Source: Pomphorhynchus laevis (taxonomy: Eukaryota > Acanthocephala > Palaeacanthocephala > Echinorhynchida > Pomphorhynchidae). Taken from it: a stretch of 64,000 nucleotides of DNA. Numbering within the stretch: the first letter of the stretch is position 1; every line of letters begins with the position of its first letter. Shown here piece by piece: positions 1 through 64,000 of the stretch. The position numbers and the translations under genes were made by a program. Below the pieces are notes generated by a model. It was not told the origin of the DNA and searched no databases. It saw nothing but the letters and a program-made list of their open reading frames with translations. The stretch is from assembly GCA_012934845.2 (NCBI GenBank), contig WNNJ02001104.1, positions 248,001-312,000 of the forward strand, given 5' to 3'.

Positions 1-598
1 AAAAGCTAGTTTAGCCTGCTCAATTAGTCAACCTATCTAAGTAACATTTTCGACAAAACAGGACATACAAAGACGTGCAGCGAGGAATCAAATTGGTCCG
101 AGCAAAATCGACACATGCAATTCGAAGTACGGGTATGGAATGGAGGACGAACCAGAATTTTGTATGATATCCATCTTGCGATACACGCCAGATGAGCGCA
201 CGTTTGACAGTTTGTGGTTGTCTCTAAGTTATTTGAGTGTAAGCGGATGTCAATAATAACTCGGGAACTAAATTAGACATTTCATCACTGCAGTCAGGAT
301 TAACTGCGGTAAGCAGTTGATTTTTCGAGACCGGGAAGATTACAAATCCTTTCTGATAATAACAATATTAATAATATTAATAATATCTGATAAATTAATA
401 TTATTAAATTATTAAAATTATTAAAATTATTATATTATTATATTTTGTAGAGGAAATTTATTAGGGCACTGCGTCTCTCGACTTGGCCAAATGAAAGAAA
501 TTAAATAAAACATTGTGCAACGACTTCATTTGAGATAATATCAATATTTGATAGTCCACCGCTAGTTCCCAACAGGCAAAAGAAATTTAGCAGGTTTA
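1..598. other. No gene recognised; probable 3' flank of the LINE at 599-2225
   Basis: No convincing reading frame. Positions 355-445 are a run of A/T with repeated AATATT/TTAAT words. The part next to 599 may be the 3' untranslated tail of the minus-strand LINE, but I cannot place its end. Confidence 0.5.
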
Positions 599-2225
599 TC
601 AGGTTAGCCGTAAACTTAACCTATCGATCTCCTTCAAAAATTTTTGCGCTAACACCGGGCACTCAAATACGTGGGATAAAGACTCACATCTATCACCACA
701 GAAAAAAAACACACACGAAACTCCACGTTTATGGACAGGTATGCGAGTGCAACAAAACTTGTCGTGATATCCGTGTAAAGAAACCCTCCAAACGAGGGGG
801 CGTTTAGAAGCACACGGAGACTGCCAACTCGTTTGCTTATTAGCTGGTGAAGTGTACAGATGATGATCTAGCTTGCTAACCTTATCTGTAAAGTCTTTTT
901 TATTTTGAATATAATGTACCGTATCTTGTGCTCCGATCATATTTCGTAAATACTCCGTACATAACTCGACTTTAGATAAAACATAAACCGCAGTCGTCGA
1001 GCACTTTGGAGAGACGCCTACAACACGCTTAATGAATCTGCCTTTACATTTGTCGATCTGCGCAAAATTAGCCGTCGTGAGGTCCGTCCAGATTGCTGAA
1101 AGCGCGTACGACAAAATCGGTAGAAGCATGACATGAAAATACTGAAGAGCACCACCAAAGGAAAGCTTACCTAAACATTTAACTCGCGAAGTGGCTATGA
1201 CGATTTTCGCACATTTCTTTTCGATATGAAGCTTAAAAGACCACCTACTTGTCAATAGCATCCCCAAATACGTGTATTGATTACTGAACTCTACCTTCCT
1301 GCTGTTTAAACTAATCTCGTCATGTGAGCACAATCTGCCACCTTTACGAAACTTTACTACCTTTGTTTTATCGATATTGACTTCAATTAGATTATTTGAA
1401 CAGTAGTTAGCTAGAGCAGTGGTTACGTTTTGAGCCGATTCCAGATCTTTCGTTAGAATAACTAAGTCGTCCGCGTAAAGAACAGAACTTGAAGTTTGAC
1501 ATTCGTTTCTCAGATGAAACGGCAAATCATGGATATAAACAGAGAAAAGGATAGGGCTGAGCGGATCTCCCTGCATCACACCGCGGCTAGCAATTATTGT
1601 GTCTGATGAAGTAAGTCCGTCGAAGACATTTAATGAATTGGCATAGAGGATATTGCCTAAGAGTTTCAGCATACGACCAGATATCCGGAAATCCATCGAC
1701 AATTTACGGGTGAGTATTTCTCGATTAACCGAATCAAAGGCTTTTTTAAAGTCAACAAAGATAGCATATAAATGACTCTTGCGTTCGAATTGTAATAACA
1801 CTTGTTCACGAACTACCTTGATTGCATCCACCGTTGATCGGTGAGGTCGGAAACCAAATTGTTCTGGCGGCAACAGATAATCACGGTGTTTCGATAATCG
1901 ATTGGTTATAAGAGTGGACAAAAATTTATAGGTATGATTTAGCAGGGCAATTCTACGGTACGAGTTGGTATCACTTATATCCCCATTACCCTTATACAAG
2001 ATTTTTATTACAGCTTGCTTCCATGACACCGGCATTTGATAACCGTATAGGATACAATTGAATAAATGTAGCCAATAACTCGATAATAAATAAAAGGAAT
2101 CTTTAATTTGTTCAACACAAAGTTAATCAGGGCCGGCCGCCTTATTATTAGACATAGAATCGGGCAATGAAAATGGAGCATTTAGTTGGTCATTGTCACT
2201 GTTCAAGCATGACAGTGTTATCAGC
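599..2225 (-). pseudogene. Non-LTR retrotransposon reverse transcriptase, C-terminal part (family D)
   Basis: An open frame of 478 codons (599-2035) carries LINE reverse transcriptase motifs in order: NSYRRIALLN, FGFRPHRSTVDAI, motif A FVDFKKAFDSVNREIL, motif B GVMQGDPLSPILF, motif C VLYADD, and the thumb region TYLGMLL. It ends with a Cys-rich CFFFCGDRC-ESLSH-ECP tail as in many LINE RTs. The frame continues upstream past the first ATG: NNKAAGPD is readable, but a TAA at 2123-2125 follows it directly, where an intact copy would have coding sequence. The ATG at 2035 is therefore not a real start. No endonuclease half is visible, so the copy is 5' truncated and carries at least one stop. A related copy sits at 57840-58380. 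I cannot assign the clade beyond the CR1/I/RTE breadth. Confidence 0.85.
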
Positions 2226-3402
2226 GCATTATTATTACGACACATTGGGAGGTCATGTGAATTTAGGTCATGTTAATTATCTTTGTCATAGCGAAAAGAA
2301 ATTATCCAAACATAAATACTAGATAAATGCCTAACTTTCGAACCAAAATACCCAATATTTTACCTCAGCACGAATAAGCGATCAAAACCATGAAAGATGA
2401 TATTATTATCAAACGGACATATAAAGGTGGGCAAGTTTTAGTGTGGGGTAAAAGTGCATATCTTAAACAGGCCAATCTACAACTTGAAAACAAGACTACA
2501 TATAAATACATCATGGACAGTTAGTCAACGTAATAACATCATAACTTAGATAAAGAAACATTAAAAATTTATATGATATCGAATTTTGAGTAAATCCAAA
2601 TTTAATTGATTTTTAAAGTTTATAATTTCAAAAAACGACAGTCTATGCCACTTGATATTTTGTGGGCGTATGAATAATCATAATTAATTAACAATTAATT
2701 AATAATTAATGTATCAATTAATTAATTTACTAATTAACAAAATTAAAATTATAAATTAGTTTATAATTTCAATAAAACCCTTTGTGGTCTCCATTGATAT
2801 TTTGCAAGTATATTACTAATCACAATATTGTTTAAACCATAGAATTTAACGACCACTAAACATATTTGAGAGAACATGATGTTCAATTTTTTTTTTCAAA
2901 AAAATAATATTTTGTGTGTGCTTAAAATGGTTTCTCTAGTCTAAAACTTAAAAAAGTGCATAAAATAATGTTCTGTGAAAGGAAATACCTTCAAACACAT
3001 AACAAATACACGTGAACAACTCAAATTGAAATCTAATGCCTTGGTATTTGATGCAACACTGCTTTAATGTGATTAGATAACATGACAGAGAGCACATTCA
3101 CGCTAGTATACACATCCACACTAGTATACATAAAGAGATGACTCGGCTTTGCTACAATTCGAGCCGCATCCGTTTGCATCCAGAATTCAAGAAAGAATTT
3201 CACCAAATAGTTGTGGTGTATTGGCCCTCACACTAAAGACTTTGGCTATTGATAATATAATAAACCCATTTGCAGGTAACCCCCAATTGTTTATGTTGTG
3301 AACAACATTAGTATTAAAAATGCTACAGACAACACTGTGGTTTAAAGACTTAGAAGTTGCATCACATGAAATTAATATTAAAAATTAGTAAAAATTCATA
3401 GA
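2226..3402. other. AT-rich spacer without genes
   Basis: No reading frame worth reporting. Positions 2680-2765 are dense TTAATTAA palindromes. Two near copies of CACACTAGTATACA lie at about 3106-3131. Otherwise nothing seen. Confidence 0.5.
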
Positions 3403-3840
3403 TCACAATTGATAGACCAAATCTCTATCCAACTCCAGCTTGAAGCCATGAATATTAGAGTTAACGGTCGTATCTGAAAGTTGATTCCACACCGATACAA
3501 CCCTCTGAGCTAAGAGTGAGAAACGAATATGACATCGGCGCATTGTACGAAGCATTAGGGAACGTCCGCTTAGTGAGGGATGATCTCGCAATTTCAACAA
3601 GTGAGGCAAAGGATTGACATTAGTATACAAAATTTGCTATATGAAGCACATATCAGCACGAATTCGCATGAACTTGAGACTATGCATTTTTAAATAACTA
3701 AGTCTATCACAATAATCTAAATGGCTGGCAGTACCGACTAGTCTCGTGGCGGGGCGATAAACAATTTCAAGGCAATTACATTTTCCCTCAATAATTGGGT
3801 AACATGATGGTGAAGCATTTAAAAGTAGACTTAGAATCAA
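3403..3840 (-). pseudogene. LINE (CR1-like) C-terminal tail fragment
   Basis: Two adjacent minus-strand frames, 67 and 75 codons, give the typical post-RT tail of CR1/L2-type elements: an AT-RLVGTASHLDYCDRLSYL block, a LHSLKFMRIRADM block, then R-MLRTMRRCH-RFSLLAQRVVSVWNQLSD and a final FKLELDRDL. They are split by one stop near 3634. No catalytic RT motif remains. This is a dead 3' fragment of a separate LINE copy. Confidence 0.75.
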
Positions 3841-4379
3841 AGCATTAGAGATGGTCCTATAACAGGAAATATCAACGTTAAAAAGTGACCGGTGGAGGAG
3901 TCCAACGACACGTCAAATGCGAACACACGAAGTCGAGGTACATCCGAGTTCCTAAATTTGGTCGTATCCAAACAAAGATTCTTATAAGTCAGTTTATCGA
4001 TATGGCGACGCAATTAATGTGGTATATTCGATGTTAAGTGTTTCGACCGAGATAGGTACATGAAAGCACATTTTTGATTATTGAGCTGGAGACTATTAGA
4101 TACCTACCATGAGTGTATATTATCAGTATCAGCTTGTTGATTTTAAACATGTTTATTTGACTCAACTGAACGACAAATCTTTAATTTATCAGTGTATAGT
4201 AAGCATAAATTTTACCAGGGAAATAAAATAAAATTGGAATGTAGCGTTACGGCTTTGTGAAGTCGTTGTTAGTATAAGAGCGAATGATATTTTAAAAACA
4301 TCGGCACACTGCAACAATTAAAATAGTTCAGACTTAAAATAGTTCAAATTTTGAGGAAGGTAGCCTCAAAAATGGCAAG
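3841..4379. other. Spacer, nothing recognised
   Basis: No coding signal that I can support. Part of 3841-3960 may be more of the decayed LINE on the minus strand. Confidence 0.4.
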
Positions 4380-5575
4380 TAGGTGCCACGATCGCAAAAC
4401 ATCGCTCGCTGAATTAACCAATACGACAGCGGCGCACAATGGACACTGAAGAATGATGCTGTAAATGGCGCACCGAGATAGGTTTCTTACTAAGAAGATC
4501 TCCGTGTTTCCGAAGTGGTGAATCGTCTCTTTTCGACAGAGAACTGAAGAGGCTAATTTCAGTCATTTTGAATATCCTCTTAATAGATAAAGCGTAAAAA
4601 CAGACGACGCTCTGATAAGACTAGGCGGTCTTGGACTTCGATTAACCACTGAAAGCGCAATTCAAGCATTCGCGTCGTCGATCTTCCGAGCCAAATACCT
4701 AATTGATTTTCTACTTAGAACACAATGATCACCGCGACTGGCTCATAATATCCAGATTTTATCGACGCCAAAAGCCTTAAGAGCGCAAATTTTCGCCCGG
4801 CTGTTTCTTCGAACCAGTTGTTCAAAAACGATGGACGTACGAGCTATACGAATTGCGTTATAACCACCTGCTTACCGAAATCATACAAAAACCTTGCCTG
4901 TTTGATTGCTGTTGCTTCTCGTTACACTGAGGCCTTTCTTGTAGCTATGCTAATATCCTCACTGGGACCCTTCTAGACGATCAATCCCTATCTCTAGCCA
5001 TTGCGCTGATATTATGAGTTCACAGCAGCCAGCCATATATAGTCATTCTCCGCATGTAGTTGCATTTGATTAATCCTTCTTCTACACCTCATTCTTCTTC
5101 TCCTCCGCCTGCACCATTATCCGTGGCGAACCCGCAGATCGAGGTAACGCACACACTCTCAATTGCCGATGGTCAAAAGCGCCATGTCTTCGTAAATCAG
5201 ATGTCAACGAGCGAGTGAGAAAGGCTCTTTAAGCATCTGGTATTCCTTCGAAACTCGAACAAGTTGGTCTGTCGCGAAACGATGGCACGAGGCCGGACGA
5301 CGCTACGCTGCACCGTTGGACGCCGGTCGAATCCTAGTGTAGAACTTGACCTTCCCAACACCTTCGCCACCCAGCTACGAATCCTACGCAGTATTCACGG
5401 TGGAGCAGTCGCCTGATGCTCCGAAGAAAAGATAAGGGCCAAATACAGTCGCCTCGACAAGCGTCAGAACGTATTTACCCCCATCACAGTCGAAATCATT
5501 AGCGCCTTCAGTTCCAAGGCAATGAAGTTCCTGGAATCTCTAGGATCAAAGCTGTCTCGACACACGGGTTTTTGA
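4380..5575 (+). pseudogene. LINE RT C-terminal region with restriction-endonuclease-like tail (decayed)
   Basis: Read across several frames, this stretch gives the post-RT tail of a LINE: LGGLGLRLTTESAIQAFASS near 4625, a LLDDQSLSLAIAL block near 4975, CGEPADRGNAHTLNC near 5130 (a Cys/His cluster), then RPDDATLHRW near 5295 and KIRAKYSRLDKRQNVF followed by ITVEI near 5430-5500. The RPD ... K-x2-KY spacing resembles the REL-endonuclease motif of R2/NeSL/Dong-type elements, though here it is only a resemblance. There are many stops and frameshifts. It may be interrupted at about 5040-5123 by sequence shared with 6893-6966. Confidence 0.6.
5040..5123 (+). repeat. Short repeat shared with 6893-6966 (LINE endonuclease start)
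   Basis: About 75 bases are nearly the same at both places (AT-GT-ATTCTCCGCAT-TAGTTGC ... CTTCTTCTACACCTCAT). At 6893 they belong to the start of a LINE endonuclease (the frame reads YSPHIVAF). At 5040 they sit between pieces of a different LINE tail, so this copy is out of context: either an inserted fragment or convergence of the Cys-region sequence. Confidence 0.5.
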
Positions 5576-5749
5576 GAATTTAATTTATTTTAATAGTCCA
5601 AATATTGTTTCGTGGAATATCAATCTCTTCAAATCCTGAAAAATATCCTCTGCACATTCTTTGTTTTTGCGTTATAATATGATGATTTTGATATAAACTG
5701 ATTTCATTCAAAATAAAACACCTTTAAACGTTACTGATTTCAAACGAAT

Positions 5750-6966
5750 TCCCTTATTGAACAAAAATGGGAATTTGTCGATTGATAGTTTTAAAAAGCA
5801 TCTTCTGATAGCACAAATGTTCTCATTGCCTTACCACAAATATCATCCGTATTCCTTTTATTTTTTAAAATATTCGAGACAACTATTCCCATCTGGTCAG
5901 CTACAGATATTGCTATTGATTCGATGTAATAATGAACAAAATATTGTTTGCTCTAATGCATATAGGTTTGAGAGAACGGTGATATGTTATATTTAAATAT
6001 AAATGCGGATCAAGATGCGAATATGCCCTGCTCGGATTACTGGAAGAATTCAAAGCTGTCTCTAAATTTCGATCTAAGTACATCGACAACAAACAGCTCA
6101 ACTGTTTACACAAACAATCATTCGGACCCCTCTTTTCAATGCATTGGAACATTCATCCAGGTTTGCTAGAAGATCGATCGTTCACCACAAATGTTAGTAG
6201 CTCACTTACTGATGTTAGTAACTTGTTTACTGATTACGTATCGGAACATGATTTTAAACAGGCTATACTTATGCGCATAATTTCCGAGTGTTAACAAACT
6301 CGAATGGACAACCAACTATCGAGAATAACATCCTTGAACGTGTACACGGTAATTCTTCACGGAAAGATAGAAGCGTTGTTGTTACGAAAGTCCCTGAATC
6401 AACTTCGAATGATCCCCAGATTAGGTACGACCATGTCATTCGTCGATTAAGAGAAATATTGAGGATTGTAGTTTTCGAAAATGATAAGTTACTGGCTTCT
6501 ACCTTTCGATCTATATCTGTATTTCGTGCTGGTCGTTTAAGTCACAACTCTGAAACCCCTAGGCTACTTAAGGTAGTTTTCAATTAATCACATGTGGTAT
6601 CTGAGATTATGAAGAGTTAAGATACGCTTAAAAATACTCATTATCGTACACTTAAGATTTATCCTTTTCCGAACGCTCTCTTATCCGTCAAGCAAGGTCT
6701 GAGTTGAATGAAAGAATACTTTCGGGTGAAAACATCAACCCGTTGTAAATTTTCGTGTTGTTGGTCATAATCCACTCTAAGATGTTTATCGTGCAAACCA
6801 CTTCAAAATAACAAGGGTGTGCATATATTATACTATAACCTACGCAGTTTAGTAAACACGAATGACGAATTAAAGTTTTTAGTGTATAGTTATTCTCCGC
6901 ATATAGTTGCGTTTGATTAATCCTTCTTCTACACCTCATCGTTCTTCTCCGTCTCCACCATTATCC
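5750..6966 (+). pseudogene. CR1/L2-type LINE: end of ORF1 and start of ORF2 endonuclease
   Basis: The clearest part is 6288-6587, 99 codons: DRSVVVTKVPES, a YDHVIRRLREIL helix, then VFRAGRLSHNSETPRLLKVVF, the hallmark of the RNA-binding ORF1 protein of CR1/L1-like LINEs. Beyond its stop the ORF1 signature continues in other frames (YPFPNALLS, near 6660). From about 6810 a different frame gives YYNLRSLVNTNDELKFLV and YSPHIVAF, the opening of an apurinic-type endonuclease. So an ORF1/ORF2 junction is preserved but shattered. 5757-5996 is unassigned. Confidence 0.6.
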
Positions 6967-6999
6967 ACACCAAGTCGACCCTGGAAACTTCTCGATATC

Positions 7000-8056
7000 C
7001 CCATTCTCTGCACAGCCTGACTCAGTTCTTCCATCCCGTCCGGTGTCCCACAAGGCTCCGTATTAGACCCTTTGATTTTCTCTCTTATTCTCGGTGATTT
7101 GTCTTCTATTTCTCAGACATTTAACTTCCATGTTATGCAATATGCTGATAACATTATCATCTATGCTCATGCACATCGTATTCATGATCTTAGTGTTTCT
7201 GCTTCCAACTGTCTTGCCTCAATTTTCAATCATCTTTCTTCTCTTCGTCTTACTCTGAATCCTAATAAATCCAGAATAATGTGGATCCTTCCTCGACGCC
7301 CCAGCTTAAAACTTCCCTCCGTATCATAAAATTCTACAATTCTTCCTATCGTTGACAATCTGGTTTTCTTAGGCTTTCATTTCGACAATCGACTTTCACT
7401 TAAACCTTTCGTTAGAGATAAAGTACGCTCATCTACCTTGATTCTCCGCAACCTCCGTCAAATTCGTAGATTGATTGATTTCTCTTCTTGTTACTCTCAT
7501 ATCTTCTCTCCTTTTCTCAAGACTTGATTACTAACTTAATTTATTTTCCAACTTACCTAAGACTACTCTTCTTCCACTACAACGCATCGTAAACGCAGTC
7601 GTACGAATTCTCCTTCGTCTTCGTCGTTTTGATCATACATCTCACCATCTTGCTTCTCTCTATTTACCTGCCATTTATTCTAGTGTTCAAATTCGTCTTC
7701 TTATCATTGCCTTCCGCCTTGTAATTTTTTATACTTCTTCATTTCTCAACCTTCCTGTTCTCGACAATTCTCGTCTTGATTACTGTTATTTGCGTCCCAT
7801 AATTCCCTTCTTATACATGTCTCAAACTACTCTACCTCTTTCGGCTTCCGCTCCTTCCCTGTGGCTGCTCGTCTCTCGTGGAATCATATGAACATTCATA
7901 TACGCCAATCAACCTCAATACGTGTTTCAAACGCCAAATCTGGTCTCATTTAAACAATTTAAGAAATTTATCTATGACTTTTCCTGTGTCTTTTAGTCAG
8001 TGGACTTGTAAGCGTGCAGTTGGCACGCATTTGGCACTTTAAATAAATTATTATTG
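7000..8056 (+). pseudogene. L2-like LINE fragment: RT motifs B-C to 3' end
   Basis: GVPQGSV can be read near 7045, and 7072-7329 gives FSLILGDL then MQYADNIIIYAHAH (motif C with the second Asp replaced by Asn) and LTLNPNKSRIMW. Decayed thumb sequence follows, VFLGFHFDNRLSL near 7365, and the tail runs to about 7960. The 3' end carries a hairpin at 8000-8038 (outer GTGG/GGCAC, inner GCGTGC/GCACGC) then TAAATAAATTATTATTG, the same design as the other L2-like ends at 39.8, 40.0, 48.2 and 62.7 kb. Confidence 0.75.
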
Positions 8057-9094
8057 TTGTTAAACCTGGCTGTTCAGTAATATTGCAGATGAAATGATTG
8101 CATTAGATAACTACAGTGTGTTTAGATGAGATCGCAGAATTCGCCATGGGGAGGTGTTATTCAATACTGTAAGAGTGAGATTCATCCACATTAATTAAAG
8201 TATGCCAGTGACTCTGACATTGAGGCGCTTTATGGACATCTTTCAATTCCTGGGTATAAAAATCTTAATGTATCAGTTTTCTATCGTCAACTGCTCGTTC
8301 ATAGTATGTCTTTAGTCGACTTATTAGAAATCAACGGTCGTCACAAGCGTTTTACAGTAGTAGGTGATTTAAACATACCAGTTACTAACTGAGAAGAGTA
8401 TGTCAAGATTGTAAACATCCATCACACATTAATATAATCAATGCAATACATAGCACTGGATTATATCAGCCTGTTCGATCAGCATATCGTATTCTAGAAC
8501 AATCAACATAGCTGTTGAATGATATTCTTTCAACTTACTCTCATGATTTCGAGAATCCTAAATATATTTGTAATCTAGGTAAAAATGATCACTGTGTATT
8601 ATCCTTCTATGTCAAATCAAAATACGTGGATTTCCGTAGTATCTTGTCGTCAGAAGTTTAACTTTTGGAAGGCAGATTTTTCATCTATTGCTGCTCATTT
8701 TTCATTGTAAGTTGGCCAGACCCTAGAATAGAGGGAATTGAACTAACTTGGAGGCATTTTGAAAACAATTTGTTTGACTTATTAACACAATATTCATCAG
8801 TTGTAAGTCGCAATCGCAGATCAATGTTATCCCCATTATTTGACTTAGAATTAAGGCAATGTGGTATCACATTGATCACTATCTTGTTTATAAAGCCATC
8901 ATGAAACTAATCAATAAGTGAGAAAAACACTGGATATTATAAAGACAACGTCTTACTTCCTATCAAGTTTTTAGACAATTTCAAAATAAGTGTACCACAA
9001 TGATAAGGGTCAAACGTTCTAATTTTCATGAATTCGTAAATAGTCAATGTAATCATAATCCTAAGTTATTCTTCTCCTATCAACGTAAAATGAC

Positions 9095-9123
9095 CAAAGG
9101 CGATTATATACTAATCGCCTTTG
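9095..9123. repeat. Perfect short hairpin inside the CR1-like copy
   Basis: CAAAGGCGATTA and TAATCGCCTTTG are exact reverse complements around a short TATAC loop region. It lies in AT-rich sequence between endonuclease and RT pieces and may mark a small insertion. Confidence 0.6.
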
Positions 9124-10039
9124 TATATTAATTATATATTATAATTAATAGATAATTCTAATAATATAGTCACTGATGATTTATCTAAGGCATAATTGCT
9201 AGCTCAGTTTTCACGTTTTGTTTGTCAGTATCCTGAAACTTCTTTTGAATATAGTAATTGTAATTCAAATGTTTATGATGTCTTGACAAATGAAGTTCTT
9301 TCTCCCTTTACAATCAATGCTGTATATAATTCACTTAAACGTTTAAAATCATTCATTGCAGCTGATCCAGATCAAATCCCGGTCATAGCCCTAAAGATAC
9401 TTACACATCTTATTGCTAAACCACTATATAATATCTATCAATGTTCACTTTGTCTTCTCAATAGAGACAGTCCGTAGTTATTCCAATATTCAAGATTGGC
9501 ATCAATTACATACCAGTAGCATTAACTTGTATCGCTTGTAAAGTCATGGAACGCTTAATACTTAGTAAAATTTCTAAAGAATTGGAATCCTAGAATCTAA
9601 TAGTGAATAGTCAACATGGTTTTTGTCCTAATCTGTCAACTATTAGTAATTTACTGGTATCTATGGATTCATGGCAATCTCCATTTGATAGAAATATTCA
9701 AATAAACGTTATATTTGTTAACTTTTCTCGTGCATTTAATACAGTACCGCATCATATTCTCATACAACAACTCAGAAGTCTTTGTATAGATGAAATATTT
9801 ATCTCTTTGATTACCGATTATTCATCGGATAGGTCATTCAGGGTGCGGGTAGGGTCTGACATTTCCAAATCTCGCAATATATTAGCTGGTGTTATCCAGG
9901 GTGCAGTAATCTCGCCGTTTCTATTTGTGTTCTTTATTAATGATCTTCCTGAAGATATTCAATCCAGCATCGTTATGTTTGCAAATGATGTAAAGATTTG
10001 GCTTGAAATTGTTAGTACGGATGATCAGATCAAGTAACT

Positions 10040-10165
10040 GAGTCTAGTATTTTAAATTATTTATAAATTAAATATAATGACAAATAAAAATTACATAATA
10101 AAATAATAAATAGTGTTTGTATATAGTGTTTGTGTTACAAACACTATATACAAACACTAAGTAAT
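10040..10165. repeat. AT-rich insertion in the CR1 RT, ending in a perfect 23-bp hairpin; PLE-terminus-like left edge
   Basis: The insertion separates two parts of one RT reading. Its left edge contains AACTGAGTCTA, the sequence found at PLE ends elsewhere in the window (minus orientation). Its right part is a perfect inverted repeat: 10111-10133 and 10137-10159, loop GTT, each arm itself containing TAGTGTTTGTATA-type direct repeats. Confidence 0.6.
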
Positions 10166-10974
10166 CATAGATGTTAGTGTTTTGCAATCGGATATAAGCA
10201 CCTTATTGAGATGGTCCAAGATAAATTTTATCCCTATTAATCCAACGAAGGGTGCATATCTCACAATTGGACCATATTTGCCCTTATGATCTGGATTTAG
10301 TAAACATACCAAAGGTATCAAAGTTCAGAAATCTTTGAGTGATCGTTTCATCGAATTTGAGGTCTGTGGCTAATACTAGGATAGCGTGTCATCGACATTT
10401 GGTTTTCTGATGATGTTTAGAATATCATTTCAGTCATTTAGTCCCGACACATTTAGAAAGAAATTTGTTTGTTTTATTTTGCCCATCATCGAATACGGCC
10501 TTCCCATTAGCTTCCCATAAACATTGACAGAATCTCGCCAAATAGAAAAAGTTTTGATAGTGGGGTCACACAAAATAGTAGGTTTCTCGTCTTTATCTTA
10601 CGGATATAGAATGAAATCTTTGAATTTGACATCATTAAGATATCGTAGAACAATTATAAATCTTTCGATGACGTATAATATAGTAGTAAATGGCTTTGGA
10701 TAAGATAATCTTAAGAAGCTGCTTATTTTGTCATGCAATCATCGCACCAGGGAACACTCTTAAAGGTTGATCAAATCACGAATTCCGAGAATTATGATGC
10801 ATTGTCGATTTGCAACTAGAATAACAAATAATTGAAATGGTTTGGAGCTGTTTAAAAACTATATAAGAGATCAGTAATTTAAAGCAGAAATCAATAAGGA
10901 ATTGGACGATCTTTGATTTTTTACGACTAATTTATGTTTTTGTGTTTGTGGTTATTTTTATTATTGCTGCTATG

Positions 10975-11250
10975 AGCTTATGCTCCGTTGCTGTTGTAAA
11001 CATAATAATATGTATATTATTAATATAATATTATTATATTTAATTATAATTAATATTATATTAAATATTAATTAAATATAAATTAATTATATTTATATAA
11101 TTAATATTATTATTTAAATTATTATATTTTTTATCAATTATTATATTTTATTATCAATGACCAATAATCAATTATTATTTTATTATCAAATTTATTATCA
11201 ATTTTATTATTATATTATTTTATATTATTTATATAATATAAACTATTATA
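10975..11250. repeat. AT-rich low-complexity tract
   Basis: Mostly TTATTA/AATTAT words including TTATCAAT-type repeats. A similar tract at 11760-11860 interrupts the next LINE fragment. Confidence 0.6.
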
Positions 11251-12664
11251 TATGAACTTGGTCGAACGCATCTGCGAAGTCGAGAATATTGAACCCACTG
11301 TGTGCTTACGTTGGTCTCACGCAATCCATGCAGTGGAAATGGTCACAACTGCTCAGAACGACCAGTTGTAGTGAAGAGCAATTACAACCGCTAAAAGATG
11401 CCGTGACGGTCGATTTTCTGTCTGTACTAACAAATCGGAGAATCACCGAGGATATGCGAATAATTCTTACTTCCCCAAACAAACTAGGAAGTATCGGCAT
11501 CATGGATTGTACTTTTGTAACTAAAATACAGCTCGATGCTTCTCGAAAATTGTGTGCGCCCTACAACTCAGATATGGTTGGAGAAGAGTTACGGGAGCAT
11601 CAACAACAAATCAGTAAAATCATTGCGGACACTAGGCTTAACGCATTCGAAGAACGCATCTCACTGGCTAAGAATAAATTAAGTGAAGAAACCCAAAATG
11701 CAATAAATTTTGCTTGTATTTTACTGTATTTTATTGTGTTTAGCCCTGTGTAGCGGATTAAGTTTAATTAATAATATTGATTATTTATATTATATCAATT
11801 TTATTATTATTTTATTGTCAATTATCAATAATCAATTATTATATTTTTATCAATGAACGGAATCGCATTGCTGCGGACATACATGCAGAAAGAAATAAAG
11901 CATTTCTCGAATGACTCCTATATATCAAACAACATAATTTCAAGGATACATCAATATTAGAATATGCAACACATGAAGGTGCATCAACATGGTTATCCGC
12001 TAGACCATTGGCGAGGAAGGGCTATACTCTCAATAAATTACAGTTTTATGAATCGTTTAACTTAAGTCATGCTCAGTCCTGTCAGGCAGGTGGAATGCCG
12101 TCAATTCGTCATAATATCATTCGCAACTTGTTAGCTGATGAGTTGTCTACTGTAGTAAATTGTGTAGGTCTCGAGTCTTCACGTCAAGCTGTACCGGATT
12201 TTGTGACTTTTGAAGCATCTACTACCACGGTAGACGCCAACGCACGCTCAGACATCTCATGTAATGGTTTGGATGGTGTAGCTACGGAGCGGTCATTCTT
12301 GGACATTGTTGTTTTTAATCATCTTGCTCCGTCTTGCTCATCAGGTCATGTTACTTCTAAATTTTTATTTCACGAGCAACGAAAAATAGCAAAATACGGT
12401 GAAAGGGTTGCGCGTCTGGAAAGAACTAAATTTATGCCGATTGTGTTGACAGCAAACGGTAGCATTGGGCCCTCTGCATCGAAGGTATTGAAGCTTATTG
12501 CACAACTAAAGGCGTCTCGCTCATCATTTCTATACAGTGATTGCATCAACTATTTAAGACGCAAAATTGGTTTTGCGCTAGCAAAAGTATCATCAATGTG
12601 CATACGATATGCCCGTTCTACAATAAACAACCTGGTTGTCATAGCTGATAAAAATTCAAGGTAA
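11250..12664 (+). pseudogene. RT C-terminal region with PD-(D/E)XK-like tail, two open segments
   Basis: 11289-11753 (154 codons) has the thumb-distal block GLTQSMQWKWSQLLRTT, LQPLKDAV and LGSIGIMDC. After an AT tract, 11950-12664 continues with GASTWLSARPLARKGYTLNK, QAGGMPSIRHNIIRNLLA, ARSDISCNG, ERSFLDIVVFN and FHEQRKIAKYGERV, ending in a RRKIGFALAKVSSMCIR helix. This tail accompanies RTs in cnidarian and other invertebrate genomes. R-x-D ... FLDIVVF ... K-x2-KY looks like a restriction-type nuclease core. The two parts share one strand and order; the catalytic RT itself is absent. The open frame at 12008 begins inside the domain, so its ATG is not a true start. Confidence 0.7.
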
Positions 12665-12999
12665 CAACTTAAATAAATTTTATAGGGCCCATTTGAGGGT
12701 AACCATTGTTTCTTGTATTATCAGTAAATAAATGTGTTATTTAAAAAAATTATATATAATATTATTATATATAATTATTACATAATATCTATATAAATAT
12801 ATTGATATTTTATTTTGTTCATTAATACAATGAAGAAAAGTAAATATTATGATATAGAAATCGAAATGTCATAAAGTTTACTTAAAATACTGATGTATCA
12901 ACAAAATCACAATATAATAACTAGGGATAAATGGAAAGAGAATGTTGGTGAAACAAAATTCTGTCAATGGAAAAAAGACACTTGTTCCATGACGATGCA
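12665..12999. other. AT-rich spacer, no gene
   Basis: Only low-complexity sequence (ATATAATATTATTATAT near 12750) was seen. Confidence 0.5.
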
Positions 13000-15475
13000 T
13001 TGCAATGTACAAACCAAATAATGAAATTTCACAAGTACAGATCACAAGAACAATGGTCAACTCACCACTGACCCGAGGAGATTTCATTGTCGGGTGCCGT
13101 GTGACCAGGCAGTTGTATGGAGACAGTGACAGAGGCATCAACATCCGAAACGAACTAGCCTTCATGTAAGAACGTGGAATGTCATCTCGCTGGCGGGAAA
13201 GGAACCATAATTAGTTGGAGAGATGGTTGGCTTCGGTCTTGAAATAGTAGGAGTGACTTCCCTTCACTATTCTGGACTGGAACTAAACTTTTCGATCAAA
13301 GTTGGACCTTGAACTATTCAGGAGTTACTAACGGAAAACGACGACAGCCGGGTGTACGGATACTTACAAGTCCCCTGTTCTCGTACGTGGTAGATAGGTT
13401 TAACCCATTTAACGAAAGGCTGGTGTCTCTGTGACTTTTAGTCAACGAGGGAACGGGAATAACTGTTGTGTGTGCGTATGCTCCGAACATTATCTCGAAA
13501 TACGCAGCATTCGTTGAGTATCTTCAGGCTCTGCTTGATATTACTCCTGTTGGAGATTCCCTCGTACTATTGGGTGGCTTCAATGTTCTTGTTGATAGCG
13601 ACAGTAGCACTTGGAAATGAGTGTTGGGGATGAACAGACTCTCCGATCTGAATGCGAGTATTGTTGAATTATTGCACTTTTGTTCTCGTAACAATTTGTG
13701 CATAACCAACACAATGCTTGAACATAAGGAGATCCATAGATGCAAATGGCACTAGGACTCTCTCAGTCAAAGATCAATAATCGATTTTGTAATCGTTTTA
13801 TCTAATCTACGAGATTATGTTCAGGGCACACGTGTGAAAATAGGGGCTGAGCTGTCAACCAACCACTACCTCGTAGTTAGTAAACTTCGATGGCCGGATC
13901 GGATGCTAAACAAGTCTGGTATACCCGAACGTTGTGAGGGTACGCTGGGAGTTTCTAGCAGATGTTGTTGTCAAAGAACGTTTTTCTGGCAACATTGGGG
14001 AGGACTTCTCTCGGTTGCCAGAATAGATGAAGAGCATTGATCAGGAATGGGATATGCTCAGATACTAGCTTGCCAAAGCAATTGTTAACATTGGTGGATC
14101 GAATGCATCAGGTGCTTGTCGCGGAGGAAATACTCGAACTGCTTGGTGGACACCAACAGTTAGAGATTTTGACAACAGAAGAAGCTGGCTTATAAGGCAA
14201 CTTTGTCAGATAAAGAGTGGAAGCTGTAGACAAGTACCAAAGGTCAAAGAGGGATTTAGCTCGAGCAGTTACCCAAGCGAAGAAGGCGGCTTGGGATAAG
14301 TTTGGAGAGCACTTAGAACTTGATGCTATGTCAGCTTCGAAGATGTTCTGGAGGGCGATCAGGAACCTTCTTGTTAGAAAACAGAAAACTCCTCAAACTG
14401 TTTATAACAGTAGAGGATCTATGCTGACTGACATTGAAGAACTTTTTAATTGTTTGAAAGAGCATTTTAAGAGTCTTCTTATTCCGGTGGATATGCCTCT
14501 TGTAGAAGTATAGCCTTTAGAACCAACAGAATAGCTCATCTCTTTGGAAGAGGTCATTGCTGTTGTTAAGAAACTTTGAAATGGCAAGTCTTTTGGAGTA
14601 GACGAGATTCGACTTAAAGCTTTAAAGGATCTCGATGTTGTTGGCATGAAGCGGCTAACACGAATCTTCAACGTTTCATAGAAGTAAGGCAAGGTTTCTA
14701 TTGAGTGGCGAACTAGGTTGTAATACCGATCTCTAAGAAAAGTGACCAAAGAGTGTGCTCTAATAATCGAGGCATCACTCTTCTTAGCCAAACTGATAAG
14801 CTAATTGCTAGAATTCTTGAGTTAAGGATACGGCCTATTGTTGAGGAACAGTTGTAAGAGGAACAATGCGGCTTACGTCCAGATCGTGGAACTATGGATC
14901 AGCTCTTTACTCTCTCAACTATCCTCGAGCGGTCTTGAGAGTTCGCTCAACAGGTCAGTCGTGGTGAAGCGGGAGTTGAGTCTTTAGGCGAAGCTTTCGG
15001 TTTACCATACAATATTCGTTCCTATCTTAACCTATGGTCATGAGCTTTGGGTTATGATCGAAAGGATAATATATCGGATACAGGCGACCGAAATGAGACT
15101 CCTTCGCGGTGTGGCCGTCTTAGCCTTAGAGTAAGGTTAGGAATTCAGTCATCGGGGATGGACTCGTAGTAAAGTCGCTGCTTCTCCACATCGAATAAAG
15201 TCAGCTGAGGTGGCAAGGATACGCTCTGAGGATGTCTAGAGATCGCCTTCCTCTAAGGGTTTTCCCGGCCGGACTCTCTGGAAAGAGACCTCGAGGTAGA
15301 CCCCGATACTGGCGAAGAGATCAGATCTTGAAATTGCCCGAAGACCGCCGTAGGCTATCTGAAAAATAACTCTGGTCTGTCGCCAATTATCGAGATGTCT
15401 CGAATAGTTTGGTTTGTGCACTGCCATCCGGACCATTGGTTGACAGGAAACATCTGGTGTAATATTATTTTTTCT
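13000..15475 (+). pseudogene. RTE-type LINE with internal deletion of the RT catalytic core
   Basis: The order is that of an RTE element. The endonuclease begins near 13165 (RTWNVISLAGKE), then SLVLLGGFNVLVDSDSSTWK, a LCITNTMLEHKEIHRCKW block, RSIIDFVIVLSNLRDYV and GAELSTNHYLVVSKL. 14217-14513 is the linker (EAVDKYQRSKRDLARAVTQAKK, KMFWRAIRNLL). RT fingers follow in changing frames (NGKSFGVDEIRLKALK, LLSQTDKLIARILE, CGLRPDRGTMDQLFTL). Near 14990 the text jumps directly to the post-RT region (ILTYGHELWVM, KRPRGRPRYWRRDQ), so motifs A to C are missing. There are numerous stops and frameshifts. Confidence 0.85.
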
Positions 15476-15739
15476 TGTCAAGAAATTATTGTAGATAAGT
15501 ACATCTCAATATTATTCTTAAATTGATTTCTTTATGATTTTGTTTATTGAATTGACAGTTATTACAAATAGATGCTAATTACAGCCGAACATGCACGCCT
15601 TTGTATCAGTTTACATACGAATAACCACGCAGATGTCCAAATTCACGAAGCGGTAAAATATTATACAATACAACAATACAAGCATAGCTCAATAGTTGCA
15701 TCACATTATATATAAAAAATAAATGAAATTAGATCAACG
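15476..15739. other. Spacer, nothing recognised
   Basis: No coding or repeat signal that I can name. Confidence 0.4.
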
Positions 15740-16850
15740 ATTCGTGTTATGTAGTAGCAAAACATCCATTCCGCTCATCATGTTATGCTTAAATTTATCC
15801 AATGATTCACCTTCAACTGTACTCGTGCTTAGCGAATTCCACAACTTAACAGTTTAGTGGTTAAACTGTAGTGTCCTCCTATGAAGAATCCGCTGACGCT
15901 CCAAAACAAAAAATGTCCACATAAATAGCGGCCTGGGCGAACATGAATAATGCCAGAAAAGCATGATGAAACACATGAAAAGTATTCCAAATCAAACACA
16001 TATCACATAAATTTCTACTAGTCTTCAAAGATTACATATTCAGAATCTCAAGTATTTTATTGTAAGGCAATGAACGTATCGACCTAACAAGCTTCATTGC
16101 TCAACGTAAAACCCTATCCAATATCATTGACTCCAAATCGTTTCGTGTAAATACATACAGGGATGCATATAGTAAATGGCTGAGCACGTACGCGTTGATC
16201 AATGGTTTGAACATTTGTGAATCAAGGTAGTTAAATGCCCTAGATAGAAGACCCACTATGCGGTTCGCCTTGGAGCAGGCATACTCAATATGATGTTTTG
16301 TCGAAAGGTTATTTAAAATCCAAACTGCGAGATCCTTGAAATGTTCCACGATTTTGATATATTTATCCCCAAGACGATAATTAAACTGAAAATTACTTTT
16401 AAATAGTATATGTGCGCATTTCTGAGTGTTTGTGTCTATATAATTTGCACGCGCCCAACTGCCAACTTTATCGACATCGTCTTTTAAACACTTAAAATCT
16501 GGTAGCACTCTTATCAGCCTTTTAACTTTCAAATCAGCTGCATATAACAGCGAGTACGATGACAATAAGCTAGGCAGTTCGATAATGTAAATGCAGTGAA
16601 TAGCAGCGTTTCCAATACCGAATCCATGAGGTACGTCCGCTTGGATATCACACTCGCGAATTTTTTCATTTACACCGACCTTGTACGACGATCATATATA
16701 AAATGATGTATCCAATGAATTAACCCATTAAGTTGAATTAACCCATTGCTTGAATTTTCATAACTACCAGATTATGATCCACTCGATCAAATGCTTTCGA
16801 AAAGTCGAAAAATATGATATCAACAATATCTGTGTGCACGTCTCATGGTT
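15740..16850 (-). pseudogene. CR1-like LINE fragment, RT motif A to C-terminal tail
   Basis: Motif A is readable near 16775-16825 (IIFFDFSKAFDRVDHN). Part of the palm is lost or scrambled to about 16570. 16101-16565 (154 codons) starts at motif C, LLYAADLKV with Ala for the first Asp, and continues through WARANYIDTNTQKC, IVEHFKDLAVWILNNLS and NRIVGLLSRAFNY to the thumb. The last tail block is at 15770-15900 (RRTLQFNH, KLWNSLSTSTVEGESLDKF). This copy is inactive. Confidence 0.8.
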
Positions 16851-17311
16851 CCTACTATAATATAGCTATTAATTCCAGGTTGTCATACACAGATGTATTA
16901 TTATACGCAAAAGATGGGCTCTGTTAATGAATATTGCCTGAAAAAAATATAAAAATATATTTTTGGAACAACCTCAAAAATGTATTTATTTGGTCGAGAT
17001 AATGATGATGATCTGATAATGTCGAGATATCTGATAATGCAATTTGTAAAGAATTTGACCCATGTATACAGATAATAATAAAATAGTGTTATGTATCACG
17101 GAACTATCGCATTGATGTGGTAATGGTATTATTATCTCTCTTATATCCTATCCTTAGAATTTTTTGAAGTATAATTAGCTGATTTTGACGCGAGCTTAAT
17201 TAAATTAATTGTACAAATATAAAATTTAACACATCCAAATTTACTTTTATTAAACAACGTTTTAGTGGCATAAAAATCAACATTAATTTAATTAGGTATC
17301 GCCATCCATAC
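16851..17311. other. Non-coding; downstream intron or flank of the EGF-like gene
   Basis: AT-rich, with the word CTGATAATGTCGAGATA nearly repeated near 17010-17040. No gene seen. Confidence 0.4.
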
Positions 17312-17816
17312 ATCTGATTCAATGCATTCTTTCCTGTCTTTAGTATTTTGAAAACCGATTCTACATATGTATTTCGCCCTCGTTCGATTAATACCATTTA
17401 CGCATGCTGTGTGCTCATTTACATGTGAATCTCTTTCGTGTTCATTGATACATTCATCAACGTCCACACATTTCCTAGATCTCACTTCGAATTGCCTACC
17501 GTCTGGACATTGGCAAACGTAATCTAATTTCGACTGACCTGCACTAATTTGAGTTGATGATACATTACATGATTGACATTGTTCACTAACTTCGTTTGCT
17601 ACAATTGCAACCGCCAAGCTTATGTTTGCGATAACTTTGGCTATTAAGTCATCTAATCGTTTCATAGTTACAGGTTCAAGAAGCCAATCAAATATGACCT
17701 TATGTGCTATACCACCTTCATCGGTTTGACTTTGTATTATTTTCTCTTGAATAGATGATCGCGCTAAATTAATTAAGTTACTGAACGATTTTCCTTTGCA
17801 TGGATCTGGACAGAAG
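17312..17816 (-). CDS. Putative host exon C: EGF-like domains of a secreted protein
   Basis: A 505-base open stretch with a good acceptor (TATATTTCAG) before 17816 and a possible donor (GAT/GTATGG) after 17312. It encodes CPDPCKGKSF near its start, a helix-rich segment, YVCQCPDGRQFE and then a calcium-binding EGF-like DVDEC ... ACVNG ... YICRIGF ... EC. Only four of the six EGF cysteines are clear: the second and fifth positions lack Cys, so the fold may be degenerate. In the family such modules are extracellular. The first Met (17665) is internal because the frame stays open to the acceptor. Phase suits exon B. I do not recognise the gene. It could also be a decayed exon. Confidence 0.5.
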
Positions 17817-18304
17817 CTGAAATATATGCAATTTAGATCATTGAGGGTACTTGAATTTAAACTGACTGACTTTTCGTATAATCAGACAAAAACAAAATCA
17901 TGGCTGTTCCAAAATAGATAAAACTTTCGAAAATCGTGAAAGTGTAGGAAATTTTTGTGTTGAAATTTTTGCACAAAAAATTCCAACATAAATAAGAGTT
18001 TCAAAGATCAATTTTTGCAGGACAATGTCTGTAAAAATCAAATAAAAATCATTTTTTATTATTTATTTAACTTTCGCTGTGCGCATTTAAATATAATAAA
18101 ATGGGAAGCTGTACATTAAAAAATAATGAATTTTTAGTTAGCATTGTACATTTATATTCTTACATTTGCACCATGATAGTTTTAATTTTGTAAAATAATA
18201 CAAACTGTAAAAAGATTCAATTATGCAAAATTTAGCATTTTTGTTATCCTTCTGATTGTGGCACGATAATATCCTCACAGATATTGATCTTATTTTCGAT
18301 ACAG

Positions 18305-18450
18305 CAGGACGCTACTAATCAGTTTGGGTGGGTCTCATCAGCTGCTGACCCAGACCTACATTTCACGTTTCGACCCTTATTATCTGCTTTCTCCGTACAC
18401 TGGTGCTGATCGGATTCGAACTCAGGACGTCTGTATCGCGATTCAACGCT
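18305..18450 (-). repeat. tRNA-derived SINE-like repeat with hammerhead-like core
   Basis: Read on the minus strand it has a tRNA-type B box (GAGTTCGAATCC) preceded by GCGTTGAATCGCGATACAGA, then a body in which GGTC-GAAAC, a short ACGT-GAA-ATGT hairpin, GTA and CTGATGA-GACC follow in order (positions 18376 down to 18331). Related bodies lie at 23094-23140, 23351-23397 and 24139-24195. The head is 5' truncated: no clear A box. Confidence 0.55.
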
Positions 18451-19599
18451 ATTTTTGTTATCGTTATTGAACGTTTGAATATAACGATCAAGTACAAATA
18501 AGTCCAATGAAGGATTCGCTTTGTGTACATGTTCATCAAAAGAGCCCCGAAAATAGCAATAATATATATTTTCAAATATTATTTCGTCGCATCAATTTTA
18601 AAATTACATTTCAAAACATAATAATTCAACAAATAATATTTTTAGTAAAATACCGAATAAAATATTCGTGTATATGTTCAAGTCCCGGTATAACAGAAAC
18701 GTTAAAGCGCACAAATAACAATTTACAAAAACAATCAACAAAATATGATGAGTCAATAAGTGGTCTTTCTTTATTAAACACTTAAGGCAAAAGGCCAGTA
18801 ATCAACATACTAATTAAAATTGAAATCAACTGCTGATTTTGAATTGGAATTTAGTTTCTACCATTATATGTCACATACTACATACTGGTGTTATATTTAT
18901 ATTATAATAATGTTCTATTTGAACAGCAATAACTAAGTCTATTCTGATTGAAGGAATCGGGAAGACTCAAACAGCATACACTGACTCTATCCTGCTTTGA
19001 CTTTTGAGTCTCACTTTTGAAGTGCAACATCACAATGGCGATGTTCTCACTTTTTTGGTATATATGGCGATGGTGTTTTAATACCTAAAATACCATCGCC
19101 ATCTACACCAAAGTATTAGTTGATGAATCGTATCTAGCGCATTTCCTGCTAAGTATCTAACAAAAGAAGACCTTAAAGCACTATTTTTTTATTAAAAATA
19201 TCAATTTTTAAAATTTTTATAAATTTACAGGAACGAAGAAAGTAAGTAAAAGGTTTTATTCAAAACATGTCACTATATTTTGAAAATATTATTATATTAT
19301 ATCATAATAAAGAATCGATAATAAAAAACAAAAAATAAAGTTTTTAAAAGACAAAACAAATAAAGATTTTGAAAATTTAAATTTAAGGTTAGAAATTGCT
19401 GTTAAAACCAAAAACTAAATTATAGATATTAAAATCTGTAAATTCTCAAACTTAAATACAATTACTCAGTCTTATAAATTAAAGAAATAAAAAACAAATA
19501 TTATATTTTATATTTAGTTATATTTAGTTATATTGGATTTTATATTTAGTTATATTAAATTAAAATCAGATTTATTATTGGGTATAATATTATGCTTTT
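18451..19599. other. Intron-like spacer with one hairpin
   Basis: No gene. At 19064-19080 and 19086-19102 two 17-base arms (ATGGCGATGGTGTTTTA and its complement, one mismatch) can form a hairpin. The rest is AT-rich. Confidence 0.45.
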
Positions 19600-19855
19600 T
19601 CAATAAATAAGCCTCCTGTATAATGCGTGACAGGTAATCATGTTCATATGATCGAATAGCAGATTTATCAAAATTAACATTTAAATTAGGTACATAATGT
19701 GATATAGCTCTTAACATATTACTTCGTGTATGCTGTGTTATACGTTTTTTAATCCTTGACCAGTCTGTTCAACATAGGAGAAATTACAATTATCAGAAGG
19801 AATTTTATTTACTATAAAACATACATTAAATTAATGGTTTGATTAAAAACATTAT
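19600..19855 (-). pseudogene. Fragment of a canonical Penelope-like element: C-terminal GIY-YIG endonuclease
   Basis: Minus-strand reading: KIPSDNCNFSYVEQTGQGLK, then after a one-base frameshift ITQHTRSNMLRAISHYVPN and YEHDYLSRIIQEAYLL. The IPC-x-C-x3-YVGQTGR-type block and the QH-x-R helix are those of the GIY-YIG nuclease at the C-terminus of classic Penelope/Athena-type polyproteins. Here the usual Gly of YVGQTG is Glu. No RT is attached, so it is a small decayed piece of a different PLE from the one at 28 kb. Confidence 0.65.
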
Positions 19856-20230
19856 ACAATTTAGGTAATTTTTTTATTATAAATTAAAATTTCAGTTGTA
19901 TTATTAGATATTTTATATAATGAATGAGTTGAATGTTGTAAAAATACAATAAAAGCTAAAATATTTTAGTATTTTAGCTTATAAACGCTAAAATATCAAT
20001 AATTAAGTTTTGTGCATCATGATTAAATATGTAAATTGCTTTTTTAACTTTTAATAATTTAAAAAACATTTTCAAACATATTGCTAAATATAGATACAGT
20101 CATTTAAAGACGATTAAAGTTTATGTTTCGAAGGACTTTAAAGCAAAAAAACATTTTAAAAAGCTTTCGCAAAATTAAAAATTTTGCTTAGGGAGTTGGA
20201 CCGTAAGATACATTATCTCAAGATTGATAC
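19856..20230. other. AT-rich spacer
   Basis: Contains an inverted repeat around 19950-19995 (AAAGCTAAAATATTTTAG / CTAAAATA). No gene. Confidence 0.4.
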
Positions 20231-20560
20231 GGTGAATTTAGATAAAGGAGATTAAGACGACTTAGATAAATGATATATTTGTCTGAGTATAGAAAATAAT
20301 AGCCGGTATCAGCAATAGCGATATTACATTGATATATGCCATCTTGCAAATCGTTTTCTGTGATCAAACCCGAGAGGAAATAAGTGCACATAATTTTTGC
20401 AGCAGAAATCTTGAAAATCATTCGTTCTGTGTGAGTACGAAATGGATGTAGCCATTTCTTTATTAACCAATCGTGCGTTTTCCAATTTGACGATTCATCA
20501 AGCAATGTTCTCCATTTCTCTGGCTGAAAGAATCTTACATACCATCCGTTGTTATTGTGT
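20231..20560 (-). CDS. Putative host exon B, unknown extracellular protein
   Basis: Open frame with a polypyrimidine acceptor (CTTTTTGTCGTAG) before 20560; it reads HNNNGWYVRFFQPEKW, LIKKWLHPFRTHTERM and LITENDLQDGIYQCN. The codon phase (one base completing a codon at the 5' edge) fits the phase-2 end of exon A. The 3' limit is uncertain: CC/GTATCA at 20231 gives the phase that fits exon C but is a weak donor. No domain is recognised. The sequence does not look like any transposon protein here, which is the main reason to call it host. Confidence 0.4.
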
Positions 20561-22189
20561 CTACGACAAAAAGGTAAATCAGTCAAATATCTGTTACCTT
20601 TAATGTCAATGGATTTTGTATTTAGTGATATTTTGCATACAATTTTAATTAAATTAATTATAATCCAATAAATTATTTTTTTATGTTTAAACATATAATA
20701 TTCATCTTCATGTATTTCCATTACTACGCATTTGTAAAAAAATATTTTATAAATTAATGATATCCAATAAAACAATTTTTAAGATGCAGCTAAGTCATTA
20801 ATCGTTTCCTTTTATTATTAAAATATTATTTGATTTTCACTAATTTCCTGTTTAATTCGTTAACATTCCAGCGTTTAATGTTAAATTTCGCTTCGTGTGT
20901 TCTTTTTCAAATTAATGCTATATTATCAAGATGTTATTTAAATATATTTTATTTAGCGCTGCAATGCAATGAGCTATTTAATCTCTTTCTTGTTTTCTGG
21001 TATTTATAAAAAGACAACATTCTTTTCGCATTTTCTCGCTTCTAGTATATCTGATTTTATGTATTTTTATTAAATTGTTATTATATTTGTGCCCCAACGC
21101 TGAAAGGCGAAGTACATAATGAATTGCCTCAATATAAATACTCAACCAAGGTTGGAACCCTGTATGGACTAAGATTAATCATTCTGAGATGGCGGATATG
21201 TCATTGGAGAACCTGTTATGTGCCTATGGATCCCACAAACGTTTGAATGAACAACGATAGTTATAGAGACTGTATATATTGAATTTAATGAGTTAATATA
21301 ATGTTAATTTAATGTTTATTGAATTAATAAACACATTTCATGTGCAAGAAGAAAGGAGTGAACAGAAGTATTCCACAGATATCGATCTTTATTCTTTTAA
21401 TAAAGGAAGATCGACTCAACTTAATATAATTAATATTAATTTATTATTTCTTTTAAGCATAGAAATATTAGTTTTATAGTATCTATTAATACTAAAAATA
21501 CTGATTGACAAGATTTAATCTTGCTTCTTTGAGTTGATATACCTGTTCAGTTAATGTCCTATAAAACTAATATACAGGAAATCGACACTATATGTGTATT
21601 CATATATAATTCTTATGATTTTAAAAACCGAACGAAATGTGTCATAATAAATTGAATTAGTAATAATTAAATTTAATAATATCAAATTTGGTTGTTTTTG
21701 CTGTTTCATTTAATATTTATTTATTTAAAATTGGCTATCAGGACAAACACAATTTTGTGTTTTAAAGTTAGTTTATCTTGAAATGATGGCATGACGCTAG
21801 TAAAACTTTAAATCTTAATAGATCTAACGAATCTTAATGCATAATTTCATTTATATGTTCGCAAACATTGAGCCTTGATATTATTAGATCGGGAAATGCG
21901 CATCAGTGAAATTTCATCATTTGTTTGTGATATTTGAAGGAAACCTGTAGACAGACAAACACATCGAATTCATGTAAAACGGTGTAACGATAATACAGAT
22001 TGATTGTGAACCGATTATAATCGGTTGCAATTATAATCAATAAAGGAATGTGTCGAAATCCTATCGGATTTGGGCTGCGTTGGAATGGTCAATTAAAACT
22101 TTAAATTAACAACTATACAAAATAGATAATAATTTTATTATTTAATAGAAATGCTGTTTTACAGGGACACTTTCAAGTGTACAAATATA
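20561..22189. other. Intron-like spacer between putative exons B and A
   Basis: No coding sequence. Contains a small inverted-repeat element (21465-21573, listed separately), a hairpin around 21382-21412 (GATCTTTATT/AATAAAGGAAGATC) and a perfect ACCGATTATAATCGGT palindrome near 22013. Confidence 0.45.
21465..21573. repeat. Small MITE-like element with 15-bp inverted ends
   Basis: ATATTAGTTTTATAG at 21465-21479 is exactly complementary to CTATAAAACTAATAT at 21559-21573. About 80 bases lie between. No coding content; target duplication not clear. Confidence 0.45.
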
Positions 22190-22985
22190 TAAAATATAAT
22201 TTAAATAATATTATAATTTAAATAATTATATAATTTTATGATAAGTATTTATTATATAATAAATGATTTACTATTTAAGTGAAATCATTATTTTTATAAG
22301 ATATCAACTATTTGTAATATACTAGACTTTTCTACAATCCTATAAATAATAAATAAATATTATTTTATTATTTATTATTTTAATATTATTTTTTAAGTAA
22401 GCTATTATTAACTATTTACAGTATATTAGACTATTCCACAATCCCGCATTATGAATATTATTAATATAATAAATTATAAATATTATTAAAGTAAACGCAT
22501 TTTTCTATCAAGTATTAACTATTTATATTATATCAGACTATTCTACAATTCTGTAATATTAATAAATATTATTTTGTAAGTAAGCACATTATTCTATCAA
22601 TTATTAACTTATTATTTAGGCTATTCCACATTTTTCTATCAAGTACTAATTATTTATAGTATTAAATCAGCTAACTAAGTCTATTTATTTAATATAATTA
22701 TAAAATATACAAAATATAATAATGCTAAATCAAAATTTAATAATTAAATAATAAATAATTGACTAATAAATAACAGTATCAGAATTAGGATTATAAGTTA
22801 TCAGTTAATAAGGATTACAGGTCATCATCTATTCTACAATTCTGTAATATTAATAAATATTATATTTTAAGTAAAAACATTATTCTATAAGGTATCAAAT
22901 ATTCACAATATATTAGATTGTCCTACAATCATTGGATATTTTTTTAAATATTATATTTTAACTAAAATCATTATTCTCTCGAATT
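22190..22985. repeat. Diverged minisatellite, roughly 110-125 bp period
   Basis: A unit containing TTCTATCAAGTATTAACTAT, a TATATTAGACTATTC-ACAAT-C block and AATATTATTTTAAGTAA recurs several times (near 22290, 22410, 22500, 22590, 22630, 22840 and 22890). Copies differ by substitutions and length. The array is interrupted at 22668-22832 by a PLE end. Confidence 0.6.
22668..22832 (-). mobile_element. Truncated PLE terminal repeat inserted in the minisatellite
   Basis: AAATCAGCTAACTAAGTCTA followed by TAATATAATTATAAAAT...AATAATGCTAAATCAAAATT, GACTAATAAATAACA and a degenerate ATTACAGGTCATC match, in reverse orientation, the terminal repeat of the intact PLE at 31765-32035. The central part is deleted. 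Minisatellite units continue on both sides. Confidence 0.7.
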
Positions 22986-23017
22986 ACAATTGCATACACG
23001 AGCGAGTATCATCATTT

Positions 23018-23472
23018 AGTCGGCTTCATCAATTATCCTCGTGTGAATACTTTAATCCTAAATGCAGCACTGTACACTACAATCAGCGCAGGTGGACCTC
23101 ATCAGCAGTGAGCCTACGCCTACCTTTCATGTTTCGGTCCTTTAATTATCTGCTGAAATTTTCCTCTAATGCCTTTCTGTAAAAGACAGATTGTCGGTTG
23201 TCACCGTCAACTGTTGTGCTATTTCCGTCTTTTTGTTTCAAAAGACGGATACAACGCACAGTTTGCACAAATGGAAATGTTTTTTCTTACAAACTGTATT
23301 GATTGTTTTTACAGAAAGGCAGCAGAGGAAAATTTCAGCAGATAATTGAAGGACCGAAGCACGAAAGATAGGCGTAGGCTCACTGCTGATGAGGTCCACC
23401 TACGCTTATTGTAGTGTACAGTGCTGCATTTAGGATTAAAGTATTCACGCGAGGATAATTGATGAAGCCAAC
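23018..23472. repeat. Long inverted repeat (foldback) made of two SINE-like bodies head to head
   Basis: The outer arms (23018-23175 and 23310-23472) are near-perfect reverse complements, starting GGCTTCATCAATTATCCTCG on both sides. Pairing continues inward with gaps to TTTCCGTC/GACGGA around 23225-23265. Each arm carries the hammerhead-like core: minus strand 23140-23094 (GGACC-GAAAC ... CTGATGA-GGTCC) and plus strand 23351-23397. It may be a foldback DNA transposon or a pair of inverted SINE copies. It lies in the putative intron between exons A and B. Confidence 0.65.
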
Positions 23473-23595
23473 CAAATTATTCTCTCATTTTTTCTATCAA
23501 TATTTCTAGAAATACTAGGTCTTATATTCATATAGTGCATAACCTAACTAACATTTATTAAAATATTTTGTAAATATTATAAAAATGAGTTTCAC

Positions 23596-23948
23596 CTTAT
23601 GTGGTTGTACAAGAAGTCGACACATGCCCGCACTCCTTTAATACAATTTCGGTGCACTCTATTGTGCAACACGGGTATTGCTGGGTACTTGTATGCCATA
23701 GTAGATGATTTTTGAAGGATATCGTATAAACTCATTGACGAATTAGTGAAAGCCAATAAATTGTGCTCGTCAATTAAACGATAATTTGAATTCTCACGTA
23801 TCCAAATATCTTGTCTCCAATCGTTTTCATTAAATTTCATATATCTTATGTATTCGGTAACAAGACGTAATTTATTCGTAAATGAAGCATTTACTTTTAT
23901 CGAAACTAATGTGATGAAGACATATATCGATAAAGTCCACGGTTTCAT
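23596..23948 (-). CDS. Putative host exon A: signal peptide and N-terminal part of a secreted protein
   Basis: ATG at 23948 opens a 353-base frame. Residues 1-22 (MKPWTLSIYVFITLVSIKV) look like a cleavable signal peptide. The rest is hydrophilic with two cysteines (CIKGVRACVDFL) and no recognised domain. The frame reaches a candidate donor (CATAAG/GTGAAA) at 23596 in phase 2, and the in-frame TGA just after it would lie in the intron. Together with exons B and C it makes a plausible secreted EGF-type gene on the minus strand. It could alternatively be a chance frame. Confidence 0.45.
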
Positions 23949-24094
23949 AAAGTATCACTTTTGATATAAATATGAAAATTATTAAGATATTATGTAAGGG
24001 CAAAAACAGCGCCATTATTTTGACAAATTAACCAAATTCCTAATTGATTAATTGTACTTGCAACTTTCTAAATTTGTACGCTGCTTTAATCCTC

Positions 24095-24240
24095 CTACCT
24101 ATAAGCCAGCATCAGTACGCTACATTTCAGTATTATTTGACCTCATTAGCTACTGATCCAATACTGACGTTTCACGTTCATTGGTTGGAATCCCATTGAC
24201 TCACGTATTGCGCTCCTACGACTGGCAGGCAAACCGTTTA
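24095..24240 (-). repeat. SINE-like repeat, diverged copy with tRNA-like head
   Basis: Minus strand: GTCGTAGGAGCGCAATACGT then a B-box-like GGGATTCCAACC, followed by GAACGTGAAACGTC (the hairpin ACGT-GAA-ACGT plus C) and CTAATGAGGTC. It aligns in order with the copy at 18305-18450. CTGATGA is mutated to CTAATGA and the GGWC-GAAAC strand is degraded. Confidence 0.5.
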
Positions 24241-26770
24241 ATTGGTTGACTGTGAGCGCAAATGCATCGACAAATGAAACAACCTCATTTATCGCAGAGA
24301 TATTTAATCGAATACTTGACAGCGTACTATCTGCGGTCTCTTCAAACGATGTATTGGTGTTAGCAGGCGACTTCAATGCTCAACTCGGGTGTCCTCGAAA
24401 TCACCTTTTCTCTAGTGTCGGACCTCATACTGTTGGTAGATTATGTCCTAATGGTGAGATGATAATTTTACTTGCCGAGAGACATCATCTTATTATGGCA
24501 AACACATTCTCCTGCCATGGAAGACGACATCTCGAAACGTGGGTCCATCCTAATGGTAGGGTACGAAATCAGATTGATCACATCCTCTTCAAACAACGCT
24601 GGCGCTGCTCTCTTTTTTTTGGGGGGGGTGGCAATAATTTATGGATCATGCGCTAGTGATAGTGTGTAGGGAAATTACGATTTTCCGCGACAAGTAAGAT
24701 AGCCAAATCCACGAGTTACGATAGCCGACTTTTTTATACCTTGCCAATTCGAGAGAAATTTAGAGCAAAGTAGAGGAAAACTTATTAAATGCCGAATGTG
24801 ATCTACAAACATCACCTGATAAAATATGATGACATATTACCCACTCGGTCCACTCAGTTGCAGATAGTCATCATCTAAGTAGGCGACGGCTTACGCGCTC
24901 GTTGATATCTGTAAATACACTTGCAATCTCTGATGATCGAAAACATGTGATGGATTCTGATTACTTATCGCAAGTTAGGCATTATAGTAAGTTACCAAAA
25001 CAAAACCTAAGGATTGACCGTGACGCATATTGGAGCAGCATTGCCTCCCAAGCTGAAGCTGCATATGCATGTGGTGACAGCAGACGATTATTCCAATCCA
25101 TTAGAGCTATTACGCGGCCACACACGTGCTCGCAATCGGGATTACGCGATAACGCAGGAGCTATCGCATACAACACAGATGCAAAACTGAGAATTTAGGC
25201 TGAATATTATCGAGAGCTATATGACGGAAACAGACTGCCAGCAAACCAGAATACCCATGATGCAACTGTAAAAGACGTCGAAGTTCAACCTCCAACGACA
25301 ACTGAGATACAATATCGTATCACCCGCATGAATAAAGACTAGGCCCCTGGTCTGGATCGGACCAGCCCTTTTTGAATCCATATGGAACTTCTCTAGAATT
25401 CCAGATCTTTAACGGCGATCATTATGTCGATATACAAAAAGAGTGATACAAGATCATGTGAGAATTATTATCCCGTCTCGTTACTTCCTGTCGTTTACAA
25501 AGTTATCGAATTAATCATACTGGAACGCATTCGACCAGTGCGAGAAAGGCAAGTAAGGAGCAGTCAAACAGGATTCAGAAAGGGTCGTAGCTGTATTGAC
25601 CAAATATTTTCCTTGCGATGTGTACTCGCGACTCAAAATGAGTTTAGACAACCGACGGAGATAGCGCTCCTGGATTTTCAAACCTCGTTTAACAGTGCTT
25701 ACAGAGAAAGCATGTGGCCTCTTATAGATGAGTGTGGGTTCCATACGAAGATATCTGTAGTCGTGAAGGCTCTCTACGAACAATCGAGCGATATAATCAG
25801 CGTGAGGGGACAACTAAGTGAAAAAATTCAAGTCACGACAGGGGTGAGACAGGGCAGCGTGTTAGCTCAACTTTGTTTCACATCGTTATTAATAAAATAC
25901 TAAATAGCGCCCTAATAGATCCTCGTGATGGCATTGAAATTGGCACACAAGGGAAGCGTATTTGTAACCTAACTTACGCGGACGACATTGCACTAATTGC
26001 CGAAAATTTCGTATACCTAAGATGAATTATTACTAGAACATCCGATGCTGCATCGAAGTACGGACTTACTTGAACCCCAACAAATATAAGATACTATGCA
26101 TCGGAACCACTGAAGAAGTTGTCACTATATAGCGTTAACCGATCGAGTGTGTACACTCATTCACCTATCTGGTTGTGTAATATCGGACAATGCTGACACA
26201 GAAGAGGATATACTCTCAAAACTAGTCAGAGCTAATCGAGCGCTTGGCGGACTTTCGAAATTGTGGAAACGACGCAACGTAACCTCAAAACAAAGATAAG
26301 ACTATATGCATCAATAGTGCGTCCGGTACTACAAGCTGTGAAATTTGGCCTGACAAAAATGTAACGATTCGCAAGCTAGAGTCGACTGACCACATTTTCC
26401 TCAGAAGAATTGCACACATCTCCCCACTGTTGCATATGTCAAACTCAGAGGTCATGAAGAAGTGTGGAAAGATTGAAACCATCAACCATACGGTTGCACG
26501 TCGTCGATGAATTTATGTTGGTCACGTATTGAGTATGGACGACAACAGACTGCCTAAACTAACGCTTCTTGCTCCACCAAAATCATAATAGAAACGTCCT
26601 ATTGGAGGAGTTAGAAAAACTCTCAAAAGAAATTTTAAGCAAATTGCACGACCGTATATATTTCAGAAGACCAACGTTGTATGGCGAATATATCGTGACA
26701 TATATATAAGGTCCACACACGCAACAAGCCATAAAAACGCTTTCTGCACCTGAGCTTCGTCTAGCATCGT
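24241..26770 (+). pseudogene. LINE with AP-type endonuclease and RT (RTE/L1-type), decayed
   Basis: 24246-24656: endonuclease with VLVLAGDFNAQLG, VGPHTVGRLCPNGE, HHLIMANTFSCH and RNQIDHILF, ended near a T8G8 homopolymer at 24612. 24902-25198: linker (DAYWSSIASQAEAAYACGDSRRLFQSIRAIT). 25424-25903: RT fingers and palm (ENYYPVSLLPVVYKVIE, QTGFRKGRSCIDQIFSLR, IALLDFQTSFNSAYRES, VTTGVRQGSVLAQLCF). Motif C (LTYADDIALIAEN) is in another frame near 25975. The RTE-like tail PIGGVRKTLKRNF is near 26600. There are several stops, so this copy is inactive. Confidence 0.8.
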
Positions 26771-28200
26771 GAGGAATTGCTGGTGTCTTTATAGTTATCA
26801 CAAAAGCAGTCGAAACGTACCCTAACCACCTCATCCTACTGGCGATGACTGCTGGGTGGTTAGGAACGTCTTGGAGTGATGCATTAGTAATGTCATGTGG
26901 GAGACGGATAGACCGCGTCTCCTGAAGGACTATGACATCTGCAACTCTACAAGATAGAAGGCTACGGGCGGAAGTACCTCCCGAATTCCACTGAAGGATA
27001 TTTAGTGGAAAACTTCCTTGATTACTTCCCATTGCGTAAGTATTACCGGATTGGGACGCCCTCCACCTAGTAGCAACTAGAGTCGGAAAGGTTGCACTTA
27101 CCGCTTCCTGTCACGACAGATGGAGTCGCTTGCCCACGGGTGATATCTTAATCTCCCCCGGTGGGGCCGACATTTCCCAATCCTTTCCTTTTCGGGATAG
27201 CTTAAGAGAGGATAGGCTTTTTGTCGAGGCTCCAGGACGCTTTCAGCTACGAGGGCTGTCTTAGTTGTAGTCGGAGACGTTGATTAAGACGAAATCTGTG
27301 CCACATAACTAACCTTTGCCGTTAATATGAGAATCAACTCCTCCAACTTATTAACGGAGGCTTGATGCTTGTCATCAATTAATCTAATAATGTCCAGGTC
27401 AGACATCTTCTTCTTGGTATTACAAGCTTCGGCGAAGTTAGCTGGCATCGCCGGACAACCACAATGCTTCTTTTTGTAGTTTTTAAAACTACTGCATTTG
27501 CGTGACCACCCAGGGTGGTCAGCCCGCAATTCGAACAGTGCGGGGGACTATCGCATTTACTAGTGTGTTCGTTCTTCGAAACACGTACCCCACATGAACG
27601 GGGCATAAGACATCCTGACCCACAATGCCTTCACTTATGGCAGTTGTTGCAATAGGGGTAGGTCAGGTGGTCTGTTTCCACTAGCATAAACGAAAGATTA
27701 TGCCCCCTGAAATAGGTTAAAGGTTGTGATATCGCGAGGCATTCAGCATCATCTACATAGGTGAAACAAAAGGTCACTGGAATAGGCAGGCCGTTCCTTC
27801 AGTAAGGAAACGGATGTTGGTCAATTTGTACTGCTGTTCCATGATCTGAATATCATCAGCCGACAGGAAGGACGGTTTATTAGAAATTTTTACAGACGCC
27901 TATATAGGCTTGAAAGAGATTGTGCCGGAGTTTAAAGGCTTTCATTGAAGAATTCCAAATATAAAATAACCCAGTCGAAGGTGCAAAAGGAGATCCGCAC
28001 CTCTGCCTCAAAACATCTGATTGAATTAAAAAATTACCCTTCGCTTATAGAGCTCTGAAAAACTCCTTAAAAACTTGCTAAATATGTTTTATCTTTCTAT
28101 AGATTCTATAAATTTGATGTTCACTAAATTAGCCAATTTAGGCACAGGGGAAAGTTCCCTCTGTTCCATTATAGAGTCAGTATATAAATCTTTTACCTTT
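26771..28200 (-). pseudogene. Family J LINE (Jockey/R1 group): ORF1 zinc knuckles and start of endonuclease
   Basis: Minus-strand ORF2 begins near 27032: FPLNILQWNSGGTSARSLL ... VADVIVLQETRSIRLP is the N-terminus of a LINE endonuclease, cut off after about 60 residues by the junction at about 26770. Upstream, 27284-27700 gives a Gag-like ORF1 with CCHC knuckles across two frames (CDSPPHCSNCG, ADHPGWSRKCSSF) and earlier residues to about 28100. It is almost the same as 54140-55600, so this is a second copy that kept the 5' end and lost the RT. Confidence 0.75.
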
Positions 28201-28247
28201 GTTGAAGAAGAAAGATTAACTTGATACTTCATATTAAAAACCTGATA

Positions 28248-28518
28248 GCCGAAACCTGATAGCATAGCAGTTCCTCCTGATGACCTCTAATTCTTATTCT
28301 GATACAACGCCTGTTATTTATTAGTCAATTCATAAAAATGACGTTTATTTTAAATTTTATTTTTTATTTTTATTTTTTAACTTGATTAAAATTATAGAAA
28401 ATCTAAAAACAATTATTAATTTTATTATTTAATTATTAAATTTTGATTTAGCATTATTATGTTTTGTTTATTTTATAATTATATAACAATACGTAGACTC
28501 AGTTAGCTGATTTAATTT
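28248..28518 (+). repeat. PLE 5' terminal repeat (pLTR)
   Basis: Starts GCCGAAACCTGATAGCATAG and ends GTAGACTCAGTTAGCTGATT plus TAATTT. Identical by eye to 31765-32035. Just before it, CCTGATA (28241-28247) repeats part of its own start. Confidence 0.85.
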
Positions 28519-28719
28519 GTTCTACTGACATGTTATTATTGACCTGTGGACTTTGTTTTCCCGGTAATATGACCTCTGTCAGAAATACTGAAACTATGTA
28601 TTATTGGTTACGACTTTACTATTATTTTTTCTTATTTTCAAACAAGCATGAATTATTAATTCTTAAAAAAGGGAGAAGTTTGCATCCCAAGGTGTTTACA
28701 CTTTAAAATGTAAACTGCT

Positions 28720-28912
28720 TCACGTGATCACGTTTAAGAGACCAGGTAATGGCCAATAGCTAGGTCGCGTAGCGCGTGGAGTGAAGGTGGTAGATCTTTA
28801 TAGATCTTGTTCCAGCCTGCAACCGCCTTAAGCAGGGCAGCCCCCTGTCAGATGCTGCTGGATGGCCCGTTGTAAGTTTAGTCTGAGTCAACTAAACTAG
28901 GTGGCGACACCG
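28720..28912 (+). promoter_or_regulatory. Structured, GC-richer 5' leader of the PLE
   Basis: In an otherwise A/T leader this stretch is GC-rich and full of inverted repeats. GTTTAGT/ACTAAAC (28876-28897, loop CTGAGTCA) is followed two bases later by GGTG-GCGA-CACC (28900-28911), a GNRA-capped hairpin, then GAAAAAG. AGATCT repeats around 28793-28810. The ORF starts about 40 bases downstream, and in-frame TAA and TGA codons sit between. It may be an internal promoter, a translation element or part of a ribozyme; I could not build a full hammerhead from it. Confidence 0.45.
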
Positions 28913-28948
28913 AAAAAGCAACGTTAAAAATTATGACTTAAAAGTTAC

Positions 28949-31663
28949 ATGTACTCAACAATATTGGAAAAATACGTAAGTACTAATGATTTCAATTTTA
29001 GATCTTTTAAATGTAACAGAAAAAATTGTATAGTTTGTGATGTTATAAATAATAATAATTGTATCGTAAGTAATACGACAAACAAATGTTTTTCATTAAA
29101 TATTAATAATAATTGTAACTGCAATACCGCAGGTGTAGTGTATCTAATACAATGCACATGTGGATTGCAATATATAGGAAAAACATATCAAATGTTAAAA
29201 ACTAGGTTTAGGCAACACATATATAATATACAGCATAATAGTCAAACTATATTTCATAAACATATGAGATTAATAGGACATGATATTAAAAACTGTAAAT
29301 TATTTATTTTAGAACATATTATCGAAGAAAACATTTCAATATTAAATCAAAAACTATTAGAAAAAGAAGATTTTTGGATTAAAACGCTTAATTCCATGTA
29401 CCCATTAGGATTGAATGACGTGGTACAAGGAATTGGCAGAAGTAGTATAATACATAATAAACAACTATATTATAATAATCCGGTTAAACGCAAACCAAGA
29501 AGTCATGGTGATAAAAGGAATAGGAAAAATAGAGTTAAAAATATTAAAAAAGATATGTATATAAATGAACAATTAGAAATATTAAAACAACTTTTAAGTG
29601 ATAATAAGCTAAAAGATCTTTATGTAAATATAAGAAGTTTTTCTAAAGATATCATATGTTCAATAAATCAAAAATTAATTAACGACTATGATAGGCTAAG
29701 TTGTATAATAGACAGTTATTGTAATACAAAATACTATAATCGTACAATAAATGTAAATAATAACAATAGAAAATATACATTAACCATAAACTTCATTAAT
29801 AAATGTATAGATAACATAAATATAGCCGGACTTTTAAATAATTCTAAAAGTAAAGAAATAATAGGGTCAGATTTAAGTAAATATATTCCTAAAATAAGGT
29901 ATAAACTCCTACCACCATTAGGACGAAAAATTTGTAATTATAATAAAGAATTAAAATCAATATGTAACGATAATATTAGAAACATAATGGAAACAGAATG
30001 CAATTGTAAAAGTCTTAGTTTTGATAAAATAAATGAACATATATGTACCCATAATCTAGAATTAATTGAAAATTGTGAATTAAGAAAGCTGCTATCGAAA
30101 GGGTATAAATATAGATTAAATAACAACAACGACAAAAATAAAATATACAGTTCGTTATATAATAACTTAAATGATTACTTTAGTAAGCTGATTAATAGTG
30201 AAAGCTCGAATATATCTAAGATAAAAATTTGGAAAGATTATATATTTGATAAAATTAAAAATAAAATGAAAATAACAAACAATTATAAAAGGAAAGATAA
30301 AATTAATAAAGATATGTATAAAGAACTTACTAAATTAAAGGATAACTATATAATAACAACTATTGATAAAGCTAGTAATAACTTTGTCTTCATATGCAAA
30401 AAGCTTTATTATGATATACTAATGAAAGAGGTTAATTCTAATGATTTAAATGTAAATCCAGCATATGAACGTAGTGAGTTGAGTTTAGAATCAATTATTA
30501 CAAGTCACTGTTCTATAATGGATAAAAAGGGTATAAAGGTTGAATTAGATAATAAAACTATACCTATATTATATTGGAATCCAAAATTACATAAAAATCC
30601 AATAAAACCTAGGTTCATATGTAGTGCGTTTAAATGTACATTAAAACCACTTTCTGTTTATATGAATAAAATGCTTAAAGTAATTAAAGCACATTTTAAA
30701 AAATATTGCAAGGTAATCGAAATTAATACTGGTATAAAACACTATTTCAGTATTAATTCTACAAAAGAATTTTTAGAACAGACAAAAGGAATAAATTTTC
30801 AAAATATAAATACATACGATTTTAGTACGCTTTATACAAATCTAGATTTAGTAGATATTAAAGAAGCGTTAGTAAAATTAATTAATCTTATATTCGGAAA
30901 AAGATATACATATATATGTTATAATAATTATAACGCCTATCTAACAAAAATTAAACCATCAAATAAATATAAATATATGGATAAAATTGAATTAATAGAA
31001 TCCTTAAATATTTTGATAAATCAAAATTATTTAAAAGTAGGGACATCTATATTTAGACAAGTAAAAGGTGTTCCAATGGGTGGTAATAGTAGCCCAATTA
31101 TAGCTGACTTGTTTTTAAGCTTTATAGAATATGAATTTGTTCATAACTGTGTAAAAACTAAATCTAAACAATATAAATATATGAAATATATGTTTCGATA
31201 CATTGATGATATATGTGTATTTAATTCTAATAATTTTTATTCAATTAGTGAGCACATTTATCCAGAAAGCCTTATTCTTAACAAAACCAATATTAATGAT
31301 AAAGAAGGTGTATATCTAGATATGAACATTAAATTAACATTAACTAAAACTACTATTAATTTATATCGTAAAGATGACATATTTAAATTTACAAGAAACA
31401 TATTTTTGCATGAGCATTCATGCATACCATATAATATAAAATATAATACATTAAATAATGAAATTTTAAGAATTGCAACAATATGTAATGATATTGGCTT
31501 TCTTAAAAATCATTTAAATAATTTAATAGATACATATTTTAAACTAGGTTACTATAAAAATAACATCAAGCAGAAAATAGTAAAATATATAAATCAACAC
31601 AATAATATAAAGAATAAATTTAAACTCTTAAGTGGCAAATTTTTATGGATGAATAATAAATAA
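28949..31663 (+). CDS. PLE polyprotein: Zn-finger, GIY-YIG endonuclease, reverse transcriptase (904 aa)
   Basis: Uninterrupted frame. Residues 22-30 form C-x4-C-x2-C, with more Cys at 56, 58, 69 and 71. The GIY-YIG core follows (GVVYLI at 62-67, YIGKT at 75-79, Arg86/88 and His90, then EKEDFWI around 138-144). A basic linker (PVKRKPRSHGDKRNRKN) leads to a long helical region. The RT has YWNPKLHK and PRFICSAF, motif A DFSTLYTNLD near 624, motif B GVPMGGNSSPI near 710 and motif C FRYIDDI near 749-755. All expected acidic residues are present. Coding-strand bias is strongly A-rich. In the family this protein nicks DNA and primes cDNA synthesis at the target. In-frame stops upstream make ATG 28949 the likely start. 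Confidence 0.9.
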   Translation: MYSTILEKYVSTNDFNFRSFKCNRKNCIVCDVINNNNCIVSNTTNKCFSLNINNNCNCNTAGVVYLIQCTCGLQYIGKTYQMLKTRFRQHIYNIQHNSQTIFHKHMRLIGHDIKNCKLFILEHIIEENISILNQKLLEKEDFWIKTLNSMYPLGLNDVVQGIGRSSIIHNKQLYYNNPVKRKPRSHGDKRNRKNRVKNIKKDMYINEQLEILKQLLSDNKLKDLYVNIRSFSKDIICSINQKLINDYDRLSCIIDSYCNTKYYNRTINVNNNNRKYTLTINFINKCIDNINIAGLLNNSKSKEIIGSDLSKYIPKIRYKLLPPLGRKICNYNKELKSICNDNIRNIMETECNCKSLSFDKINEHICTHNLELIENCELRKLLSKGYKYRLNNNNDKNKIYSSLYNNLNDYFSKLINSESSNISKIKIWKDYIFDKIKNKMKITNNYKRKDKINKDMYKELTKLKDNYIITTIDKASNNFVFICKKLYYDILMKEVNSNDLNVNPAYERSELSLESIITSHCSIMDKKGIKVELDNKTIPILYWNPKLHKNPIKPRFICSAFKCTLKPLSVYMNKMLKVIKAHFKKYCKVIEINTGIKHYFSINSTKEFLEQTKGINFQNINTYDFSTLYTNLDLVDIKEALVKLINLIFGKRYTYICYNNYNAYLTKIKPSNKYKYMDKIELIESLNILINQNYLKVGTSIFRQVKGVPMGGNSSPIIADLFLSFIEYEFVHNCVKTKSKQYKYMKYMFRYIDDICVFNSNNFYSISEHIYPESLILNKTNINDKEGVYLDMNIKLTLTKTTINLYRKDDIFKFTRNIFLHEHSCIPYNIKYNTLNNEILRIATICNDIGFLKNHLNNLIDTYFKLGYYKNNIKQKIVKYINQHNNIKNKFKLLSGKFLWMNNK

Positions 31664-31790
31664 TATACTTTGCATTAGAATAAGATACTAGATAGTTATT
31701 TCAGAGGAAATACATCATTAGCATGTATTTGGCCCCGCTGCTATGTTGGGTAGAGGAGTTAGGGGCCGAAACCTGATAGCATAGCAGTTC
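31664..31790 (+). other. PLE 3' structured region crossing into the 3' pLTR
   Basis: AAATACAT/ATGTATTT forms a hairpin near 31706-31730. GGCCCC (about 31731-31736) can pair with GGGGCC (31762-31767), while CTGCTATG just after the first can pair with CATAGCAG inside the pLTR (about 31780-31788). These interleave, as in a pseudoknot. Similar pairs are seen in copies at 63340-63390 and 63590-63645. Confidence 0.5.
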
Positions 31791-32035
31791 CTCCTGATGA
31801 CCTCTAATTCTTATTCTGATACAACGCCTGTTATTTATTAGTCAATTCATAAAAATGACGTTTATTTTAAATTTTATTTTTTATTTTTATTTTTTAACTT
31901 GATTAAAATTATAGAAAATCTAAAAACAATTATTAATTTTATTATTTAATTATTAAATTTTGATTTAGCATTATTATGTTTTGTTTATTTTATAATTATA
32001 TAACAATACGTAGACTCAGTTAGCTGATTTAATTT
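31765..32035 (+). repeat. PLE 3' terminal repeat (pLTR)
   Basis: Same sequence as 28248-28518. It is followed directly by unrelated sequence (CTTGAATTCCG), which fixes the right boundary of the element. Confidence 0.85.
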
Positions 32036-32233
32036 CTTGAATTCCGTTGTTTCTTACAATTTTTAGGAAATCCTTTGATGATCGACGGGCTTTCACTTTT
32101 TCGGAACAAATGTTTAAATTTTTTTAATGTTCAACAAACATGTTTGCTGTGGTTCAATCGGTTTGGAAGACGATTTGAAAATCAACACTGAAATTCCTGT
32201 GGATTCGAGTAAATTCCAGAATTCTAAACAAAT

Positions 32234-32712
32234 TTGTCTAAAAAGAACACTTTAAACGACTCAATTAAGGTTAGTGAAGTCTTAATTATGCAAAATAAAG
32301 GAGATGATGCTTCTGCCGAGCTTCTACAAGTGAAGAAGCTAGCTCACCTCGTCTCCGTTACACCTACTATTCCACCTTCAAGAAACAAATATTTTGACGA
32401 ACTTCTGCGAACCTTCGTCACAAGATACAAAAACAGAGTTATACTTAACTCTACTAGACTAGCCGGTAGAAATTACCGTATTTCATTCATGGCATTCAAC
32501 CTCGTCAATGAATACAAATTTTGTTAATGGCAATCTGGCTCATAAAGCCAAAGTTACCTATATGCCAATCCCCGGCAACAATTAAAATCACGAATATCAC
32601 GCTCGAGGTAGACGCGGCGGACATTACGACACTGGAGAACATGTACAATATCTCGAACCTCAGATTTATCAAGTGTGAAGTAGGCACCCCATTATCTATA
32701 GCATTCGGTTGA
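32234..32712 (+). other. Two short unexplained open frames
   Basis: 32234-32527 reads NKYFDELLRTFVTRYKNRVI then LNSTRLAGRNYRISFMAFN, and 32521-32712 overlaps it in another frame (ITNITLEVDAADITTLENM). The beta-strand-like LAGRNYRISFMAFN pattern recalls extracellular beta-sandwich modules such as REJ or PKD, but this is weak. Base composition is less AT-rich than the surroundings. A 158-codon minus-strand frame (32505-32981) overlaps and may be the shadow, or the reverse. I do not recognise the gene. Confidence 0.25.
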
Positions 32713-33299
32713 ATATCATAGGAGAATGCCCTCCTTCTTTCAAAATCGGCTTTTAGCCCATTCTTGGGTATAACCTGAAAATCCAGCTCATAGAATCCAA
32801 CAATTTTACTTACCCCATTGCAACGATTGCCATATTTATGAGGAAACTGGAGCTTATCGTGTCGCAATGAGAAGTATTGCGGGCTATACGCATCAAAAGA
32901 ATACGAACATTCTTTGTCATGCATTGCTGTAGCCTGTTGAGTTAACTTTGGTCTACAGCATCCTGCATGGTAAAAAATCACGGAGTTTAAAACTTACTAG
33001 AAGCGGCACCAAATAGATACCTTCCGGTAAGAAAATAACCCCATTACCAGCCCTCGTGCATACCAGATTCGTTCCAGCGACGAAATTTACATAGCAGTCG
33101 AAATTATAATAGACGCGAGAATTACGGCAATATAGACTATGTTAAAAAATCTAATGAATGCGTTTCTAACGCCAGTCACATCTCCATCAATACCCAAGAA
33201 AAGCATTCCAAAAAATATGCTCCACCACAAGCACAATTGCCCCCTGAAGGTCCACAAGCAAGGGAAGGGTTGGAGTATTAAACAGAGAGATTATGATAA

Positions 33300-33325
33300 C
33301 TCTCCCTCCTCATAAGGAGGGAGAG
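33300..33325. repeat. Perfect 11-bp GC-rich hairpin
   Basis: CTCTCCCTCCT, loop CATA, AGGAGGGAGAG. It lies just before the family J fragment at 33335, and nothing around it suggests a transcription unit. Confidence 0.6.
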
Positions 33326-33334
33326 CTATATTTT

Positions 33335-34345
33335 TACTAAGGAAAAATCAGTTTCATGTCCCAAAGATCTGCGCTCAGTTTCGATACAAAGCTTTCTTAT
33401 CTCCATCTACCAAATGGAGAACATATATTTTTTTTGGTAGAACATCTACCAAAACATATATTTTTCGATATCTCAGTAGGTGTAACTTAATCCCACCAAG
33501 TTTCCATGGGTTTGTCAATGGTCGCTCGTGAGGTGCACCGGCTCTTTCAGGACAACAATCATCAGCTCGTTGTGGCTGCCTTCCTGGATTTTTCCACTGC
33601 ATTTGATCGCATTTCCATTCCCTTTGTTATCTCTTCTCTTAGGTCCTTCGGGTTACCCGAGAGAATTGTTAACAGGGTTGAGATACTGATTACACCAAGC
33701 GGCTCTTCTATGAAGATGACCCTGATGTTCGTCAGTTTTATCCTATTACAGGTGTGCCTCAAGGTTCCCTACTTTTTCCTATCTTATATCTTGCTGCTTC
33801 TATTATATTCTTTAAGACATTTAAACGAGATCGACATTTAGTGGTATACGCTGTTGATACTACATCCCTGTTTTCTGGACGCAGATACATAGATGTAGTC
33901 TCGGACATCATCCGCTTCTATACAAGATTAAAAGACTAGTTATCCACGTCCAATCATATTCTCAACTCCTCTAAATCGCAGGTGGTTGTTTTCAATGGTG
34001 CCCTTGCAACTAAGAAAAAATATAAACTAGCAATTTCAGCTATTTCTTTCATATTGAACAATCAAGCACTCCCACCTTTACACATCGAGTAAAATACCTG
34101 GAGTGTACAATTACGGCTAAATGGTCTGCCAGACCAGACTTGATAATATTCAAAAGTGTACGAGAGAGAGCTAGGTGGGCCCTGAAACGGGCCGAGCATC
34201 TGTCATTAAGTGAAAAAAACCAAGTACGCTTCTGGGGTACTTGGGTTTTCTACATGAGTAATCTCGGGATTATTTTCTAGAAGATGCCCCCCAAAGCAAT
34301 TACCAAGGTTTCTTAAGCTCCTCACATCACGATTACCCACCATTG
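33335..34345 (+). pseudogene. Family J LINE fragment, RT to 3' tail
   Basis: Starts in the RT fingers (KNQFHVPKICAQFRYK, matching KNKPVSCPKDLRPISI of the copy at 53.3 kb). 33506-33841 then gives MVAREVHRLFQDNNHQLV, motif A VAAFLDFSTAFDRISI and SSLRSFGLPERIVNRVEI; motif B follows in the next frame (MPQGSLLFPILYLAASI). Motif C is degraded to VVYAVDTTSLF (Asp to Val). The tail is readable to about 34330 (LRERARWALKRAEHLS-type sequence). It resembles 55765-56835 along most of its length. Confidence 0.8.
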
Positions 34346-35114
34346 TTCCATTTTAAACGTACAATTTTATAATTTAATTTTCTTATTTCCATTTTAAACA
34401 TATACCATATTAATGTTTTCTATAGATTACAAAGCTCAATATCAGATTTGACTAATTATAATTAGTCATCCTCATCTACAATTCAAATTATAATACTTCA
34501 ACTCAGCCATAATTCAAACTATTGCATTTTTTCTTACATTTTTCTTATATTCTGTAGTTATAAAATAAATTGAAAAAATATTTTATAAGAAAAATACAAT
34601 AAAATACAAGATTTTGGAAATAAGACTGCATTTTACGGAATCATTTACATTTTATAGTTGAATTATTCTCATTGATTTTAACTCATAAATTACATTAATA
34701 TTTTATGATGTATAGGCACTGTGTGAAAGACATTGCGCATTAGATACAGAAAAAGATAAATTTTAAATCATAAATTGGTAATTGACAGTACCTGCTAATG
34801 AAGAATGGGTTGAATTACTCTTATGCTGTAGATTTAAATTCAGTTATCATATTACAAAACAAGAAAAATTGAATTTAAAGCAAAATTATGTTGATATTCT
34901 AATAATATTGAATGTCCATAATTAATGTGTTCATATTTACCTAATGAAGCTAAGCACATCAAAAAGCACATCATTTTAAGTTTGTAGGTCATTTCTACAA
35001 ACTTAAAATTAAGATTTGTAGAAAAGTTGACACAAAATCCTTATTTTAACGATTGAAATCAAATCTTCATGGATAACATGAAACATCGTGTCATTTATAA
35101 AAATAAATTAAAAA
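34346..35114. other. AT-rich spacer with one 14-bp hairpin
   Basis: No gene. TTTTAAGTTTGTAG (34974-34987) and CTACAAACTTAAAA (34995-35008) are perfect complements with a 7-base loop. Confidence 0.5.
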
Positions 35115-35544
35115 TGCGGTAGTAAATTGATTTAGGTTAATCAAAGCGTAGTTAATCAGAAGGCTAATTCTATCTGATTAGGAATCATGCAATTTTTCTA
35201 TCTCCGAGATAGAAAATATCTGATATTTCAATCGTTTCTCTTTTTATAACATCAGCAAAGCATCACCAGTCTGCTTGTGTACATTATCAAATGTCACCAC
35301 CTATATGTATCAATACAAAAGAAAAACGATTGCAAAATAACTTGTCGATCAATATCTTTCGAATTGTGATGCATAGGGAGAAAAAGTGCTTGAAAGAAAA
35401 TTGTCGGCCAGTACATTTGCATTTTTAATACAGTCAAGTTTTTACTCCTTCAACGCATTTTAGCGTTAAAGGAGTTTCAGAGGTCAATATAGTTTGTGCA
35501 AAGTAAATACATTTCGTATTTAGAGACTTCAATAACTAGACGAA
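35115..35544 (+). repeat. Unclassified repeat U1, copy 1
   Basis: GATTTAGGTTAATCAAAGCG ... GTATTTAGAGACTTCAATAA is repeated at 39083-39262 with the middle (about 35180-35440) absent there. It contains a hairpin CTCCTTCAACGC/GCGTTAAAGGAG near 35447-35476. It ends exactly where the minus-strand PLE copy begins. Confidence 0.6.
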
Positions 35545-38132
35545 TCAAATCAGCTAACTGAGTCTACGTATTTAATATAATTATAAAATAAACAAAACAT
35601 AATAATGCTAAATCAAAATTTAATAATTAAATAATAAAATAAATAATTGTTTTTAGATTTTCTATAATTTATATCAAGTTAAAATAAAAAATTGAAATTT
35701 AAAAAGTCATTTTTATGAATTGACTAATAAATAACAGACGTTGTATCAGAATAAGAATTAGAGGTCATCAGGAGGAACTGCTGTGCTATCAGGTTTCGGT
35801 CCCTAACTCCTCTACCCTTTCTGCTTGATAGTATTTTTATAGTAACCTAGTTTAAAATATGTATCTATTAAATTATTTAAATGATTTTGAAGAAAGCCAA
35901 TATCATTACATATTGTTGCAATTCTTAAAATTTCATTATTTAATGTATTATATTTTATATTATATGGTATGCATGAATGCTCATGCAAAAATATGTTTCT
36001 TGTAAATTTAAATATGTCATCTTTACGATATAAATTAATAGTAGTTTTAGTTAATGTTAATTTAATATTCATATCTAGATATACACCTTCTTTATCATTA
36101 GTATCGGTTTTGTTAAGAATAAGGCTTTCTGGATAAATGTGCTCACTAATTGAATAAAAATTATTAGAATTAAATACACATATATCATCAATGTATCGAA
36201 ACATATTTCATATATTTATATTGTTTAGATTTAGTTTTTACACAGTTATGAACAAATTCATATTCTATAAAGCTTAAAAACAAGTCAGCTATAATTGGGC
36301 TACTATTACCACCCATTGGAACACCTTTTACTTGTCTAAATATAGATGTCCCTACTTTTAAATAATTTTGATTTATCAAAATATTTAAGGATTCTATTAA
36401 TTCAATTTTATCCATATATTTATATTTATTTGATGGTTTAATTTTTGTTAGATAGGCGTTATAATTATTATAACATATATATGTATATCTTTTTCCGAAT
36501 ATAAGATTAATTAATTTTACTAACGCTTCTTTAATATCTACTAAATCTAGATTTGTATAAAGCGTACTAAAATCGTATGTATTTATATTTTGAAAATTTA
36601 TTCCTTTTGTCTGTTCTAAAAATTCTTTTGTAGAATTAATACTGAAATAGTGTTTTATACCAGTATTAATTTCGATTACCTTGCAATATTTTTTAAAGTG
36701 TGCTTTAATTACTTTAAGTATTTTATTCATATAGACAAAAAGAGGTTTTCATGTACATTTAAACGCACTACATATGAACTGAGGTATTATTGGATTTTTA
36801 TGTAACTTTGGATTTCAATATAATATAGGTATAGTTTTATTATCTGATTCAACCTTTCATACCCTTTTTATCTATTATAGAACAGTGACTTGTAATAATT
36901 GTTTCAAAACTCAACTCACTACGTTCATATGTTGGATTTACATTTGAATCATTAGAATTAACCTATTTCATTAGTATATCATAATAAAGCTTTTTCCATA
37001 TGAAGACAAAGTTATTACTTGCTTTGTCAATAGTTGTTATTATATAGTTATCCTTTAATTTAGTAAGTTATTTATACATATCATTGTTAATTTTATCTTT
37101 CCTCTTATAATTGTTTGTTATTTTCATTTTATTTTTAATTTTATCAAATATATAATCTTTTCAAATTTTGTCTTAGATATATTCGAGCTTTCACTATTAA
37201 TCAGCTTACTAAAGTAATCATTTAAGTTATTATATAACGAATTGTAAATTTTATTTTTGTCGTTGTTATTATTTAATCTCTATTTTTTTACCCTTTTGAT
37301 AGCAGCTTTCTTAATTCACAATTTTTAATTAATTTTAGATTATGGGTACATATATGTTCATTTATTTTATGAAAATTAAGACTGCAATCGCATTCTGTTT
37401 CTATAATGTTTATAATATTATCGTTATATATTGATTTTAATTCTATTTAATTACAAATTTTTCGTCCTAATGGTGGTAGGCGTTTATACCTTATTTTTGG
37501 AATATATTTACTTAAATTTGACCCTATTATTTCTGTACTTTTAGAATTATTTAAAAGTCTGGCTATATTTATGTTATCTATACATTTATTAATGAAGTTT
37601 ATGGTTAATGTATATTTTCTATTGTTATTATTAACATTTATTGTACGATTATAGTATTTTGTATTACAATAACTGTCTATTATACAACTTAGCCTATCAT
37701 AGTCGTTAATTAATTTTTGATTTATTGAACATATGATATCTTTAGAAAAACTTCTTATATTTACATAAAGATCTTTTAGCTTATTATCTCTTAAAAGTTG
37801 TTTTAATATTTCTAATTGTTCATTTATATACATATCTTTTTTAATATTTTTAACTCTATTTTTTCTATTCCTTTTATCACCATGACTTCTTGGTTTGCGT
37901 TTAACCTGGATTATTATAATATAGTTGTTTATTATGTATTATACTACTGTCAATTCCTTGTACCACGTCATTCAATCCTGATGGGTACATGGAATTAAGC
38001 GTTTTAATCCAAAAATCTTCTTTTTCTAATAGTTTTTGATTTAATATAGAAATGTTTTCTTCGATAATATGTTCTAAAATAAATAATTTACAGTTTTTAA
38101 TATCGTGTCCTATTAATCTCATATGTTTATGA
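35545..38132 (-). pseudogene. Second copy of the permuted PLE, 5' truncated and broken
   Basis: Reverse-oriented and very close to the 28.2-32.0 kb element (only scattered amino-acid differences seen, e.g. KTNIND to KTDTND). It starts inside the GIY-YIG domain (HMRLIGHDIKNC, 38122), missing about the first 104 codons. Open pieces: 37901-38122, 37447-37833, 36188-36730 (RT motif A and B) and 35812-36204 (motif C onward). A two-base loss at about 36190-36204 shifts frame just before FRYIDD. The last codons and most of the 3' region up to the pLTR are deleted near 35815. The terminal repeat remains at 35545-35800. Confidence 0.85.
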
Positions 38133-38192
38133 GATTTAAGTTAAGTTTGAACTGATAAAGTCATTGTTTTTCATTTACAAAAAAGAAAACAA

Positions 38193-38642
38193 TTAACGGA
38201 AAAAACTGCGTAGTAGTGCCACTTGTCCGAATCCGACAGAAAGTATAACGCAAAATTGCAAGACTGACCACGTTCTTATTTTCTTTAGAAGACTTTTTAT
38301 AACAATACGATCTCCTGCGTCATTAATCCGCTTGTGAGTAAAGTAATCGATAAAAATATCGAGATTTTTGTGAATAGAATGAACAGAGGTCTCTACAAAT
38401 GTCAGTGGCCCGTTGTGTTCTGTTGGTATTCGACCCGCTTCTTCATCGCCAGCCATAAAATCAAAATACACACGTTTATCAGCCAGGCTCGAGAAACGAT
38501 TGCTAAAACAAAATTTGTATATCCCAATCTCAGAAGCTGGTCCTTTCCATTGATCGTAATGTTTGCTTTTTGCACTGTAAAGTTGTTTTTCACTTGGAGA
38601 GTAAAGAATAACATCAACATCGTTATTACCGCCGTTAACCAC
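38193..38642 (-). CDS. p24/TMED cargo receptor, exon 2 (GOLD domain, coiled coil, TM)
   Basis: Begins right after an acceptor (TTGAATAAATAG) in phase 0 with VVNGGNNDVDVILY and continues GIYKFCFSNRFSS, KRVYFDFMAGDE, a helical SVHSIHKNLDIFIDYFTHKR region, WSVLQFCVILSVGFGQVALL (membrane span) and SFFR before the stop. These are the signatures of the emp24/gp25L/p24 family (TMED3/TMED7-like), type I membrane proteins that shuttle cargo between ER and Golgi. The conserved luminal Cys (KFCFSN) is present. The cytosolic tail is very short (RSFFR) and lacks a clear dilysine. Exon 1 is at 57118-57279. Confidence 0.85.
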   Translation of the reverse strand: MVNGGNNDVDVILYSPSEKQLYSAKSKHYDQWKGPASEIGIYKFCFSNRFSSLADKRVYFDFMAGDEEAGRIPTEHNGPLTFVETSVHSIHKNLDIFIDYFTHKRINDAGDRIVIKSLLKKIRTWSVLQFCVILSVGFGQVALLRSFFR

Positions 38643-39082
38643 CTATTTATTCAACAGAAAACTGTCTAAATGTCGTTGTGTCATTGAAATTTAATAAAAT
38701 CAGTTATAAATTTGATTTTATTGAACGAACTTTTAAGTTGAATTTATTCAGTGTTCAAATTTAATAAAATCAATTTAATTCCTATAACGTGACATTTATC
38801 GACGAAATATAATAAGAAATTTTTTAGTTTTGCTAATCTAGTCGTTAATATTTAGCAGTTAAGATTAAATGAGAATATTTTTACAAATATAAAATATAAA
38901 TCAAAACTTTTCGATAAGGCATTTTCAAAATATTTTAAAAAATTGCATTTAAAAAATTCTTAAATCGTTAATTAATCGTTAATTAAATCGATAAAACACA
39001 AAATATAAACAATTATTCCATTAAACAATTATTAAATCTATTAAACTATCTTTGTGTCAATTATAAATAAAAATTTAAATTT
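38643..39082. other. AT-rich TMED intron sequence, no feature
   Basis: Contains a repeated AATTTAATAAAATCA word (near 38692 and 38758). No gene. Confidence 0.45.
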
Positions 39083-39262
39083 AAAATTTTGATTTAGGTT
39101 AATCAAAGCGTAGTTAATCAGAAGGTTAATTCTATCTTATTAGGAATCGAGCAATACATCTTTTTCAAAACATTTTAGCGATAAAGGAGTTTTAGAGGCC
39201 AATATTGTTTGTGCAATGTAAATACATTAAGTATTTAGAGACTTCAATAACCAAATGAAACT
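39083..39262 (+). repeat. Unclassified repeat U1, copy 2 (internally deleted)
   Basis: Matches both ends of 35115-35544 and lacks its centre and the left arm of the hairpin. The two copies are direct repeats bracketing the broken PLE and TMED exon 2. Confidence 0.55.
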
Positions 39263-39429
39263 AAAGTTATAAGTTTGAACCGACAAAGTTAAAACTTATC
39301 GGATCGTAATCGTATCTTAATCTTATTTTTACGATATCTTAATCGTAACAGGATTAATTTATTAATTTGTTACAATTAATCAATAATATCAGAATATTAA
39401 ATATAATTACATTATAATTTAAATAAATC

Positions 39430-39600
39430 AGATCAGTTAACTGAGTCTATACCTAAATGTAAAAATGTAAGTATCCTAATTTTAAAATTTTCTATAATTG
39501 TAATTTCTATAAAATATGGGTTGATTAATATTACGATTATATTATGGATTAAATGTCATTACTCAAAGTTACTGACATTTATAATCTTCAATAGGACAGA
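39430..39600 (-). mobile_element. PLE terminus remnant
   Basis: ATCAGTTAACTGAGTCTATA, then eroded A/T sequence including TTTCTATAATTGTAATT, resembles the terminal end of the PLE family in reverse orientation. It is not complete. Confidence 0.4.
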
Positions 39601-39635
39601 CTGAATATCAAATCCAATTTAACTTCGAAATATAT

Positions 39636-39797
39636 TCGCCTGGAATCAACTCCCTCTCGACGTCCGCCACGCTCCCTCCTTTATCACATTCAAACACTTC
39701 CTCCGTTCACACCTTCTCGACACCTGATTTACATTTCTGTTTTGTTGTGGTCATGTAAGCGTGCGCTGGCACGCATTTGCCACGTTAAAATAAATCT
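39636..39797 (+). pseudogene. L2-like LINE 3' end
   Basis: Reads AWNQLPLDVRHAPSFITFKH then FLRSHLLDT and ends with the hairpin 39747-39783 (GTGG ... GCGTGC-GCTG-GCACGC ... GCCAC) and TTAAAATAAAT. Near-identical to 62559-62697 and similar to 46895-47175. Confidence 0.7.
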
Positions 39798-40021
39798 TTT
39801 TTATAGTCCCACGATTGTATCGCTCGAAAGTCATGAAACGCTTAATACTTAGTAAAATGTTTTAAAAGATCTGGAATCCTTGAATATAATAGTTGATAGC
39901 CAACATGGCTTTCGTCCTAATTGGTCAACTATTAGTAATTTACTGGTATCCATGGATGTATGGCAATCTGCATGTGATAGAAAGATTCAAACATACGTTA
40001 TATTTGTTGACTTTTCTCGTT
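39798..40021 (+). pseudogene. CR1-like LINE fragment, RT fingers to motif A
   Basis: Same family as 9540-9735: a MERLILSKM-type segment, then DSQHGFRPNWSTISNLLVSM and TYVIFVDFSRL. It stops abruptly at 40021 where the L2-like element on the other strand ends, so it was cut by that insertion. Confidence 0.75.
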
Positions 40022-42330
40022 TATCTATTTATAGTGGCAAATGCAGGCCTATGCCTGCTTATAAGCCCACATAGTAGGAAAAGAACAAACAAATAAATAA
40101 ATGAGAATAAAAAAAAACAAAACAAAAAATAGAAAGTAAAATTAAAATGTTGATGAAATTGATGCAGGTATATTGAAAATAATGGAGATGAGTGGAATGT
40201 GGCAAGGCGTCGGGGGAAATAAAAATGTTGAGTGGTTCGGTTAACGATGTATGAAGAATTGTGAAATGGATAAGACATTGAGGTAATGCATTTCTTGATT
40301 TATTGTGGAAGAGGAGCTATTTTGCATGAACGTATACGCTGTTTGAAGAGTGGAAGCGACGAAGAAAAACGGACGTAAAGTGGTAAAGAATTCCAGGCAA
40401 TGGGGTCAGTCAATGCGGAAGTCGATCAGATTACGAATGCGATTAAGGCCACGAAGAAATAAGAAAGAAGAGCGAACTTTGCCATGAACAAATGGTTTGA
40501 GTGAAAGTAAATTTTCGAAGTGAAAACCTAAGAAAATCATATTGTTAACTATTGGGGGGGTTATCTAATTAACCGATAAAATAGGTGGAGTTATGTCGAG
40601 GTGATGAGGGATGATCGACATGATTTTGGACTTTTCAGGATTAAGATCTAGACGATGAGAGAAAATATGGTTGGAGATAGACATCAGACAATTTTAGGCA
40701 GAAGTAGCGAGGTCGTGGATACATATATGATGCGCGTGAGAGTAGAAACGGATATAATTGGAATACTGCATCATACGAAAGTTATGGTTACGAGTTATAT
40801 AAATCAAGTCGTCGAGAAGAAGGAAGAAAAAAGAAAACCTAAAACGGAGCCTTGTGAAACATTGTGCGAGATGAAGATATATATGAAAAGGAATTTGAGT
40901 GAACATAATAAGAGCGTTTGGAGAGATAAGATGTGAACCAGGCTATAGTAGAAACTGAGAAATCATAGTCTTGATGAAGACGAAATAGTAGAACAGAATG
41001 ATCAACAATATCAAAAGCAGAAGACAGCTCAAGAGAGATTACGACACTACATAGTTTGATATCGCGGGCTTGAAGTAAATCAATGAAAACTTTTAGACAA
41101 ACAAGTTCAGTATAGTAATTAGAATGGAAGGCAGATTGAAAAATGGGTATAAATTGGAACAAACAAAATATAGATTGATTTGATATAGCACAAGACGCTC
41201 AAGGAGTTTAGATAAGGTCGGAAGAAGAGAAATTGGGTGGGACGAAGATGGAAGTAAAGGAACTAAAAAATCAGTGAACGATTTTTTAGAAGAGAACGTA
41301 CGATGGCTGTCTTCCAGTTATCTGAAAAAATGCAGCTACGAATAGAACAATTGAAAATGGTGATAAGCACGGTTATATCATGGAATAAACGATTTAAGTA
41401 CATACGTGGGGATAGGGTCGGCACGCAAAGGGTATTGGGCATAGAGAGAAGAACCTTAGAGACTTGGCTTGAAGCAACAGGACAAAGATGGAATGGCTCA
41501 TGAAAAAATTTGCATAATAAGCAAGACGAGAATTGATGATTTACATGAATGGAGGAGATTGTCATAGTGATTTTTGACTGAAAATAAGAGGAGAACTCAT
41601 GGGGATCGATGAAGTGAGCATTATAAGTGCGATCAAATAGAGAATTAAAAGTTCTTTAAGTACACTTTTGATCGGACGATGATACATTCTTGTTTTGCCA
41701 AAATAGTTTACATTTGTCACGTAGAAGATAGTAACGGAAGCGTCGAAAATTTTAGTAATGAGCACGATGACTAGAGATAGAAGTGTGACCACGTTTTAGA
41801 AAACGAATACAGACTAAAAGAATGACATAGAATGCGCTTAGAAATTTCACAGTTAGAGTCGAACCAAGGGGCACACGAAGAGCGTTTAGGAATTCGGGAC
41901 TGGCGAGGTAAAATATAATCGATGATGTTAGAAAGCTCATTGGTGAAAAGTGTGGATAGACTATCAGCTGTCAAGAAGGTTACAGAATGCGACAAGAGAG
42001 GAGAGTTAAGGATAGCGAAATGCAAGAGAGTAAGCTCAAGGAGTTGCCATGGTCAACTTAAAGTTTTAGAGGTGCGAACAGGATAATTATATTAACAGTG
42101 ATGAGAAAATGGTCGGACAAACCAGGATATGAGATTGTAGAGGAAGCAAATGCAATGAGATTGTTGGGCAATTAAAGGTACAAAATAAAGTACACGGCTT
42201 GATAGTAGATCGGTAAGTTCATTTAAAAATAGGTAAGACGGTGAAGATGAACCTGTGCAATATATGATTGCAAGTTGAATAGGAAAATGAAACTAATATT
42301 TACAAAGGAGCAATTTGAATGTAGTACAGG
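40022..42330 (-). pseudogene. L2-like LINE, linker to 3' end, decayed
   Basis: From upstream on the minus strand: linker block PRQSRIPKRSSCAPWFDSNC near 41880; FSDNWKTAIVRSLLK near 41290; RT fingers and palm at 40839-41162 (QSAFHSNYYTELVCLKVF, VVISLELSSAFDIVDHSVLL with Glu for the first Asp of motif A, FTSYLSKRSYYV); motif C area at 40694-40906 (MMQYSNYIRFYSHAHHI, Asp-Asp lost). The 3' end is a hairpin at 40034-40070 (GTGGGC.../GCAGGC-GCCTGC/...GCCAC) followed by an A/T tail at 40022. Frames are broken repeatedly. Confidence 0.75.
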
Positions 42331-42529
42331 GTAAGGCAGAATCGATTTTTACAAGAGACGATTTTTTCAATCAATTTTACAAAATTGATTGAAAATATTA
42401 TTTCAAAAATATATAATATTATACATTTAATATTAAACATATAATATTATACTATATAATATTATATAATATAACAGTATAATATTATAGTATATGATAT
42501 AACATGAGTTTATGATACAATAACATATA
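42331..42529. other. AT-rich flank of the Gypsy element
   Basis: TATAATATTATA repeats. The LTR element landed at its right edge. Confidence 0.5.
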
Positions 42530-42534
42530 ATAGT
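42530..42534 (+). repeat. Target-site duplication, left (ATAGT)
   Basis: Same five bases as 46418-46422, directly outside the LTRs. Confidence 0.85.
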
Positions 42535-42624
42535 TGTCGTGAATTAACTAACTTGTGTTTTAATGTTATTTGTTTTGTAGATGTTTTCAATAAAGCTACT
42601 TTAGCCTCACTTTGGATCTTAACA
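42535..42624 (+). repeat. Gypsy 5' LTR, 90 bases
   Basis: Begins TGTCGTGAATTAAC, ends ATCTTAACA, contains CAATAAAGC (a poly-A signal). Identical by eye to 46328-46417. It is unusually short for an LTR. Confidence 0.9.
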
Positions 42625-42662
42625 ATTTATTGAAAACATTTGTGTGAGCATTTGTTGTCAAG

Positions 42663-43340
42663 ATGGACCCAGTCGGAAACGGATTGGCGAACGTTGATTA
42701 TGCACGATATCTGCAGCCAAGTAAACTTACAATAGACACAGAAGACCCAAACGGAGCGGATATTTGGAAACATTGGCTATCAACATTCGAAGCGTTTATC
42801 GAACACATCGGAGCTCCGTGTGAGATTCGATTAACGTTACTGCGTAATTACGTTTCTCCTCAAATTTTCAAGTCAATTCAACAACTGTCTGATTATGCAG
42901 AAGCTATCAAGACGCTTCGATCGATGTTTGAGCGACCGACCAATGTCATTTATGCTAGATATATACTATTCGCGAGGAGACAAGAAGATGCAGAAGATAT
43001 TCAACACTACACTAATAGTTTAAAACAACTAGCCTCAGAATGTAAGTTCGAAGAAGTATCGGCACAAGATCACCGAGATCAGGCAATTCTAAATGCGTTC
43101 ATAGCGGGTATTTCCTCAAAGAAAATTAGAGAACGTTTACTTGAAAACTGTACCTTAACACTAACAGACGCTTTTGAAATTGCAAAAGCTATGGAAAGTG
43201 CGGAAAAACGTTCAACGGTAATCGAAGGATCTTATTATCGACTAGCTCATGTTTCCGACAGCAGAAAGGAAGAGGCGGCAGATCAACTGGCACAAATGAA
43301 TGATAGAATAGTTGCAACAATCAAAAGTAATTGGAAGTGA
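42663..43340 (+). CDS. Gypsy Gag (capsid), 225 codons, ended by TGA
   Basis: Starts MDPVGNGLANVDYARYLQPS 38 bases after the LTR. WKHWLSTFEAFIEHIG and the FIAGISSKKIRERLLE region are typical retrotransposon capsid helices. The TGA at 43338-43340 falls in the same frame as the nucleocapsid and pol that follow, at the place where related elements usually have the first Cys of the zinc knuckle (next residues FFCG). It could be a nonsense mutation, readthrough or a recoded codon. Confidence 0.85.
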   Translation: MDPVGNGLANVDYARYLQPSKLTIDTEDPNGADIWKHWLSTFEAFIEHIGAPCEIRLTLLRNYVSPQIFKSIQQLSDYAEAIKTLRSMFERPTNVIYARYILFARRQEDAEDIQHYTNSLKQLASECKFEEVSAQDHRDQAILNAFIAGISSKKIRERLLENCTLTLTDAFEIAKAMESAEKRSTVIEGSYYRLAHVSDSRKEEAADQLAQMNDRIVATIKSNWK

Positions 43341-44675
43341 TTTTTTTGTGGAAGTCAATCAAAGCATAGTCGAGAATCTTGTCCGGCAAAAAATTCAATT
43401 TGCCATAAATGTCAGAAGGAAGGACATTTTGCAAGAGCGTGTCGATCTTCACAATTCGGTCGTAATAAATACTCTGCGTGCATTTCTTCAATACTGTCTG
43501 ACCGAAAAGCTGTAGACCAAATATCCATTTGCAACAAAAGAGTAGAGTGTTTGTTTGACACAGGGAGTTGTTATAGTTTTATTCGAACTGATATTGTGAG
43601 TAAGATGAAATTGCCTATCGTCAGAGATATACGGCCTATTACAATGGCCACTAATCGCTTCAAGACTTTAACTAAAGTCCATGTTACTACGTCCATCATC
43701 TACAAGTCCCAAATTTATAAAAACATTATATTTCATGTTCTGGACGACTTATGTACCGAAGCAATATTGGGGATGGATTTTATGAATGAGCATAAGAGTT
43801 TCAAACTAAAATTGAATGGTCCTAGAAACGAATTGGTAATTGCTGCTTTGCGACCTATAGATTTCAAGCCAGTTCGACCATTTTCACATCTAAATGAACA
43901 TTGCATTCCTATTGCAACGAGGTCTCGCCGGTATAATCCAGCCGATCGTGATTTTATTCGATCGGAGGTTCAGAAGTTATTGAAAGATGGGATTATCGAA
44001 CCTTGTATTTCACCATGGCGAGCTCAAGTGGTAGTTACGTGCTCGGAGAGACATAAACGCAGGCTTGTTATTGATTACTCACAAACGATAAATAAATATA
44101 CATTGCTGGATGTCTATCCTTTGCCAAACTTACAAGATCTTGTGTATGAAATTAGCAAATACAAATGGTTTTCTACAATTGACTTACAGTCTGCTTATCA
44201 TCAAGTTCCTCCACATCCAGACGATAGACTATATACTGCCTTTGAAGCAGATGGAAGATTATATTGCTTTGCGAGATTGCCCTTTGGTTTGAAGAATGCA
44301 GTGTCATGCTTTCAGCGATGTATGGATCACATGATTGAAACAAATGAATTAAAAAGTACATTTGCCTATCTAGATAACATTACAATTTGCGGAATGACCC
44401 AACAAGAACACGACGAAAATCTGGGCAAATTCAACAGTGTCGCTACCAAGTGCGGGCTCACAATGAATACAACTAAATGTGAATTTAACAAGAAAGAAAT
44501 AAAGCTTCTCGGCTACTTAATTTGTCAAGGAGTACTGAAACCAGATCCGGACAGATTGCAGGCTTTACATGAACTCCCCCCCCCTACGATGTCAGATCCT
44601 TACAACGAAGTATTGGACTCTTTGCTTACTACTCGTCTTGGATACCAGAATTTTCACAAAAGATTGAATTCTTGA
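43341..44675 (+). CDS. Gypsy nucleocapsid, protease and reverse transcriptase (part)
   Basis: In frame with gag. A CCHC knuckle (CHKCQKEGHFARAC) is near 43405. Protease: LFDTGSCYSF near 43550 and AILGMDF near 43760. RT: LLKDGIIEPCISPW, LVIDYSQTINKYT, WFSTIDLQSAYHQ (motif A), FARLPFGLKNAVSCFQ (motif B) and FAYLDNITICG (motif C). Motif C is YLDN rather than YLDD, a variant I believe is common in this sub-family. The frame runs off at 44675; the true continuation is in the next frame after a run of nine C at 44576-44584. Confidence 0.85.
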   Translation, partial: FFCGSQSKHSRESCPAKNSICHKCQKEGHFARACRSSQFGRNKYSACISSILSDRKAVDQISICNKRVECLFDTGSCYSFIRTDIVSKMKLPIVRDIRPITMATNRFKTLTKVHVTTSIIYKSQIYKNIIFHVLDDLCTEAILGMDFMNEHKSFKLKLNGPRNELVIAALRPIDFKPVRPFSHLNEHCIPIATRSRRYNPADRDFIRSEVQKLLKDGIIEPCISPWRAQVVVTCSERHKRRLVIDYSQTINKYTLLDVYPLPNLQDLVYEISKYKWFSTIDLQSAYHQVPPHPDDRLYTAFEADGRLYCFARLPFGLKNAVSCFQRCMDHMIETNELKSTFAYLDNITICGMTQQEHDENLGKFNSVATKCGLTMNTTKCEFNKKEIKLLGYLICQGVLKPDPDRLQALHELPPPTMSDPYNEVLDSLLTTRLGYQNFHKRLNS

Positions 44676-45019
44676 GAAACGCTTCATTCCCTATGAACGC
44701 TGAATCAAAACTGTCATTTGAAAAGCTTAAAGCAGATATTGCGAGTGCTTCTTTATACCACATCAATAACGCTCAAGCGCTAACAGTCGAGACAGACGCT
44801 TCTGAAACGTGCATTGCGGCTACACTGAACGGAGACGGTCGTCCGATTGCGTTTTTTTCAAGAAAACTTTCTGTAAGCGAGCAGAGATGGGCAGCAATCG
44901 AGAAAGAGGCTTTAGCCATAGTGGAATCCCTTATTAAGTGGCGACATTTTCTTATCGGAAGGCATTTTAAAATCATCACAGACCAAAGATCAGTTAGTTT
45001 TATATATTCAATCAACTAA
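44585..45019 (+). CDS. Gypsy RT connection and RNase H
   Basis: In a different frame from the preceding segment, starting after the C9 run: SLQRSIGLFAYYSSWIPEFS then ETDASETCIAATLNGDGRPI, IAFFSRKLSV, IEKEALAIVESLIKWRHFL and IITDQRSVSFIY, which are RNase H landmarks. The frame ends at TAA 45017-45019. The expected continuation (QLNGSK) is one frame away, implying a one-base loss near 45010. Confidence 0.85.
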   Translation, partial: YDVRSLQRSIGLFAYYSSWIPEFSQKIEFLRNASFPMNAESKLSFEKLKADIASASLYHINNAQALTVETDASETCIAATLNGDGRPIAFFSRKLSVSEQRWAAIEKEALAIVESLIKWRHFLIGRHFKIITDQRSVSFIYSIN

Positions 45020-46335
45020 ACGGAAGCAAGATAAAATACGACAAAATACAACGTTGGAAAGCAGAATTGGCCAATTACGATTTTGAAATATTCTACCGCC
45101 CGGGATCTTTGAATGGACCAGCAGATACCTTATCCAGAATATGTGCTACTTCCAATTTCGATAGAGGATTACGAGAACTTCACGAATCATTATGTCACCC
45201 CGGTGTACGACGGTTAACTCATTATGTCAGATCACGGAATCTTCCATTCTCAGTAAATGATGTGAAAAATATTTGTGAACGTTGTGAAGCTTGTAAATTT
45301 TCTAAGCCTCGATTTTCAAATACCTGTACGGCTCATGTAATGAAAGCTACCTGCCCTTTTGAGCGATTATGCATAGATTTCAAAAAACCATTACCGAGTA
45401 ATTCAAGATCCCGTTTCCTCCTTGTTGCGATTGATGAGTATAGTCGGTTTCCTTTTGCCTACGCGTGCCCCGATATGTCTGCTAAAACTGTGTGTCATTG
45501 TTTGGACGAAATATTTGCTATTTTTGGTTGTCCAGAATATATTCATTCGGATAGAGGTACGTCGTTTCTGTCATCGGATGTCAGACAATTTCTCAGTGAG
45601 AGAGGAATCGCTAGCAGTTCCACAACACCGTACAACCCAAGAGGTAACGGGCAATGCGAACGATACAATTCAACAATTTGGACAGCTATAACTACCACGT
45701 TACGAAGTGAACGAATGTCTATTCATCAGTGGCAAATAATATTACCAAGAGCACTCAATAGCATAAGGAGTCTTTTATGTACTTCAACCAACTACACACC
45801 TCACGAACGGATATTTTCTTACCCCAGAAAGAGTAATGAAGGCAAAACGTTTCCAAAATGGATGACCGATGGTGCATCTGTACTTGTCCGGAATCATAGA
45901 CGTGAATCGAAATATGAACCAATAGGTTGTCCAGCTAAACTTGTGACTGCTAACAACAAATACGCTATCATCGAATATCCTAATCAACGACAAGGTGCGG
46001 TTTCTTTAAGGGACGTGGCTCCCGGTTTCGATATCGGACAACGGTTGTCAGGTGGAGATAGCTGCCAAAATCTAATGATAGAAGATCATGAATGTACGAA
46101 CGATACATCACAACTTACAACTACTACTAAAGATGATATTGAAAGCAGCTATAACCCTGATACCAGCTACAGCGACGATAAAACTGTGAGTACGGACGAC
46201 GATACTTTAAACGATACTTTCAAAATATCCGACGAGAAAGGAAATGAAATTCTGCAGAGCAACGAAAGACCCGTGCGAAATAAAGCTACTCCCGCGTATC
46301 TACGAGATTATGTTTGGCGGAGGAGAATGTCGTGA
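45020..46335 (+). CDS. Gypsy integrase and C-terminal tail
   Basis: Open from about 45010. ANYDFEIFYRPGSLNGPADT closes RNase H. The integrase zinc-binding region (HESLCHPGVRRLTHYVR ... CERCEACKF) is followed by the DDE core: CIDFKK, HSDRGTSF and NGQCERYN supply Asp, Asp and Glu. A TNYTPHERIF block and a basic, Ser/Thr/Asp-rich tail end the protein. The stop codon TGA (46333-46335) lies within the first bases of the 3' LTR, and the last codons are also the polypurine tract. Confidence 0.9.
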
Positions 46336-46417
46336 ATTAACTAACTTGTGTTTTAATGTTATTTGTTTTGTAGATGTTTTCAATAAAGCTACTTTAGCCT
46401 CACTTTGGATCTTAACA
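46328..46417 (+). repeat. Gypsy 3' LTR, 90 bases
   Basis: Same as 42535-42624. Its first eight bases complete the pol reading frame and supply its stop. The right target duplication ATAGT follows at 46418-46422. Confidence 0.9.
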
Positions 46418-46496
46418 ATAGTATATGATATTATATTATTGAGGCTAAAGTCGAACAGAAGACTTCAAGTTTTACGAAATCTAAATCAGATCGAAA

Positions 46497-46607
46497 AGTT
46501 TATTTAAAAATAGGTAAGACGGTGTCGATGAACTGGGCGATATATGGTTGCAAGTTGAATAGGAAGATGAAATGGAGATTTACAAAGGAGCAATTCAAAT
46601 GTAGTAC
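46497..46607 (-). repeat. Duplicate of the L2-like 5' region at 42220-42330
   Basis: TTTAAAAATAGGTAAGACGG, ATATATGGTTGCAAGTTGAA and TTTACAAAGGAGCAATT match 42223-42325 with few changes. The two copies are in the same orientation on either side of the Gypsy element but are not the target duplication, so a second LINE copy or a local duplication is present. Confidence 0.6.
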
Positions 46608-46800
46608 TGACTAATAATAACATACGATGTATAAGAAAAAGGATTAGACGTCATAAAGAGGAACTGTTATGTTATCAAATTTCGGCCCCTATTCCTCTAC
46701 ACAACATAGCAGCGGGTCCAAATACATTCTAATTACGTATTTTATCCGATGAAATGTGATATTCAAGTATCTTATTCTAATACAAAGTATATTATTTATT
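46608..46800 (-). mobile_element. PLE 3' end fragment
   Basis: Reverse orientation: GACTAATAATAACA, GTCATAAAGAGGAACTGTTA, TTTCGGCCCCTATTCCTCTA, ACATAGCAGCGGG and ATTCTAATACAAAGTATATT reproduce the terminal repeat start and 3' untranslated region of the PLE family, diverged. Confidence 0.65.
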
Positions 46801-46890
46801 ATCCATATATTATAATAATATTATTTATATACTAATATTAATAATATTATTGTAATATTATATTATTATATAGTATAATAATATTATTAA
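46798..46890. repeat. AT tract, copy 1
   Basis: TTATAATAATATTATTTATA-type sequence nearly the same as 48228-48360. The two tracts bracket the L2-like pieces between them. Confidence 0.6.
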
Positions 46891-46894
46891 GACG

Positions 46895-47175
46895 ACACTC
46901 GCCCCACTTCTCTATCGCAGCGTTCCCGTAATTCCCTCTTACACCACGTTTCCAATTACTCAAACAACTACGTTCTCCTATCCTTCCTCGTCGCCAGCCC
47001 CATCGCCTGGAATCAGCTCTCTCTCGACGTCCTCCACGCTCCCTACTTTATCACATTCAAATACCTCCTCCGTTCCCACCTCGACATATGGTTTAGATTT
47101 TCGCTTGTTCATTTTCTTCATGGTCTTGTAAACGCGCACCAGCATTCATTTGCCACGTAAAAATAAATCGATTTT
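46895..47175 (+). pseudogene. L2-like LINE 3' end
   Basis: A WNQLSLDVLHAPYFITFKYL tail block followed by an eroded version of the family hairpin (47119-47156, GGTCTTGTAAACGCGC ... TTTGCCACG) and AAAAATAAAT. Confidence 0.65.
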
Positions 47176-47185
47176 TTCATTCTTC

Positions 47186-47312
47186 GACCCAACATAGCAG
47201 CGGGGTCAAGCACGTGCTAATGACGTTTTTTCTTCTGATGAAATTTGATTATCTAGTATCTTATTCTAATACAAAGTATATTATTTATTATACATATATT
47301 ATATTCCCACCT
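47186..47312 (-). mobile_element. PLE 3' end fragment
   Basis: CCAACATAGCAGCGGGGTCA, CTTCTGATGAAATTTGATTA and TCTAATACAAAGTATATTAT match, in reverse, the region between the PLE stop codon and its pLTR. Confidence 0.65.
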
Positions 47313-48225
47313 CGACATAACGACTTCGACATAACGACCTCGACATATTCCCGCTTCGACAAACAACGAGAAATCTAACATGATGTGGATAACACCGCGC
47401 CTACTCTTACACCCTCGATTTTCCAGTATACATACACAATTTCCGTCTACCAGTAGTGACTATCATGACAATCCTCGATGTCTCTTTTGACAATAATCTC
47501 TCGTTTCTGCCTTTTATTCGTAGCAAGATCAGTTCATGCTCCCTCATCCTCCGTGACATTCGAAGTGTCCGTAGAAACCTCGACGTCAAATCGACAGCTA
47601 TTTTAATCTCCAGCTTTTTCATGCCTCGTCTAGAATATTACTTAAGTCTTCTCGTAAACTGTCCAGCATATCAATTTCACTATTCACAAAGGATTCTGCA
47701 CACGGCTGCTAGAGTCATCTTCCGCCTTCGCAAATACGACCATATCTCCAACACCCTCCGCATTCTTAACTGGCTCGACATTCCGAGCCGCATAACCTCT
47801 CAAATTATCACACTTGCATGGCAAATCAAATTCCGGCACAACCCTCCTTATCTATATCTTCCTGATAGCGCATCCTATATGACGACTGGTCTCTCCCTAA
47901 GAAGTCATCGCTCCTACTCGCTTTTCGTCCCCCGTCACAACGGTAATCACGGATATCGTGCGTTCACCATCGCTGCACCACGCCTTTGGAACAAACTTCC
48001 TCGAGACACAAAATCATTGACGTCGCTTAAACACTTTAAAACTTCCTTGATCGCCATACTTCTTGCAAACGAACTAAAATAACACTTTCAGCCGCAATCA
48101 ATTCAATAACTCTACATACAAGTTCAAACATTCATCGGACGTAAACTTGTCTTTTAATTTTTATAGTGGGCCTGTAAATGGTTCTATTTACCACAAAGGC
48201 CACTCTAAATAAATTCTATTCTATT
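47313..48225 (+). mobile_element. L2-like LINE 3' portion
   Basis: From RT thumb remnants (NMMWITPRL near 47380) through the 208-codon open segment (listed next) to a 3' hairpin at 48166-48203 (GTGGGCCT.../...AGGCCAC with inner GTAAAT/ATTTAC) and TAAATAAATTCTATTCTATT. Near its left edge a CGACATAACGAC unit is repeated. Confidence 0.7.
47456..48082 (+). CDS. L2-like LINE RT C-terminal domain, open 208-codon segment
   Basis: ILDVSFDNNLSFLPFIRSKI (thumb), SCSLILRDIRSVRRNL, SSFFMPRLEYY, then a QRILHTAARVIFRLRKYDHI block and the tail GYRAFTIAAPRLWNKLPRDT ... LKHFKTSLIAIL. Complete for its region with no stop, the best-kept L2-like piece in the window. The real protein starts far upstream, so the ATG is not a true start. 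Confidence 0.8.
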   Translation: MTIMTILDVSFDNNLSFLPFIRSKISSCSLILRDIRSVRRNLDVKSTAILISSFFMPRLEYYLSLLVNCPAYQFHYSQRILHTAARVIFRLRKYDHISNTLRILNWLDIPSRITSQIITLAWQIKFRHNPPYLYLPDSASYMTTGLSLRSHRSYSLFVPRHNGNHGYRAFTIAAPRLWNKLPRDTKSLTSLKHFKTSLIAILLANELK

Positions 48226-48227
48226 CT

Positions 48228-48360
48228 ATATTATAATAATATTATTTATATACTAATATTAATAATATTATTGTAATATTATATTATTATATATTATAAT
48301 AATATTATTAATATACTAATATTAATAATATACTAATATTAATAATATTAATCTTCTTCA
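48228..48360. repeat. AT tract, copy 2
   Basis: See 46798-46890. TACTAATATTAATAATAT units repeat at its end. Confidence 0.6.
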
Positions 48361-49339
48361 AATTAAGATCTCCTTTTTTTATTTTTTCTTCGTCCCTGTA
48401 AACAATTTTGCCCGGCCGAAAGGCGGAAAGGGAAAATAATACTCTTCAAAATAATATTATTGATGAATGAATAAAATAATAATATTATTAATTAACTATA
48501 TTAATAATAGAGCTATACTATATTAATAGATCCACCATGACAGTAATATTTACAAAAATAATCAATGAGTATATAGATGGTAAAAAACACACACTTCGTA
48601 GTACTTATTTATTTAAGTTTTCGTGAGATAAACTTCAAACAGGCTTTAATAAAGAAAACTGTTTCTGACTTTGTTAGTATAAACTTTGTATTTGAAAAAT
48701 TTATTATGACGTCTGCTGCGTCGTATGATTGGAATCTTGACAAATCTGATGTTACAGAAATCGGCCATATTGAAGATTATTAATCGAATAAATTGAAGAT
48801 AGTAGTCATTCTGATTTAACCGATGCCAAGGTTGATCTACATATGTGACAAGCCATGTTGTTCATACGTTTGATTTTATTCATTTCACGGTGAGACAAAT
48901 TGGCAAAATACTGAATATTTATATGTTAGTAGTGGCATAATGGATGCATGATAGTAGCGAATTAATTGTTGACTAGTCAATACAATTTTTGACAAGTGTT
49001 AAAGAAAGAAGATACGTCGGTAGCATTTGATCAGTTGATTTTTAATGTAGATACCCGGCATAGGTTACTTGTGAAAGTAATTCCTAAAATCCGAAGTAAT
49101 TATATTCGAATTAGGCCAAACTTTTCAAGATATTCGTAAGCGTCTATTGTTTTTAAAGAGAACCTGATTGTTTTCTATTTGTGTAGATTAAGTATCAAGT
49201 GGTTCGTTGAACACCAATCTAGAAGATTGTTTACTTCAGATTCCGTATAATCATTCGAGTGTATAATGTTGTTTGCTACATTCAAGATGGAAATGCCATT
49301 TGAGTATTTGCAGAATTTGGAGTTAACCTTGGTGACTGC
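48361..49339. other. Spacer without recognised gene
   Basis: A 68-codon frame (48577-48783) has no features I can name. Nothing else seen. Confidence 0.4.
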
Positions 49340-51545
49340 AAAGTCATTTACAAAAGTGGCAATAATGGCGAGATGATACTTCCTTGAGGAACGCCGGGTT
49401 TTAAATCTGAGGATGATTTAGAATGTTTTATGCGTTGAAACAGATTTCTAAAGTACTCGTAGACAAAGCACAATTGGCATTTTGCGATATTAATGAGTTC
49501 AAGCTTACTTAATAATATGGAATGATTGACATAATCGAAAGCTTTAGATAGATCTGCCTGTGTGCATTGCACAATCGGAAAATGTCTAGAGTTTAATCCG
49601 TTTAATGCATATCCATAAATTGTCACAAGGGCATCAGTCCAGCAAGTAATAGCTCTGTAAGTAAATTGATAATCACTTATACAACTAGACAGAGTAGTTC
49701 TAACACGACGTAAAAATGATTGCTCAAGCAGCTTAGCAAAAGCAAAAATTAGGGAGGTGAATCTAAAGCTAGAGCTAGATATTGCTTTATTATCTTTGGG
49801 TACTAAAATAACATCTGAATATTTTAAGAGACTTGATAAATGTCCATGATAGAATATTCGAAAGAATTCAGCAGCTAATGGTGCGGCAATAATATCGGCT
49901 ATTTCAATTAGAATCGAGTTTGGAGGATCAGGCCCTGCAGCTTTTGCCTATGATAAATTAGTAAGATCCTTCAGAACTTCCAATTCACTAACCTACAATC
50001 GTCTAAACAAAGTGAACCCTTATAAATTATATCTGTTGTCATTAATGATCATATAAGTTTGTCCGATAGAACATATAGATTGGTTAATACTATTCAATTC
50101 GTGAACCAGAGAGGTTTTATATATTGATGCGAGTTGAGAACCTTCAGTTTTGGTAGCATGGTGGCAATACCTTTCCAAATTTATTTGACATCCCTGTACC
50201 CATCTTTCGTTGAAGGAATTCTTCCTTAACAGTTATGATTTTTGCATATAACTTACTTACAAAAACTTATATTTTGATAAATCCTATTTTCAAAAGGCCT
50301 TATATTTATCTACTTGAATTAATCTTATTAGATGATATATCCAGACAGGATCTCTTGAAGTTATTTTAACAGTTTTTCTAGACATTCTTTGCAAGACGGA
50401 TACAATGGTTTGAGTCATTACATTAACACTAGGGTTAAGTGAGGTAAACGACAATGATTTTTGTATATCTCTTTTCATTGTTATCATTGTGTGGGCTCTT
50501 TTATCATAAACAATATGTTTTGATAAAGTCTGTCTCTTTAATGTATTCGATGATTTCATTAGAATGCCACAATGATCAGAATTTGCTAGAGGTCCACACC
50601 ATATAACGGACTCCTAAATTATCATTGAATTAGTAAAAACCTTTTCAAGAAAAGCTTTATCTCGTGTTGGGAAAATTAACGATTTGTACTAATCTTAATT
50701 CGCTGGCCCTCTCTTCGAAAGGAACATTAATTAAATTATAACTTATAAATAAATATTCGAGTGTGAGAGAAGATACACTATGTTCGATTGACGATGAACT
50801 TTCGAATCTGTGCTTGCTTACTGAAGCTTGGCAGTAAATACTTATAATAGAAAGAGCGAAATGTCTATTGCTTATTGACTTATAAACTTTGAAAGCTAAA
50901 TATTCAAATCCCTCTACAGAACCGTATGATATTTTAGACCATATTAGATCGCTATTATTACGAATAAGTGCGCATACACAACCTTCTACTCGATTCATTC
51001 GATTGAAAAGTATACTAGAGAATTCAGAATTTGTAATCAAAATAGAAGATTCGTTAGACAACCAGCTTTCAATGAACAGCGCAATGTCAATTTGATTGGT
51101 ATAAAGTAAACTTTCGACATTACCTAATTTGTTTATTAATGATCTAGCGTTAGATTAATAAATCACAATATATGAAAATAAGGGCCTAAATGAATGACTC
51201 ACTTTGTTAAAAGCAGCGTTTAAGTCTGTGCAACTTTCTAATTGTTTTATCGAATCGAGTATTTTAATTTCGGAAGATTTGAATGAACTTATCATAAGCT
51301 CACTAACTTCCATCGGACGTGGTGTTCTGCATCTGGAAATGTTTACAAGAATTACGGTCTTTATGAATGGCTACTTTAATTCTGTCGGATTTGATAGTTT
51401 CTGCTGATTTATCTGGTGATATATATACGTTGTTATTACTATAAGTTAAAAGCATGTGTCGACGTTTTAGTACTTCGGCTGCCGCTGGATAATGAGCAAA
51501 TATTACCTTAATATGACGAGGAGTGGGCCTACTCCCATGTTTACC
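49340..51545 (-). pseudogene. CR1-like LINE: ORF1 end, endonuclease and RT to motif B
   Basis: Minus strand. ORF1 end near 51400-51530 (PRHIKVIFAHYPAAAEVLK, RRHMLLTYSNNN, YISPDKS). Endonuclease at 50657-51061 (GCVCALIRNNSDLIWSKI, EYLAFKVY, IISIYC). Linker at 50290-50559. RT at 49340-49960: AAGPDPPNSILIEIA, LKYSDVILVPKDN, FRFTSLIFAFAKLLE, motif A QADLSKAFDYVNHSILL, motif B GVPQGSIISPLL, where it is cut. The tail with motif C is missing, so the 3' half was lost by deletion or truncation. A 26-base palindrome (51566-51591) lies next to its 5' edge. Confidence 0.8.
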
Positions 51546-51565
51546 TAATCGAATGACTGCTGAAA

Positions 51566-51591
51566 TTGATCTCTCTTTATAGAGAGATCAA
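51566..51591. repeat. Perfect hairpin TTGATCTCTCT/AGAGAGATCAA
   Basis: Eleven base pairs with a TTAT loop at the boundary between the CR1-like element and an AT tract. Confidence 0.6.
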
Positions 51592-51944
51592 TTGTATTAT
51601 TAATAATACATTAATACATTAATTTAGTTATATTATATATTAATTTCATTATATTATTGTATCAATAAATTATTATATTAATACAATAATTATTTCCATT
51701 ATTTCCCTGGCATGTAAAAAAGTTTGAAACAGCAGAAAACTGTGTTCAAGTAAATTTTATCTTTCCATAGAACGATACAAAGACAAGTTTAGTATTTACA
51801 AATAACATTGAAAACCAAAACCAAGTCATTAGAATTAGCTAATTCATTAAAGATTTTATGGGTTATGCTGCCGGTTTGTTTCATCCAACTACAAGTCGAA
51901 TATGCATTTGTTAATGGATTGCACTTGGAAATGAAAGGTTTTTA

Positions 51945-52035
51945 TGAAGATGATATCAGAAATAAGATTAGAGGTCATAAAGATTAAATGCTACGTTATA
52001 AGGTATCAATCAAGCATAATAGCGGGTTCAGTGAT
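51945..52035 (-). mobile_element. Diverged PLE terminal fragment
   Basis: ATCAGAAATAAGATTAGAGG, TCATAAAGATTAAATGCTAC and CATAATAGCGGGTTCAG follow the order of the PLE terminal start region, with many changes. Confidence 0.5.
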
Positions 52036-52667
52036 CTATTTTCTCTCTATATATAAACATAAAAGCGCACCGGAAATGTCGATTTGATACTGATATACTA
52101 CAAAGTAGTAAAATAAGTAAAAATAACAATAATGATTTTCTTAACAAAAATAATAAATAGGAAAATAAAATTAAAACAAAATTAGAAAGAAAAGCCGTCA
52201 GAAATCATCGTCTACTGAAAAAACTTGTCCACTCCTTCCATCATCTTCATGGCGTAAGGTCCAGTGGGATCTAAGCCCTCCAACCAATCCAACACGCCGC
52301 CCTTCGACTGAACCACCCGGGGTATTTCACCCACCCCGAAAAGTCCAATCAAGGCGGACTATGCTGGGTAAGCGAGCGATGAAGAGCTTAAGAAACCTTA
52401 GCCTTTGCTTTGAAGGACGTCCTCTTGAGAAGAAGACTAATCATGAGATAGCCCAAGTGCCCCAGAGGCGCAACTGAGTTTTCCTTTTCAATGACAGATG
52501 CTGGACCCATTTCAGGGTCAACCCAGCTCTTTTCAGGATACGTTTAAATCTATCCAGGTCGGCTTTCACCGATCAGTATACCGTAATGGTTAACCCCAGG
52601 TATTTTACTAGACTCGTGAAGGTAGGGAGTGGTTGATTAGTCAAAATGGAGGATAGAGCAGAAAGTG

Positions 52668-53426
52668 CTAGTCTCTTAAGTTTTCGCTTTGTTGCAGGGG
52701 GCCATGAAAGACAACCACCTGCGATTTAGCGGAGTTTAAAATAAGATTGGACTTGGGTAACTGGTCTCTTAATCTTAAATAGAATCGGCTGATGTCCGAG
52801 ACTACGTATTCGCACCTGCGTCCAGAGAACAGGGATGTGGTATCATCTGCGTATACCACTAGACGTTGTTCGCATTTAGATATTTTAAAGAACTCAATGG
52901 AAGCAGCAAGATATAAGATTGGAGAAAGAGGTGATCCTTGAGGCACACACGTAATAGGGTAGAACTGACGCGAATCAGGGTCGACTTCATAATAGAATCG
53001 CTTAGTGTACAGCAGTATCTCCACCCTTTTAGCAATTCTCACAGGCAACCCAAGGGACCTGAGAGAAGAGATAACAAAGGGAATGGAGATGCGGTCAAAT
53101 GCAGCAGAAAAATCAAGGAAAACAGCCACAGCAAGTTGATGACTATTCACCTGACAAAACTGATGCACTTCATCTACAGCCGAATGGACAGAGCGACCTT
53201 TGACTAACCCATGGAAACCTGGTAGGATTAAGTTTTGCCTACTTAGATGATCGCGGATTTTACGCGCAAGCCCTTTTTCTGGGATCGACACGAGAAAATT
53301 CTGAATCGAAATGGGCCGCAGGTCTTTAGGACAAGAGACCGGTTTATTCTTTGGAATAAAAACACGTCTACTAATGTTGATGCCGGCCACATCGGAAGGG
53401 GTGGCTAAAAGAATTGTGACGGCCAC
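52668..53426 (-). CDS. Family J reverse transcriptase, 252 open codons
   Basis: RRVFIPKNKPVSCPKDLRPI, GFHGLVKGRSVHSAVDEVH, motif A VAVFLDFSAAFDRISI, VPQGSPLSPILYLAASI (motif B), RLVVYADDTTSLF (motif C with both Asp) and LILNSAKSQVV. All catalytic motifs are intact within this segment. Upstream fingers and downstream thumb are in other frames. Target-primed reverse transcription is the known role in this group. Confidence 0.85.
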   Translation of the reverse strand: MAVTILLATPSDVAGINISRRVFIPKNKPVSCPKDLRPISIQNFLVSIPEKGLARKIRDHLSRQNLILPGFHGLVKGRSVHSAVDEVHQFCQVNSHQLAVAVFLDFSAAFDRISIPFVISSLRSLGLPVRIAKRVEILLYTKRFYYEVDPDSRQFYPITCVPQGSPLSPILYLAASIEFFKISKCEQRLVVYADDTTSLFSGRRCEYVVSDISRFYLRLRDQLPKSNLILNSAKSQVVVFHGPLQQSENLRD

Positions 53427-53446
53427 TTATTTTCTTTGTTCAACTG

Positions 53447-54133
53447 TCAAAAACTGACAAACACGAGAAGTGAGTGGAGCGACAGATTTGGAGGTGCCCG
53501 GATGAGGCCCCTAAGAGTTAAGAATATCAGTGACAGATATATCTCTACTGCTGAAATCCCCTGAAGGCGGGATTGGTTGAGGTGATTGAGTGGCTTCATA
53601 TTAATGTAGGGATAGTGATTCCTCCGAAACCAAAAAATCAAGATCTATTTTTCAGATCCAGCCCAATGCTCTATTCTTCCAACAGACAAACTTCTCTTTC
53701 TTGAATATCTTTCAGAAGAAAGACTGGGCTGGATTAAGGGAAGCAATGCTTACCCTATCCTTACCCAGTTAGAACCAATATTGCTCCAATATTATTTCGA
53801 GAGAATTTGCCTAGCAGAAACAGAGAGATTGGTAAGACGGATCATATACGCTAAGGTCTTAAGTTTTGTCGGAGTGGGACTGTAAACACAACCTTTGTAG
53901 GTAGTCGAAAGCATCGCAGTAGCTTGCGAAGAGAGGTAGGAATTAAATTCGGTTAGACTTTGATTACCAATTAGGTGGAAGCGCTGGATAGCTGCCTGAA
54001 AGAAAGCCACTTTGATAGGATTAAAGTGAAATCTCCTTCGAAGCAGCGTATACTCTTCTATCAGCCAACGAATCAAGTCATGAGATGTGAACAGATGTTG
54101 TCGCGACTGCTCCGTACGTTGAAGTTTTAACAA
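53447..54133 (-). pseudogene. Family J endonuclease-RT linker, broken
   Basis: Two open pieces. 53792-54133 contains RRRFHFNPIKVAFFQAAIQR and YKGCVYSPTPTKLKTLAYMI. 53447-53641 overlaps the start of the fingers in the wrong frame. At least one frameshift separates each from its neighbours. Confidence 0.6.
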
Positions 54134-54139
54134 TTACCT

Positions 54140-54703
54140 CTAATGGAGCAGTAATAAGTCAAGGAGTGAATTTGTTGATGTGCAATGAAAGGTGGGTGAC
54201 GGTAGTTTGTGAATAAGGTAATCGTTCCTGGCTCCGCGGAGTGCTGCATTAATCCAACGACCAGTTTTGTCGTTGAAGTCACCAAGTACCATGTCATAGC
54301 CGCTATCAATAATCCTATCCAGGAGGTCACAGTTCGTGTGAATCTCATCTGGACGGATGTAGACATTGGCTAGACTGAGGTGTTTACCGTTCTTACAGAG
54401 TAAAATTACCAAACAAGATAGGGCTGGACAAGAATGGTTGAGTAGAAGGGATGAACTTAAGGTGCATTTAACTAGGGTTAAAAGACCTTGTGATGAAGAT
54501 GAGTGAGGGGTTAAGTACGGAGTATAGTGGGAACAAATGTGCTTAGAGATGTATCGAGTAATGTTCTGGGGGAGGCGGATAGACTGCGTCTCCTGAAGGA
54601 CTATAACATCTGCATCTCTACCAGATAGAAGTCTATGCGCAGAAGCTCCTCCCGAATTCCACTGAAGGATATTCAGTGAAAAAGGCTTACGATTATTCTG
54701 CAT
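54140..54703 (-). CDS. Family J endonuclease domain, 187 open codons
   Basis: LNILQWNSGG, VIVLQETQSIRLP, SLANVYIRP, MVLGDFNDKTGRW and a final TSTNSLLDLLLL correspond in order to the N, E, Y, D-N and S-x-D positions of AP-type LINE endonucleases. The ATG at 54703 (MQNNRKPFSLNI) is a plausible ORF2 start because the same start is found at 27032. Confidence 0.8.
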   Translation of the reverse strand: MQNNRKPFSLNILQWNSGGASAHRLLSGRDADVIVLQETQSIRLPQNITRYISKHICSHYTPYLTPHSSSSQGLLTLVKCTLSSSLLLNHSCPALSCLVILLCKNGKHLSLANVYIRPDEIHTNCDLLDRIIDSGYDMVLGDFNDKTGRWINAALRGARNDYLIHKLPSPTFHCTSTNSLLDLLLLH

Positions 54704-54719
54704 TGTGTTAGGTTAGCTG

Positions 54720-55600
54720 GGCGGGATTGCCTCATCTCTAGACAGAGCTAGGGGCAGAAAGGTTGCCCTTCCCGCCACCATCTCCGTCCTGGGCGAGCAC
54801 AGCACTTGCCCACAAGCAGTGTCTTCATTTCCCTGGGTGGCCTAAACGTCTTTTTCCTGAGGAGTTTGCCAATTTTGAGGGGGGGGGTATGGCGTGAGCC
54901 GAGGTTCCCTCTTTTTAGTTTCAGCCAGGACTCGCTGTCTAGGAATCTTAGGAGCGGAATACATTACCGTAAGTATATAGGCGACCAAACTCTCCATCTC
55001 TTAAGAGTGGATTGTTTGTTAACATCGATATTTCTGAGAGGATCTTTGTCCGACATCCTGGAGGCGACTGCAGAAAAACTCGAGTCGTTTCTTTTTACTT
55101 AAAGCGGAGAGGAAAATTTGTTACGATATTGTTTAAAGAAGGAACATTTACGGGACCATGCAGGATGGTCCTCGCCACATTTGGAACACAAGGGGATGCA
55201 ACGCACTTATCCCCGCTGACTAAGCTTTGACATGTTTGAAGGCTGCACACTCCACACGACTTGGTACTGGAGCAGCTTGATCCCGAATGCCCCCATTTAT
55301 GGCATTTATTGCAATGGGGGAAAGTAAGATCCTTGGCGTTTAACAGATAATCTTAAATTATACCCTAGGAACGGGTTAAACGATGCTTTTGCTAGTCTTC
55401 GCAATCTCTAAAGAAGCTGAAAAAAAAACGCCACAGGCAGGGGAACTCCATTTTTCCTTTTTACCGATCTGAAATTAGTTACTTTAAAAAGTACAGTGAG
55501 TGCATCGATATCATTATTTTCCAGGTGTGGAGGTAAATTGTTTATCTTAACAGACGCTAATATAGGTTTTCGTTGTTATGAACCTAGATGGTTCAAATTT
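54720..55600 (-). pseudogene. Family J ORF1 (Gag-like, CCHC knuckles), decayed
   Basis: Near 55250-55330 the minus strand reads FPHCNKCHKWGHSGSSCSST, a CCHC knuckle. Further pieces follow in different frames. A run of nine G at 54882-54890 and others suggest frameshifts or sequencing slips. It parallels 27284-28100. Confidence 0.6.
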
Positions 55601-55764
55601 GAATTAAAGAAGATTTCGTATTACTTCGCCAAATCATTGGTCGCGAAGGATACCTTGATTTCAGCTTCATGAAATTTGACTGTATTAAAAAGAATACGAT
55701 TATTATAGTTGTTAACAAAAAGTCTTCAAAACACGTTAATCAATTGTAGCCGACGTATATTTTT

Positions 55765-56835
55765 ACCAAAGAAAAAATCGGTTTAATGTCCCAAATACAT
55801 GCAGCCCATTTCGATTTAAAATTCCCTCATTTCCATCCACGAAAAAGCGCTTGCGCGTAGAATCCGCTACCATTTAAGTAATCGTTACTTAATCCCACTG
55901 AGCTTTAATGGGATTGGCGAAGTGCATCAGTTTTGTCAGGATAACAGTCATCAGATTGCTGTGGCGATTTTTCTTGACTTTTCTGTTGCATTAAACCACA
56001 TATCCATTCGCTTCGTTATCTCCTATCTCAGGTCCCTTTGGATGCCTGCGAGAATTGTTAACAGGGTGGAGATATTGCTGTACACCAAGCGATTATACTA
56101 TGAAGACGACCCTGATGCACGTCAGTTCTACCCTATTACAGGTTTGCCTCAACGTTCCCCATTTTCTCCTATCTTAAATCTTGCTAGCTCCATTGTTCTG
56201 TTCAAGGCTTGCAAATTCGATCAACATCTTGTGGTATATGCTGATGGTACCACAGCCCTGTTTTCTGAACGCAGGTGCAAAGATGTAGTCTCGGACACAA
56301 CCGTTTCTTTTTAAGATTAAAAGATCAGTTATCCATATCCATTCTTATTTTAAACTCCTCTAATCGAAGGTGGTCGTCTTTATGGCGCCCTGCTACCAAA
56401 ATGAAGCTTAAGAGACTAACACTCTCTGCACTCTCCTCCATTTTGCAGCCTCAACAACTCCCCATTTTCATGAGTCGAGTAAAATACCTGTGATTCACCA
56501 TTACGGTGACCTGGTCGGCGAAATCTGACAGGATAGACTTAAATGTATCCTGAAGAGAGCTAGGTGGACTCTGAAACAGGTCTAGCATCTGCCATTGGTT
56601 GAAAAACCCAAGTGCGCCTTTGGGGTACTTGAGCTATCTCGGGATTAGTCTTCTTCTCTAGAGGAACTTCTCCCAGAGCAAATTCTAAGGTTTCTCAAGC
56701 TCCTCATCTCGAGATTACGGACCATAGTCCGCCTCGACTGTACTCTTAGGGGGTGAGAGACCCCGAAGAGTACGGGGGATCAGATCCTTATGGACATGAT
56801 ACCGTAAGGCTTGAAGAAAAAGTAGAAGATTGAAG
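55765..56835 (+). pseudogene. Family J LINE fragment, RT to 3' end hairpin
   Basis: 55922-56314 gives HQFCQDNSHQIAVAIFLDFS, motif A changed to VALNHISI (the Ala-Phe-Asp triplet lost), MPARIVNRVEILLYTKRL, GLPQRSPFSPILNLASSI and VVYADGTTALF (second Asp to Gly). The tail matches 34150-34345. It ends with a hairpin, GTACTCTT/AAGAGTAC plus GGGG/CCCC (56740-56773), and GATCAGATCCTTATGGAC. Facing the minus-strand copy at 52.2-55.6 kb, it makes an inverted pair. Confidence 0.8.
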
Positions 56836-57117
56836 TAAAGTCCTAATTCGAACAAAGATAAAATAAAGAAATATGCTCCTTGATCTTTGTTTTTCTAACT
56901 TGTTATGCTTTTCTAGATAGTTAGTTGTTGTTTTGTTAACAACATCTTTATTTATAAACATTGCTGAACCTAATTATATTTCATTTTCTTTTTGGTAAAT
57001 TTTATTTGGAATTTAAGAGCAGTGACTACACATGATCACTACCGAATTGCTTATTTTTCGTTTTACAACATACAAAGTTTTACAACATACAAAGTTATGT
57101 AAATTAAAAGTAGGTAC
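56836..57117. other. TMED intron, donor-proximal part
   Basis: AT-rich. A 17-base TTTTACAACATACAAAG unit is repeated at 57061-57094. No gene. Confidence 0.5.
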
Positions 57118-57279
57118 CTGAAATTCTAAGAATATGGGGACGTTCTGATTTACATATTCGTAAAAGCATTGCTCTTTATGAGCTGAGAGATGGAATGTTA
57201 ATTCGGTCATGTCGAAACTTGGTATAATTATCATTAAAATCAAGGTAGGTAACAACCAACCATAATTTATCGGTAGCAT
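57118..57279 (-). CDS. p24/TMED cargo receptor, exon 1 (signal peptide and start of GOLD domain)
   Basis: ATG at 57279 opens MLPINYGWLLPTLILMIIIP, a signal peptide, then MTELTFHLSAHKEQCFYEYV and IFLEFQ, the ELTFEL-x-QCFYE-x-LEFQV opening of p24 proteins. A donor (CAG/GTACCT) follows LEFQ in phase 0. Exon 2 (38642 downward) starts in phase 0 with VVNGGNNDVD, where family members continue V-x-GG-x-DVD, so the two join without gap. Together they give 203 codons plus stop, the normal size. A strong acceptor (TTGCTTTTCAG) ends two bases before the ATG, so an untranslated exon probably lies upstream (beyond 57282). The partner Cys of the GOLD disulfide is here. Confidence 0.85.
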
Positions 57280-57281
57280 AT

Positions 57282-57839
57282 CTGAAAAGCAATAAATCGA
57301 ATTACATTGTAATTACTCGTAAAGCACGGTAAGTTGAGTTAGTCCATATACTAGCGTATTACTCTGATTTTAAAATTTTAAATCAGCGAATATTTGCATG
57401 TTATCCATATTAAAATTTGAAACATTTATGAATAATTAAAAAGATGAAAATTAATTAATTTTATCATCAAAATATATCCTCATTTTGGGTCTATCAGAGA
57501 GCTATGAACGCTCTCTAAACAAATACAATTGAATCATATACTGATAATTGAAGAGAAAATTTAAAAATTAATTATATGTTCGATATTATCCGCTTAATTT
57601 ATAGAGGTACATTTCACTGACGATGCGATTAGAAATTTATTATTCAGACATTTTTAATTTAAATGGTGAGCACACAATTTTTAATGATAAGTTCACTGTA
57701 AATAGTTTATTAAGAAAGCATTTATTTACTGTAAATAAAACATTATTATCACGCGGTTCAATTACTAATAATAAATAATAATTAACTTAACGGTAAGTTG
57801 AGTTAATTATTATTAAACTCGGCAACGAGTTTGATCCAT
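57282..57839. other. Probable first intron or upstream region of TMED, no gene
   Basis: AT-rich. The acceptor for exon 1 is at its left edge. I cannot locate the leader exon or promoter. Confidence 0.4.
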
Positions 57840-58380
57840 AATCTGGGGTGTCTCTCTTTCGAGGGTGCATTGAGGTTTTTAGAGTCATGTTGTTGCCCAT
57901 GATTAGTTATGGTCTTTCCGTTGTATGGAATGATTTGACTTCCGGTAATTTCATGCAGCTCGACAGATGTCAGGCAAGATTCTTAAAGCGCATAGTGGGA
58001 GTTTCACCAAAGACATCGTCCACACTAGTTTCTACCTTGGTAGCTGTCCCCCCTTTATCCGTATATCTGCGCAATCTTCTTAATATGGTCGAAACTGTTA
58101 ATTATACTGCAAATCTAGAATTATTTAACAAGAAAGTATCGGGGATTGATCCGGAACACTTTTTAACGCCAGTTGCCTGTCAACAGCATTGGAAAAATTC
58201 ACACAATTGTAAGCGGCCATTGGTTTGGCGTTTCTCTACTCATGGGTATCACGATAAGATTTGTCGTATACGCATTTCTTTACATTCGCGATCGTCATGC
58301 TGTTCGTGCAAATTTTGTTTGTGCGCTTGCTGGTCATTGCTTCATATTTTCTAATGTCCATATTCGCAGCATTTGAGTAT
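57840..58380 (+). pseudogene. Non-LTR RT C-terminal fragment (family D)
   Basis: MLLPMISYGLSVVWNDLTSG, RFLKRIVGVSPKTSST, a RPLVWRFSTHGYHDKICRIR block and a Cys-rich end, parallel to residues about 290-460 of the copy at 599-2035. The Cys tail is frameshifted near 58300. Only the post-palm region is present. Confidence 0.8.
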
Positions 58381-60009
58381 GCAAGATATTGATCGTATGA
58401 AGTAAAGTGCACGATCTATCTGAGGCCTTTTAAGAGGAACAGTGCAGAAGCATTAGGGGCATAGTATATGACGAAGAGAAGATGCAATATATTGGTAAAA
58501 CGTCTAACATCAGCATCCGTTTAAATTTAATGTATTTGATTTATTGTAATTATATTTTCTTTTATATTTTTTCGAAGCCGAGAGGCGCGATGGCAATTTT
58601 CTCTTCATTATTATTAATTAACTATTATTTTAGTAAAACAGCAAATGACTTTATTGTAACCTGTCTGGTACAATTTACGCATATTTGCAAGTTATCCATA
58701 TTAAATATATTTAATAACCAGATAATTAAGAGAGACTGATCACCTGCATGCGACCTTCATCCTCACTACCTTTTTTTCAAACATGAAGTGATGATTATTC
58801 GCTTAATTTATTTCACTGATAATGCGATTAGAAGTTTAATAATAAAAATTATTAATAATTAATAATTATTAATGGCGTCATATTTGACAAACATTTTTTA
58901 TAATTTTAAGTTATAGAATATTTTGAATCACAATTTGTAAAATCCGATGTTTACTATAAAGGACAATTAACGTATTCTTCGGCATGCACGGTGTTTTGGT
59001 TAGTACTATTGTAGTGTGATGATGAGAATATCACGTCTGAAACCGATCATAATTTTATTTACGAATTTGATAAAATTAAATTTGAAAATCTTAAATAGCC
59101 GAAGTAATCGCATAACATAATGTTTCGCATTTTGCACGGGAAAATTTGCGAGTTACATCGACCTGTAAATTGAACAAATATAATACTTGATTTAAATGCT
59201 GCGGTAAATAATATTTAGGTGATAGATAAAGTCGTAATTCTATTTTATAATAAACCATCTTAATACACAAAAGTAAATATAAAATGAGAAAAATATAAAA
59301 TTTGTAAAAAATAATAAAATAATATAATATATTATATATTATATTATATATATTATATATTATAAGATAATAGGAAAATAGTATTGCGTCCAATTTTTAC
59401 TGTCATTCGTTTATCTAATCAATTATAAAAATTAGTACCATAATTGCATATCTCAGTGTGACAATTGTGACTAACCCTTTCACTGTTTGCCACACATCTA
59501 AGTAACTAATCACATCACATAACGGTTGGTAATCTTATTTAAATAAGTTTAAAATAAATGTTTGTATTTGTTTTGAGATACGTTTCATTAAAAACGAGTT
59601 TGGACTCGAAATGATCCAGTCCACGGAGACAATGATGGAAATAGGCAACTCGTATTCAAATATTAATAGGAATTGACTGTTTTTAGACAACATTTACATG
59701 AGGGCTTCAAAAATATCGGAATATTTTTTAACCGAATTTTCGATTATTTTCAGATTATAAATATGATTAATCTGTCTTTAGGACAATCAGAAAACTAATT
59801 GTTTAGAAAACTTATAACTAATAAAATTAAATGAATCATTAACATAATTGTAAAAGGTGTCTTTATACATTAGGTCATTAAACTGATGCTACATAACTTT
59901 AACATTATTATTTATGCTTAAATTTAAAAATATATTAATCTAAACATAATATTTTTGTAAAAACAAAAATTTGTGTAACTGAAAATTTAATAAAACTAAT
60001 TAATATAGC
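58381..60009. other. AT-rich spacer
   Basis: 59320-59365 is a TATATTATA microsatellite. MQYIGKTSN at 58482 resembles the YIGKT box of the PLE endonuclease but is too short to call. No gene. Confidence 0.4.
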
Positions 60010-60110
60010 ATTAGAATAGAGATTTTAGGTCATAAGGACAAACTTAAATGTTAGCATGTTTTGGACGCTATTCCTCGACTTAAGGCAATAGCTAGGCTAA
60101 ATACATGTCA
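60010..60110 (-). mobile_element. Diverged PLE terminal fragment
   Basis: GATTTTAGGTCATAAGGACA, GTTAGCATGTTTTGGACGCT and CTAAATACATG keep the order of the PLE pLTR start and 3' region, in reverse. Confidence 0.5.
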
Positions 60111-60538
60111 AAGAATATTTAATGCATGTCAAAGATTGTAGGTAGTAGTAATAAATTATTATTTATTATTTTTGAATAAATTTAGAACGCATATTTGATT
60201 ACATTTAATTCTTTAATTTTAAAATGTGTTATTATAATATAAATTTAATATTTCTAAGAAAATTAATACAGCTGTTTTATAACTAAAATTATTATAAGTG
60301 TCAGAATTGATATGAATAAAACTCCGAATATTTGCATAGATATAGTTATCCTAAAAATATCCTCCATAATTAATATTACCAATTACATCGGATATATTTT
60401 TTATCTTTAAAATTTGTAAAAGTGAACAATTTCCAATACGTGGGGCCATTATCATATTCATATTATAAAAATAATGTATTATATAATAAAATTTATACTT
60501 TATTAATTTTTACAAAAAAATTATTAGCAAATAGTAAT
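60111..60538. other. AT-rich spacer, nothing recognised
   Basis: No coding or repeat structure to report. Confidence 0.45.
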
Positions 60539-61225
60539 GTAACTATACGTGGCGTCTCAGTAGACCAAATTCCCAGTAGACCGAAATAAGAAATAAAAAA
60601 TTTTACCCCTTAATAATGACAGAAATTTTTTAAGTTCAAGGAAAGAAAGGAAGTTATATGCCCACAGTAAATGGTTATATATTCCACATGAATAAAAATC
60701 TAGGTAGAGGAAATATTTACTACACATGTTCACACTAAGGTTGCGGAATGAATATAAAGGTTGGGAGTGACCAACATGGATTACATAATCATACTGATGA
60801 TCAGAATGAAGATATGGCACAGGCGTTTCATTAGTGTCACTTATTCATATAATGAAGCAAGGAGGGAATTAAGCGACGATTATCGTGGTGAAACGCGAAT
60901 TATTTGCCGTTTTCCTTCTTTTGATTCAATGAAGAGTGTGATTTATAGATACATTGATCAGACAAGAGCTTCAACGCTGCTTAGTGCAATTTCATTGAAT
61001 AGGACTGATTTTGATTTGCCTAATGATACAAACATGCTTCTTTATAGTGACTTTTCAACTACAAAAAATGATTATTCTAGGAGATATATCATTTATCACA
61101 AGATTTTGTAGACTTCAAAATCTAACATTGACAATGGATGGTACTTTTATTTAAGAAATAAGAGGTTTAGTAAAAAAATTTCGGTCTACTAGGAATTCGG
61201 TCTAATGGGCAGAACTGTAAATATA
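60539..61225 (+). mobile_element. MULE-type DNA transposon remnant with inverted ends
   Basis: The left end (60558-60588, CAGTAGACC-AATTCCCAGTAGACCGAAAT) is complementary to the right end (about 61178-61208). Outside them GTAACTATA (60539-60547) and GTAAATATA (61217-61225) match at eight of nine bases, the usual 9-bp duplication length of Mutator-like elements. Inside, 60761-61111 encodes FPSFDSMKSVIYRYIDQTRA, ISLNRTDFDLPNDTNMLLYS and a RRYIIYH strand. One frame over, MDGTF follows, resembling the start of the MULE transposase domain with its first catalytic Asp. The remaining transposase is missing, so it is non-autonomous. Confidence 0.65.
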
Positions 61226-62219
61226 GCATATAATTTTAAATTGAATTCGATTTAAATTTAGTAAATTAGAAATCACATATAATAAATATGCACGAAATAA
61301 AAAAGAACAATATAAATAGAGAGAGTTACTTATCTGCCATTATCAAATTGCATCTATTCGATCAAGCTTTACTTTCCATTAAGGAAGACTGGATATTTGA
61401 ACAAAATGTGTTCTAGTAAAATTTAAGCAAATTATACTCAAATTTAACAACCCGTAAAGCTTTTATTTATTTTTTCTTCTTTTATTGATTTTTCTTTAAT
61501 TGATCTGTTAGCATTAACATTATTTCAGCATTTACATGTTCAAGATACATGTTAAATTCATATAAGGCGATGACTTGTGCGGTAACACACGCTCTCTTTA
61601 AATTTTTATGGCAATATGGTGCGCTCTAATAAGTTTTAAAACGAATGCTTTTCAAATGCAGCCGTAAAATTTACTTTAAAATACTTTATAATTTTTACTT
61701 TACGGCTGTAGCTCTGCAAGAATAAAAGGTTTGATCTATTCGATTTGAAAAAATCGCAATCTCCAAGAAATTTTATAAAATTTCTAAAAATACCAAAAGT
61801 CAATTCAATTCCAGGGACAAAGAATTTGAAATCAGTCAACTCTACAGAGTAAACTGTTTTAATCCGACCGCATTTTTATTAACCAGTTAAAAGAAAAGTT
61901 ACCAAATCTAAACGTTCAAAACCATACAATAATGTATTATTACGATTTGAAAAATAAGTCAACTTTTCAAATGAATAATTATTAAAATTATTAATTATTA
62001 CTAATTATTAGTAATAATTAATAATTAGTTTACTAATTATTAAAAATAAATTTACAAATTAAATAATTTACGTTTGTTTTTGTATAAATTAATTTAGAAT
62101 ACAAGCGATTATTAAGCATTTTTATTAATTAATAATAAATGAATTTAAAAAGACCAATAACTAGTCATTATAACTTATTTATTTTAAAAATAAAACTTTT
62201 TGCAAGATGAACAACAATG
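61226..62219. other. AT-rich spacer
   Basis: A palindromic region, TTTACGGCTGTAGC near 61695 against GCAGCCGTAAA near 61659, can form a hairpin. TAATTATTA repeats at 61970-62045. No gene. Confidence 0.4.
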
Positions 62220-63870
62220 AAAATAAATAAATTTATCCAGGTAGTTTCATTCTTAATAAAACCAATACAAATGGGTTTATTAAGAAAAGAAACCAAGAAG
62301 ATATATTCCTAACCTTACGAAACTTCAATAGTAACTGCCATTATTTACAAGAAACAAATTTTAATTTACAAGAAACATATTTTTACATTATCATTCATGC
62401 GTTCCATATAATATTAAATATAATTTTAATATAACTTTATGTTTCGATATATTGATGATATATGTGTATTTAACTCTAATATTTTTTGTATCAATAAGTG
62501 AATAAATTTATCCAGGTAGTTTCATTCTTAATAAAACCAATACAAATGGGTTTATTAAGTTCGCCGCGCCCCCTCCTTTATCACATTCAAACATCTCCGT
62601 TCACACCTTCTCGACACATGATTTACATATTTGTTTTGTTGTGGTCATGTAAGTGTGCGCTGGCACGCATTTGCCACGTTAAAATGTATTTTTTTAATCA
62701 AAATTATTCAGGTAGCCATATTCTTAAAAAAACCAATATTGATGATAAAGGAGGTATATATATGAACACTAAATTAATATCAATTAAAACTGCTTATAAT
62801 TTATATCGTAAAGATGACATATTTAAATTTATGAGAAACCTATTTCTTGTAGCGACATTGGCTTTCTTCAAAAATCATTTAAATAATTCAAAAGATATAT
62901 ATTTTAAACTTGAATAATTTAATAAATATTTTAAACTAGGTTACAAAAAATAAAAACAAATAAAAAATAGTTAAATATATAAATCAACACATAATTATTA
63001 AAAATAAATAATATTTTTATAAATCAATACAGATTGAATTATGAGGAAAATTAAATACGATTAACCACCGAATTGGTTAGAAGAGAAAACATTTGAACAA
63101 TTTCTAAATAGACAATTTAATAGATACATATTTAAAACTAGGTTACTATAAAAATAAAACCAAATAGAAAATAGTAAAATATATAAATCAACACAATAGC
63201 GTTAAAAATAAATTTAAAATCATTAGCGAAAAATTTTTATGGATGGATAATAAATAATATACTTTGTATTAGAATAAGATACACTAGATAATCAAATTTC
63301 ATCAGAGGTAATACATCGTTAGGTTGTATTTGGCTCCGCTGCTATGTTGTGTTGAAGAGTAGAGGCCGAAACCTGATAGCAGTAACTCCTGATGACATCT
63401 AATTCTTATTGTAATACATCGTCCGATATTTATTAGTCAATTCATAAAAATCATTTTTATTGTAAATTTCAATTTTAAAAAATATCATGAAAATTTTTAT
63501 GGATGGATAATAAATAATATAATTTGTATTAGAATTAGATACTAGATAATCAAATTTAATCATAGGAAATACGTCATTAGCATGCATTTGTAACCACTGT
63601 TATGTTAGGTCGAGTAATAGAGACCGAAGCCTGATAGCAGTAACTCATGATGACATCTAATTCTTATACTGATACAACGTTTGTTATTTATTAGTCAATT
63701 TATTAAAATTGACTTTTATTTTAAATTTAAATTTCAAATTTTAACTTTATAAATTATATAAAATTTTAAATAAACAATTATTTATTATTTAATTATTTAA
63801 TATTTATTTATCAGTATTTTCAATTTATAAATAGAATAAAATATGTAGACTCAGTTAGCTGATCTGAATT
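62220..63870 (+). mobile_element. Nested cluster of PLE 3' fragments
   Basis: Several partial copies in one orientation. 62221-62420 and 62440-62558 hold RT-tail pieces (FRYIDDICVFN at 62437; TTTATCCAGGTAGTTTCATT present twice). 62710-62917 has LKKTNIDDKGGIYMN and LYRKDDIFKFMRN. 63100-63480 is a C-terminus plus a partial terminal repeat, and 63485-63870 is a second 3' end with its own terminal repeat ending ATGTAGACTCAGTTAGCTGA. Diverged from the 28 kb copy and dead. An L2-like 3' end interrupts it at 62559-62697. Confidence 0.75.
62559..62697 (+). mobile_element. L2-like LINE 3' end inserted in the PLE cluster
   Basis: TCGCCGCGCCCCCTCCTTTA, then the family tail and hairpin 62641-62677 (GTGG ... 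GTGTGC-GCTG-GCACGC ... GCCAC) and TTAAAATG. PLE sequence lies on both sides, so this is a 5'-truncated insertion of about 140 bases. Confidence 0.7.
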
Positions 63871-64000
63871 ATAAGGTTTGAAAATTAAATATTTATTAAA
63901 TTTAAGAAAATTAATAAATGTTTAATTTGAACTCTTTTTATTGACCAGTTTAAATAAAATTGATTAATATATTAAATTATTAATTTATTAATTTTATGAA

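Follow-up and report, generated by a model that had tools for sequence, protein, structure and literature searches.

An intact, apparently recently active Penelope-like retrotransposon family with the nuclease in front of the reverse transcriptase

Background

Penelope-like elements (PLEs) of the endonuclease-positive (EN+) type combine a telomerase-related reverse transcriptase (RT) and a GIY-YIG endonuclease in one ORF, and carry pseudo-LTRs formed by partial tandem units and 5′ truncation. In canonical Penelope/Poseidon elements, as far as the account of Anolis PAc goes (PMC11167929), the nuclease lies C-terminal to the telomerase-like RT in the single ORF, pseudo-LTRs and a tandem arrangement are found, and a hammerhead is present. 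Athena elements are described in PMC3846280 as lacking the nuclease. A first-pass annotation of the DNA analysed here had credited them with a C-terminal GIY-YIG, and is corrected on this point. A permuted class, with the nuclease before the RT (EN-RT), was reportedly described in 2021 by Craig et al. These N-terminal EN+ PLEs are further defined by a CxC motif in the linker and have an insertion in the fingers domain of the RT; they are not known to carry a canonical hammerhead.

Here we describe a locus that shares the single ORF, the pseudo-LTRs and the tandem arrangement with canonical PLEs, has the nuclease in front and no detectable hammerhead, and very probably belongs to the permuted class.

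Results

The window (the whole stretch of DNA analysed, 64,000 nucleotides) contained one complete PLE unit, a second truncated copy and older fragments (Table 1). The two pseudo-LTRs, starting at 28248 and 31765, were each 271 nt long and 100% identical, as the first-pass annotation had noted of the flanking repeats. The G+C content was 40% in the 5′ untranslated region (UTR; 28522–28948) and 22% in the ORF, and the predicted fold of 28671–28948 was better than those of shuffled sequences (z −2.6, with 1/200 shuffles at least as good). Elsewhere in the window, pieces of a Ty3-type LTR retrotransposon were seen at 42663–46335 (protease/RT and integrase ORFs, and a weak gag match below the Pfam cut-off), and RVT_1 ORFs with an endonuclease/exonuclease/phosphatase ORF, like those of non-LTR retrotransposons, at 599–2035, 52668–53426 and 54140–54703 (all on the minus strand).

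Table 1. Features of the PLE unit and of related copies in the window
Feature	Position	Strand	Remarks
Complete PLE unit, 3517 bp	28519–32035	+	Repeat spacing; boundary from 3′ ends of copies
Left pseudo-LTR	28248–28518	+	Final 271 nt of an upstream unit that was cut short; head-to-tail junction
Right pseudo-LTR	31765–32035	+	Unit 3′ end; terminates in GATTTAATTT, no poly(A)
5′ untranslated region	28519–28948	+	
ORF, 904 codons, GIY-YIG nuclease then reverse transcriptase	28949–31663	+	Open throughout
Cys-rich start and GIY-YIG nuclease domain, residues 22–160	29012–29428	+	Alignment, Pfam of relatives, structure, family profile
Linker CxC motif (C351, C353)	29999–30007	+	Invariant, 33/33 rows
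Reverse transcriptase core, about residues 466–830 (limits by eye)	30344–31438	+	Telomerase-like match about 319–903
Extra segment between RT motifs A and B′, about residues 650–680	30896–30988	+	Candidate insertion in fingers
RT motif C, YIDD (751–754)	31199–31210	+	
Second copy, 5′-truncated, internal deletion	35543–38142	−	Identity 96.6% across 2337 nt and 92% in a 287-nt 3′ piece
Older fragments of related copies, part tandemly duplicated	62354–63870	+	About 79–89% identical

Single-sequence searches of the encoded protein (P0001) gave no Pfam match and only chance matches in NCBIfam (E 0.65) and PDB (E 0.22–0.45), so its domains were assigned through relatives and structure. A protein search listed 48 proteins, of which P0002 was 96% identical over its full length and the rest, which included P0049 with its C-terminal nuclease, were 25–34% identical. 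In an alignment of 33 rows, the GIY-YIG residues, the CxC motif and the RT aspartates were all invariant, and Pfam detected GIY-YIG in 31 and RVT_1 in 24 of the 33. A nuclease profile made from 31 rows (without P0001 and P0002) matched residues 22–159 of P0001 at 127.5 bits and the C-terminus (728–851) of P0049, a canonical PLE, at 90.2 bits, and none of 500 shuffles appeared among the best 8 lines listed. An AlphaFold2 model of P0001 (mean pLDDT 84.5) had telomerases as its best 15 rows with Foldseek and its best 14 with VIA-align, the latter alignments beginning at residues 263–359 and finishing at 806–904; residues 60–160 of the model matched I-TevI. Recognition of a GIY-YIG domain at the N-terminus, as first annotated, thus held for the family profile and the structure and failed for Pfam on P0001 alone. 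The catalytic residues were intact; the nuclease and RT roles are predicted from domain identity. Among the relatives, P0004, P0016, P0029 and P0041 formed one clade in which a UCH (ubiquitin C-terminal hydrolase) domain follows the RT (E 2e-19 to 1e-30), and Pfam GIY-YIG was found in P0004 and P0016 only of these four.

The permutation was shown directly by BLASTP, which paired the N-terminus of P0001 with the C-terminal nuclease of P0049 and the RT with the RT; the claim of a nuclease before the RT in an intact ORF was confirmed by this alignment, the nuclease profile and the structure. An RT tree of 46 rows was built, in which the canonical rows were P0049 together with L033 and L039 of the same genome; L037 (its motif A unrecognised by the pattern) and P0005, P0013, P0033, P0046 and P0048 were left out. 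The “N-terminal” rows were those of the hit list, some of them RT pieces without an N-terminus; the Pfam check for the nuclease covered just the 33 rows of the alignment. The query and 42 other rows of this set were split from the three canonical rows with support 100/100, and P0001 and P0002 grouped in sets of 9 rows (94/86) and 18 rows (99/89). Their branch was long (1.45 in one tree, 1.23 in another). The distance from motif A to motif B′ was 80 in the query and 78–90 in 44 rows, versus 57 in P0049, on which alone the canonical value is based. A topology that forced P0001 and P0002 into one group with L033 and L039 to the exclusion of P0049, the sole inside-canonical placement tested, was rejected (p-AU 2.9e-8). 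With two canonical rows, a topology in which the query is their sister survived the test (p-AU 0.106); this bears on the base of the N-terminal group, not on placement inside the canonical rows. The tree agreed with the first-pass annotation in keeping the element outside the three canonical PLEs sampled. That a canonical PLE moved its nuclease to the front secondarily and independently would find some encouragement in the many canonical-type matches in the same genome, but is extremely improbable given the grouping of the RT with the N-terminal hit set and the rejected placement.

Within the permuted class, the evidence points to a Naiad-type element, by the Cys/His motif, the missing hammerhead and the type of host, as judged by the definitions attributed to Craig et al. 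(2021). Nuclease residues C69, C71, H90 and H105 were invariant in 33/33 rows and aligned with Cys/His residues of P0049 by BLASTP; we take them to be the published CCHH motif, which Naiad nucleases are said by Craig et al. (2021) to carry and Chlamys nucleases to lack. By eye, the His matching H90 was not kept in the canonical copies L032 and L039 of the same genome, so the motif is less uniform than reported. Naiad elements reportedly also share the nuclease before the RT, the CxC linker, pseudo-LTRs with tandem insertions and an invertebrate-type host. The present element differs as follows: a simple, crude criterion detected neither a long homopolymer nor a microsatellite within 30 nt past the 3′ end in any of 23 flanks (three flanks being a further unit) of copies selected for a complete ORF, whereas an insertion bias for microsatellites is, reportedly according to the same authors, a tendency of Naiad that is not defining; the ORF has no in-frame TGA and hence no selenocysteine; and it is A+T-rich, its relatives being distant save for the one twin. 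A Chlamys-type element, of the other named N-terminal group, would share the domain order and the CxC motif, yet is very unlikely in view of the invariant Cys/His residues and the animal-like mitochondrial code of the host, Chlamys being reported from algae, plants and protists. In its favour, PMC12477816 reports Chlamys from the brown alga Ectocarpus. The long branch shared by P0001 and P0002 among such distant relatives could instead mark a new deep group, neither Naiad nor Chlamys; this is quite unlikely, however, since both proteins are nested in the 9-row and 18-row sets and the A+T bias of the ORF can stretch a branch.

No hammerhead was listed by Rfam for the unit with E limits of 5 and 10, the single rows listed being mir-932 and SNORA61, both far below their gathering scores. 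In the circularised unit, CTGANGA occurred once and a core with GAAA not at all. An HDV-like ribozyme, prompted by a resemblance of the 5′UTR, was rejected: our own descriptor gave 0 matches on both strands (shuffles, 0 in 9/10 and 1 in the tenth).

COX1 pieces in the genome required TGA as Trp, and one was best read with AGA/AGG as Ser (code 5, 203.0 bits; code 4, 197.4; code 13, 197.7), as in the mitochondrial code of many invertebrates. A fungal host, suggested at first by the A+T-richness, was discarded on these scores. An invertebrate host is thus probable rather than proven, since these interrupted pieces could be nuclear copies. Permuted elements are reportedly widespread in invertebrates (Craig et al. 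2021), and the description of the lineage as little studied was not borne out.

The genome comprised 249.4 Mb in 3242 contigs. The best 50 of 28251 first-look candidates were scored, with protein identities of 97–100%, and 35 of these 50 had no internal stops. Five, on different contigs, reached the self score (identical protein) and were separate insertions, because their 3′ flanks differed. The stop-free copies and the near-identical copies with different flanks support the suggestion of a recent or active member; the element appears, from these comparisons, to be young, abundant and recently active.

For closer study, 28 copies were chosen as best protein matches, which biases divergence and truncation; L006, which coincides with part of L028, was left out of the counts of changes and of ends. 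The ORFs of the 28 were 99.3–100% identical without indels, except one lacking the first 13 nt. Counting distinct changes once gave 70, of which 27 were silent, 40 were replacements and 3 created stops, with a replacement/silent ratio 0.46 of neutral (p 0.002). For changes common to more than one copy the ratio was 0.23 (p 0.001), and for singletons replacement depletion was not significant (0.64, p 0.16), so that the overall depletion was carried by common changes, not by singletons. This pattern fits selection on source copies together with recent neutral decay.

Exact 24-mers from the junction, 5′UTR, nuclease, motif C and non-coding 3′ end occurred 202, 488, 859, 3722 and 2225 times in the genome, and backward controls 0 times. 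The rise from junction to motif C is the gradient of 5′ truncation that target-primed reverse transcription should produce. The 3′-end 24-mer was rarer than that of motif C, against a simple gradient; faster non-coding divergence, or related families with the same coding 24-mer, may account for this.

Ends were compared at 27 distinct loci, chosen for a complete ORF. The 23 loci without a downstream unit all ended at unit positions 3514–3517, from which the unit boundary itself was defined. Fourteen loci reached the unit start, and all 14 ran on into an upstream unit; the other 13 were truncated, 12 in the 5′UTR (positions 36–402) and one at 444, 14 nt inside the ORF. These small numbers suggest that the 5′UTR fold may slow the RT. 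Genome-wide, 177 of 306 exact unit starts lay directly after an exact 3′ end; among the first 20 listed of the remainder, 19 followed a diverged 3′ end (by our own threshold) and one did not. At L046, L048–L050, L055 and L059, only the last ~25–30 nt of the 3′ end were kept upstream of the unit start, which may be the counterpart of the PLE “tail”. At L007 and L011, inverted fragments of the 3′ part of the unit adjoined the 5′ side of the copy; complex tandem and inverted insertions are described for other PLEs in PMC3846280.

Clear target-site duplications, of 68 and 164 bp, were found at 2/23 loci by a comparison that short ones would escape; 20 loci could be judged, the right flank being a further unit in three. 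The 164-bp duplication lay 32 bp away from the 3′ end and 7 bp away from the 5′ junction. A 434-bp flank match (85%) at L016 proved to be a diverged repeat rather than a target duplication.

In the same genome, 52 canonical-type PLE matches were scored, of 8866 candidates. L032–L036 and L039 represented two canonical families, in both of which the RT precedes the GIY-YIG motif; L037 and L038 resembled a third canonical-type family, with no nuclease seen in the open stretch. No relatives of A1 or P0049 were found in viral_contigs.

Discussion

We tentatively propose that the element replicates by an internal start on multi-unit RNA. The GIY-YIG domain would cut host DNA, and the telomerase-like RT would prime from the cut. 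Copying would begin inside an RNA spanning more than one unit, at a single site, the unit boundary (...GATTTAATTT), and the RT would then run a variable distance, often once round into the next unit, leaving a truncated upstream unit and hence the pseudo-LTRs. The fixed 3′ ends, together with unit starts that continue into an upstream unit, argue that the boundary acts as a start of reverse transcription and not as a transcript end, although the fixed 3′ end may instead mark where the RNA itself ends.

An internal start has a precedent: in the account of PMC11167929, reverse transcription by Anolis PAc in vitro begins at internal positions of its RNA, and those start sites are where the genomic copies of PAc end. 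For permuted PLEs in general, it is conceivable, at somewhat short of an even chance, that reverse transcription starts at one fixed internal site per unit of a multi-unit RNA, which would leave them with no 5′ end of their own, and that they do this without the hammerhead that canonical PLEs have in their pseudo-LTRs. Hammerhead mutants are reported in the same account to leave insertion in vitro unaffected (PMC11167929), which makes replication without a hammerhead less surprising.

The element appears to be a new, intact and apparently recently active family of an already described class. A canonical Anolis PLE was called the first one active in vitro (PMC11167929, 2024). Being intact, apparently young and high in copy number, with many stop-free copies, the family described here is a practical candidate for the biochemistry of the permuted class, and the abundance of canonical-type PLEs in the same genome makes both architectures comparable within a single host. 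The studied copies, with their fixed 3′ ends and no free 5′ end, yield a concrete prediction of where reverse transcription would start. For the permuted class, the element contributes a good source copy for biochemical work and structural arguments in favour of internal initiation.
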